Origin: Amphibalanus amphitrite
Lineage: Eukaryota > Arthropoda > Thecostraca > Balanomorpha > Balanidae
Direction of reading: 5' to 3'
NCBI RefSeq assembly: GCF_019059575.1
Contig: NW_024882025.1
Span: 248,001-312,000 of the forward strand
DNA length: 64,000 nt
In this document: piece by piece, positions 1-64,000 of the stretch
How positions within the stretch are numbered: position 1 is the stretch's first letter
Layout: every line of letters starts with the position of its first letter
The notes under the pieces: generated by a model
What the model saw: only the letters and a program-made list of their open reading frames with translations
Told to the model about the DNA's origin: nothing
Databases searched by the model: none
Translations under genes and position numbers: made by a program

Positions 1-10
1 AGTATAATAT

Positions 11-286
11 GTGGCGAAAAACAGACTTCACCATTGGAATCAGCGTCCAAAACTGTACCCATGGACCAGTTTTTATGAAAATCTAAGGGGATCCGAATGT
101 GATTCTGAAAGTGAATCTGAATCTGAGGCTGTCTTGACAGACGTAAGTTCCGGGCAGTCTTTAAATTGCTTTAGCTGTTCTCTTGGCACTTTTTACATCA
201 TTAGCTATGAATGGAGCAAATCTCCTGAAGAATTCCAGTATAATGAAGCAAAAAGGAGAGAAAATGATTTTCCGACGTACTCGTAA
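11..286 (+). other. unrecognised 91-codon open frame at window start
   Basis: The frame opens just after an in-frame TAA and runs to a stop at 284-286. It reads a fairly complex sequence with an acidic Ser/Glu/Asp stretch (SECDSESESESE) near residue 35. I do not recognise it. It could be a piece of a degenerate transposon gene or a coding exon whose neighbours lie outside the window, or it could be chance. No convincing splice acceptor or donor bounds it, and there is no clear initiation context. Confidence 0.15.
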
Positions 287-2819
287 CAACTTCAAAGACT
301 GCTTAAAAGTTTGATTGGTGCCTTTTAATTATGAATCATGCTTGACTACGCCTGGAAATGCAAATGAGCCTTTAGAAACCAATTATTACAATATCTGTAA
401 CGGCCAACACAGGCAGTATTTTCCTGATGAAATATACGAGTACATAGGTATCGTAATAAAACAGGTTGATATTTCATTATCCATTTGCAAATAACGAAAA
501 GGCATAACAATTGCAACAAGGCGAGCTGTTATGCTTTCCATCTATTATCACGAATATGCAGTGTGCATCTGCCCAAACCACTCAAAAGGCGAATACTGAA
601 TAGTAACCATCGCCGAGCCTAATTCCAGTCCGTCTTACGCACCATCCCATCAGAGCTCACATTCAATTACAACCGCTCACGCCTCAGCCGTCTCGAGACT
701 TCACAGGAAATTACACACATTACATCAAACTCGGATTAATGTTGCGGGGACCGCGGGGACGTCGGCGGAGTCGCAGGCGGTCGCAGCGATTACGACTGCC
801 GTCCAGCCGGCGAGCGAGACGGTCCGGCCGTAACAAGCCGAGTGGAGGCGCCCTTTACGAGCGGGCGCGAGTGGCCACGAACCACGGGTGTGAACGGACG
901 ACCGGCAGCTAACCAGACGCTATTCCCGGCCGGCAAACACATGAAATATGCACCGACTAATGACCGTGCTGCTGTACTCTGGCGGGGGACGGGGAGGGGT
1001 AATGGACAGACCGGCGCCTGGGCGCCTCGACGGGCCTCCGACACGTCCAGAGGTCACCGGTAGATACAGCGGGTCATGTCAACGGGTCACACTAATGTGT
1101 CGCCATGGAGTCGCCTCGGTAGCCACCTGTGAGACAGACAAACAGGAGACAGACGCCTCTTCCCGGGGGTCACGACTCGCGTGTGGAGCTGTGATCGACA
1201 TCAGTGACATCCCCAGCTGTCCCGGACCATCGGGCGTCGCCAGTGCTGCATAATTCGGCGACATGGCTGCTGCGACTGCCGGCCAGATGCCACTGGACTC
1301 GTCTCCCATCCGCCGGCCACATGCCACTCCAACGGACGACCGGTCGTCACGTTCACTGACGCAATCGACTGACGTCTGTCTCTCTCCTCGCGTCCTCAAT
1401 GAACCCGGGGGTTACCTGCGTTACCTTAAGCCTAGCGGACCGGGTCTAAGACACGCACAATTCGCAGAGATCTGTTCAGTGATACCCGGGTTCATTGAGT
1501 ACACGCACATCCGTCAGAGCGCGCACGCATATCTGCACTGACAGCACGCCTGACTGACTCTTACGCACTGTCTAGACGACGGAGGCACCGTACGACGTCA
1601 AAAGATATTATAAATCTGCCAGAAATCAGAGACTTGACAATCCTGCAGTGCGGACCAACGGCCTTCTACGTGGCCGACGGACGGCCAACTACGCCAGTAG
1701 TCAGTGCGTTTGGTCCGCGATGGCGCACCATTTTACAGAACGCTCGCCTCCCCAGCTACCGCCGGCGGTGGCGACCGACGTCGACTCCAGCAGACATGGC
1801 GGGCGATAAAAGTGCGTGGGAGCGACAGCAGTGGCAGGGAACGGGTCTGATCGATCATCGCGAGTGGAGGCGGAGGGAACGGAGGCAGGGGGCGAGCCAC
1901 ACAGCCTGGAACAGGTCTGCGACCGGGTGAGATATTGCAGAAACGCAGGCGCAAGGAATGAAGCGAATTAGACACAGCTCGACGCACAGAGAGTGAATGT
2001 CGCATTATTTTTGGTTGTGGGTTACGTAGCAGTGTAGACCAGCGCGGCAGTGGCGTGGTCGGTGTTCACAGTCGTTTACACAGAAAAGCCGAGAGGATTT
2101 TTTTGGAAAGTTGCAACAGTTAAGCAACGCCTTTCGTAGCAACCGTGAGCCCGCGGTCGGTGATATCATTAACATTTTTTGTGAACTCGAGAAAAAGATT
2201 ACAAGAATGATAAAAACATTTTAAAAAATAGGAAATAAAGACAATCAACGGTATTATCAGCAAAGCGATATGACATAAATACACTGTACCGCATCCAAAA
2301 TACCTATCAATGGATTATGGATCAGCAAATGGCGGGTGGCGTCCACGAGTCACGACCCTAACTAGGCATGCGCATTGCGAAACCACGTCTTGAAGAAATG
2401 TGACATAAAGTAGTTCAGTTTTTTGTCCTCCTTTCCTCACAGCCTTACGAACAGTTAAGGCAAAAATATTTAGCAATAGAGCACAATTCTTCATTGAAAT
2501 ACAAATGCCAATCTTTTTTTTTTTTTACTCTGCATTCTGATGAAGAGTTGTCCTTGAAATAGGCATTTAACATGTTTTTCCTCGAAATAATTATTGATTT
2601 TTTTTGCTTTAACCTTTTTTCCAACAGCTATGATTATAAGGTCATAAAATCTTAATTATTCAAAATATGATCCTTGCACAAGCCCTGACAAACCTGAAAA
2701 AGGGATAACATAAAACCGAGCAATGAACTGAGCTAGTATTGAAATGGGAACTGAGCTACCAAGGATAATGTAAGACCTCGTCTTCACATTTACATAAAAC
2801 GAAGTTGAGGAGCCACCTC
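287..2819. other. intergenic, CpG-rich between about 700 and 1950, no gene identified
   Basis: The stretch from about 700 to 1950 is clearly richer in CpG and GC than the AT-rich DNA on either side. Short frames on both strands there look like GC-driven chance frames. Apart from a small inverted-repeat pair at 1395-1499 I see no repeat boundaries or exons. A CpG-type promoter is possible but not shown. Confidence 0.4.
1395..1499. repeat. short inverted-repeat pair (MITE-like, 105 bp)
   Basis: CTCAATGAACCCGGG at 1395-1409 is repeated as its exact reverse complement, CCCGGGTTCATTGAG, at 1485-1499. The 75 bp between them are not palindromic. A convincing target-site duplication is not visible, so this may be a small MITE or an incidental hairpin. 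Confidence 0.4.
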
Positions 2820-3001
2820 TGTTTATATTGATCCACCGATGTCGCGTCGTCCGCGGTGTCGCAGCCCGCAGCGGGTGCCGCCGGCGCGCGGCCGCGGGCG
2901 CGGGCAGCGCGGCGGGCTGCGGCTCCACCGCCGAGGCCGCGCTGTCCGGGCCGGGCCGGGGCGGGGGCGGGGGCGGCGCCTGGGCGCACGACACGCCCCC
3001 G

Positions 3002-3033
<32 letters not shown>

Positions 3034-3150
3034 GAACCGTGAAACAGGAGCGTGACGACCGCCGGTGGGTCCGCCAGGGACAATGGCCCAGCGCCGGCGG
3101 CCGCGGCGGGCACGACGGGGTAGGAAGGGGGCTGGGACTGGGGATGGACT
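2820..3150. promoter_or_regulatory. very GC-rich island with (GCC)n run
   Basis: This block is dominated by CpG, G-runs and a GCC/CCG trinucleotide run near 3000-3033. Every frame through it on both strands gives Arg/Pro/Ala/Gly-rich low-complexity translations, as expected from composition alone. It is abruptly bounded by AT-rich DNA. A CpG-island promoter or 5' UTR is a reasonable guess, but no TATA box, initiator or adjoining first exon can be named. Confidence 0.3.
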
Positions 3151-4477
3151 GGAGCTGGGCGGGCTGGATCAATTTACTTTGCAAGGACTTCAGTAATCAG
3201 CTCACACCATGGGGAACATTTTTCCATTCCATCCTTCTAAAGTTTTCCGTCGTAGGCATGCAAGCATCTGATTTGAGTTTGTTCTCAAATCACAACGAAA
3301 TATGTTAGGTACTACAATTCACGCTTGGCTCTGCAAGCAAGTTGAGAAACTTGCACTCAATATCTTTTGACAAAAATAAATAAATAGCAACACAAATTAT
3401 TGAGCATTTCCATTCACACAAATCCACAGAACAACTTCAAAGTGCCATTTGGGCACATTCGCGTGAGAGAGCAGCGGCAGTGGCTGAGCCAGTGTCGCGG
3501 ATCCGGCTCGCTTTGTTTCGGCCCGCCCACAGCACTTCACTGGGCTCCCCGGCCCCTTAGCACCGGTCAGAAGCGGGCGGAGAATGGCTTCACAAGGCTC
3601 ACCGAACCGCAGAGGCTGGGCTGCTTCGAATAGTCAGCTTTGGATAAGGCATAATTCAGTTATAGCTCTAAAGGATATACATTATACGTGTATGTAAAGG
3701 GGGCTTCAGAAATTTGTTTTTGCTAGCATTCAAAAACACTTTGGAAGAACGTTAAGAACGTACAGGGGTATTTAGACCCCTGTGGGGTAAAATGTTATGC
3801 CACCGTTTTTCAGAACCCCCATGGTTCTTCACGTAGACGGCTTTGCATTCTCATCAAAAGAATCCACACGATTCTTCCAAAGACTCTTATAGGATTTAGG
3901 GTTTATAATAAGAGCGTTCTTAGCACCTAGATAAGAACCCCAAAGGGTCTGTGAAGAAGTCCCTGAGGTTTATAGCGAAACCACCCCGTGTTCTGAATAT
4001 CGGTTGTAGAACCCTTTCAGTTCTATTGCAATACCGCAAAATCCCCGTTCATTCGTTTATTGAACCTCCCATGCATGGCTATCGACCTGCGCCGTCACAT
4101 CTGCTACGCAAACACAGTACTTGATACACCTTAAAATGTATTACCTTCCTCTTTACTCTGAGCAATCAGCCTGCAAGTCTCCAGTCAGGAACAACCAGCC
4201 CGCAACCAGCCCATGCGATCAGCCCGCAATCAGCCTGCAGGAACGCTTTCCCCTCGGCCGTGTCACTTGCCTTACACATCCCAGCCAAAGAACTCCAAAG
4301 CCTTTCGGGCATGTTTAATTATTTTAGGTTGATTCCTTCACGCTCAGGGTTGCTTTCTGTACAATATGAACACATTTTTAGCTTTAGCAAGTGGATGTTT
4401 TCCCAAACACAGTATGTATGCGCTATCGCCCATGTCAGCAGCCGGGTGGCGATATCGCATTCTCCCAAATCACATAC
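3151..4477. other. no gene seen
   Basis: Mixed AT-rich sequence. The part from about 3700 to 4060 has several short self-similar phrases (for example 'gggg..tt..acccc'), but I could not define element ends. No exon-like segment was found. Confidence 0.3.
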
Positions 4478-4596
4478 AGTTTCTCCTTCCACCACCAGCT
4501 TCAGGCCAGCGTTTTCGACGATGTCGACGTCTCCGCGCGCCAGGACGCTCTCCTCAGACTCCAGGGCCTCAATCAGAGCGGAGGTGGCCTCGTCCC
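4478..4596 (-). CDS. candidate internal coding exon, product unknown
   Basis: On the minus strand a pyrimidine-rich acceptor (ttcattctag) is followed by a 119-bp segment open in one frame, then a GTATGTG donor. The translation begins GDEATSALIEALESEESV and ends LKLVVEGET. It enters at phase 1 and leaves at phase 0. The segment is more GC-rich than its AT-rich flanks and non-repetitive, as real exons here are. The open frame extends beyond both splice sites, which weakens the case. I do not recognise the family and cannot place flanking exons. It could belong with the minus-strand exon candidate at 7506-7574, but their phases do not join directly. Confidence 0.35.
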
Positions 4597-6990
4597 CTAG
4601 AATGAAGAGTCGGGCGGATGCGTTATTCAACAGGCAGGGAGTAAAGAAACTTAGATTGACTTCAGAGACCATGAGCCTACTCCAAAAAATAAAATAATGC
4701 ACTTGACATATAAAGTGCAGCTAGATAAAATATTGCACTAAACAGCAAGAACATATGTTTATGAAAATTAGCCAAATTTATACCTAAATCAGTTGATTCC
4801 AAAATGGTAAGCTGATTCTATTCCTGATTTATCTTCATTTGGAAGATTTGTCTAAATACCACATGCATAATTTAAGCTATGGGCCATTTATAGGTACAAC
4901 ATATAGATACTTACTGCATTGATTGATCTTGCATTTGAATTGTCTTCATCCAATGCATTCATCCATGCATTTGAAGAGCGCTGTGATATTGCTTATTATT
5001 GTCAATCACAAGTAATATAAATAATACACAACACTTGACAAGCCAAAAATTGACCTTATTTCAGTTCTTCAATATTCCATTACTTGCCATTCACCTGCAG
5101 TCTTGCACCAGCCGCTCGTCACTGCACAAAGCGTGATCCAACGCGATCGAAAAATGGCGATCGCTTCCGGTGGACGCTAGAACGTGGTACCGCGGGCGTG
5201 GTCTTGATGAAAGCCATTACACTGATTAAACCACAACCCCTTCTTCTTAAACCCGATGCTAGTTCGTACAAAACCTTCAAAGGGTTTATCTTTCGCGCGC
5301 TTGGTGTGACGTAATATCACGTGACTAGGGAGAACGAAGAAGAACCGGTGTTGGTCGAGTTGAAGCCCCCTGGGGCCGTTAAGACTGCACGCGAAGAAGC
5401 AGCACGTGTCTTCGGTCTATGTGAAACACTGTGTGTGTTCTTCATGAACCAGACGTTCTGCTTCGCCTCTAAGCCAGTTTACCCTAATACCCAAAAAACC
5501 TAAGTGTGGAATATTTTAAGATGCTTTTGCACAACGTTCTTTCAACTTGTTTTCAGTGTATGAACAGGAATATCGCCCCATTCCGTGTCTACTGTTACAA
5601 AGCGTATATGTATATGAAAAATGTATACGAAATGTATTGAAATTTATATGTATATTGAAAAACCACACCGGTGTGTTCAGTAGGTATAGAATGGAATCAA
5701 TCACACCACTCATGATCAGCTCCGTGTCATCTGGAGCAGGAGTTGGAGCGTTTTGGAATGTGCTCGTACACAAAGTAAGAAGTGAACACACTCCAAAACG
5801 CTCCATTCTCGGCCGAAATATCTACAAAAACAAACACAAACGAATTGGTTTGAGAGGAAACCAGTGACGCTGCATGTCGGTGACATAATAAGATTTCTAT
5901 TAAATGTGAGCAAAGCTCAGTACTAAAACGTGATAAAATATGCTTCCCTATAATATATATTCTCGCTTTTCCCTTCCTTCCCTAATCCCTCACATCTCCC
6001 TTATTTTAGTTCTGACTTTCTTCAGAGTCAATCTGGCTGAAATAAATTATGCGGCCCACCATGTAAGTGTGCTCCCAACTGGAAACCTGCATACAAACAG
6101 GCCTCGGTGGGTAGGGCAAGGACAAATTAGGATCGTTCCCACCATTATACGAGTAATTTGGATCTCAACGAGATGTGCTGGGTCCCTAAGAAAGTACCGA
6201 CAAATTTTGAAATGCATCAGGCAGGTGATATTAGGCAGGTAGATATTAGTATGATAGTGTCAGCGTTGTAAGCCTGTCATTCTTTTCGCTTATTCGTTTT
6301 ATTTCACCTCTCATTGAAGCAACAGACATTTTCATAGATGTCCACAACATATGTCTCTGAGAGTTCATTCGGATAGTTCATGCCAGCCAGCAGAAAAATG
6401 TGTTTCACTTTTGAATGAGTAAGTAACTAGAGTTTGCAGTCTTTGCATTTTTGGATCGCCTGCCGTTGTCATTGTATATCTTTGGCAAAAGATGTTGTTC
6501 TACCTCAAATTGTGGCAACAAATGCCAAAACGGCCTGCTCAAGTAGCTTACCATATAATCCCAAATAACGGAGACGGACAAACAAATCACTTCTTTTGCC
6601 AAACGCAGCATGAATTGTATGTTCCAAAGGCGTTTCTTAGGATAGCAAATTGGAAACATTGAAGTAATAAAGGACTTTACTTAGAAGCCGTTGAAACTAA
6701 TGAGCAGTTCCCCTTACTTATCCCACTTTTCAAGGTCATCGAGAATTAAAAAGCAGCTGTTCCTTTCACCAAACCCTTGTCACCAATACCTATAAAGTAT
6801 GATCCTGACAAGCAAAAGTTGTTTCCTAATGAAAACGTTTAGCTCTCCTCGTTAGGTGGTTACAAGTTAAGGTATGTTTATCATGGAAACAGAGATAGCA
6901 GCAAGGAACATATAATAAATCACAGTTCAAAACACGCATCCTGTGTTTTCAAATTTTATGTAGATTCTCCTCTTTGTGTGACATTAATTA
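4597..6990. other. no gene seen
   Basis: AT-rich intergenic or intronic DNA. No exon-like segment, tRNA or bounded repeat was recognised. The short frames on both strands have no supporting splice or start signals. Confidence 0.3.
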
Positions 6991-6999
6991 TCACATAGC

Positions 7000-7980
7000 G
7001 AGGTCGGCCTCCATGGCTGGTAGCCCGCCGATTGTTCCGTTGCACAGTTGTTGCACATACCTGTCATTGTTGGATGTGACGAGCCCGTCCAGCCGGCCAT
7101 CAGCCCTATCAGAGGACAGATCGACACCCCAGCTGCTGCCCCGCCGACCACCAGTCCACTCCGCGACCCACCCCACCACAGCGACCTGACCCACGGTCAT
7201 GACCTAACCCCACCCCGGCCCGGCCCGGCGCCGGCCAGCTCCGTCCCGCGGCCGTCCGCGACGGCCCTCACTGGCCTCACTGCCGCTCTCCCGCTGCTCT
7301 CTATCGGTCCCCCTCCCTCCTCTACCCACTCTGCTGTGCAGACGGGCAGATGGCATTGGTATGGAGATGAGGGAGTCCGCTGCTGCCGGACAGCTGCCGC
7401 CGGGCGCATCATAACGCTGATGACCAGACGTCACACCGCCTCTCCACCTGGACCCACCGAGGGACGGAGGGACGGAGGGACGCCGTGAGTCCCTCCGAAA
7501 CTCACCTGCGGAAAGGTCGAGCCGAACTGGTGCTGCATCATCTCCAGCTGCGACGGGTACGCGTACGTGCACATGTCGCCAGCCGGACCGGTCCAAGGTT
7601 ACAACAAGATCGAGTGAGGAGCGCGCGCCAATTTTTCCGCCGCCCGTCGCCGACTGTCGGGCGATTTTTCGCGCGGTGCCGTGGCGGCCGATTTTTGCGC
7701 GGCCGCGCGGCGCCGACTGCCGCTCGGTCGTCGGTTGGTTGGTCGGCGGCGGCCGTCGTCGTCTTGTCGCTCGTCGTCGGAAGGACGGGGCGGGGGCGGG
7801 AGCGGGGGCGGGGACGGCCCCGCCCGCCAGCACTCCTCCACATCGACCGGACCTCGGCGGCAAAGGCAGGTGGGACATGGACTCCGGGCATAGCGAGCAC
7901 GGGCTGGAGCGGGCCGCTGTATGTTCAGTGCTGGTTCGAGATGGTTTCACACTGATTAATTGGCTAAAAAAAGGTGCCAC
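7000..7980. promoter_or_regulatory. CpG-rich island around a candidate minus-strand first exon
   Basis: About 1 kb of CpG-dense DNA with long GC-rich purine/pyrimidine stretches (7200-7330 and 7600-7860). A minus-strand frame can be read through most of it (7204-7980), but its Arg/Ala/Pro-rich product looks like a compositional artefact. The better coding signal inside the island is the short exon at 7506-7574. The part above 7575 would then be the 5' UTR and promoter of a minus-strand gene. This is inferred from composition and position only. Confidence 0.4.
7506..7574 (-). CDS. candidate first coding exon (23 codons), product unknown
   Basis: On the minus strand an ATG at 7574 opens 23 codons, MCTYAYPSQLEMMQHQFGST followed by FPQ. 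They end exactly at an ideal CAG|GTGAGT donor at 7506/7505 and leave the frame at phase 0. The peptide has balanced composition, unlike the Arg/Pro-rich translations of the surrounding CpG island. A short first coding exon in a CpG island followed by a long intron is common for developmental regulators, but I cannot name the family. The downstream exons would lie below 7.5 kb. Confidence 0.35.
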
Positions 7981-9305
7981 TTCTCATGAAAAAGGCTGCC
8001 ACTGAAAATGTTAGCGCAGTGCCGAATCTGATCCCAGGGATCGAGACGATACGCAGTAGCAATTATTCCCCAAGCTTTTCGGACAATTGCTGCAATTCAA
8101 GGTGGTTGATATCACTACCAGAAGGTCCCTGGTAATTCAATGCGCTCAACATCAGCACCAGAAGGCCCAAAAGAGAGGAGAGGAAGATGGGTCGCCGGTC
8201 GGCCATTTTCACCAGAGACACTGCTGCGCCGCGCAGTTATTGCCACGATCCAAAAACTGCGAGAGTCGCCACTGTAATGAATTCATTTTTATATGACAAA
8301 AAATGGCATTCGAAACTTTTTCCTAGGCTGCTTCACTGACCATTCCAAGCGCCGTTCTGGCTCTTCCAGAGCATCAATTCTCTAGCTGCACCCCCCCCCC
8401 CCCACACCTTATAAGAATCTCCCGTTCCGCTTGTGAGGCAGCAGGCTGGTAGAAAATCGCTGGGAGAATGGGAAGTGTTATCGATTGCATTATCTCAGCT
8501 TTTCAATTCGCCGCTTATAGTATAAAGCAGCTGTACGTAGCTCGTTAAACAATCCACTGATGGTCCTAGCTGAGCTGATAAAGGGAAAGAAAATTAATAT
8601 AAAAAATATTGGGTGCCCTTTCGTGTTATGTTAAACGTTCCCGGGTCCGGTGAGCGTCCGGTCCATGAAGTAGGGTGCACCACGTGTACTTACCTCCGTT
8701 GAAGACCACCCTTACCTTAGGTCCATTACCCCACCATGATGCTTGCTTCGCATGACCGCTGGGCGCTGGAACATCTTCAATACAATCCCTTATTATATCT
8801 TGCCATTCTGTTTTTATCCTATTCCAGTCGGTGGTGAGATTTTTGGTCGCTTAAGTTTCGAACAATGTTTCTCTTTATTGTGCTCAGGAGCTTTCTCCCA
8901 ACACTGAAGCGAGCCATCTGTATGTCCTCTCCTAAAAGTTATCTTCTTTACAAGGATTATGTAAAACTTCTGCCCTAAGTAGGTATTCCCACGCTATCCT
9001 TATCGCTCTTGATAGTGCACGTTGACCTGTCCAGTGGTCTTCTCGCGGGGACTCAAGCAAACTCATCTTGTTTAACTCGTTTATCATAATGTCTATGGGC
9101 GCGCGCGAAGCGCTTGGAGCAACGCCGAGCTATTTCGCTGCTCTTTTCCAGGAGGTTGCATGCCCATGGATGTAGTTATGTCTGATGATGCACAAATTTG
9201 GGCGTTTCATTATCATGATATGATTTATCAAAATACTGCCATGCATACTCATGATCAGAGTCCAAAAAGCATTCCCGATTATGCTGTCCCACCCTATAGG
9301 TGTAG
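7981..9305. other. no gene seen
   Basis: Unique-looking sequence with a C13 run near 8391-8403. The part from 8620 to 9290 may contain decayed retroelement sequence, but no reverse-transcriptase motif is readable in any frame. Confidence 0.25.
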
Positions 9306-9310
9306 GTGGT

Positions 9311-9455
9311 TGTAAAGGAATTTATACAACCGAACACCAGTAGCGCCCAAAAGTCTCTCGTTTATTCACAAAATTCTCCAGACAAATTTGCACGTACAAT
9401 TATTTCCGCGTGGAATAATTTCACGCACTTCAATAATCATACCACTTCTGACACA
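9311..9455. repeat. LTR, first copy
   Basis: This 145-bp terminal repeat starts TGTAAAGG and ends TGACACA. It is matched by the copy at 10126-10270. Confidence 0.85.
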
Positions 9456-9599
9456 CGCCCCTCTGATCTTCAAGATCACTAAAACGCACACACACAAAAT
9501 ATCAAAAACGTTATCATCGGTCATAAAACCGCGGCCAAGCTAGGCACCATCGTCGGTCACAAAACCGGGCACCATAATTGGTAACCAAACCGTGCACCT

Positions 9600-9985
9600 T
9601 ATCGGTCACCAAACCGGAGCACTATCGCCGCTCACCACCCGGGCACCATCACCGGGCACCACCGCCGGTCTCCAGCACCGGTCTTCATCACCGGTCTTCA
9701 TTACCGGTCTCCAGCACCGGGCTCCATCACCGGGCTCCATCACCGGGCTCCTCCAGCACCGGTCTCCAGCACCGGGCTCCACGACCAGTCACCATCACCG
9801 GGCTCCATAACCGCGGTCTCCATCACCGGGCTCCACCACCGGGCTCCATCACCGGGCTTCATCGCCGGTTACCACCACCGGACTCCAGCACCGGTATCCA
9901 TCACCGGGCTCCATCACCGGTCGGCGGTCTCCATCACCGGGCTCCATCGCCGGTTACCATCACCGGACTCCAGCACCGGTATCCA
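9600..9985. repeat. degenerate tandem repeat inside the TRIM
   Basis: About 25 imperfect copies of a roughly 15-bp unit, close to 'caccgggctccatca', with variants 'caccggtctccagca'. It gives long spurious frames rich in His/Pro/Ser/Thr/Gly. The units are contiguous, without spacers, so it is not a CRISPR array. Confidence 0.85.
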
Positions 9986-10125
9986 AACTGGACAAAATCG
10001 AATCGATCGTTGGTTCGTTGTCGTGCCTCGCCTCTTCGCCATTTTTAGCTTTCTTTATCTTCCCTGTCGAATTTTCCCTTATTTATACAATACCGTAACT
10101 AGACTGAGATAAGGCCGAAATAGCT

Positions 10126-10270
10126 TGTAAAGGAATTTATACAACCGAACACCAGTAGCGCCCAAAAGTCTCTCGTTTATTCACAAAATTCTCCAGACAA
10201 ATTTGCACGTACAATTATTTCCGCGTGGAATAATTTCACGCACTTCAATAATCATACCACTTCTGACACA
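10126..10270. repeat. LTR, second copy
   Basis: The second 145-bp terminal repeat ends TGACACA at 10270 and is followed directly by the target duplication gtggt. Confidence 0.85.
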
Positions 10271-10275
10271 GTGGT

Positions 10276-11336
10276 TTAACCCTCGCCGGACCTATTGGTT
10301 TTCTACATACATACGCGCCGACCGAGGGGGGGGGGGCAACTAAGACCCACCCTCGCCGTTTCACCCCTGGTGGAGCTAGCGCGTCGCGGAAAAACGAGCG
10401 TGTGCGCCGTTACGAGATGCAGAGAGTGATATCCGATTTTATGGTCCTAGGTCAACCGGTGACCTCTGAGGTCAGGTCAAGTGCCCCAAGGTACGGTTCC
10501 GCTTTTGTGAATTACTTCGCAAAAAACGGCCGCAGAGCCGCGACTGTGGCAGCATCGTGTTTGCCTCGCTCAGGCGCGTCGAATGATATACATTTTGTTT
10601 GGGTGAGGTCAACTTAGGGTGTTAACCTTGGGTCACGGTCAGGTCAGAGCCCCCAGGTCACGAAATTAGTCGAAGGAGGTTATGTCGCATATCATTCGAT
10701 TCGGCAGGTCTTTCGAGTCCATTGGTGGCTTTCTCGACTCGCTAGCTCAATTTGATCGGGAGTTATTGACGAAAAACTAATATGACCCTAATGACGTCAT
10801 AAATGACGTCACGCAAGGTAAACATTGCATAAGTGACGCATCGAACCTTACAAGGAGTACATGAAATCACGATTCTGTGTGCTTGAAATTGTAGGAGATC
10901 GTTCCCGGCGCCAGAATAGCAGTTTTCATTTTCGACATTGACTTATAATGGTGAGGTCATGAACTCATTTTCGTGCACGAAAATGACCTGACCTCATATG
11001 ACCTTTAGGAAAAATATGAGATTTACAAGTTGTGAGACTCCTAATGGATACTTGGTCCTGCATTTTTGATTTCCCTTTGAAAAATTCTCTGGCAGTGAGG
11101 GCGTTGCGAAGTTGCGACATCTGAAGACCGTGCAGAGGCTCACTTATGATGTCATAGGTCAGTGACCTGACCTGACCCGAAAATATAGTTGATGTCAAAA
11201 GATCCAACTTGAATCAACGGTCAGGTATGCCAAGTTTCAGCTCTCTATCGCCGGCGCGTTCGGAGCTATCGCGAGAAAAACCTATGGGGGGGGGGGGGAG
11301 CGGCACCCGCCCCACCCCCTCGGCCGGCGAGGGGTA
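10276..11336. mobile_element. TTAA-flanked non-autonomous element 1 (piggyBac-like by target site)
   Basis: The left end reads TTAACCCTCGCCGG (10276) and the right end CCGGCGAGGGGTAA (ending 11336), a near-perfect inverted repeat with TTAA, or GTAA on the right, at the borders. Just inside are long G and C runs (G12 near 10327, G13 near 11286). The interior is rich in TGACCT/AGGTCA phrases and has no transposase frame. It starts one base after the target duplication of the TRIM, so two insertions abut. TTAA targets are typical of piggyBac, but the assignment rests on the target site alone. Confidence 0.65.
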
Positions 11337-12084
11337 ACGTCATTAACGAACTTGACATTGACCTGGAGCTTTGAACATATCTTTCGACCCACAGAATGTA
11401 TTTTTTTCAACCAGTTTTGTTAAATTTTATGCATCCTGTTAACCTCTGGAACGCATTACATAATTATTATCACTTCAGTACATGCAGGCATTCCTTTGAC
11501 GTTGGCCTCTGACCTTGTGACTTGACCTGAGTTCAAAGGTTTTACGTTGTACTAAACCGTCTTGTTAGGGCCATTGTTTGGTACTGCTTTTTGGTGTGAT
11601 TTTTATGCACGAAGTTAGACGAGTGCATGGCAAAAATGTCCCCTGCCGGGACCGGATCATCGGGCTTACTCCCGGGTTTAATCGGGGCTAAAAGCGAACA
11701 TGGTCCCACTCCCTGAGGCCGGCATTAAATCAATTAGTCAACCAATACGTTTCAACGGATGCTATAGCTCACCCGTCTGTCAAACCATATTCAGCAAGCT
11801 TTTGCATTAACTTCGAAGACGGTAGCTCAGTTTAAGGACATACTGTTCTAATCAATGCTTTGAGATAATCAAGAAACTCGGAAAGCAAAAACAAAACATT
11901 GCTGCAAGTTGTAAGTCTTCCAAATTCCAACAAGGTTTGCATGCATGACTAATATCTACCCGTATCTGTGGGTGGGCTTAGAACGTTTCATTCTATGATG
12001 GCCAGTTCAGGGCCATTGGATGTGTTATAGCTACACCTCAGGGTTGATGCGGCCAGCCCCTATCACCGTCAACCGTGTGCCGTT
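11337..12084. other. no gene seen
   Basis: Sequence between two mobile elements, with scattered AGGTCA-like phrases near 11500. No exon or bounded repeat was recognised. Confidence 0.25.
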
Positions 12085-12116
12085 AATTAGGGTAAGGTGC
12101 CTAATTAGCAGCCCCC

Positions 12117-13023
12117 CTAACCCTCGCCGGCACAGGGGGCGGGGGTTGATGCAACCCCCCCCCCCTAAGGTTTTTCGCGAATAACTCGCGTAAAAAGGCG
12201 GCCGATCGCGACGAAACTTTCAGTACCCTCGCATCGATCAATTTTACACCTACCCTGAACATTTCATGACCCTGACCCAAATGACCTTTGACCTGTGACC
12301 TCTTTTCCGAGACCATGTTTGGCGGGAATCGCGATTCGGCGTATGTCGGCTCGCATTAGCCGCGCGTTTGCAAGCTTTTCGTGATTTCAAACGTTCAAAC
12401 ATGTGACTTGATGTTGCTCCCATACATTAGGGTGGGTGTCAAGGTCACCTGAAGGTCAGGTCAGGTCATTGACCTTTGGTGACCTCGGGTGACCTCGGTT
12501 CACTTTTTCGAGTTTTACATGTTTCAAGGCTAGGTTTTGGAGCTGAATTCGAATTTAGCAACTATTTCAACATATAAGAAGTAGTTTTGGTGCCTTCGTA
12601 ACATGTTACGAAGCTGTCAGAGGCGGTTGACACGTATTACGAATACCCGTCACAACCCCTACCGGTTGACCTGACCTGACCTGACTCGACCTGGTCTAAA
12701 TGCTTAAAGACATCATCTCTGATCAAAACTAACACGATATTCGTCATCAGCACCCCGGAAAACCACATAGCAGCCACACTTTACGACTTTCTAACAGGTC
12801 CCGATTTTCCCAGTTTTCGGGTCATTGACCTGACCTGGAAGGTCACCCGATGCCTAGGACCTTTAAATTGGATATCATCGGCTTCCTCTCGTAACGGGCA
12901 GCACGCTCGTTTTTTCCGCGAAGCTCTAGCTCGATCAGGGGCCTAACGCGAGGGGGGGGGGTCGTACCCCCCCCCCCTTGTGCCGTCGAAGGACGCAAAA
13001 TGGCCTGTGCCGGCGAGGGTTAA
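12117..13023. mobile_element. TTAA-flanked non-autonomous element 2
   Basis: The left end reads CTAACCCTCGCCGGCACAGG (12117) and the right end CCTGTGCCGGCGAGGGTTAA (ending 13023). They are exact inverted repeats except for the first base. Subterminal G/C runs occur at both sides (G5-C10 near 12139-12166; G9 then C11 near 12952-12978). The interior carries many TGACCT/AGGTCA repeats, such as aaggtcaggtcaggtcattg near 12450. There is no coding capacity. Its ends closely match element 1, so both belong to one subfamily. Confidence 0.7.
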
Positions 13024-13103
13024 TTTGAACCATCATTGCTCACGCTGTATGGGTGCCACTGTATTACTGGCTTGATTTTCGGAGAGATCGTTCATTTTTT
13101 CTG

Positions 13104-14318
13104 TTAACCCGGCACCGCCTGGGCTATTTCCGTACCCACGACAGCTTGGGGGGGTCGGATCCGACCCCCCCCCCCTGTTATCTCGAGAACCAATGGTCGT
13201 ATCGAGCCCGGCGAGGCGGCGTTCGAAAGGTCTCTACGAGACCTTCCTAAAGCACTCTTAAGATTTTAAGATTGAGGTCAACTTTCGGGTCAAGGTCAGG
13301 TCAAAGGTCAAATTCAGGGGTTTTGCATGATTAGGCTTACGGACAGCGGAATCGATAGCTGCTGCTCGAAACTCACCATAAATGACCTCAAAGGCCTAGT
13401 GAAGGTACCATGTGCGTATAGGGGTCATACTAAGTACGGGTCAAGGTCAGGTCAGGTCACGAAAGGTCACGGTTTTCAATTTCTGCTACATGGGCGTGCG
13501 ACACATGTTTTATGGCTTATTTTTCACGCCGAATCCGATGGTAATGGTTATATGTGACCCCAAGTCACTGTGCTGGTGATAAGTGTGCATTGAAAGCATA
13601 AAAAATCGTTTATACTATACGAGGGCTGAGAAAAAAGGTCAATTTTTTAACTTTTTATTTTTGACATAAAAATGCATTTTTCTAGACGAGCTTTGTCCCA
13701 GGAATCTAGTGGTGCCATTTGTTTTCACATGCGATGTTCAGAAGTGCCTCTAATTCACGAAAATGCTTATGACGTCACCATGCCCTATGCATGTTGGAGC
13801 TATTTTTTACAATTTGGGGGTCAAAAATCAAGATAGAAAGTTGAAGTTTGGGGCATCTAATGTTCTAATAGAGCTCTATAACATATAGTCCGGTTTTTTG
13901 GAAATTCCCAAAATTTTGGATTTTATAAGCTGTTTTGCAATAAATATAGTTTTTTGAATTTTGAGGGGTGAAAAACGCATTTTATGGAAAATCCGAGATA
14001 GCCATTTTAAAGAACTCGTTGAACTGCGTCTTTTCATGTCCTTAATTTGCAATTTGCTTTAAACCCTGATTTTTGGCGATTTTGTAAACATTTACCACTT
14101 TTTGACTAAAAACGCCATGTAGTTACATCACTAAAATCAATATATCTCAAAAAAATTTGGAAATTTTTTCTTGAAAATTGCACAGGAGACGTCAAATTGA
14201 TGGGGGAGAAGGTATGCCAAGTTTCAAGTAGATAGCGAAAGTGGTTCATGAGTTATTCAAGAAAAACGGAGGGGGGGGGGTCGGATCCGACCCCCCCCCC
14301 CAGGCGGTCGCGGGTTAA
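13104..14318. mobile_element. TTAA-flanked non-autonomous element 3
   Basis: The left end is TTAACCCGGCACCGCCTGG (13104) and the right end CCAGGCGGTCGCGGGTTAA (ending 14318). These match as inverted repeats at 17 of 19 positions and have TTAA at both borders. Each end carries a subterminal palindrome in which a G run, tcggatccga and a C run would form a strong hairpin (near 13147-13176 and 14271-14300). The 1.2-kb interior has nuclear-receptor-like half-sites near 13270-13460 and no open transposase frame. Confidence 0.75.
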
Positions 14319-14722
14319 AATATCGTCATTTTCTGCCCCAATATCCACTAATTTATTTGTAGTGAGCATTTTGGCAAACCATTGCAAAAAGCGCTAATCG
14401 GGAACTCTTCCCGATTAGCGACCGGGGAGGGTCGCTAATAAGTCTATGGGTTTTCCCATATTAAAAATGGCAAAAAAATGCGACGCCTGAAGAAATGAAA
14501 TATGATCCCAAAAAAGGTAACCTATACGCAAAGCACTCAATCACTCGAACAGGAACGTTTATCCAACACGTTTACGTAAGTAAAAACTGATCACGTGAAG
14601 CACCAAAGGCGAAAAGAAGGCGAAAACTCAAATTTTGCCGGCTATCTCGTATGATATTCGAGGTCCGCGCTGGATTCGGCACCCCTGCAGTCGGTGACGA
14701 CATTTGGCATCCCCTGCCAGTC

Positions 14723-15176
14723 CAGGGATGCGGGCCGTGGAAATTTCAGACGGCTCCGGCTCCGGCTCCGGCTCCGGAGAAAAAAATCGGCTCCGGCTCC
14801 GGCTCCGGCTCCGAGTAAAATGATCCGGCTCCGGCGGCTCCGGCTCCGGCTTCTACTCAGTACACCCCTAGTCCTACGCGATCAATAAAATACGGGTGGA
14901 AGAAAAAAGGCGCGGTGGGATTTGTACACGCTGCTTCTGTATTTGTATAACAAGGCTATTTTGAATACCACATTGTTTTACGCCTTGTACTGTCAAACCG
15001 AATTAGGTAAATAATTGTTTCCTGTTCTACTGTTATAGGTATATGTTTCCTCTTAAGAAAAGGAGCCGGGGTCGCCCCCTTTTTTGACGGCTCCGGCTCC
15101 GGCTCCGGCTCCGGGCTATATTGTTTCACGGCTCCGGCTCCGGCTCCGGCTCCGGGCAAAATATGCCGGCTCCGGT

Positions 15177-15207
<31 letters not shown>

Positions 15208-15215
15208 CATCCCTG
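14723..15215. mobile_element. hAT-like MITE with subterminal GGCTCC arrays
   Basis: The element begins CAGGGATGCGG (14723) and ends CCGCATCCCTG (15215). Internal to both ends lie runs of the hexamer GGCTCC, broken by short unique spacers. Flanking cctgcca copies on both sides (14713 and 15216) suggest an 8-bp target duplication with a 2-bp offset on the left. The interior is homologous, in inverse orientation, to the element at 45929-46805 (both contain 'gtactgtcaaaccga..taggt'). There is no transposase. The hexamer creates spurious Ala-Pro and Gly-Ser frames. Confidence 0.7.
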
Positions 15216-15684
15216 CCTGCCACACATTGCAAGCTTCAGCAACACCTCATTTTCATTTTCTCTTTTCCCCTTTCTTTCCCTTCTTGACCATGTCGGGCGC
15301 AAATAGGAAATATGAGTTGCGACACATTTTTAACCGCCATGCAGTGCACAGTTAAGCGATTCACTATGGGAAAACGGCAATCAATTGAAAAAGGATTGTC
15401 GATTCAGAATACAAAAGGTGCATCATCCTAATGTGCATCGCTTTTTATCAGAGAGGGCCCAAATACACACGTTTTGGTCGGATAAGAAACTCGTCAATTT
15501 TGTTTAAACTCACCTGAAACGTCCCACCAGAAACATCGACAACCGAAAAATAATTTAATTTGATAACCAAAGCATGGCTGACCTTTTGACAATGTTTTTA
15601 TCCCGTTTTCCTCCTGCCAGTTTTTCTGTATGGAGGTAGGTCGCAAATAGGAAAGGGTCACTAATTAGGCACCTTACCCTAATT

Positions 15685-17090
15685 GTCTAATGTCTTATGT
15701 TCATCGTCTTTTATCTATCGTTTGCCGTCTACTGCGACATAAGTATTATGTTTCATGACCCATGTCTAGTTTGTTTGTTTGTTTGCTTGCTTGCTTTGTT
15801 GAGTTATGCCCAGGCTCCACTACGTATAATTTTCGGTGCAATATTGCGATATCGCATTGTCGTAAAAAAAATTGTCGCATTGTCGCCTGTCCAGCCCGGA
15901 CCAAGAGTTGCGGCGTGGTGAAGAAGGATTTGATTTTCCTGAGGATGGAAATGGCGGACGGGTGATGTCTAGTAGCCAGGTTGGTATGCCTCATGAGGCA
16001 CTCTCTGTCTGCTTCTCCTTCTCCGTCTCCGTCTCCGTCTCCGTCTCCGCCCCTGGCCGCCCTTTCCGTCTTCTCCGTCTCAGACTCTGCGCAAATCCGT
16101 CCGCTATTCCCAGCTCCACCGCGTAAAGCCTCGCCATCGATCTCAGTCTTTTCACCTTTGACACTGGGAGCGGGCACCGCACGTCGCCGATTTTTGGCCA
16201 TCGACGATTACACTGCCATCTAGGTGGTGGTTCGACAACTTGTGGAGTGGGCAGCTCTCGCTTGGCGCGCTGGCGCCGGTCTGGGGCCGGCTGGCTGCCG
16301 TTCGACGAGCCTTCTACCCCACGGAGCTGTGCGGATCGCCGGGATCAGTTGCAACTGTAGGTAATGGTTTATTCCATGTCCCAGCAGCAGCGAACGCATC
16401 TTCGGTGGCCAGTTTGACTGAGGAGTGCCTGAGAGCTATGCGTGGCTGTCCATGCCGTTTCCTAAGTTCTCACAACTTGTCATGAGCCCCGGCGGGCGGA
16501 GGGGACATTTTTGTTCCGGGTCTTACGGAGGGCATATCAGGTGTCACCAGCGTTTTGTGCAACTAGTCGGGGGACAAAAAGCCGACACGGCAGCACCAGC
16601 GTGCGATGATTTACTCGGCGTGTCATTTCCCGTCTGCAGATGCATGCGTAGTTATGAGGAACGGACCAAAAACGACCGCAAAAACGCATCTAAACGCGGC
16701 ATTTCAGATCATGTTAAGGAGCAGCTGAAAAGCGGTTGGACATCATTCTGCAAGGGAAGCCTGTTGGGAGCGTACAGTGCGCTTTTTACTCCTCTCCCCA
16801 AGCCCAAGAGTATAATTGGGACAGCTTGCATGTGAAACAGGAAGGAAGCAGTGCGAATTTTTGACCGGTATTTTTGACAGGTGGGACGGGTCACTGCGGC
16901 TGCTGTGTTTTTGTTGTGTGTGATTTTTACCCGGTCCATGGGAAGTATGACAGTAATGAGTGGCCATCCGCGATGTCGGGAAGGCGGGAGGAGGCGCGAC
17001 GCAGGTCGGAGACAAATCGGTCAGGGCGGTGACCTTTGGGAGAGGCGTGTGGCCTCAGGAGGGAAATACAAGGAGCCTGGAGCTTTAACC
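15685..17090. other. no gene seen; short (CTCCGT)n at 16015-16050
   Basis: Moderately GC-rich mixed sequence with a short CTCCGT hexamer run that explains the Ser/Pro and Glu/Thr frames there. I found no exon with matching splice sites. Confidence 0.3.
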
Positions 17091-17094
17091 TTCA

Positions 17095-17498
<404 letters not shown>

Positions 17499-17519
17499 GT
17501 ACCGCATGTAAGTACCTAC

Positions 17520-18655
17520 ATTCGACAGCGACGCATGTTTATTGATTTATTCATGTTAGCCTCCCGGGCCGGAGGTGATTGGTGCCATCCTCAGACGGTT
17601 TTCTTGCAGTTCGCGTTAAGAGGTAGAGCCGCTGAAAGCTGGCATGCTTGACCTTTGTTTCAGTCCTGAGTAATTGGCCATTGGTATGGCATCCCTCTAG
17701 CCTGGACTGCGTTATGAATCAAGGGGTCTGACTGGGCAATGCTTTTTAGTTAAAACATCATCGACAGATCATGACGACATATCGCACATCAAAAGTTGTT
17801 TGCCGATTTTCAAAGAAACGGGCTAGAAATGATTGTTGGCCTTGCTCCCTTGCTGCCCATTTTGCCAATCATAGGTTCAACAAATGGTTATAGTACCAAC
17901 ATACACGTACAAAATAAAAATGAGTGTGAACTGTGAATTATAATTATAACAGGGATAACTATAATTATAACAGGGATGATGGCTTATTTATAAGGACGTC
18001 TGTTCGTGTCCGTTTCGTATTCTGTTCCACTACTAACCATTCTCATTCAGGCCCACCCACACAGTCCCACCCACACAGTCTAAATTTAGTAACACAAAAC
18101 AATAAAACTGGTTATTTTCCCAGATAATATGGACGCTTACGTGCTTGTTGATGGTAGTTAAATAAAATCTGCATGAACAAAATGGACAATTGGTACCTAT
18201 TTTCATATCTTTTGCAACCATGCGAAAGCTAATGTCATTGTATATGCAGAAATTGTGGATTAACAGGATTCATCTGCATAAAGAGCTTCTTTTACGTCGT
18301 TCACTATGCATCTTGATAGACTTTTATAGGAAACGGCTCACCGGCCCGGCTGGTCGACTGATCTGCCATCTGCCGACATATCTGTGAAGCTAGATATCTG
18401 CAGATATGTTCAACACACAGAGAAGTGAGCTGCAATAGTCTGTGCTCGATCCACACTCTTCTGAACTCTTCTGAATTATGACTGTCAGTACTTCTCAGCT
18501 CACCCTGATCGACAAACTGGTATCAAATTAGATACAAAGGAGTGATGAGAGGTTACGTGCCCATCTGACTGCAAGTGGCCATCAAGAAAGGCCCATGATA
18601 TATGTACATTGTACATATAGATATAGGAGCTGCATATATTTCCCAATAGTTCATA
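17520..18655. other. no gene seen
   Basis: AT-rich sequence with a small direct repeat 'aattataa(ca)gggat' near 17938-17975. No exon or RNA gene was recognised. Confidence 0.3.
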
Positions 18656-18659
18656 GTTC

Positions 18660-18915
18660 TGCAAAAGGCACTAAAAGCGAAATGGCAGCATTTTTGGACC
18701 GTGCGGAGCCCCACTTATGACGTCATTACGTCACAAGTCAGTGACCGAACCTGACCTGACCTGAAAATGCCTTTGGAGTCACAGGCTATTAGACACGGCT
18801 TTATTTTAAAAAATGTCAGGAATGCCAACTTTCAGCGCCCAATCTCTACCGCGTCTGAGCAATTGCGAGAAAACCGTCGTTGGTGGCACCACCCTCCCTC
18901 AGCCTGAAAGAGTTG
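18660..18915. mobile_element. relic of a TTAA-family element
   Basis: This block resembles the right part of element 1 (11100-11330). It has the same order of 'gaccgtgc.gag.c.cacttatga.gtcat', a cluster of TGACCTGACCTGACC, and 'atgccaa.tttcagc.c.c.atc' followed by a GCGAGAAAA phrase. Neither the TTAA border nor the G-run hairpin is intact, so it is a decayed fragment. Confidence 0.5.
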
Positions 18916-19210
18916 TCACCATGGTCATATGCATGTAAGATGAAAACAAAACCCTGCAAGGTGTAAAAAACGTCCTTGACTGGCCTCTATAAAAGAATTC
19001 AGGGTGAATAGACGCAGTCAAAGTATAGACTAGCTTTTTTATTTTTATCACACAGTCACCTACGTTAGCCAATAACCTATCCCGAACGTCTATTATGGAG
19101 TGGGAGAAAGAAAACGCTACAAAAGAAATTGTTGCAATAAAATGTAATGGATGGTGTTTTTGTCATGATTACTGTAAAGAAAATGGTAAATTACTGTAAA
19201 TCAGATTGTA

Positions 19211-19247
19211 AGAATCTGATGATGCCTTAGCGGTGAAAGCTCATTCT
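19211..19247 (+). ncRNA. hammerhead-ribozyme-like motif (type I, minimal stem III)
   Basis: The order of elements fits a hammerhead: AGAAT (19211-19215), the core CTGATGA (19216-19222), a weak stem II region (19223-19234), GAAA (19235-19238), a self-complementary GC as minimal stem III (19239-19240), the cleavage TC (19241-19242), and ATTCT (19243-19247), which pairs perfectly with AGAAT as stem I. Such minimal-stem-III motifs are known from Penelope-like retroelements. Stem II is poor (about three pairs with a bulge), so this may be decayed or a coincidence. Confidence 0.35.
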
Positions 19248-19499
19248 GTATTTCGGTCTTTTCAATTGCTGAAATAAGACATTTGTGCCATGAAAATGAT
19301 CAATTTCTTTCCCATTTTATTCGTTGCAATAGAACATTGAACCTACAGAGCATGAGACTGAGCTCTGAGAACAATACGCTGGCGGCCTGGACTTCAGCTC
19401 TTCTTTGCTACCTCTTGACAATACTTTTAACTTTTGTTTTAGTTTTTTATGCGTCTGTCTATGAGGTGCGTGCGAAAAAGGAATCAAGCCGTGATCCAG

Positions 19500-20575
19500 T
19501 TTGACAGTTACGTGTAGGTGGAAGGATGTGTGATCATGTTGATCAATTCAGTCGTACTTTGCCAACTGCATGACAAATTACGACTACGCTGAGTAATTTT
19601 TGTACATAGCAAAAATGATTAAGTATCAAGTATCAAGTATGTTTGCACACAATGAAGTGGCGATGACGCATGCAGCTATATTATTTTTCATCGTTTTGCA
19701 TAATAAAGCATTGCAAGTGCAATCTTGATTATCAAATGTACTACACATTCAAAGTGTGCTAGCGTACATAATAAAATTGCATACCTACTGCTGTATTGCA
19801 GTGTTGGCGTACATATAATATGCAGAAGCAGCTCCCAGAAATTGTCCGTGTTGTTGCATCATTGAAATGTTCCGATACGCTGATGCCATCAGGCTCCTTG
19901 CGTTCCTTGTTGCGCTAGTACATATACGGAAATATTACACCTTTTTGCACTCAAAATAGGCATCTTTTCATTCAATTTCGGCGAATTGCATTCAATTTTA
20001 GCGATCTCTCATTTGCTTCGAATAGGGGCTCTGTCGATATTGAATGCAAAGTGTCGAAATTGAATGACCAGATGCCGATTTGTAGTGCAAAAAGGTGTAT
20101 TACTTGCCCACCGATAGTAACCAGCGCTAACTAATAACCGATGTCTGAAGACGTCCTTCTGTTACCCAGCCGCCATCGAGCCATTCACTACCATCATCGT
20201 GCAACCATGTCGGAAGTCCGAGTGTCGTGTTCAGCACGAGCTGCATCATCACGGTACCATCGACACCGCACCATCAGCACATGCACTGCATGGTGCAGCC
20301 AAGGTGTGCACCTAAACCAACTTCATTAGCCAATTAATTAAACCGTCCCCGGCTGAAAGAACGTCTCCGGAGTCCAAACCTGGCATGGCAATTTCACAAA
20401 CGGCCCACGGGTGTCGTAAATGCAAAACCTTGCAAGGTAATCGCTTGATCGCAAATAAATACGCACGGAAATAACCGAATAAACTTGCACAAAAACGAAA
20501 TGCACGAATATCCACACGGACTCTGTAACTCAATTACAGTAAATCAACGAGCCGGCTGGGTCACTAAAAAGAAGA
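19500..20575. other. no gene seen
   Basis: AT-rich intergenic or intronic DNA. A 10-bp phrase repeated at 19625-19640 ('aagtatcaag') is the only local repeat noticed. Confidence 0.3.
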
Positions 20576-20579
20576 AAAA

Positions 20580-20960
20580 CAACATCGTTTGCGTGCGGAG
20601 GGTTTTATGGAGCCGGTGCCGGTGCTGTCGGGCCGGAGCGGCGCCGGGTCGTACCTTGAGAACGGCCTCGGCGCTGCGGGCGGCTGCTGACGCCGCGCGG
20701 AGCTGCTCCAGGCCGAGAGGAGCGAACGGCGAGAGCGGCAGCCGGGCCGCCAGTCGGCCCAGCGCCAGCCGCTCGGGCCAGCCGCACGGGTCCATCGCGG
20801 TCGACACGGGCCGGCGACGCAGACTGACCACCGCTGGCGGCGGTCCGTCGGACTCGACAGGAGGGCCGGCGCGCGCCACCCGAGACCGCCGACACCGACG
20901 GAGTGGGGAGCGGCCGGACACCCGCGGACAGGGTATGTTGAACAGGCAGCCATTGGACAC
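20580..20960. promoter_or_regulatory. CpG-rich island
   Basis: A sharply bounded CpG-dense block that encloses the minus-strand exon candidate at 20655-20795. It could be a promoter with a 5' UTR. No core promoter motif was identified. Confidence 0.35.
20655..20795 (-). CDS. candidate first coding exon (47 codons), product unknown
   Basis: On the minus strand an ATG at 20795 opens 47 codons. They begin MDPCGWPERLALGRLAARLP and end SAEAVLK exactly at a donor (AAG|GTACGA) at 20655/20654, phase 0. The Leu/Ala-rich peptide is more protein-like than the Arg-rich alternatives in the surrounding CpG island (20580-20960). The frame is also open upstream of this ATG, so the start is a choice and not proven. 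I do not recognise the family. Downstream exons would lie below 20.6 kb, but none is evident. Confidence 0.35.
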
Positions 20961-21927
20961 ATCCGACTGGTCGGCCATCAGACGACAGGGTGTGTCGGAT
21001 GAGTGTTCTTTGAATGGATAAGGTATGTCAGATGGGCGATCATCTCGGGAGGACAGGGTATGTCAAATGGGTGGCCAGCACGATGCCTTTTTTCAAGTCT
21101 CCAATGGCCAGCCACGGCATTGGACGAGCAGTGTTGGTGAGGTAGGTCTAGGCAGGCCTAGACAGCCTGTGTAATGACCAGGCACTGTATCGGAAGGATA
21201 AAGTGGTTAGTGTCGTCGAAAGCTGAGTCATTGTCAATGTTTTCGGCCGAGGCTGGCTGAATGGTCCCCAAGCATTCATGCCGGGGCATTAGGTTACCAT
21301 AACGGTCAGCATAGGTATTATCGTAAGGTCCTTTGCCAACAGCGAAAAAGAACAAGCGCGATATGAGTTCATTGACTGGGTTATGACGAATGTGGCATGA
21401 CATTAATGTCAGTACTTCAGCCAGTTTGGAGTCCAGATTTGGACCCCGGGACGTTGACGAAAATTGGCGAAGTCAGTTGTGCAAGGGATTTCAAAATTAA
21501 GTACGGAACCAGTTCAGTCAAATGACAAACTTGTAGGCACGATTTCCGCCCCCAACTGGTTTCCCTCTCCATTTGCGCTCACTGCTTTCTCTTTTTTGTA
21601 AATGTACACATCTTTATGCAATATACGCTGCATTTGATGCTTACTTGCTCATATTTTTTGCCTAGTTATGCTTACTCACTCATGTTTTTAGCCACCATAA
21701 ATGCTACACTTGACTATAGATTATTTCTTTCTTTTTCGTGAATGGCAAAATAAAGTATTGAAACAATCTGCTCAATCAACTTGGGGCTCTATATGCTCTT
21801 ATCCTGCTCATTGATTGAGCCATTTAAAAATGCCTTTAGGTACTTTTTGTTATTTGTTATGAAAAAATATATTTGAATGTTAAAAACTTTTCGTATATCG
21901 TTGAGAGCTGCTGCGAGGAGCATGATA
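20961..21927. other. no gene seen
   Basis: Just beyond the GC island, 'gacagggtatgt' recurs three times (20929, about 20987 and about 21053) in a short degenerate tandem arrangement. The remainder is AT-rich without exons. Confidence 0.3.
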
Positions 21928-22154
21928 AATGTAGGAAATATCATTAGAATATATGACCTTCTCCTCGGAAAATGACCAAATGAATGAAAATGATTATTTA
22001 TTGATGAATTGATGATATTTCGGTCACAGACCTTCGTCTAAATCGAATTCGTTAAATCGTACAAGGCATCAATTCATCAATAAATAATCATTTTCATTCA
22101 TTTGGTCATTTTCCGAGGAGAAGATCATATATTCTAATGATATTTCCTACATTA
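21928..22154. repeat. near-perfect palindromic element, 87-bp arms with ribozyme-like loop
   Basis: The left arm (21928-22014) starts AATGTAGGAAATATCATTAG. It is repeated in reverse complement as the right arm (22067-22154) with almost no differences. The roughly 52-bp centre contains a hammerhead-like motif on the minus strand. The structure would form a long snapback hairpin. It resembles head-to-head retroelement termini more than a simple MITE. No target duplication was identified. Confidence 0.75.
22006..22050 (-). ncRNA. hammerhead-like motif with altered core
   Basis: Read on the minus strand: GAATT-C-GAT (stem I 5' side), TAGACGA where CTGACGA is expected, a stable GGTC-TGT-GACC stem II, GAAA, self-complementary TA as minimal stem III, TC, then ATC-AATTC. 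The last segment pairs with GAT and GAATT around one bulged C. Eight stem-I pairs and the intact GAAA support a hammerhead ancestry. The two changes in the CUGA core would be expected to abolish activity. Confidence 0.4.
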
Positions 22155-25100
22155 AAAACTTTTTACTTAATTTTTCATCATTCATACGCCTCACAGACAC
22201 TTGCATATACCTATGTACCATTATTACCACAACCACTATTTTATTATTTGACTCTGGCACTAGAATAGCCACACAAGTGTGGAGTGAGCCAATGACGTGA
22301 AATAAATAAATAAATAAATAAATATGTAATGAGACTTGAATATTCACAATCCAAATTGAACAGAACATGCTAAGACAGAATTATTTTATGAATATCGAAG
22401 GCTGTTAACGCCCTGATCCAAATGTTCGATTCTCATCCCTCTCTTTGGCTGATGGTAGAATCTGCAAATCGGAACTGTAGACAGCACGCTCTCTGACTCT
22501 GCTTCCACTGAGCACACAAATCACAAATCATAAAAAGCTCATCATTAGAGCAAAACGACTGCGACCACAAGGAGTCAGCCCCTACAGGAGTCCAGTCAGT
22601 CGAACCGCTATCGGCCTGGGTCCGCGGTCTGGACAGATTGCAATGCTGACTGACAAGGCCGCAGGTGCTGGTGTCCGGTCTCGGACGGTAGTGACTGTAC
22701 CGTCAGGCGCTGTTCTATTCGGCCAGGTGTGTGATGTGGGAGACGGTAGTCGTGATGGAAAGATGATACCGGTGTTAGGTAGCTACGCTGGAGGCGGGCG
22801 GTGATTTGGTGAGTGACAAGGCATTTCTGTTGGACGGTAATTGTGTTGGGGAGACGCTATTTGTATAAGGAAGGCGATAGCTTGCTGTGCTAGGGAGAAA
22901 ATAGTTGTGTTGGGAAGACTATGTTTGCGTTAGGGAAATGGTGTCTGCTCTAAACAGTAAAAATAATCTAAGTTACCTCGACCCTTGTATAAGGGAAGAC
23001 TGTCTCACTCATTAGGTGGCACTCTTGGAGGAGGCATTAGAGCTATCGCATGGCAGTCAGACATCATTGTTTAGTCCAGAGGCTGGCGGTCGGACCTTTC
23101 CCCGCCTCGCCGCCGCCGACTATGGCGGTCGGCCATTTTTTCATGGCTGGCCATTCGCTGCCCCGCGTGAGAACCATACCGGCGCCAGGCGTCAGCAGTA
23201 ACGACGCTCCGCCCACCGGACAGGTTTCCATGGTAACGCGTATCCGGCGCTCAATAGCAGGCAAAAATCGTCGGTGGACGGTCCCTGCAGTGGTGGCGTC
23301 CACTGTTCAGGCGGCGAAAAACCCAGGCTCTTGAGCGTCCACCTCGAGTGTCTGGTTTCTAACCCATGTAATTTTGTTATATTTTACCCTGATCTGCCCT
23401 GATACCCTGATTTCGTAACCTGCTTGGCTCGAAAGTTGGACATACCTTTTTTAGATTTAAAATATTTGCAGAATTTATGATAACAGACGCCTTTGAAGCT
23501 ACTGTGTCAAAGGACACCCAAATGACAGAGCTCCCGGATTTACAAATGCATGTTTCGAAGATATGTACTTACATATGCGGATGGCAAACGGCCCGGCTGG
23601 TCAGCTTTTGACATGACTGGAATTTCAAATTGGCTGTGGCACGCCGTGGGCTTGGGCACACTGTTTGTGTCGTTACGCTCAGGGGTGTCTCGCCTCCCAT
23701 AAAAGACCCAGTAAAACCGATAACAGACCCGGTGAGGCCGGTAACAGACCCAATAAGACCAGTAACAGTCCCTTTAACAAACGACTGGCTTGAATAATTG
23801 ATCTATTGACCAGTTGATATCCCTAAGTCAATTGCTTCCAATTCCATTCGGTATCTAATGCACGAGGACACTGCGTTTTTAGAATGCAGATAGCAAAATC
23901 ATTTCCTGAAAGTCTCTGCATAAGTTTCTCGCCGATTCAAGTGAAGAAATGACACCACTGGAGATGAAGAAAGTAGAAAATCAAGCTGTTAGAGAGATGC
24001 TTATAATATAATATAGAAATATACCTAATAGAAATCCTTGCTCCATGGAACTGTTTTGCTTTCTCCAAAGTAAGTGCACCTAAGTGCACTCATTTGTTCG
24101 AAGTGCAGTGGTTCCCTCCTTATATTCCACTCTCTAATTAATGAAGGGTCTAGGGCTAAGGCATTCTCTCAAATGGTCATATATTCATTGTATGATTACC
24201 CAGTAGTACAAGCCTCTCACCGTACGTCTTCATGCTAAGCGATACATTTGACCCCAATGCTTCGAATAAATTAGGTCATATAGCTACTAATTTTGCTCAA
24301 TGAAATGAAGCTAGTTTGCAACGAGTTGCAAAGAGTTCATGGATAACCACATTACAGCAAATTTCCTGCAAACCACTAGCATACTACTTTTGCAGACAAA
24401 TTGACCAAACACACACCAATAAGCGATCGTTCCCATGCCGACTGGGGGACTCCCTCTAAATGTATGATTTGAATATTGAAACGGGTGTCTGACACGGCTC
24501 GCTCATCGGGTAGACCCACAACCTCGCAGTGCCGTTTCATTGGAGGTGCATTGGTCTGGCCAATTATCCGCTAATCCATCACATAGGAGACGGAGACAAG
24601 AGGTCGGCAGAGTGGGGAGACAGTCTGCCGGGCCGACCGACCAGGCCGGGCCGCTGCAGATCCATTTCCGGCTGGCTCACCGACGGCGCACTGCCGCCAT
24701 TGCCGCGTATATTTTCCACCAGGTGCCAATGGGCAGAATGAAATTGGTGTATGATAGCGGCCACCGTACAATTGAGGACTAATTTTCCGCCGGCTATTGG
24801 TCGTAAATTGCTACACTTGTGCCATAAACGTCAGACATGATCAGCAGCGCGATAGGTTCGGGCAGCGATGATTGCCTATGACCGTGTGCTCCTGAGAGGC
24901 GGAGTTCTCAGTGATCAGTCTCTCCGCACGACGTGGCCGGATGCACACCGGGTGTCCTTCGTGTATCATTGAAGGTGTTTCATAAAATACAATTATAGCT
25001 AATGAATATATTGGAATGAATTATAGCACTGCGGCCCGGCTGAAACCTGGTTGGGATTCTTTGTTGCAGCCGAAGTCAATTGATGCGATGGTGGGCTTAG

Positions 25101-25869
25101 GGTATCGTCTTTTTCCTCTATGGCAGAGGATACGAGCAGGCACTTAGCTATAAACCTGTTTAAATATCAAGCGTCGGAATATCTCCGACAAGACAGAGCA
25201 CTTTGCAAAATGACATATGACTCAATCGGAGTAGCATCAATCCCTTTTCATCTAATCCAGTTTACCTCGGCTCTGCAACCGTCTTCTCAGGCCGAAATAC
25301 ATGACCAATGACCATGGTCAAATGCCCTCTTCTAGCAAAACACATCAAATAAGCAGCTTGCCTGGTACTCGACTATCCAAAGTTCTCGACTTTGGGATAC
25401 AAGAGCTAGCAATATTTTTTGATTGAATGTGTGTATATTGTAGGTATAATAATGAACATGATCGGTTCATAATTCAGATATTTAGTTAAAAATCTTTGAA
25501 GCTACTTGCCCATAGAAGGAATCTTGCCTTTGCAATTAACTTCAGCTCCGTAATGACTGACGTCTAGCCTTGACCTGCAGGCTGGTGAGTGACACAGTCA
25601 CAACGGACAGCTGTACCGGTGGCAGATGGATCTGATATCGAGCTGCAGCCGGCCGGACATATCTCCTCAGCATTGCTGTGACGTCACTGGATCCGAGCCG
25701 ACCATGCTAACGAGCCCGGTAATCTGAGTACACCTGGCTGCCAGCGGGGACGGCGGGTCGACAGACCGGGCGGGCCTCCACCGCCCTCAGTCGTACACAC
25801 CCATACACATTTTGTGGTTTTACTCACCGTGTCGTGCTCTTGCGGTGTAGGCAAACATGAATAGCGAAC
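22155..25869. other. no gene seen; minor repeats
   Basis: This holds an (AAAT)n run near 22300-22323 and three degenerate copies of a 24-bp unit around 23703-23770 ('agacccggtgaggccggtaa'). GC-richer patches lie at 23020-23330, 24490-24960 and 25560-25800. No exon with matching splice sites was found. The patches may be regulatory. Confidence 0.3.
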
Positions 25870-25877
25870 ACCGCAAG

Positions 25878-28048
25878 CACTGGCGGTCGCAGCCGCTCGC
25901 AAAAGGGGGGGCCAAAGTCACACTCGCGGGACATAACATTTATCAGTCACCGGGGGGGGGGGGGGGGGGGGGGGGTGATCGGCTAATTTTTTTACGTCCA
26001 CGAGGCGCTGCGCAGTTGGCATTACCTACTTATGCTTCATCCACCTCATTCTTGCGTGAAATCTTTATGCTCAATTTAAGGCAAAAGCACCAGTTCCATT
26101 TCCCGTCCCACGGTGTTTCCACCGGTCGGGCCACTGCACCATGGCGACGGATCGGTGTAGCATATACTGGAAGGTCGGGCACGCGGATTCATGACCTTAC
26201 CACAATAAAACAATTCGGAAAAGTACGGATACCTCTTGCTTTGAACAAGCATGTGAAACCCAGAGATCATTTTCAGACTATGACATTTACCCATATAGCT
26301 GTTTGGCGGCGGGAGAGAATAGGTACACCGACCTCTGGAGACCCCCGGCCCCACAGGTTCCTGGTTTTCAAAATTGGCATCTGAGGGCCGCGCACGACTC
26401 GCGCGGGGCCTCGCAACGGCTCTATTGGGGCTCACTCAACCTGCCTTATAGTCCTACTGCTAAAAAGACTGGCCCTGAGCCCTAAGGACTTCATCAGTCT
26501 CTGCCAACCCCAGGACCCACACCGGCTCATGGGGTCCCGACGTCGAAATATGAGGGAATCTGCGCGGGACCATCAGGACGTAAAGTAATCTCGATCAGGA
26601 CCAACGTACGGCTGTGCAGGAGTCTGCGTGAGCCCTGTGATCTTCAGAAGCCCACCCATGTGTTTTCACTTAGAGGCCAGTTTAGGGCTCTCAGAGACCA
26701 GTACAGGGCCTGCAAACTGCAAAGGCCAGTAGTTTGAGACCATCAGAGACCGAGTTGGGCTCTCGGAGGCTTATGTGGGTCCTACTCATTACAGGCCAAC
26801 ATGGGGCCCTCAGAGGTCAGCGTGGGGCCCTAAAAGACCGGAATGAGCCGTCGTTGGAACCCAGAGGCCAGCAGAGGGCCCTCAAAGGCCAAGATGAGCC
26901 CTCCTCAGAGGCCAATGCAGGCCCTTAGAGGCCAGCATCGGGTCTTCAGCAGCCAATGCGGGGCCCTCATTGGCACCTAAATGTTCGTCTTGGGACACCA
27001 GAGACAGCAATAAGGCCACTAGAGACCGGTGTGAGACCCTCAGACGCCGGTTGGGGCCCCTGAGGCCGGTAAGGGGTCCTCATAGGTCAGATGTGGGGCC
27101 TCAGAGGTCGATGTGGGCTCTTAGCGGTCAACGTGGGCGCTTGACCGCCACTGAAGTTCCCTCAGAGGTCAGTGTTGGACGCTCAAAGACCGGTGTGGGC
27201 GTGTTTTTTTAGCCTCGTGACGATCGAATCAGGGCCAGGGTCCCATACACCTATGGGGGCCCATCGGTTGCTTGAGGGGGGGGGGCAAACAGAGGCGGAT
27301 CCAGCTCAGAGGTTTGGGGGGGGGGCAAACCATAAAAATTTATCGATTCTTTCCATGCATCGTCCATAGGCGTAATGTTAAAATCATGCCGTTTGGGGGG
27401 GGGGGGGGGCAAATGCCCATTTTGCCCCCCCCTGGATCCGCCACTGGGGGCAAATGATATGATGGCCCCCTTTATGTGCCTTGGGAGGGCATGGCCCTGA
27501 TGCCCCCCGCGACCGCCACTGTGTACACATTACATACAGGCCTCTGAAATTACATACTAGCTAATGCAAACTCTATGCAGGCCCCGGAGATCCCACGCTA
27601 ATCCTTAAGAAACCAAGCCGGCATACGGCGTCACCACCGGGCTTCTGAGGTGCACAGCACCAACCCATGAGGTCTTACTTTAGTGTCTTAGAGCCACGCT
27701 CCTTTGGCAGGGCCCACCCGCCACTGCCGAAGAGGTCTCATGCCAGCCATTGCTGGGCCTACGAGAGCCTCAAGTAAACCCACGCTGATATTCCATGTAA
27801 GATGCGGCCATACTCGTGAACCGGTGCCAGCGACGCTGACCGCCAAATTGACAGAATACGAAACTGAGCCCACTCATGAGTGAAATTTACGTCCTTTGAT
27901 GGCGCAAGAAATAAAATGAAACATACAAAAAGCTTTTCTAGGACTTTTGTTCGATCTGAAAGGTGGGGCCAAAAGATAGTATGGCCCCACCTTTCAGCAC
28001 CAAAGGGGGGGCCATGGCCCCCGTGGCCCCCCCCTGGGACCGCCAGTG
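25878..28048. mobile_element. hAT-like element, 2.17 kb, 8-bp target duplication accgcaag
   Basis: The left end is CACTGGCGGTCGCAG (25878) and the right end CTGGGACCGCCAGTG (ending 28048), inverted repeats matching at 14 of 15 positions. The flanks 25870-25877 and 28049-28056 are both accgcaag, a perfect 8-bp target duplication as made by hAT transposases. G and C runs lie inside each end (25905-25976 and 27998-28034). The interior includes a degenerate 'cagaggccagtgtggggcc' repeat (about 26640-27215) and a nested MITE at 27290-27446. No transposase frame is visible. Confidence 0.8.
27290..27446. mobile_element. nested hAT-like MITE, 157 bp, target duplication ggggcaaa
   Basis: It begins CAGAGGCGGATCCAG (27290) and ends CTGGATCCGCCACTG (27446), with G and C runs just inside. 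The 8 bp on each side (27282-27289 and 27447-27454) are both ggggcaaa. It is inserted in the larger hAT-like element 25878-28048. Confidence 0.8.
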
Positions 28049-28238
28049 ACCGCAAGCAGCTTTTAAGGCTAATTTCCCAGCCGCCCAGGAGTGGGGTAAC
28101 GTTGTAGCTCCTTCGAGGCTGGTGGTCGACGGGAAGAGTAATAAGGGACTTCATTTATAACTAGCTATGAGTTCGTCAGAGTCCTGTGTGTTCTTGGCAA
28201 GGATTATGAATCAACTGATTTTGTCCTCAGATAATTGA

Positions 28239-28244
28239 CCTCTC

Positions 28245-28336
<92 letters not shown>
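28239..28336. repeat. (CT)n microsatellite
   Basis: About 49 CT dinucleotides with a single CCCT interruption. It gives spurious Leu-Ser and Glu-Arg frames. Confidence 0.95.
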
Positions 28337-28339
<3 letters not shown>

Positions 28340-28340
<1 letters not shown>

Positions 28341-29799
28341 ACTCCTTCCGTGTCCCTTCCATTTCTACTCCCCAACCTTTTGGAACGAAGGGAAAACATC
28401 TGGAAAGCCGAATCAGAGATCCTACAGGACAGGTGGCAAGCACAAGTCCTCAGACAGAGATCAAACCAGGGACCAATTAACGACTCGATGGATATAGATG
28501 AACTGAGGCGAATTGAATTGATATGTTGATTGCAACGTTGTATATGCAAATTCAAAGACATGAACCCCCTTTATGAATGCAATGCAATGGGCACATGACG
28601 GCGATTGAATATTTTTCGTCCATTTACATGATTGCAAGCATGATAGCTTTGTTTTACAAGGGGATCAGCTTTGATGTTAGTGGACCAGATAAAACTATCG
28701 GCACTCGTTTTGTATGTATTAGTGCATACTTTCGTTTCAAAAGGATGGTTAATTGTTAAAAGCGGCGGGGCTTTGGATGCACGAGAACAGTCCACTCTAC
28801 ATTTCAAATGCATGACATGCATTTCAAGTGTGACAGAGAGCTTAAGACATTGGCCAGATAACGTTAGGGTAGCGCCGCTTCTGGTGAAGAGTACTGCCAC
28901 AAATCCTCAATATTCGGTTTTACGACTTTGTCGCATGTAAGTGGCCTTTGTTCACCAACTTGTCATGTGCGGATTAGCGTAAAATACTAATGAGCACATG
29001 AAAGAATAGTGAATTGTGGCCTATCATGCCACTGAATGTCATGCATGCATAAACACCAATGGCGCCGCGCTTACGTAAAACTTTATACATGTTGAAGAAA
29101 TGCTTTTTTACATATAACATCGCGTTTCAGTTACTATAGCAGTAAAGTAAGCGTTCCCATGTTGTTGATTTTGCTACCAAATACTTTGACAAGATCGATC
29201 CATGTCATTTTTGCAGATATTAAACGAACAGTGATTAAAGGTTTTATTAGCACTTGAAAATATTTTTCTCACTATCAATTTCGGAAAATATATTGATGCC
29301 TTTTGTGCTTTAAGTTCAAACACGAGTCACTCTAGCGATGATTTACATACGTGTAGGTACATGCTGTTTTGTTGTTTTCTATTCGATGGTACCTATGTCA
29401 TCAATTTGTCCAAAAAAGAATCGCAAGCCCGTCTATAAAGCAGCTTGCGAAACGAAACATTTCTTTTAAATGTTAAGAAGCGACAAACAAATATAAGAAA
29501 AACAACTCCACTTCATCCTTTACCAATGTTAGTCGAAATCCGTTCAAATAAAATCAAGTGATCATTCCTGTGAGTGGAACACACGCACACTGCCGCACCC
29601 ATATCGCATTTACCGACACAGTGCCATCTCACTGTCCATCTGTTTGCCTGAGCGGCAGGTAGAGCCATCAGCCAATACATTACGGACCACATTAAAATCC
29701 GTGTTGATCCAACGAGTGACATTAACGACTTTGTCTCATCTACGAAAGGCGTTTCGTGATTGGGCCGGTGCACGTGTGGTGACCGTGTGCCATTTTTGG
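28340..29799. other. no gene seen
   Basis: AT-rich, with no exon-like segment or repeat boundary recognised. Confidence 0.3.
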
Positions 29800-30180
29800 A
29801 CGGGTCACGACACCGCCGGAGCTGCTGGCTGGCGTCGCCGGGCGGGCGGAGGACCTGAGCCATATATCATCGACTGCACGCACACCGACTGTGGTAATCT
29901 ATCAGGGGCCTAATCAGACTCTGAGTCAGTCCGGCGGGGTGAGTAGGTACCGCAGCTGCAAAACTGCCGGCCGGCTCCCGCGCCCGACCTGCCCCCGAAC
30001 TGTGACGTCATCGGGCTGCACATATCGACCGGGAGCGCTGCTGGCCATTTTTGGCTGCCATCGGCCGCCATTTTGGTGTCATTTTTACTGCAACGGAGGA
30101 GTCGTTGCTGTGAGTCGGCTCGTCGGTTGTCGGTTAGTCCGTCGGCAGAGACGGTGCTTACGGTGCTTACATCGTTAGAT
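29800..30180. promoter_or_regulatory. GC-rich putative promoter region with a GCCGCCATTTTGG box
   Basis: A CpG-rich block contains ggccatttttggctgccat followed by GGCCGCCATTTTGG near 30062-30075. The latter resembles the YY1/Pho-type element (GCCGCCATNTT) often found at metazoan start sites. No adjoining coding exon could be identified, so direction and target gene are unknown. Confidence 0.3.
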
Positions 30181-31440
30181 CGTTACTTACATCGTTGCAA
30201 CATGCTTCCACCAAAACGGAAGTTGCCTTCACCTCTATTCAGTACCTCCCCATATATAAGTGAAATTTGCGTGGCCTTACATTGTTCAAAAAGTCGCAGT
30301 ATTTCTCCTTCTGAGCTAGTGAGGGATTTTTTTTTCTACTCCGCCACCCATGATCAGGTGACCAGGAGTGCCCCCGCCCTCAAACCCAACGACTAGCAGA
30401 ACCTTACGTTAACACCAGATAAAATAAACTGATAAGTCGCGGCACTCCCTGCTAAGAAAGGAAATAAAACTAAAAAAAGCAAATGAGAGAAGGGGTAGCG
30501 GGTTTAGGCGGAGACAAGAACAGAATGCGAAAGTAGCCACTGCTGAAACCAGACAGATGACTGTTCTCTACTACGATACCGAAAGCAACTTTCACTCAGA
30601 AGGGCATGCATTCATCTAGAGTAGAAAAAACAATCGCTCATTCACACGTCATGCAAACATCGTTAGGCGGCACGGGCGGACATCGATAGCAGCGCCTCTA
30701 TCGGTCACTAGGGAAAGCTGGGCTGTAGGCGACGAAATACCGGCTGAGTTGTCACAAGTTAAATAGGTTTATAAACATCCGTCTTGTGAAAAAGTTGAAC
30801 TTTTGCCTTCAATATTTCTACAGGCAATTTTAGAAGTGCCTTCACATATATTACAAAACCGTTTAAATTATTTTATTCATTTCAAGCCTTCCCTATTGTT
30901 CTTGATGATGCGGGAACTATTTCTAATTAGTGTTTCTAGCTAAGTAAAAAAACATATTGTGCAAACGATGAAAAAAGCATAAATGGAAGATTTTAAATGC
31001 AATTTTCTGTAACAAATAATGGTAAATTCTCTACACATCAAGGAAAAGGTGCATGCTAACTGATAATTTAAAGTTCTTGGGGCCAGTTGGTTTCTTCTTT
31101 TCTTACGTCGCCCCAATGGCCGCGAATACACTTGTGATAACGCCTATCGTACGTGGGGAATCGCTCTGGTCAAAAATTCGGCCGGTCAATGCTGAGGGCA
31201 GAAAAGCCTTTCCAGCTAAGCGAAGCTTGTTGCTGGGATAATTACATTAATACAATAACCGAAGGACAGTGGGTGTCTGAGCCTTCAGCTATTAGAAGCA
31301 GACATCGTTCGCTGATCTTCTTACTGCAGCTGACAGAAGGAGTAAAGAGGGAAGGTGGTGACGGCTGGTGACAGTTGATGACGGCTGAAAACTGATGACG
31401 TGCAGCCGCTCCAGCAGATCACACACCAGTTATAACGTCC
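30181..31440. other. no gene seen
   Basis: AT-rich sequence. The phrase 'ctaagcgaagcttgttgc' near 31215 recurs near 34241, on the other side of the Transib-like element, and is unexplained. Confidence 0.3.
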
Positions 31441-32069
31441 CATCGCACTATGGTTGGAAACGGCCTCACGGATGGCCGTGGGCAATTTCGGAATATATGT
31501 ATATTTGGGGTGTCATTCTGTTGGAAATTGATGAAATGTTTTGAATTGGGCAGAAAAAATTATTTAGTTGCGCATTTAGTCTCCATTATTGTACGTGGAA
31601 TCGGGAGTTTCTGATAGTGGCTTTTTTAGTGCGCCGTCAAAGGTTTAAACAACCGCGCTGGTGATAGCATGTGGAGTACCTCCATGACGTTGTAAAACTG
31701 GATTATTATATATCAAAATAATCCTTGTTATGTTGGCTATCGAGTGGAGTGACTCTTTTTCCCATGCGTGTTCAAAATCAGGAACGGCATTGCATTCTGT
31801 TTGCAGTGTCACCACAGCAATATTTGCAAAATTACGTTTATGTTTCATTGGACATACAAAAAGTTCTCCATCGACCTCCATTGAGCTTTTTGGCAGAATA
31901 AGTCTCTGTTCAATTCTGCGTAAGGGGAACGTAAAAGCAGACTGCGCACTTGTGCGCAAAATCGTCCGTGAAGCTTCATCACCCGAGGCGTACCTACCCG
32001 TCGCTTCGTTAGCACCAGGTCGGCTCGTCAGTCTTGCAATCGCTTATCCTTATAAATGATGGTAAGAAG

Positions 32070-32353
32070 CAGGGTTGCGGAGTCGTGGTGGCGCCAAATC
32101 CGACTCCGACTACGACTCCGACTCCTGACTCGTTGCCATGACTCCGGCCGACTCTGTCTCCGACTCCGGACCCCTGCCAGTGTTTCGGAGTCGTGATGGA
32201 GCTGTTCCGATTCGGACCGACTCCGACTTCCACTGCGGGCTCCTGACCGACCCCGACTCAGACTCCGACTCCTGGCTCGTTGCCACGACTCTGGGCGACT
32301 CTGACTCTGACTCCGACTCTGACTCCGACTCTGACTTCGACTCCGCACCCCTC
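32070..32353. mobile_element. hAT-like MITE with GACTCC arrays, target duplication gtaagaag
   Basis: It begins CAGGGTTGCGGAGTC (32070) and ends GACTCCGCACCCCTC (32353). Most of the 284 bp is a degenerate GACTCC/GACTCT array. The flanks 32062-32069 and 32354-32361 are both gtaagaag, a perfect 8-bp duplication. It is nested in the Transib-like element and related in design, not in sequence, to the GGCTCC elements. Asp-Ser and Ser-Glu frames here are spurious. Confidence 0.8.
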
Positions 32354-32744
32354 GTAAGAAGTAACTGCTCGCCGCTGCACCTGGAGTATGGATATCGTGC
32401 AAACGTGTGTGGATATCCTGGAGTATGGATATGGATATCCACCGACAGAGCAGACATACAGACATGCTGTAAACGCCATTACACTGTAAATACCATGGCA
32501 AATCAAATGGCTATCTATGGTTTTTGATCGTCGTTCTACATTTCCCAAAATCTTGAACTGAATGTTGGCAATTTCTCGTGACTACTTCACGACCATGATG
32601 CATGCATTTCTGAAATTGATCTGTTTTCAACCAGCCACGTACTCGTATGATAAAATGAATGTCACCATCGTGTTCTACGCCCAAAAGTACCCATAAAACA
32701 TGTGTCATGCATGGGCTGCGAATAGGTACCAGTTTTAATTTTCG

Positions 32745-33218
32745 GGGTTATGTGCTTACCTGATTGACCTGACTTTGACCCTGGCCAGTGGCCTATGTTT
32801 GACTGACCCCTACATTGATCTCACACTCTTTTAGCACTTATATGAAGGGTTGTGACAGTTGTGACAGTTGTGACAGATTGTTTAGGACCAACTGATGACT
32901 GAATTTATTTAGGACCAACTGATGAGTGATGACGATATAATCGAAACGCGAAACGCGAGGCACCGATTGCGAGGTTCTACAGTCCGTGCTACTGAAAGCC
33001 CGATTTCAAGTGTTTGACCTGACCTTGACCCGACCTGTGACCTCGAAATTCAACTTTAAAGTATTCATGTGAATCGTCTCGTCGCGTTCTTCTTTCGTTT
33101 GCCGCGCCTCGTGCGTTTCGCTGCGCCTATTTGTTCGCGAGTTATCGGCTGGGGGCGTTGAACGCCCCCCCCCCCGGCAACGGTGGATGGGGAAATACCC
33201 CAGCAACTGCCGGGTTAA
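32745..33218. mobile_element. partial TTAA-family element (right end only)
   Basis: The right border reads GCAACTGCCGGGTTAA (ending 33218), preceded by a subterminal hairpin (gggggcgttgaacgccccc, 33152-33170). TGACCT clusters lie at 32763-32790 and 33013-33050. The left border was not found, so the element is truncated or its left end has diverged; the start given is approximate. A 9-bp tandem (gttgtgaca) lies near 32857-32880. Confidence 0.5.
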
Positions 33219-33682
33219 TCTGATCTGACGCATGTTTTGTCATTTGATCGTCATTTTATTTCTCACTTTTTTGCCCAATCCAAAAAAAAAAATCATAAAT
33301 ACTCTTTCTCCAAATTTTTTACCCTTAATGACCAATAGTAAGACACTGTGCGTCACTACGTTGATATTTCTCGCCCTAAAGCATAACAACAATATCCATT
33401 CAGTAATAGCAGTATTCAAAACATGTTCAAAATGCCTCGCGATATCGATAACATAACGAAAGACATAGGCGACTTATAACATACTTGCAATGATGACGTC
33501 ACACACGCGTGACGTGACGTGACCTCGTCATTTCTGAGTTACTATATGATGCACGAAAGACACTGGTAGACCTATGCAAAGTTTCATCGCAGTCGGTCTA
33601 CGCATTAGCAAGTTATGGGCAAAACATTTTTTCGCGTTGACCCCCGGCCATCCGTGAGGCCGTTTCCAACCATAGTGCATCG

Positions 33683-34330
33683 GATCAAAGCGGCGATATT
33701 CAGACAATTAGACCAGCACACGGCTCATCTGTTCGGTAAGCTCAGCCCGGTTCCGGCTCACAAACATTAATGATGTGTCGCTAAATTAAGCGCATTACCG
33801 ATGTCATTTACAGCGAATCTACGGTTTCATCTTTAGTTGACGAGGCAAATAGTCGACGGCTTAGCATAACTGTCGGCTCCTGCAAAGTGAAATTGTAATA
33901 GCGCCTTTCATCTGTTCGGAGACGTTTGGACAGGACGGCTGATCCTTGCATGTTTGAACGCCACCGCGGGGCCGACTGGAGGCCCACTGCAAAGGCGCTC
34001 ATTTGTGTCGTGCTGGTGGCAGTGCTGAGGTCGCGATAGTAGTCAGCAAACATACACAGCTCAGCCGAATGATAAACAACTGACAGTAAAGATCGCGGCC
34101 AACAGACCACGTCAAAGAAAGAGACCACATGTCAAAATAAGGCGGTGCTATGGGACATCAACGCAAAGAAAAACGATTTTTTAAAAATAAATTTAGTCCG
34201 AATCTTTTGATAGGAAGGATTCACAAGGACAGAGCCACCGCTAAGCGAAGCTTGTTGCGGTGACCCTGCCCTCTACCCTCCGATCGCGCAATTCCGGTTC
34301 TATGGCAGAATTTAGAGTCCAAAGTTTAAC
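33683..34330. other. no gene seen
   Basis: Unique-looking sequence between two elements. A minus-strand frame at 33808-34128 has unbiased composition but no splice or similarity support. Confidence 0.3.
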
Positions 34331-35890
34331 GTGCGCACCAGGGTTGTATACGACTCAATCAATAGCAATCAATTCAATCACGACAAATTTGGGAAACCAA
34401 TCAAATCAATCAAGTCAGAGCAGTTTTCGGGAATTGATTCAATCAACTCAAACGCGACAATAAAAGGAATCAATCAACTCAATCAAACGACTCAAACCAA
34501 CACATACATTAGGTTTTTGCCCCACCAACTTGGAAAAGTGTCCATAGCAGTCTGGTGTACCTACTTACCTACCTTCCTACCTACCCACAGAAGAAACATA
34601 AAAATATTGTCATTTAAAATTATAAATTGCCATGCCATTCAAAGTTTACATGTAATAAGGATGGATACCTAGTGATGGACAGGTGGATCATGATATTGAG
34701 GTTCAATGGGTAGAATTGGAGCAGAAGTTTCATTTAATGGGTGCAAAATAACCCAGTAGTTGACTCGCCCCTTAACCCAAATCACCACCTTTCACCTAAA
34801 GGTTGTCAATTTAATTTTGGCCATATTCCAACTCCATTTACACTAAATATCAGATATTCCGGTTGAAAGTTGGCTGCTCGGATTTTGGCAGTGTTCGTGA
34901 TTTGGGCAATTTACCCTACGCCACGTCTATTTTAATGGATAATATGCATCAATAACATATTAACCATAGGGAAATAGAAATAAATATCTTACCTGCATGT
35001 GACGGTTTCAGTTAGACAGAGACTGACGGGCAGCCTGAAAAATTTTTCCACACAATGTGCATTTGAGACATGGGATGTTGTCAGATTGGGAAGGAAGAGA
35101 TTTGAAGTATTTAGCGGTCCACGACTCTGGACGTGGCATGTCAATGTTAGGTACCTATGTGAAGAATTCAAAACATTTAATTGCAATACAATTTGAAACT
35201 GTTAGGACGGGGGGATAAGGATGAGGATTAAAAATATATTTAAAAGGAAATGGAGAGGACAGGGACTCTGGAACCACAGGATAAGATAAGGACAAAGGAA
35301 GTAGGAACAAAGAAAATTAAAACGCGAAAACGGCACGGTGCGACTGTGGGACGCCGGTGAAAACAGGGCGCCGGAGGGCATATTAGTCACGTGACATTTG
35401 GAACTTCTCCCCCTTTGTGGGGCTTCTACATCCCAAACGTCACGTGTAAATTTCACGAACCTTGATCAAATCGCCCCAGGCGCCCTGTTTTCACCGTCGT
35501 CCCGACTGTGAATAAAAGAAAACGTTTTGTCAATAAGTATGCTAAGCCTTTATAAATCCTTATTCTATGTGCTTTGATTTTTTGTAAGATGACGTCATTG
35601 ATTATTATGTACTATGGTAGATCATCATAAAATAAATCGGTTGTACAACACCAATTTCGTTTTAATTATTATTTCATTTGAAATAAAACCACTTAATAAT
35701 ATTCGGTAAAATATTTTAAGGAAAATGAAATATATTAAATATGTTATGCTTAGGCTCTCAGGAGAAAAGGATCAACAAACGTTCTGTTGCAATTTAAACA
35801 ATGCAGCAAATTAGCTATTAATTGGTATACGTAAACGTAATTAGCGAGACGAAAACGGCGCTTTTGTTTCAGTTATTTTTGTAGGGGTTT

Positions 35891-36260
<370 letters not shown>

Positions 36261-36501
36261 AGTGGGTTGTTTCTGAGGAGATGTGGAGATGTGAATTATT
36301 AATTAATCACACTTTATTAGTATATAGGGCCTTACACTTTATCATCTGGATTTAAAAAAAAAGACGTTTCCTGCTGAGTGCAGAAAGGTAGGTAGGTGCA
36401 TCGCCAGGTTCTATCACCAGGATTGGAGCAGTTATGAGTTATTGCAGTTGAAATTCAAAGTTGGCTGTTCATGTTTAGGCCCTGTTCTTTATTTGGCCAA
36501 T

Positions 36502-37544
36502 TTAGGGCTGATAATCCCGGGATCGGGATCCCGGGATCCCGGGATTGTATTAATCCCGAATCCCGGGATTAGAAGCATCGGGATTTCGGGATCCCGATAT
36601 TTTCCGTACAGAAACATCGTTCATAAAGTGTAGCTGATAGTAGGTATGTAAAAAAAGGTAAGTGAGTAACAACGCATTACAGTGCAGTTTTATGTCCAAA
36701 GATCTTACTTACGCCGTGCAAAGTCGTTATGCACAAGTATTGGTTACATATATACCTAATTGACATTGTTTCACACCGCCTTCACAATGTGGCGAGAGAC
36801 GAGCTCTCTCTCGGCTCATCTCTCGCTCCCCGCGACGTCCCTCGCGTACTCGGTTTAACAGATCATTTTGCACGATGACATACTATGCCGACTATCGAAT
36901 TCGAGTCCATCGAGTGGGAGGAGGTCGGCCGTCTTCTCTGTGTGACTGTGGGAGCACGTCTGGTGGCTCAGTTACTGTCAGTGCCCCGTGGCTGGACGAT
37001 CCATGAGGCTGGCCGGGCGCCCTGGACATGGTTACCGTTAGTGAATAACAAGATATCTTGCGCTCGCTCCGCGTCGCTTTGGCCATAAAAAGATTAAGGA
37101 GAAAATTTGGGATCGAATGGTGTCTTTCCGGTGACGATCGGACGTCTAGAAGCTTCGTTACTGGCGAAAAACTTGCTGAACTTGCAAAAGTACTTGGTAC
37201 TTGCTTGGTACTTGCCAAAGTACTTGGTACTTGCTTGGTATTTGCATAAGTACTCGGTATTTGCCAAAGTACTTGGTACTTGCTTGGTATTTGCATAAGA
37301 AGAAATACAATGATCAATGTCATTCATGCTCTTATATTTGTTCGGGGTGAAGGTGTATGCCTGGTATTGTGTTTATGATGGTAAGGATGCGCCATATACA
37401 TACGATATTGCAAGAAAATTCTGCTTTATAGACAGGTTAAAATAAAAACTGCTCAATCCCGGGATCCCGGGATATCCCGGGATTGCATTTCTAAAATCCC
37501 GGGATCCCGGGATTGCCAAAAAGTCCCGGGATTATCAGCCCTAA
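36502..37544. mobile_element. nested hAT-like element with ATCCCGGGAT subterminal repeats
   Basis: It starts TTAGGGCTGATAATCCCGGG (36502) and ends with the exact inverse, CCCGGGATTATCAGCCCTAA (37544). Next to both ends the palindromic phrase ATCCCGGGAT recurs several times (36515-36600 and 37456-37540). The flanks tggccaat and tggccatc share six of eight bases, consistent with an aged 8-bp target duplication. The interior includes a minisatellite (37185-37303). No transposase is seen. Confidence 0.7.
37185..37303. repeat. minisatellite, unit about aagtacttggtacttgc
   Basis: About six imperfect copies of 'aagtacttggtacttgc(ttggtatttgca)'. The repeat is close to palindromic (agtact, ggtacc-like) and gives similar frames on both strands. 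Confidence 0.8.
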
Positions 37545-37954
37545 TGGCCATCTACCCCATATTGCAGTTGTGATGACAATTGACAAGCAGTTTTCAGTGT
37601 AGTTTTGTGATCTTTGATGTCATCAGTTGGTGTCATTATTTTTCATCAACTAAAACGTATTTGAACTTTCCATTCAATCGACTCAATCATACGAGTCACT
37701 CTAATTTTCGGGAATCAAATCAGTCAACCAGTCGCTAAAGTCAAACGAGTCAGTCAACCAGTCATCTCGAAAAGTCAATCGACTCAATCCAATCAACTCA
37801 AAATACGCGTTGAAACAAATCAATCAATTCAATCGAATTGATTGGTATACAACCCTGGTGCGCACATAGCCGCGCACGGCCGGTCCCCTCACTGACTTCG
37901 CCTGGCTACGGCCTACCACCAACCGCAACCATACCTGTCAGGAGGCCCATAAAT

Positions 37955-38056
37955 GTCAAGCGCCCGTCGCGCTTCGAACCCGGACTGTTATAACCGGGAA
38001 CGCGTGCTCTCACCACGCGGAGTCCAACGCTCCACCAACTGAGCTACGGGACCGGC
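37955..38056 (-). repeat. tRNA-like sequence, probable SINE head or tRNA pseudogene
   Basis: On the minus strand, an A-box region TAGCTCAGTTGGTGGAGC (38046-38029) forms a D-arm-like GCTC/GAGC stem. A B-box GGTTCGAAG lies at 37980-37972, and GTCCCGT can partly pair with ACGGG as an acceptor stem. The anticodon region is too long and contains a perfect CGCGTG/CACGCG hairpin, and the T stem is not paired. A functional tRNA is therefore unlikely; a tRNA-derived SINE or pseudogene fits better. Confidence 0.5.
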
Positions 38057-41000
38057 AAAATGCACCCAAAATGCACCCAAAAGATCACATTGAAAGCAAT
38101 AACGGTCTGTGAACGGCAAGTGAGTTTACTAACAGGCGAAGTTCATATTACCGCTATGGTCATCGCAAAAGACAAAAAACTTTGTTGGTGAGTTTGCTCT
38201 CCTAATGTCCGTTTCATTAGATCTCCGTTAGCGGTTAAATCACCATCAATGTCTGCGTATCGCTTTAGCGTCAACAGCGAATCGACATTCCATCGTTAGT
38301 TTGATAGGTACTATCAGCTATGTCATAGCTGCATTGCCTTGTCCGGTTGTGTTGCCCGCATTGCTGCACTGCGAATGAGGGTATCGTCTCCGTTTAACTG
38401 CTGTGACATCATTATATTGTCCCTCTCCGCAGTGTCATCACTGGTGTATCACTGCTGTTATCAGATGCCCGTGCAGGAGGACTGATCAGGCTGCTTAGTA
38501 TTCAACTCTGACTTCATAACATCCCCACTAACCCCCCCCCCCCCTCCCATGCCGCCGCCAGGTGCTACACACTACACAGCTTGATGTGCAAGTTTTTGTT
38601 TTTTGTTTTGTTGGGTTAGGCCCTTTCGGTCTGACAAGACCATTGCAGAGCCGGAAGGATGATAGGAATTAGGGGGAGACATTGGTCTGGGCAGACGGGA
38701 GCAAGGGAAGTAGTGTGATGTGCAAGGGAAGAGGCTATGCTATATGGGTGGCTTGCTGTCTGCTGCGACAAATTTGAGCCAGCAAATTCCCATCAACGGA
38801 TAATTGACAGAGCGCAGCACGAATTTTGAGTGATGCATTTTCCTACGGTTAACAATGCTTTGTTTATTTTCGTCGCATATCGAAATGGCGTCGCCAGGGA
38901 TCATCGGAGGATAAATTCAATTATTCCCCTACAAAAGCCGAAAATTAGTTGCATATAAACACACTGAACAACTCAACTTAGTAATTACCTAATAACATAC
39001 CTAAATTGTTTGCCTTTAAATCATGTCGTATTCCTGTCAATTTAACTGCACCGTTAGTGAAGTAAGGCCTTGTAGAGGGTGGCAGAACCCGACTTATACA
39101 GGGTGATTAGCAGAAAATATGATCCTCACTCAAAAAACTATTCATTAAAAACACAAGTGCTATTCTTTAGAACATGCTCGTAAGGCGAAGACTATTGTAT
39201 TCGTAATGACTGTACTTTTGAGCCATCGATGACGTCAAGGTCAATTAACGCATAGAAAATCGACGGAAATCCAGTTCACTGGGCACATTCACAAATTTAT
39301 CGCAATATCACTAATCAGAGCATACAATGATTGGAGCTTTGTTTTATCGGAAAATGCTTCATCTTGTTTTAAAATGGTAAGATACAGCCACTAAATGGTC
39401 AGCTAAATGAATCATCGAACATAATCAATCATGGGACCATCTGCGTGGTGCAATATCATTTGACAGAGATAATTGGCTAAGGATAATTGGATTTCAAGAG
39501 CACCTGGAATTAAACGGAATTAATTAATTGATGGAATAATGCTGTGGATGGTTAATTTGGATCGATTTTCTATAGGTAATTGTAGGTGAGCCGCGTGATT
39601 TTGGAATCCTGATTTTCTCCAGATAACTTAAAAAATCCGTACTCATTAAAAACGTTTTCTTAACCACGTAACTACTCATCGCATGAAATGCCGCCTGCCA
39701 CCGCTGACCTACCGCTCCTCTGCAATGCAGAGGAGCGGCTTGGACGGCTTCTACCTAGCCTGTCACCTATCGACAGGAAAGAGAACCAAAGCTTTCTGGT
39801 ACTGCCTCTGCCAGTAGGCCCAGCTCCCTGTTTAGCGTCTCGCTCACTTCGTCCTCCGATTGTAAATGGGTTGGCAATTGGCGATCGCGTGTAGCATTTA
39901 ATATGTTTGGCAGGATGAAAGACTGTCAAGCTAGTTGGCGTCATGTATCATGCCTTTTTAACAGATGAGGCTAAAATGCCTTTTCTACATTGCCTTTGCG
40001 ACTAAGCGCATTGAAATGGAATAAGCCCCCAAACAATGTGCACCTTGCGTTCCACCGTTCATTACTGAGCGTGCTCCTAAGGAAGACCTTTGCACCACGC
40101 TGGCCACTAGGCAACCCTTCATCATACCTGCAATGCTTCTACATAGAAATGAATACCAATTATCTCATATGCGAACTGCCAAAAAATAGAATTATAAGTC
40201 GAACCTTCACCCGAAGAATAAACATAGAGATTTCAATGAGTTCCAATAAAACGAATCATACGTGTAAAGTATTGGAAGCCGTTGGATCGCGTCAGTGATA
40301 AAATGAAACTCAACTGATTAAAATGCTGCTCTGGAGATAAGCGTGGACGCCTCACTCCTCAGACTAGCCCCCATCAGACCTGTCAGAATCCTGATGGGAT
40401 TTTGAATACATGGGTAACTCTGACGGACCTAGTAAATTAATTTTTATGACGTTGTATCTATTCTTCTTAGAGTAAATATGAAAATAAAATAATAATTAGG
40501 CACCCGTCCGTCTCCGATCCTCCCCCAGCTGCCCGCTACAGTAATAGTTCATTAGTCTCGGAGGTCGGGACGGGACTCCCCACCGGGCACCGACCTGTCC
40601 GGCGACCTGTCAGCACCGGGCGATATCCAATCAGCTCGGTAGGAACTGTTTGATAATGGACTAAACGGTACACGTTTAGCGTGTTATAGTTGGCATGGTC
40701 TTCGCTTTGTTTGCAACATCGTTTTATTTGTATTTAAGCTTCACATTTACGGCATAGGATCAGATACAACGCTGCCGATTGAAATTATTTACAGACATTT
40801 ACCTCTCAGCTTCGGAATACTCAGGGCCAAATAGGGGCTCCGCCAGAACATGATCTGTATTCCACAAGTGGAAACAAAATATTTTAATGTTAATTAAAAC
40901 ATGCTTTTAAAACACTTAACAATAATATAAACAAAACTAAAACAATGCAAACTATGCGGAATGTTTCGTTTACCGTAACGCAACATCAACCATCCAATGT

Positions 41001-41383
41001 TCGCCATGTGGCTCAACAGTCAACAATGCCCATATTATACGCTCAACGAATGGCCAAGAGTTATAAAAGATAAACATATGTTGGCTTGATTAATACACCA
41101 CAAACACATTAACGCTTCTTGATCAAGTGCAAAAAATAGGGCATGTGCACACACGCATACCTATGTACATATAAACATTGCTACACTAAAAATATCGATA
41201 TAAAAAGCGGAAATAAATAATGATGTAGGTATGTACCTGTCGTAAAACGTCAACATAGATCATTCTCCCGAGACTAAATAAAAACTCACAGACGCTAAGT
41301 TTCCACCAGGAAGGGACAACAATCTCAACATATCCACATCGCTCATGCTCCGTTTCTGAAATGCCCGAACGGTAACCTCTTGA
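38057..41383. other. no gene seen
   Basis: Mostly AT-rich. GC-richer patches at 38530-38570, 39690-39860 and 40500-40640 contain no convincing exon. Numerous 'taattaat'-type phrases around 39470-39560 could be homeodomain sites, but this is only compositional. Confidence 0.3.
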
Positions 41384-43592
41384 GGTTCGTCGGAAGGTCA
41401 TCTCAGGCTCAAAAGAAACGGTATATACCATTCGAAAGCTGACGGCGAGCTGAATCCAAAATGTATTTTCTATCAAAATCCATCGATGGCCTTTTTTGAA
41501 AATTGCGTTTTTGTAAAAACTTAATAATCTTTTATTCAACGGACTGTCCCGGACATTTTTGAAAACATAAACATGTATTTTTGAGTTCCAGTGAAAGCTG
41601 AACGTCAAAAGAACAACATTTAGCGAAGCAATATTTCCAAACATTAATATGCGTCTCCCACAGCCGACAATAAGGCGCAATCACACAGCTCAGTGTCACG
41701 ATGGACCAAATTCAGCCACACAGAAGCGTGGAATGACCCTTATCGACTCGCAGACCCGGCGCGCTCGGCCCGCCTGACCGGCCACGGAAAGAACGTTCGG
41801 CTCTTGTTCTACTAAACAAATGTCATATTTGTCACTTTAACTGTCCACATCGCTATTAAAGTTATTCAGGATACCTGTGAAGAAAATTCATTGTTCTGCT
41901 CAATTTACAACATGTTTTGATTTACATTTTTCTTATGCATGTTTTGTTCCATCCAGCTGCGATCAGTGCCCGGGCAGGGGAACTGAGCGGGGTTTCACTG
42001 TCAGAGGCTGTACTGGTGACAGCTGCTCGGCCGTGCGACCGGTCAAAGGTTACCCTGCCCCGCCGGGCGCTACCCCCACTCCACCCGAGCTGAGGCCGGT
42101 GCAACCTCTGACATTTCAGCGCGGCCAATTTTCCTTATATGGGCATGATACCAAGCTCAATTGAGCAAAGTAGACATGAACAAATGCAAATTAATGCATG
42201 ATGTGAAGATGACAGAACAATGAATTTTCTTCACAGGTATCCTGAATAACTTTAATAGCGATGTGGACAGCTAAACTGACAAATATGACATTTGTTTAGT
42301 AGAACGAGAGCCGAACGTTCTTTCCGTGGCCGGTCAGGCGGGCCGAGAGCGCCGGGTCTGCGAGTCGATAAGGGTCATTTCACGCTTCTGTGTGGCTGAC
42401 TTTGGTCCATCGTGGCACTGAGCTGTGTGATTGCGCCTTATTTTCGGCTGTGGGAGACGCATATTAACACGCGCAGTGGAAGGGGGGGGGCGGATTTCGC
42501 CCACCCCTCCTGTTTTTCGCCAATAACTCGCGCCGCAAGCATAATATCAATGTGAAATTTCGGCTACCTGTCCAGAATTGAATTGCGGATCTTCTCGTGC
42601 AAGAAGTAAGAAAATCGGTTCACAACTTTTCTGGTAGTAGCGGTGTAAAGTCAAACATCCTGCCGCCGCGGCGGCGCGGCGGCGCGGCGGCCGGCGCTAG
42701 CCGTTACGCGCCGCCTGAATAGTAGACTGTGCCGGGGCGGGACGGTTCCGTCTTTACATCGCGCTCCTTACCGCTGATTATATCAGATTCGCGTCAAATT
42801 CGGTGAGAAGACTGAGAAATGTACAGGCAATCATATGGTCAAAGAATTTTGAAAATCGCCCGGTAACAACTTGAGTTATGAGTGTGTAAACACAAAATTG
42901 TGATTGCCGCGTTTCCCGCGTCGGCCGATGCCGCCTCAGCCGGCGACATCTTACCCTTCGCAGGCTTCTAACTGCCATATTTATTGTTGGATTATCTAGA
43001 AATTCACCATACATACTCAAAAATGTTTGTTCTTTCGTATAGTGAAAGATTTAAAAAAATCGGCCGGTAACTTTTTGAGTTATCGGCGTGTAAACGCAAA
43101 AAAGTCGCTAATATGGCAGATTTGACCACATTTGACCTCATTTGACCTTGAAGATATTGACCTAGGGTCATGAAATTCACACACAACAGAGTTCCCCGTG
43201 GCCCCCACCTACCCTCCAAATTTCGTCTTTCTAGCTCCAGTGGGAGCTGAGATCTTAGGGGGGGGCGACATCCGCCCCCCCCCCTTCCACTGGGCGTAGT
43301 GCTCGCAACCCTTCCACTGCGCGTGTTAATGTTTCGAAATATTGCTTCGCTAAATATTGTTCTTTTGGCGTTCAGCTTTCACTGGAACTAAAAAAATACA
43401 TGTTAATGTTTTCAAGAATGTCCGGGACAGCCCGTTGAATAAAAGATTATTAAGTTTTTACAAAAACGCAATTTTCAAAAAAGGCCATCGATCGATTTTG
43501 ATAAAAATTACATTTTTGGATTCAGCTCACCGTCAGCTTTCGAATGGTATATATCGTTTCTTTTGAGCCTGAGATGACCTTCCGACGAACCG
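41384..43592. mobile_element. foldback element with long inverted arms
   Basis: The left arm runs from GGTTCGTCGGAAGGTCATCT (41384) to about 41905. Its reverse complement forms the right arm, from about 42213 to 43592, once the 862-bp net insertion of the TTAA element (42464-43329) is removed. The arms are about 520 bp and differ at scattered positions. The 300-bp centre is unique. No target duplication is evident at the outer ends, so the class is not assigned. Short frames in the two arms mirror one another and are not genes. Confidence 0.75.
42464..43329. mobile_element. TTAA-flanked non-autonomous element 5, with natural empty site
   Basis: Both ends carry TTAACACGCGCAGTGGAAG (42464) and its exact inverse (ending 43329), with TTAA at each border. 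Subterminal G-run/C-run hairpins follow (42480-42509 and 43258-43284). The interior has a GCGGC-rich block (42662-42700) and TTTGACCT clusters (43119-43160). It sits in the right arm of the foldback element. The left arm (around 41645) retains the uninterrupted sequence with a single TTAA, proving a TTAA duplication. Confidence 0.85.
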
Positions 43593-43667
43593 TGATGATT
43601 CTGCAGGCCGACAGAAAAACAACAGTGAACTGCTTGTTGTACAATTATGACGTCATACCAAATATCC

Positions 43668-43827
43668 CGTGGCTATGGTCCAGCAGGTGTGACGTCACAT
43701 TGTGGATAGCGACTGTGGCAGAGGTTTTCTGATGATCCTTGTAGAGCTGAACAGAGCCGTCCAAACGATAGTTCCGCATGGCCCGAGCGACTGAGGAGCC
43801 ACGAAACTGGCAAGCTGCGGGAGATAC
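43668..43827 (-). CDS. exon-like segment, minus strand, unknown product
   Basis: A good acceptor (tgtatctcccgcag) precedes a segment open in the frame CQFRGSSVARAMRNYRLDG, continuing about 51 codons to a GTATGA donor. Two other frames are also open for 40-60 codons, so the choice is by eye only. It abuts the foldback element. Phases do not join simply to the upstream segments at 44008-44133 or 44172-44307. Confidence 0.2.
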
Positions 43828-44007
43828 AGCATAAACGAGTTACTGCATGTAGCATTTTGAGCTACAATCAACATGAACAATATCTGATAAACAACATCAA
43901 ACAATAAATGCAGGTATTGTTAGCTGGCAGCCACCTAGTTAGATAAGACTGAAGAAATAATGCAACGACGATGGGACAAGCAGGCTAAGCCGACAATTCT
44001 CAGCACG

Positions 44008-44133
44008 TTAGCTGTCTTTTATCTTCCAGCTTTTAGTAAGGTACTGCACTGCCTCATCGCCGTCGAGCATAAGGGTTGTGACCTCACTGCTCAGGATTCT
44101 CTCAACCGACCTACCTGAGTCCTGACCATCCGT
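44008..44133 (-). CDS. exon-like segment ending in a stop, minus strand
   Basis: After the acceptor ggttatttcag a frame runs 41 codons to TAA. It begins TDGQDSGRSVERILSSEV and ends TKSWKIKDS, resembling a terminal exon. It enters at phase 0, whereas the upstream candidate 44172-44307 leaves at phase 2, so the two cannot be joined as drawn. Product unknown. Confidence 0.2.
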   Translation of the reverse strand, partial: TDGQDSGRSVERILSSEVTTLMLDGDEAVQYLTKSWKIKDS

Positions 44134-44171
44134 CTGAAATAACCTTTAACCTCAGGGCCACCTCTACTGAC

Positions 44172-44307
44172 CTTGCCAGCCGTGTAACGGTCAGCCGAGT
44201 CGGTCCAAAGCCCGCCGCCTGCCGGTTGATGTCACACAGCTGGTACGGCACACAGGGCAGGTCAGCTCGATCCAGTGACCCTGGGAGGGTGCCAGGATAA
44301 TCCCATC
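44172..44307 (-). CDS. candidate internal exon, minus strand, unknown product
   Basis: This 136-bp segment lies between the acceptor ttacttttctcag and the donor AAG|GTCAGT. Only one frame is open: WDYPGTLPGSLDRADLPCVP continuing to LTVTRLA, with two cysteines and a PGxLPG motif. It enters at phase 1 and leaves at phase 2. Balanced composition and clean splice sites make it the best of the minus-strand segments here. I do not recognise a family with confidence. Confidence 0.35.
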
Positions 44308-44524
44308 CTGAGAAAAGTAATGATATAAGAAGACGGGCCTACTGAAATTGCTCTCCAAAGCTCAGCTGAAGAATGTTAAAATTCCATCCAACTTTTTGAC
44401 AAACCACTCGATAATTTTGATAAAGGTCACAACTGCAAAATGATATCTTATTTACTAGTCACAGTCACTCTATCACAGCTAAGCGTTGGCGGTCACAATT
44501 ATAATGGCGTTCTTTCCCAAGCAG

Positions 44525-44668
44525 AGCGTTTACACAGTCCAGATGTTTGACACCTTCACGCCCGCGGGAAATGGATTGCGGGGAATTAAACCGAACGGAG
44601 ACACGAATATAATCGACCATATGCCACCGGGCGCGGATGGGTATGCCGCACTGCTGAAAGAACTATCG
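44525..44668 (+). CDS. weak exon-like segment, plus strand
   Basis: Following ttctttcccaagcag, a frame reads SVYTVQMFDTFTPAGNGLRG onward for 48 codons to a GTACGG donor. Composition is protein-like, but the donor is mediocre and no neighbouring plus-strand exon was found. It could be a fragment interrupted by the transposon that begins at 44798, or chance. Confidence 0.2.
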
Positions 44669-44797
44669 GTACGGCTCGGCTCGTTCTGGCCCATCCCTGC
44701 CATTTCCGTCCGTATCGTCCCACTCCTGCAGCCCGGGTCCGATCGGTCAGTTTCGACACACCCTCCGCCAGGTTGACGGCTCATTCGGACTGGACAG

Positions 44798-47700
44798 TAG
44801 GGTGTATCGTCGAATTTTGATTTTTTTTAATCGTCTTCACTACTAAATTTTATTGGTCCCTGGCATGTTTGAAGCCGTAGGATACCAATTAAAAAAATCT
44901 GGGACGAAAACCTAGCCTGCTGCGAGCGGTTGAACGGAAGCCTGTCGGGACGGCGCCAGGCGTTGAAGTCTCCCCGTTAGTTACGCGCACACTAGCACCA
45001 CGCGGCGGCCGGCGCCGTGCCGCCGCGTTCCCGGTCAGCCGTGTTTTAGCGTTCACTGACGGGTCGAGGTGATTATTCTAAGCTTTCCTAAGAAGCTTTC
45101 TGCCCCGCAGCTCATTATTGAGCAAGAATATCGCACAAACTGCATAGAACATTGGCATGCAGGTTGTCGACACATATGGAGAAGGGGATGTTTTGGTTAA
45201 TGCCTCCTTTAATAGGAAGAGATTGTGGAAGAACAACACATTTCTTTTGGAAATTACTCATCCTCCTTCTTCCTACGTGCCTGCTTTAGTAATCGAAGTA
45301 CCCCTATTGACTCTACGTTCTTGATTCGGCTGTGGATTTTATGCATGGAATTCCGCTATATTATATTTTCTCGCTCAATGTCCCCTGAGCTATATTGAGG
45401 CGTCACGGGACAGCAATGCTCAGCACACAACTGCAGAGAAAAAGTCAATGTGGTCATGCGTTTTGTATGCCAAAATGTGTGAGCCTTGGCGTGTACCAGC
45501 AGCCGTTGTCACCATTGTAATTTTCACGACTTTATCTTTATAAGGATGCAATTGCCCACTTCCCAGTTCCCAGACTGGGTTTGGAGATATAGTTTTACAG
45601 AAACATTTAGGAATGTCTGTAATGTAAGTTAAAAGCTAATACCGAAAGGAATCCACATATTTTCGAATTTCCTGTTTGCTGTATTGCTTAGTAAATGCCA
45701 GACGTCATGATGGCATGGTTGCGATTGATGGTATGCCGGATGGCCAGGGTACGAACTCACGGTAAGTCAGCTTGGCCGGCAGGCATCAACAGGCACAATA
45801 GTCTTACACTGATATCGTCACCCTCAGTTATTCGTCACCATTCAGCAGCAGGCCCAGAGCTTCGGGCTTTGAACCGTAAGGTACAGGTGTAGGAGCGAGA
45901 CATTGCGCCGATTCGAAGGGCTGGAAGGCAGGGATGCGGAGCCGGAGCCGGAGTCGGAGCCGGAGCCGCCGGAGCCGGCATATTTTGCCCGGAGCCGGAG
46001 CCGGAGCCGGAGCCGTGAAACAATATAGCCCGGAGCCGGAGCCGGAGCCGGAGCCGCCAAAAAAGGGGGCGACTCCGGCTCCTTTTTATTTTTTGAAGAG
46101 GAAAAAATAATTGACCTAGTTCGGTTTGACAGTACAAGGCAGTACAACACATGGTGAGTAGGTATACGTCATGGGCCATCAAGTGAATGAAAAAGCCGAA
46201 TGTCCCCAGTATCCCACAGTACGCAATCAACTTCCTGTGTGCTCCCCCCGCCCTCCCCCCCCCCCACGTCTACTGCATCCCCAGAACATGAGGACCGGTC
46301 ATCAGGTGACGGCCATTGTTTTGAAGCCAGTGCACTAGTGCAGTGGACTGCGACTCCCAGCACCGTCTCTTCCCCCCTCACCCCCCCCCCCCAATGCAGC
46401 CGAGACGGGTGTCAGCTTACGATGGTTCAGAGAACTCCGATTCGCGGCGACTGCGTTTTCAATGCCATCGCTTCCTAGTCCTTTGTTCTGCCAGTTCTCT
46501 CCGAGGTGCGTTTGCGCGGGGACGCAGTGAGCCGGTCATGGCAAAGAGTAACGCGTATAACCCATCCAATTTTTCTTCCACCCGTATTTAATTGATTGCA
46601 TAGGGGATGTACTGAGTCGGAGCCGGAGCCGCCGGAGCCGGAGCCGGAGCCGCCGGAGCCGGACCATTTTACTCGGAGCCGGAGCCGGAGCCGGAGCCGC
46701 CATAGCATTTCACCCGGAGCCGGAGTCGGAGCCGGAGCCGATTTTTTCTCCGGAGCCGGAGCCGGAGCCGGAGCCGTCTGAAATTTCCACGGCTCCGCAT
46801 CCCTGCAGTGGAAGGGCAGCATCGCGGGCGCTGGAATGCGCCTGAGCGGCTGAGACCATCCCATTGGGACGGGGGTGTTCTGGGTGCACTCAGCCGCTCA
46901 TGCTGGGAAATGCATCCAATGGAGCTCTCCATTCGAATGATTAGGGTGACCTTTAGTCTAGAACAAGGAAGGATGACTGTTGGCTGGTCCCGAGGATAGA
47001 TACAAAGGACAGGTAATGACATCATATAATGAATCGGAGACGGCCCCGGCCCGATCCTCTGATAGAGGCTCATCAACACGTATCTCGTTGTGGACCATTT
47101 CGTTTTCCTCCACCGTGGTTTTTGCACCGACCTCAACGGGTTGGAAGATTACGATGTTCAGAAACCATTAAGGTCGTAATTGTATATTCGTTGAGTTAGG
47201 TTAGCCTTTCCATTCCATGAAGACTACTTTATAATTATTGGATGATAGGATGAGATTTTCACTGTGTTGAACCTGTCCTACCTGCTCAGTGAACGAATAT
47301 ACAACGAATATACAATTACGATCTTAATGGTTTCTGAACATCGTTACCTTCCAACCCGTTGAGGTCGGTGCAAAAACTACGGTGGAGGAAAACGAAATGG
47401 TCCACAACGAGATACGTGTTGATGAACCTCTATCAGAGGATCGGGCCGGGGCCGTCTCCGATTCATTATATGATGTCATTACCTGTCCTTTGTATCTATC
47501 CTAGGGACCAGTCAACAGTCATCCTTCCTTGTTCTAGACTAAAGGTCACCCTAATCATTCGAATGGAGAGCTCCATTGGATGCATTTCCCAGCATGAGCG
47601 GCTGAGTGCACCCAGAACACCCCCGTCCCAATGGGATGGTCTCAGCCGCTCAGGCGCATTCCAGCCCCCGCGATGCTGCCCTTCCAGCCCTTCGAATCGG

Positions 47701-48812
47701 CGCAATGTCTCGCTCCTACACCTGTACCTTACGGTTCAAAGCCCGAAGCTCTGGGCTTGTTGCTGAATGGTGACGAATAACTGAGGGTGACGATATCAGT
47801 GTAAGACTATTGTGCCTGTTGATGCCTGCCGGCCAAGCTGACTTACCGTGAGTTCGTACCCTGGCCATCCGGCATACCATCAATCGCAACCATGCCATCA
47901 TGACGTCTGGCATTTACTAAGCAATACAGCAAACAGGAAATTCGAAAATATGTGGATTCCTTTCGGTATTCGCTTTAACTTACATTACAGACATTCCCAA
48001 ATGTTTCTGTAAAACTATAATATCTCCAAACCCAGTCTGGGAACTAGGAAGTGGGAAATTGCATCCTTATAAAGATAAAGTCGTGAAAATTACAATGGTG
48101 ACAACGGCTGCTGGTACACACCAAGGCTCACACATTTTGGCATACAAAACGCATGGCCACATTGACTTTTTCTCTGCGGCTGTGTGCTGAGCATTGCTGT
48201 CCCGTGACGCCTCAATATAGCTCAGGGGACATTGAGCGAGAAAATATAATATAACGGAATTCCATGCATAAAATCCACAGCCGAATCAAGAACGTAGAGT
48301 CAATAGGGGTACTTTGATTACTAAAGCAGGCACGTAGGAAGAAGGAGGATGAGTAATTTCCAAAAGAAATGTGTTGTTCTTCCACAATCTCTTCCTACTA
48401 AAGGAGGCATTAACCAAAACATCCCCTTCTCCATATGTGCCGACAACCTGCATGTCAATGTTCTATGCAGTTTGTGCGATATTCTTGCTCAATAATGAGC
48501 TGCGGGGCAGAAAGCTTCTTAGGAAAGCTTAGAATAATCACCTCGACCCGTCAGTGAACGCTAAAACACGGCTGACCGGGAACGCGGCGGCACGGCGCCA
48601 GCCGCCGCGTGGTGCTAGTGTGCGCGTAACTAACGGGGAGACTTCAACGCCTGGCGCCGTCCCGACAGGTTTCCGTTCAACCGCTCGCAGCAGGCTAGGT
48701 TTTCGTCCCAGATTTTTTTAATTGGTATCCTACGGCTTCAAACATGCCAGGGACCAATAAAATTTAGTAGTGAAGACGATTAAAAAAAATCAAAATTCGA
48801 CGATACACCCTA
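44798..48812. mobile_element. hAT-like foldback element, 4.0 kb, target duplication ctggacag
   Basis: The ends are TAGGGTGTATCGTCGAATTT (44798) and its exact inverse (ending 48812). The flanks 44790-44797 and 48813-48820 are both ctggacag, a perfect 8-bp duplication. Almost the whole element is two inverted arms of about 1.5 kb, left to about 47195 and right from about 47300, around a 100-bp centre. They differ by few bases, so the element is young or has been homogenised. The left arm carries a later insertion (45929-46805). Mirror-image frames in the two arms are not genes, and no transposase is visible. Confidence 0.85.
45929..46805. mobile_element. hAT-like element with GGAGCC arrays, inserted in the foldback arm
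   Basis: It begins CAGGGATGCGGAGCCGG (45929) and ends CCACGGCTCCGCATCCCTG (46805). Runs of GGAGCC lie inside both ends. The target ctggaagg (45921-45928) recurs after the element as gtggaagg (46808-46815), with two extra bases. The opposite foldback arm (around 47690) keeps the empty site. It is homologous to 14723-15215. The interior includes C runs near 46255-46265 and 46380-46392. Confidence 0.85.
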
Positions 48813-48884
48813 CTGGACAGGTCTGTCCGCCGGCCGTCTCGGGGGCGGTCCCAGGTCCACTACCAACCGCCTCCCAGCCGGCGG

Positions 48885-51025
48885 CTACAGATGCCACTGG
48901 TCAAACAGAGTGGTCATTAGCGGGTCGAGACCGCCGGCTGGGATGACCGCGGGTAGCTGTCGGGAACGGGACGGGAGGGACGGTCGCGGTGGGAGGGAGA
49001 CGGGAGGGCGGTGGGAGGGAGACACGGGAGGTGGGAGGAGGCGGCGGCAGGTGATACACGGAAATGGGAGGCGCTGACGGCACGTGATGGACATGAACGA
49101 GATATTTACAGCACAGCAGATGTCAGACGAGGGATAAATAATTGCAGTAAACACAGGCATTACACGGTGCTGAGCTGCGCACAGTGCATTTATGCGTTAC
49201 ACACTACAGATGCCACCATTCCATTTGCGTCTCGCAAGCTCGCTATAGGATCCTCTTAAGTTTACGTTTACGTTGGATGGCGCAAAGGCAAATGTGGGTG
49301 TGTTGCTGCATTATGCGTGAAACATTGCAAAGAAACTACCTATCTCATTGCTGAAACGTTGCTCACTCAGTGATAAAGTGCACCTATGATGACATCACCC
49401 TTCCCAAAGCCCTTACCTGTTTCGTCCAGCCACGTTTTCCCGAAGCTCTCCGCACTCCTGCTGCCGCCTCTGCCGCCTTCCTTCAGAGCTTCCCCGTTTG
49501 CACTGACTGTGAGCAGTCTGAGCAGAGAACTGAGCGCCTCCCCCGCTCCTCTGTCAGCTGACCCGGCGGTGACCTGCGCCCGGCCGCTGCCCCCGCTGGA
49601 GGTCAGCGCCGCGCTGGCTAGCTGGAGCGCGTACACGATGAGACCGCCCAGGGAGGCGAACCCAGTGAGAGCTCCCAGTAGTCCCGAGTAGCAGGTGCAC
49701 CGGCCCTGACAGACAGACGCGGCAGACGGATTAGTGCGATTTTCATATGCTGATTGCCGAGCACATAAGCATATTGTAGAATGTGTCTTTAGAATTCAAA
49801 AGTATCCATTTCATCTGAAGTAACATATGTAGAATATTTTATTTTATTGGACTTTCTTTGTCATGAGCTTACGGAAAAAACACGATGCGTTAAAATGGTA
49901 TTTAGCTCATAACAATAGAATTAATTTCGGGTCATTCTCAAGGAGAACTTGGCCTACATACGTAAAATCACTTGAAAAAACGTAGCACGTCAACATATTT
50001 CATTACAGCAAAACCGGTGTTAGTTGTCTCGGCCGCCCTCACTGCTAACTCACCGACCGTCCCGGGTGTTCCGTTTCCAGCTGCCCGGCCATCCTGCAGG
50101 TCACGGCGGTCACCCTCTCCGCCAGCTGCTGCTCCGGCAGCTGCAGCAGCCGGTCAGACAGCTGCTCCACCGCCGGCAGCAGCCAGCTGGCCAGCTGCCG
50201 CCGGAGCCACTCCAACCGGCCCGGCAGCTGCTCTCGTTCCGGCAGCTGCCAGGTGTCAAACCGCTGCCAGCCGTCCGGCAGCTGCCAGCCCTCCAGCAGC
50301 TGTCGGGTTCCGATGGAGACGTTGTTACCGGTGCTGAAACTGAACCCACCGGTAGCCTGCAGGAGGCAGAATATTCCGAGTGCGCAGAGGGCCGTGCCGC
50401 CGGAGAGCAGCGCCAGAAGATCGATTGGAGCGCAGTCGCAGCGGGGCTCCAGCCGCAGCACATGGTGCCGGGTGACACCGGAGTAGCCCCCGGAGTTTCC
50501 GGAGTAGCCCCCGGAGTTTCCGGAGTATCCCCCGGAGCCGCCGAAGGACCCGGCCCAGCCGCCCCAGCCGGCCCAGGCAGCCGCGGCGCCTGGCGGGCCG
50601 TACGACTTGGACGGAGTGTTGAAGCTGTAGGAAGGGCTGTAGCTGCTGGATGAGCTGTAACTGCTGGACGGGTTGTAGTTACTGGAAGCGCTGTATGGAG
50701 GGTATGCAATGTAGTTTTCGAACGTGTAGCTGCTTCGTTGGTCGATGTCGGGATGATTTTCGAAATCATTGTAGCTGCTCCCTCGTTCTATGCCAGGATA
50801 GCTCTCAAGGGAGTTGTAAGTAATTTGTCGGTCCATGTCGTTGTAGTTCGTGAACCCATTGTAGGTACTCCGTCGGTCTATGTCGTTGTAAAGATCGAAC
50901 GCGTTGCTGTGACGGCTTGTATCTGAGAGCAGCACTGGAGTGGCCTGGATCGACCGACCAAACACCACCACCAGCACTAACGATCCCAGCACCGCGGACG
51001 AACGGTGGCACCAGCACCGCGCCAT
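48885..51025 (-). CDS. secreted or membrane Tyr/Ser/Gly-rich protein with two hydrophobic segments, 2-3 exons
   Basis: Exon 1 (51025-50054) starts ATG and encodes 324 residues: a hydrophobic signal peptide (SSAVLGSLVLVVVFGRSIQA), a spacer with repeated 'YND(I/M)DR(R/Q)' units, a Tyr/Ser stretch (about residues 110-135), GGYSGNSGGYSG repeats, then a hydrophobic segment (DLLALLSGGTALCALGIFCL). It ends at TCG|GTGAGT, phase 0. Exon 2 (49705-49417), after gtctgtctgtcag, continues GRCTCYSGLLGALTGFASLG with a second hydrophobic segment and ends ACAG|GTAAGG, phase 1. A third exon begins at 48956 after a long pyrimidine tract and cag. In the phase-matched frame it stops at 48901. The more protein-like frame (LPAVIPAGGLDPLMTTLFDQ to a stop at 48885) does not match the phase. 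Cuticle, mucus or adhesive roles are possible, but I cannot name the family. Confidence 0.65.
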
Positions 51026-51499
51026 GGCTGTGAATGAGCTGTCTGTCTGTCTGAGCCTCAGTCGGACCTCCCTCAGGGTGGTCCGGCTGGAGGAGGCGCA
51101 GCGTCGGTCCGGCAGGCGGCGCTGGCGGATACGGACAGATGGGGAGGCCCATCAGCGGCTCATCAGTGGAGCCGCCGGCGGTGGTCCAGGAGTTTCCGGA
51201 GTATGCGTGACCTAGATACATGTAAAATGTGGGTTTAAAATAGCACTCGATGATAGTAATGACGTAATGTTTGCATTCACTGATTAGGCGTGTGAGTTGA
51301 TGCCTATGGTGCGAAGCGATGACATTGATGATGTGCTGCATTGTTTCTATTTGCTGTGGTGAAAAATATAAATCTAATAAATTCGTATAACGAAGAAATG
51401 CAATCGAAGCGATAAAACTCTGCCGAGACCATGGGGCTCACAGACACACCGATTGGAGGAGTCCACTTCTCGTGCGGCTGTCATCACGCTGCAGTGCCG

Positions 51500-52691
51500 T
51501 TAACCTTCCAGGCGGTGGGGGGGGCATTTTTTTGCCCCCCTTTAGTTATTTCGATATATCTCGAGAACCGCTGCGCCGATCGTCACCAAACTTTCAGTAC
51601 CCTCCCGGGAGCAGCTAGCGCACATGGTGACCAAAAATTTTTCCAAAGGCTATGATAGGTTGGCCGCTAATGACGTCAGAGTGACGTCATTTTTGCCGTT
51701 TTCGACCCAAAAAAAGGTTTCGCGGGAAGAGCTGTCAGGCCTACAGCTTTAAAGATACAGAAAAATGTTTCAACATAAAAGGTGTGGAATTAAAAGGGCT
51801 ACAAAACTGCTATTTCGGTTTTTCGAATTTTTTGGATTTTGACCCCAAAAAATCAAAAAATATATTTTTTGAATATAATAGCCAAAAAATTCCAAAAGTT
51901 TTTTGAATTTCGAAAAAATCGGAATATATGTGATAGCCCCTACCGCCTTCTATCCACATACCAAATTTGAGATCTATACCTCTTTTTTTGGCCAAGTTAT
52001 AGCGAAAAAAAACTGTTCAAAATTGATGACGTCAAATTTTGAAACTCAATTTTTAGCAATTCTAGACCTCGTAGCGCAAAACAAAGACCACCATTAGACT
52101 CCCCGTGACGAGCTGCATCGAATCGATACCCATTTTATGCAAAAATATCAACTTTGAAATTTGACCTTTTTTGACCTGACCTTGACCTGACCTCCACCAA
52201 AAAGTGACCTAAACCGTATCTGATGGTCTTATAACCAACACCATTGAGTTGGAAATGAGAAACTGGCCATGAAACATGCATCGCATAACCCTAGTAAAGT
52301 TGGGCTCATGTGGTGACCCTTGGTGACCTTTGGTGACCTGACCTGTGACCTGACCTGGTATGACCAGTGACCTCTAATAGCAACATATGTACTAGACAAC
52401 TGACGCCTTATCGCTGATTTTCGACAAAATGCGTTTTACTCGGTGTTATAGCGCTTTCCCTAGAAGCCCCGTGAACGGTTAAACATTTTATCTTTGACCT
52501 GACCTGTGACGTCATCGGTGACCCCGAGGTCAATGAAATTTGGTTTCCTTCGACAAATTTGACAGGGCTATCGAACGCCGTTTGAATTTTCCGGATCCGT
52601 CCAGTAGTTTCGGAGATACGGGGGGGGCAAAAAAGTGCCCCCCCCCCACCGCGCGGAAGGTGGCTGGTAGGCCCACCGCCTGCCGGGTTAA
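51500..52691. mobile_element. TTAA-flanked non-autonomous element 6
   Basis: The left end is TTAACCTTCCAGGCGGTGGG (51500) and the right end CCCACCGCCTGCCGGGTTAA (ending 52691), inverse copies at 17 of 20 positions with TTAA at both borders. Subterminal G-run/loop/C-run hairpins occur at both ends (51515-51541 and 52620-52649). The block 'aactttcagtaccctc' near 51590 also occurs in element 2. TGACCT/AGGTCA arrays fill 52160-52390. There is no transposase. Confidence 0.8.
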
Positions 52692-54250
52692 AGCTGAATG
52701 GATCGATGGGGTGACCTCTCACACGAATCGAAATAGTGTTCACATCTGCCATGACCAGCGAAGCCCTAAGTCCAAAGAAAGCGCAGAGAGCCATTGGTAT
52801 ATGTGTAGGATGACTGAATGGATCGTAAGGCTGGCTGAAAGTGGAAGACGATTAAAAAGATAAAATTTGGAACATAATTGACTTGACATCGTCATCCTCC
52901 CAAAAGGCTCCTTCAGAATAATTATTAGGCAAGCGAACTTTGGTCGCATAAGTGCCAGCAGATGCAGTTTGGAGATGCAGATGAGTGAGCAATGGCGAGG
53001 ATTCATTGTTCATGACGCTCGGGCTGAAAAGTTTTTGATGCATCGATCGTTTTGTGGCGTCCACAAACAGCAGCGTTCTCCGATAGGTATAGATAAATTC
53101 GTGTGCTTTGCATAGTTCTCTACATTCCGTTTTACGTTACCTTTCCAAGAACCAATGCCGGGAAATGCGGGCAGGTAACGCTAACCGTTCCGACAAAATG
53201 ACCGTTTGTTCTACGCAAGAAGTGATCAGTTGGAGTAGCTATTTGTGTCAAGCATATGCGCTAAAATAAGCCCATTCAAATTAACAGCATGTTTAATGTC
53301 TCAGTTCCCAATCCCACGGCATCCATTTGTGTCAATGTGGTCGGCGGGTAAAACGTTTATAATAGGCCCAATTACCTGTTTTGTGTGAATGCCAGGGACG
53401 TGGCCAGATGTCACGTATACCCGTGTGTGTATGAGGGGGAGGAAAAATTCGTTTTAATTATGGGACAGCTGTGGAAATTGGGCCAGCGGAACACCCATCA
53501 CGCGGTATGACGTGACACCCGGCCGCTGTTTTTAAGCCCCATAGGTAGTGAGTGCGTCCAATGGGAATTTGGCTAGGATCGATTGCTACAAGTCTGAGCC
53601 AAATGCAACACTTTTTTTTCAATATTTTTTTGGTCATAGAGTGGCACAATTGTTACAAAGAGAGCTCACGAAAGAAAATATGCTGCACTTTTTATGGGAA
53701 TTATATTATGCCACTGCCAAGGCAACAAACATCTCAAAGTGGTAGACTACGTAATAGTCCGACACACTACCTTATCATATAAAACGCTTCTTATGCATTA
53801 CATACATAATAAGTGCCACATCGGTTTAACCACGGAGCGATAATGCGTGGTTAGCTGTCGCACAAAAAAAAACGTAAGCTTGCAGCTCTCTGAGCTCTGA
53901 CATTGGAAATAATTAATCTGCCTGCTGTAATTGCCGTAAACAATCCTGAATCCTTGGCTAACTAACTCTCCTGGTAATTTCTTTATTCAGCCTCCTGACT
54001 GACTGAAACGATTAGGTCTCACTGGTCTCACCTATGGGGATAATTGCTGTCCGACGTGTCGTGAAAGTCTGAGTTGTAGCACACACACCGATCGACAATA
54101 TCAGCGAATCCGATCGGTCTCCATTGGGGAGTTGGGTGTTGGCCGATTGTTGCGGAAGGGTCCGCACAGGGTGAACGCATCGATAGTAAATATACAAAGT
54201 CGGCATACATTTGGCAAATAATTTAAAATGCGTCTTACTTTTAGTTTCAG
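52692..54250. other. no gene established
   Basis: Mostly AT-rich. A minus-strand frame at 52852-53064 (beginning MDATKRSMHQKLFSPSVM) and a plus-strand frame near 54090-54180 have protein-like stretches but weak splice signals. Upstream exons of the receptor gene could lie here. Confidence 0.25.
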
Positions 54251-54327
54251 CTGCTCAGAGTACGGACCGACATGCAGCAGTTACTAAAGTACCTCCTTCA
54301 AACCTGGCCCTCGATGACCGACGGAAC
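54251..54327 (+). CDS. candidate upstream exon of the ionotropic receptor gene
   Basis: This 77-bp segment lies between a strong acceptor (acttttagtttcag) and the donor AAC|GTGAGT. Read with two leading bases it is open (AQSTDRHAAVTKVPPSNLAL then DDRRN) and leaves at phase 0. That fits an acceptor gcatag|ACC at 55085 and continues TDVMARLLNINWT into the receptor frame. A second frame is also open but does not fit the next exon's phase. No further 5' exon is identified. Confidence 0.35.
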
Positions 54328-55093
54328 GTGAGTGCTCTGTTCGCGATTTCTGTTAAGTGGTTTACTTAGCCCACATCTGATCCATGCTGCAGCCTGCAAA
54401 AGGGTAGGTATGTTTCAAACTTTCCCGCTAGATGGCAGGCAGCGTGTGCGCCTGTTTGATGCTGCACCGCATTACAGTGTACTGCGGCACAGCATAGCGC
54501 GCGATAGCCGCAGCATACAAAAAGAGCACAATAGCCGTTAGTCACGACGGCCATCTGGTATGTACACATTTGGTGCACATCTGGTGCAGATTAGGTGCAG
54601 ATTTGGTCAAATTAGGTTCAGTGTGTCTCTTAACTTAGCTATCAGCTAGGGTTGCACTAATTGCTTATATGCCTGCTTTGTCATATTAACCAGAGAGTAT
54701 CATCGATTAAAACACTGAAATAAGTTCACAAAATAAAGATATTTGCTGTATAAGAGATTAGGTGCAGATTTGGTCAAATTAGGTGCACTCGCCGGATAGG
54801 CCGTCGTGAAAACTGCTTTTAGGTAACCGGCTTGATTTTCCATTACGGATAATGGACATGGCATGTAACTCACAAGTAACAGTAACAATGCCGGTAAACA
54901 ATGTAAAACATCAGGCGATCGATGGCTTCTCTAATTGGTCAGATCGGTTCGTCTGTCGGTATATGAGCGGTTGGGCGTCAGAATCCGTCGGTAGTTATGG
55001 TTGTGGGAGCCCGGTCATAGCTCGGGGCTCCACAGTGCTGGAAGGTGGTGGCCTTTGCTCTGAGTGTTTGAGAGCACAGCATAGACCGATGTC

Positions 55094-58928
<3,835 letters not shown>

Positions 58929-59189
58929 ATGTCGATTATGAATACAAATGTGTAAACAGGTCACCGACCAGGATAGCGACCAGGTCACTGACAGGGTAGT
59001 GACCCGCCCCGATCACTGACCGCTTACATTAACCGATCACTGGGCCGCTGACTGATCGGTGAACAGACGCAGTCGACAACCATCGACATTATTTAGGCAC
59101 ATAAATACAGTGGCGGCAATGCGGGGCAGTGTTCACTGGTGGCACCGGTCAGAATTCCCTACCGAATTCAATTCCGCAACCTACCAGTA

Positions 59190-59520
59190 GGCATTGAATG
59201 TCCCAACGGCGGACAAACACTAGCCCGATCAGCAGATTCGGCAAATATCTCCTTTATCGGCAGCAGCTTCGCGAATATTACTTCTACCGCGCGTCTCCAC
59301 TGCGTCTCAAGTATCGGTCCGAATCTGCTGCTAGTAGGCAAACATTCGGCTCGGCGAATCCGCTGCCGGCAGCCGGTATATTCGGGGCAGGCGAATTCTG
59401 AATCTGCTGCTGAGTGCTGGTAAGTATACAGACTTTCGGCGAATCCGCTACCAGATCAGCATATTTTGCCTGGCCGAATGTCTGACTTACTGCAGCAGAT
59501 TCGTGAACTCGCGGCATATC
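59190..59520. repeat. cluster of short sense and inverse copies of gcagattcgg
   Basis: The phrase (a)gcagattcgg/c and its inverse cgaatctgctgc occur at least six times (about 59230, 59318, 59399, 59442 and 59496, plus variants such as gcgaatccgctgcc) over 330 bp. They could pair into several alternative stems. The block lies 0.3 kb downstream of the receptor stop codon and may be in its 3' UTR. Confidence 0.5.
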
Positions 59521-59765
59521 ACAAAACTACTGCAACATTGATTCGCAGCAATTAAAATTTCGTAGTCGCTTACATGGGCCCGTTCACAGTGATCTTCCAT
59601 TTCTTGCGCAGCTGTGACATACAATTACGTGTTCTGTAGGTACTGAAGGTATTTATAGCATTTAACACTTTCAGTCTTTGTACTTTGTAGCAATTTGAAT
59701 TCATGTCTCACAATTCATTTCTGTTTTATGTGCTTTTTGTCTTTTGTTTGATGCTATCAAGTGTG

Positions 59766-59771
59766 AATAAA
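59766..59771 (+). terminator. possible polyadenylation signal AATAAA of the receptor gene
   Basis: The first plain AATAAA after the receptor stop codon lies about 840 bp downstream. It is chosen by position only; nothing else confirms it. Confidence 0.25.
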
Positions 59772-60205
59772 ACGCAAGATAAAGCGTCAAAGTCAAAATC
59801 AAACAGGCTTTGACGTCATTTTTGTCTATACTGCTATCGCGAGCCGTTGCACGCATGATAAGAAAAATTGTGACTTCCGACCACTGGCACTGAACCACAT
59901 GTGCCTAAACCACGCGTGAGAAATAAGAGGATTCTATATCGATATATAGTAATCCCTGTTGTGTTTTTGTCGCGTTTCTTACCATTTAATTTTTCTTTCA
60001 TCGTGCTGATTTCATGCCGTGGCGGACAGTGAAAAGTTTTTATTTAGTTCAAGATTAGTTAGATTGCAGCCTAGCTTTTAAATCAATGAAATGCCCGTCC
60101 CAGGCCATCCACTTCAACTTTGTTGCCCACATGGCCTGCTTGATTTTCTAAATTGTTCCAGTTCATCTGGGCCCTGTTCAACTTTTAAGTGTCTGTGGTC
60201 GCCAC

Positions 60206-60342
60206 GGCTCCCAAGGTAAAAAAGGTGGGGCTAAATGGCCAATCAGGTGACGGACGCTGGCGCTTGATTCCCTCCATCCCGATTGGCGGTTACGGGCTAC
60301 CTAGCTAAGCCTCCGCCGTTTTTACCTCAGGAGCCGCACATC
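60206..60342. promoter_or_regulatory. imperfect palindrome with two opposed CCAAT boxes
   Basis: GGCTCCCAAGGTAAAAA (from about 60208) and TTTTTACCTCAGGAGCC (to about 60337) are imperfect inverse copies. Between them lie GGCCAATCAGG (60236) and CCGATTGGCGG (60278), opposed NF-Y-type boxes about 40 bp apart. This could be the upstream promoter region of the polymerase I gene, about 1 kb before its ATG, or a small MITE. Confidence 0.3.
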
Positions 60343-61277
60343 TGCAGACACTTTGTGTGACACTGAAGTTGATTTGCAATTAAAGCTAAATTGGGTGCCA
60401 GCTGGTTACCTAGTATTTACATTAGGTTGGCTGTGCTTCATGTATGTCAAGATGGCAACCATGATCAGTCATAGGCATATGAGAAGGAGACATGCAGAAT
60501 TGACAGGATTTTAAGTCACAGATAAGGAAATTCCAAATATCCAGGCCTCAGGGCGATATTGCAATGCAAAGTATGGAAGCGGATATGATGAGCTGCAACA
60601 GGTCAGGATGAATAACTTGCATTAGTCTGCAACAAAAAGGCTTACCTACAAATTTAAAAGAGAAGTGATAGATTTTACTTCCAAAAAGGAAGAAGGCTTT
60701 GAAAGGTCATTAATCCCACTTCTCTGGATGACCCATTGTTTGATTGTGTTTGTAATTTTCTGGGACAATGTGTTCAGCACAGTGCAGAGCTTGAGCTCAC
60801 TCAGCTCCAAACAAATCCACACCGCCTATCGTTAAGTCTTTGCTGATTTTCAATGTGCTCACACTTACAACACCTGGTTGACATTAGTCTGTCCCAGATA
60901 TTTTGAATATTCATTAGGTAGGTACTAGGTAGTAATCAAAGATTTAGAGTTCTGGACATTTCAGCTGTTGGCAGGACAGGATCTGCATTTTTTATGAGAA
61001 TTGAGAATTTTGAGATGGGTGGGTAGTTGTATTTTTAATGTAGGTGGTAATGAATAATTATAAATTATACATTGCTAATGTTTTTGCTTATATCATGTAT
61101 ATATTCTGAGTTATAAATAAGTAAATTTAAGGTAGCAAGTCAGGCACTGCTTTTAGGTTTTATATTGCCTTTCAGGAAGGTAAAAGGTTCTGCTGGTTTT
61201 GCTACTTACAAGTGTTCTTTTCAGCCCAGTTGTTGCTTTAGCTGTCAAACAAGGTCAGCTGTTCAGGTGGCTCTGCC

Positions 61278-64000
61278 ATGGCTCCGGGGCCCACACCAGA
61301 AGTCTATGTGCCTCCAGCCAAACCGTCACTGGAGAATCTCACAAAGGACTTTGGCAAAATTAGCAAAACTCAGAACAAGGTATGACAGTGATGTTGCATA
61401 TTCATTTGCCTTAGTTTTAAATAATTGCTTCTTTATTCTGAACTTTTTTCTTCAGTTATGTATTTAGTGATCTATGCTAGAAACTAGCAGACTTTTTGTA
61501 GTACCTAATGATTAAAATGAATATATAGTGCTAGTGTAAATGAACTAAAGGTATGCCAACTACCCATTTTGTGGAAAAGATATAGCACATGTTGCGTTGC
61601 TCCTCTGCCCGAGAGTCGAGACAGGTCTCCTGTGCCACTTCCCAGCGGCAGACCCACATGATACCTCCAACCGAGGAGTCCCCGTCGCCACGTCCCCGCC
61701 AAACGGGCGTCCAAAGTCTCCGAGCGATCACTTGGCGGTAGTACATACACTACTTTGTTGTGCATCTGTTGACGCTCTGTTTTGCGTTTTCCAGGTGTTG
61801 CGTGCTCTGTCGCAGCCTCACATAGAGGCCTATAACGATGTCGTGGAGAGGGGCCTCACCATGTCGCTGGCCGCCATACCACCGGTGCAGTTTGCCCTCC
61901 CGGACAACACCAAGGTCGCTCTGCGCGTGCTGGTGAGGCGGCGGTGTGAACTGTGGCAGAGCATAGCTGGTGTCAGGCATCTGCCTCTGTAACACTTTGC
62001 GATTAATTGAACAACAAATTCTGAGAAATTGAAACAAAATCCATTTTTATTGAAGCAAAATAGAATCCATCGATTATCTGCGGTCAATGTATTTTAGTTA
62101 TGACCTTTAGGTATTTTGTCTAGGCTAACCAGAGCTCTTTTTCAGTCAAGCACCATCAGTTGTTTTTGCAATCACGATAAGAAACATTCTCAAATCAAAT
62201 CGTTCTGATCTGCCCAACTCCTCCTCGTTTCTTTCGACCAGCCCGTCTCCGTGACCCCCCCCCCCCCCCCCCCATTTCAGGGTGGCAGGATCACCGCCCC
62301 GCGTGTACCAATGTCTAACGTGGGCGCCACAGACGCCCGTGTGTTCCCGAGCGAGGCTCGCACAGGACTGAGGGACTACACCGGGCAGCTGGTGGTGCAC
62401 TTTGCCGTGTCGGTGAACGGGGCCACGTGCATCGCCATGGACCGATCCCTGGGAGAGGTGCCCGTCATGGTCGGCGTGAGTTGGACGGAGGGGTGGGAGG
62501 GGAGGGGTGTCACCGGAAGGGCTTAGAACAGGGAAATGAAGTGGGAAAGGGCACAGTATTACGAAAAAGATAAGCTCTGTGATCTAGAACGGTGGTTCAG
62601 TGTGTGAGGACATGACAGCATGTTGCGGGTATTTTTATTAGATTGTTGGCCTCTCACTCTCACTCTGTCACTCCTTCTCACTCATTCTCTGATTCTAGCC
62701 TCCCACTCCTCTCCCTCACTCTCCCTCGCTCTAGCTCGCCCTCTCACTATATGTATTCAATTGTTTCTGACACCCCACCCTGCCTCGTGTCCCTCACCAG
62801 TCGAAGTTGTGCCACCTCCACGGCCTGTCGCCGGCCGAGCTGGTCCGACGTGGAGAGACGGACTCGGAGTTCGGCGGCTACTTCATCATCCGCGGACAGG
62901 AGCGGCTGCTCAGACTTCAGGTCAGCTTACGATAGATAGGGAATAGTGATACTTAATCTAGTTATTTTATTTAGACCCGGCTCGACGTGCACAGTGATGG
63001 CTAAACTTTGTGGTGTAGCAGGATAGGGCGTTGAGTGTGTCAATATTGACGAGCAGTTAGGTGCACTCGACTGATGGCTTTTTTCCAGTCGCCATGTGCG
63101 GATATTTTACTTTTCGGTTTGTGTTTGTGTGCGTATTTTTTATGTCTGAATGGTGCCAATGTGCAGACTCGACAGTTGAATACGTATTTGTGTGTGCATC
63201 ATCTGCCATGCCACTGGATTTTTTCTTTTTTCTTTTTGTTCTGGCCTTATCTGTGTTTGCCGAACCCTCATGTTTCCTACCGGACGTGTATCCACCTGTG
63301 CTCTAAAGTATCTGTGTCTGTCTCTTGTCCGTACTCTCCCCTCAATCTGACCCGTGCTCGCCCCCCCCCCTCAGGTGGCCACCCGGCGCAACTACCCGGT
63401 CTGCCTGACCCGCACCTCGTACAAGAGCTACGGCAGTCTGTTCACCGAACACGCCGTGCAGATGCGCTGCATGACCGACGACCACTCGCTGGCGGTGAGA
63501 GGGGGAATAAAGTGGAAGGGAGTTCGGGAGAGAGGGATATACATTATACATATATGGTAGGTAGATGAGATTAACCGCGGGAAAGGGGAGGGGTGTGATA
63601 ATAGTCGGACTGGGTTAAGGGTTTGCAGGACGCTTGGACCATTGATTATCCACGCAGGGAATATAAAAAGGTCATGGTGATGTTTGGCGCTAGGATGACT
63701 TCTAGGCTATTACATGGCGTGATTGATTGCTGATTTCTTTTCGCGTTACCGTAACGTGGCTTTTTGTTTCCAGGTAGTTATAACAGAGGGTTTGTGCCCA
63801 ACAGAAACACTCCTGTTAAGAATCGTGTTTTCTATTGAAAAACAGGCCTGAATTCCTACATAATTTGGATATCGGACGATGGACGTCCTGAATGTGCCTT
63901 CGTTTATGAGTCCTTGTGTGTTGGTGAAACACTGATTTGATACACCCCACTCTCTTGCGCCGCCTCCAGATGAACGTGATGCATTTTCTGAGCAACGGCA
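61278..64000 (+). CDS. POLR1B: DNA-directed RNA polymerase I subunit RPA2 (second-largest subunit), first six exons, cut by the window end
   Basis: This subunit forms part of the polymerase I active centre that makes rRNA precursor in the nucleolus. The exons are 61278-61379, 61795-61932, 62281-62475, 62801-62920, 63375-63494 and 63970-64000 (open). All introns are phase 0 and about 235 codons are seen. The start MAPGPTPEVYVPP with NLTKDFG matches the family's short N-terminus. The family order then follows: SQPHIEAYNDVVERGL, NVGATDARVFPSEARTG, LGEVPVMVG then SKLCHLHGLSPAEL, GGYFIIRGQERLLRL, RRNYPVCLTR, and MNVMHFLSNG. FGGYFIIRGQER is the beta-subunit motif, and the RRNYP context separates RPA2 from the polymerase II and III homologues. 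About 80% of the protein lies outside the window. Confidence 0.93.

Follow-up and report, generated by a model that had tools for sequence, protein, structure and literature searches.

We report that the window, the whole 64-kb stretch of DNA analysed here, holds five bounded copies (E1, E2, E3, E5 and E6) and one lone right end (E4) of elements that are very probably non-autonomous piggyBac-type DNA transposons resembling MITEs, whose terminal palindromes would be dyad sites at which a transposase acting in trans binds through its C-terminal zinc-finger domains (CRD). The elements (0.87-1.2 kb, apparently gene-less) display a common plan, with a border of TTAA or a tetramer one base removed from it, a short inverted repeat, and a palindrome composed of a G-run and a C-run. 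The six are probably related by descent and, hence, their shared spacing does not represent six independent events. The first-pass annotation had located all six objects; its positions stand, except that E1 ends at 11337 rather than 11336, on a GTAA, and that the left border of E2 is CTAA. In the features below, the strand of an element is the one that reads from its short end to its long end.

10276..11337, minus strand: E1, TTAA on the left, GTAA on the right (11334-11337), long end left
10312..10328, plus strand: E1 inner motif copy at the long end, displaced 32 bp, 14/17 match
10323..10355, unstranded: weak, imperfect palindrome of the E1 long end (CGAGGG.GGG / CCC.CCCTCG), folding z -0.26
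11286..11319, unstranded: E1 short-end palindrome, imperfect, folding z -0.52
12117..13023, plus strand: E2, CTAA on the left (12117-12120), TTAA on the right, short end left
12135..12165, unstranded: E2 short-end G/C palindrome, loop TTGATGCAA
12952..12977, unstranded: E2 long-end G/C palindrome
12976..12992, minus strand: E2 inner motif copy, 27 bp inward of the tip copy at 13003-13019
13104..14318, minus strand: E3, both borders TTAA, long end left
13135..13151, plus strand: E3 inner motif copy, displaced 27 bp
13148..13175, unstranded: E3 long-end G/C palindrome, loop TCGGATCCGA
14271..14301, unstranded: E3 short-end G/C palindrome, loop TCGGATCCGA
32664..33218, plus strand: E4, right (long) end only, 32664 being the furthest match to another element
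33151..33175, unstranded: E4 long-end G/C palindrome, loop CGTTGAACG
42464..43329, plus strand: E5, both borders TTAA, sitting in an inverted duplication (right arm)
42482..42507, unstranded: E5 short-end palindrome, C arm CCCACCCC
43258..43284, unstranded: E5 long-end G/C palindrome
43282..43298, minus strand: E5 inner motif copy, displaced 27 bp
51500..52691, plus strand: E6, TTAA on both sides, short end left
51517..51540, unstranded: E6 short-end G/C palindrome, loop CATTTTTTTG
52620..52647, unstranded: E6 long-end G/C palindrome
52644..52660, minus strand: E6 inner motif copy, displaced 27 bp

Exact TTAA stands at both borders in three of the five bounded copies (E3, E5 and E6), and E1 and E2 each have one border with a single substitution. 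The terminal inverted repeats of E3, E5 and E6 show 0-3 mismatches per 14 bp, in keeping with short repeats of about 12-19 bp, and that of E5 is perfect over 22 bp when the TTAA and one flanking base are counted; those of E1 and E2 were matched by eye, and E4 offers one end only, its left end having been sought over 30001-33150 and not found. Longer blastn matches among the elements join long end with long end and short with short. TTAA with a matching 14-bp inverted repeat is no commoner in the window than such repeats with other palindromic tetramers, and only three of the ten TTAA pairs with at most three mismatches are elements described here. The support for the elements is their combined layout together with an empty site, and not TTAA with an inverted repeat alone. 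The empty site is found in the other arm of the duplication that carries E5:

41384..41929, minus strand: empty-site arm, with a single TTAA (41644-41647) where the other arm holds E5

The filled and empty arms are identical at 251/264 positions over the joined flanks. The expectation of the first-pass annotation that TTAA borders are duplicated relative to empty sites is thereby borne out, with a seamless target site, for E5, the sole copy that could be compared with one.

The two ends of the elements are unequal. The short end has TTAA, a motif of about 14 bp and the palindrome, in that order, and the long end has TTAA, the motif, a spacer, a second motif copy further in, and the palindrome. 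This second copy lies at 27 bp in four of the five two-ended copies (E2, E3, E5 and E6) and at 32 bp in E1 (33 by the earlier end coordinate). In these four, the short-end tip motif matches the element's own long end at offset 27 in 14-15/17 positions, or 10-11/13 with the G-run excluded, values of 10 and 11 being reached by 81/4000 and 6/4000 shuffles respectively; E4, with its one end, matches itself at 11/17 at offset 26 and 9/17 at 27. The within-element matches exceed all those between elements, with the G-run (9-12/17 between elements) or without it (at most 9/13), and the motif copies have therefore changed together. The palindrome centres lie 26.5, 28, 29.5 and 30 bp from TTAA at the short ends, and 30 bp in E1 (29 before the end was corrected), versus 52.5, 55, 55.5, 56 and 56 bp at the long ends and 62 bp in E1. 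This is the asymmetric end plan of T. ni piggyBac, the single yardstick compared here, with the palindrome about 28 bp deeper at the long end and the motif duplicated there. Chance as the source of the layout was rejected by this motif-offset comparison along with a scan for palindromes near TTAA.

In that scan, which took as a strict palindrome G5 or more, 3-12 bases and C5 or more near any of the 233 TTAA sites, each read both ways, nine site-directions match and seven of them are element ends; the other two are a TTAA just upstream that catches the left palindrome of E2 and an unrelated match at 28063. Over the whole window, with runs of at least 6 and gaps of up to 30, there are eight G..C arrangements versus no C..G, six of the eight being element ends and those at 27395 and 28005 lying elsewhere; lowering the run length to 5 gives 15 versus 2. 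The four loops quoted in the first-pass annotation (tcggatccga, catttttttg, cggatttcg and cgttgaacg) are all present, and its view that symmetry is kept while the sequence varies is sustained by loop-closing pairs 1-3, 14/18 of which are Watson-Crick, as is equalled by 2/720 permutations in this small sample. The E1 palindromes are imperfect at both ends, the left end having no clear dyad by symmetric score, and this copy looks the oldest. The left palindrome of E5, with its C arm CCCACCCC, is a further weak case.

The same annotation suggested that the hairpin may be a cis structure recognised in transposition or DNA folding. The symmetric terminal palindrome stands, but it does not have to form a hairpin: extrusion as a hairpin or cruciform recognised by its shape, whether by a transposase or a host factor, is in our estimate quite unlikely. 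Folded as single strands against shuffles that preserve dinucleotides, which is why the runs also survive the shuffling, the 11 ends give z from -0.26 to -3.33, with six at or below -2.5 and nine at or below -1.4, the two E1 ends falling outside; and the secondary structure of piggyBac-like ends has been proposed, in the excerpted text of PMC12324416, to guide PGBD5 in place of the sequence. Conversely, the piggyBac palindrome at the corresponding place is a bent duplex under the CRD dimer (PMC7351741, in excerpt), and all the element palindromes are G..C and none C..G, two orders that should presumably fold equally. It is on the duplex precedent that we reject the hairpin-only reading, the run polarity being the weaker argument. 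As the ends follow the LE35/RE63 plan and the piggyBac palindrome is bound as a duplex, the "hairpin" most plausibly serves as a dyad to which protein binds.

Growth of the G and C runs as functionless microsatellites, by slippage beside the inverted repeats, is highly improbable. Run lengths do differ from end to end (4-11 G and 3-13 C, read inward), and hAT-like repeats in the same window also carry G-runs, but slippage alone supplies no reason for complementary loop-closing pairs that differ between elements, and it would not hold the palindrome at two set distances from TTAA; pure slippage was rejected on this covariation and these two distances. Membership in Kolobok, a superfamily that likewise makes TTAA duplications, is scarcely credible, as its termini are 5'-RR..YY-3' according to the excerpt of PMC9587614 and all 11 ends here start with CC or CA.

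Under the preferred piggyBac-type reading, we infer that a piggyBac-like transposase encoded elsewhere moves the elements in trans. The autonomous partner would encode a DDD transposase (PF13843) ending in a CRD. Its core would grip TTAA and the tip motif, while the G-run/C-run palindrome would seat the two CRDs of a transposase dimer. The second motif and palindrome module of the long end, 27 bp deeper, may seat a second, inner dimer that renders the two-ended complex asymmetric, and excision and insertion would be seamless at TTAA. The tip CC[C/T]T, a piggyBac hallmark in the excerpt of PMC2872659, is seen at five of the 11 ends (two each in E1 and E2, plus the left of E6), the remainder being CCCG at E3, E4 and the right of E6, and CACG at E5. 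We count against this reading the 32-bp step and weak palindromes of E1, the self-match of E4, the tips that depart from CC[C/T]T, the greater length and short-end depth of the palindromes relative to piggyBac, and the failure of the window to yield a transposase, as well as the probable common descent of the elements and the use of one yardstick.

There are no ORFs of at least 130 aa inside the elements, and no transposase was found in the 64-kb window, where tblastn with one piggyBac protein reached E=0.32 at best. The interiors of the elements are rich in AGGTCA, with 62 occurrences in 5.8 kb of elements versus 51 in the other 58.2 kb of the window, in arrays spaced by 5 and 10 bp; E5 has few AGGTCA/TGACC.

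10450-11223: AGGTCA/TGACC arrays of E1
12267..12845, unstranded: AGGTCA/TGACC arrays of E2
13276-13469: AGGTCA/TGACC arrays of E3
32765-33042: AGGTCA/TGACC arrays of E4
52162-52532: AGGTCA/TGACC arrays of E6

The first-pass annotation mentioned neither these arrays nor the asymmetry of the ends. The arrays are an unexplained but testable cargo. A more speculative proposal, which we consider rather unlikely, is of a piggyBac lineage whose G:C homopolymer CRD dyad drifts under conserved symmetry and 27-bp spacing, with the arrays as selected cis sites, serving either as inner transposase or host-factor sites or as nuclear-receptor-type response elements scattered by the MITEs.

Searches beyond the window yielded little of this kind. 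In IMG/VR, a strict pattern for the block following the palindrome gave no matches, and a loose TTAACC..G6..C6 pattern gave at least 120 stretches, about the chance level by a rough estimate; among the 120 listed, none has a TTAA-bounded pair (at most 3 mismatches per 14 bp) with a G/C palindrome, though L027 has one AGGTCAGGTCA and L043 one block-like word. The C6..ATAACTCG pattern matched four viral stretches, and G6..C6 followed by the block matched nothing in genome_contigs. In the open-licence literature, piggyBac, asymmetry and palindrome combined gave no match, AGGTCA in miniature inverted-repeat elements gave one concerning Alu and miRNAs, and no description of TTAA MITEs with G/C-run palindromes was found.

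The recurrence of the 27-bp module spacing despite very different palindromes suggests that the transpososome has an old asymmetry that was selected. The sets of motifs and compensatory dyads also provide natural variants with which to test how a zinc-finger dimer reads its site.

T. ni piggyBac has the palindrome TGCGT..ACGCA and the tip CCCT, whereas E1-E6 have runs of G and C and the tips CCCT, CCTT, CCCG or CACG; it also has a transposase gene, of which there is none in E1-E6. Its long-end motif is likewise repeated at offset 27 (10/12). The end letters compared, which agree with the excerpt of PMC7351741, place the palindrome centres of this element (Ifp2) 25 bp from TTAA at the short end and 53 bp at the long. 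That excerpt describes TTAA, a terminal motif, an asymmetric palindrome and a segment duplicated at the long end, in ends LE35 and RE63 with a palindrome (bp 17-33) bound as a duplex by the zinc-finger dimer of the transposase, and calls the lopsided ends "a puzzling arrangement". The piggyBac palindrome spans 17-19 bp; the E1-E6 palindromes are longer, and those of the short ends 1.5-5 bp deeper. As piggyBac has the LE35/RE63 plan, the layout itself was already known, contrary to the first-pass annotation, which knew of no such family; the G/C-run palindrome, the jointly diverging motif copies and the internal AGGTCA arrays seem new.

Other relatives, as excerpted, show comparable complexity: in some piggyBac-like elements each end carries an inner inverted repeat (PMC12324416), and piggyBac and PLE-wu have complex TIRs with several internal repeats (PMC8086355). 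The mPok MITEs of Daphnia Pokey are likewise gene-less piggyBac derivatives at TTAA, with 12- or 16-bp ITRs, a size of about 750 bp and repeats near the ends, but their parent element is known, and the excerpt of PMC3849761 names no palindrome, hairpin or AGGTCA arrays. The Acropora CMITEs, also piggyBac-related TTAA MITEs, have TIRs that vary by family while the inner sequence is kept, but measure about 100 bp, of which 75 bases form a conserved core (PMC2872659, in excerpt). Finally, Myotis piggyBat differs in having three modules 44 bp apart on one end and no such palindrome on the other, yet shares with E1-E6 a repeated core motif, an imperfect palindrome 3 bp further on, and asymmetric ends (excerpt of PMC11707139).

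We confirmed that the five bounded copies of a TTAA-flanked element and the further right end at 33218 described in the first-pass annotation are present where it had placed them, save that the first copy ends one base later, at 11337. These six elements, which we read as non-autonomous (MITE-like) piggyBac-type transposons, are:

E1, 10276-11337, two-ended, right border GTAA
E2, 12117-13023, two-ended, left border CTAA
E3, 13104-14318, two-ended
E4, 32664-33218, right part only
E5, 42464-43329, two-ended
E6, 51500-52691, two-ended

No ORF of at least 130 aa was found inside any of E1-E6. The longer blastn matches pair like ends (E1-left with E2-right, 73% over 214 positions; E3-left with E4-right, 67% over 207), which gives the elements a common polarity and suggests that they probably descend from one ancestor. 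The six are not independent of one another, and the evidence on them is drawn from this 64-kb window and published papers.

E5 lies within an inverted duplication, in its right arm (left arm, about 41384-41929; right arm, about 42182-43591; complementarity 92-97% over four pieces). The left arm, with a single TTAA at 41644-41647, matches the E5 flanks joined by one TTAA at 251/264 identities with one gap. Either one arm gained E5 or the other lost a copy without a scar; both histories imply TTAA-specific, seamless movement, and the earlier expectation of an empty site with an unduplicated TTAA is thus borne out for this one copy. Within 8 kb lies a second large inverted duplication of 4 kb (44790-48820; three pieces, 98-99%), whose left arm is occupied by an insert at 45929-46805 with ends CAGGGATGCGGAGCCG and CGGCTCCGCATCCCTG, which we take to be hAT-like, and whose right arm has an uninterrupted counterpart site near 47680. 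On the inner side of both its ends this insert bears (CGGAGC)n hexamer arrays, and related arrays occur at 14.75-15.2 kb and 32.1-32.35 kb. Elsewhere in the window are two exon-like stretches, one (55245-55880) with an ionotropic-receptor-type ligand-binding match (Pfam PF10613, E 3.9e-07, near 55.6 kb) and the other (61597-61992) with a weak likeness to the RNA polymerase I subunit RPA2 (E 0.0012, near 61.8 kb); on these grounds the window appears to be of animal origin.

Read inward from the TTAA, the two-ended elements are asymmetric: the short end has a tip motif followed by a palindrome of G-run, loop and C-run, and the long end has the motif, about 10 bp, a second motif copy and then the palindrome. 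Within each two-ended element, a further match to the short-tip 17-mer lies in the long end, at offset 27 in E2 and E3 (14/17 each) and in E5 and E6 (15/17 each); in E1 it lies (14/17) at offset 33, or 32 once the end is corrected, and we count this step of 32 bp against the piggyBac-type reading. Compared with itself, the single end of E4 gives 11/17 at 26 and 9/17 at 27, and the long end of E6 scores higher at offset 34 (12) than at 27 (11). The 13 bases before the G-run find 10 matches in the same element's long end in E1 and E3, and 11 in E2, E5 and E6, as against at least 10 in 81 and 11 in six of 4000 shuffles, each scored at the most favourable of 36 offsets. Same-element matches (14-15/17; 10-11 for the 13 bases) exceed every cross-element one (9-12/17; at most 9). 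Hence, the motif varies among elements while its copies inside one element agree, as would be the case were each element evolving in step with a protein that reads its sequence. Palindrome centres lie 29 (30 after end correction), 30, 29.5, 28 and 26.5 bp from the TTAA at the short ends of E1, E2, E3, E5 and E6, respectively, and 62, 56, 52.5, 55, 56 and 55.5 bp from it at the long ends of E1 to E6; a symmetric score blind to runs is in accord for E2-E6 and ambiguous for E1.

Across the 233 TTAA sites of the whole window, taken in both directions, a strict G-run/C-run palindrome lies within reach in nine site-directions, namely seven element ends, one neighbour of the E2 end and one unrelated site (28063). 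A window scan for runs of at least six yielded no C..G rows and eight G..C rows, of which six are element ends; for runs of five there were 15 G..C rows versus 2 C..G rows. TTAA with a matching 14-mer occurs at counts like those of other palindromic tetramers and is by itself no proof of an element. Repeats at 27292-28040 with ends like CAGAGGCGGATCCAG and CTGGATCCGCCACTG, presumably hAT-like, also have G or C runs near those ends; thus, ends with G runs may occur more generally among transposons of the Amphibalanus amphitrite genome. At 18677-18893 lies a degraded relative of E1's right-hand part (66% over 198 positions, the match running to 18873), and just past the match GGTGGCACCACC (about 18882-18893) reads by eye as a non-homopolymer dyad, roughly where E1 carries its palindrome.

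In a small sample of one palindrome per element, with E1 represented by its right end and E3, E5 and E6 by one end each, the three outermost loop pairs enclosed by the runs are Watson-Crick in 14 of 18 cases; when right halves are permuted between the elements, the mean is 6.3 and 2/720 permutations reach 14. The figure is 13/15 without E1 (1/120 permutations) and 15/20 with the second palindrome of E2 added (2/5040). The second loop pair is T-A, C-G, G-C or A-T depending on the element, and such differences are therefore compensatory. Single-strand folding z-scores range from -0.26 to -3.33 over 11 ends, with six at or below -2.5.

Past the palindrome, a form of ATAACTCGCGAAC is found at all five short ends and at the E4 long end; next to it, the short ends of E2 and E6 have a variant of GAAACTTTCAGTACC and those of E1 and E3 a variant of GAAACTTGGCATACC, the short end of E5 showing such a continuation only loosely. 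A strict pattern of this block had no match in IMG/VR and a looser one had four. Further, AGGTCA occurs 62 times in the 5,796 bp of elements versus 51 times in the remaining 58,204 bp, and AGGTCAGGTCA 17 times versus once; E5 is poor in such arrays (three AGGTCA, no overlapping pairs). Inside the elements, 51 pairs of neighbouring GGTCA words in the same direction lie at most 25 bp apart, 29 of them at a spacing of 5 or 10 bp. In the E3/E6 alignment, bases in GGTCA sites are identical at 62/72 versus 576/1099 outside, and GGTCA ranks first among the 21 pentamers present at least eight times in E3; the corresponding values are 53/79 versus 55% for E1/E2 and 44/60 versus 57% for E3/E4, with no real difference for E3/E1 and E2/E6. 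This higher identity is suggestive only, since repeated words tend to attract the alignment. The elements hold few receptor sites of the classical spaced type (four DR1-like, one DR0 and two distinct inverted sites spaced by a single base, these two from a raw count of four as palindromes score on both strands), and there are none outside them. The arrays may represent inner binding sites, receptor-type sites or pentamer slippage.

For the ends of Trichoplusia ni piggyBac, the same script places the palindrome centres at 25 and 53, versus 26.5-30 and 52.5-62 in E1-E6, and detects a repeat of the long-end motif at offset 27 (10/12), the offset also seen in E2, E3, E5 and E6. The lengths and palindrome position of the piggyBac sequence used accord with PMC7351741. 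According to that paper, which describes the ends as LE35 and RE63, a dimer of the transposase's C-terminal cysteine-rich zinc-finger domain (CRD) binds a palindromic internal repeat at bp 17-33, and the minor groove is narrowed around bp 25. In the long end, 17 bp are inserted and one segment is duplicated, termed "a puzzling arrangement", and adding 5 bp to this end lowers activity by about half. Two further papers report that inner or subterminal inverted repeats may occur in piggyBac-like elements, depending on the element, those of piggyBac being internal to the TIRs by 3 and 31 nt (PMC12324416), and that on one end of piggyBat a motif with a palindrome after it recurs (PMC11707139). Also counted against the piggyBac-type reading are the hallmark CC[C/T]T (PMC2872659), which is present at five of the 11 ends, and the search for a transposase, none of which was found in the window, the best piggyBac tblastn match having an E of 0.32. 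We rejected Kolobok, another TTAA superfamily, as its RR/YY termini (PMC9587614) do not fit the elements. The first-pass annotation had viewed the "hairpin" as a possible cis structure in transposition or DNA folding within a layout of no described family; a part of this stands, and the layout is that of piggyBac. Judged by its position and symmetry, the "hairpin" is most likely the dyad that the CRD would bind in an end of the piggyBac type, and the elements look like a new variant of the piggyBac layout.
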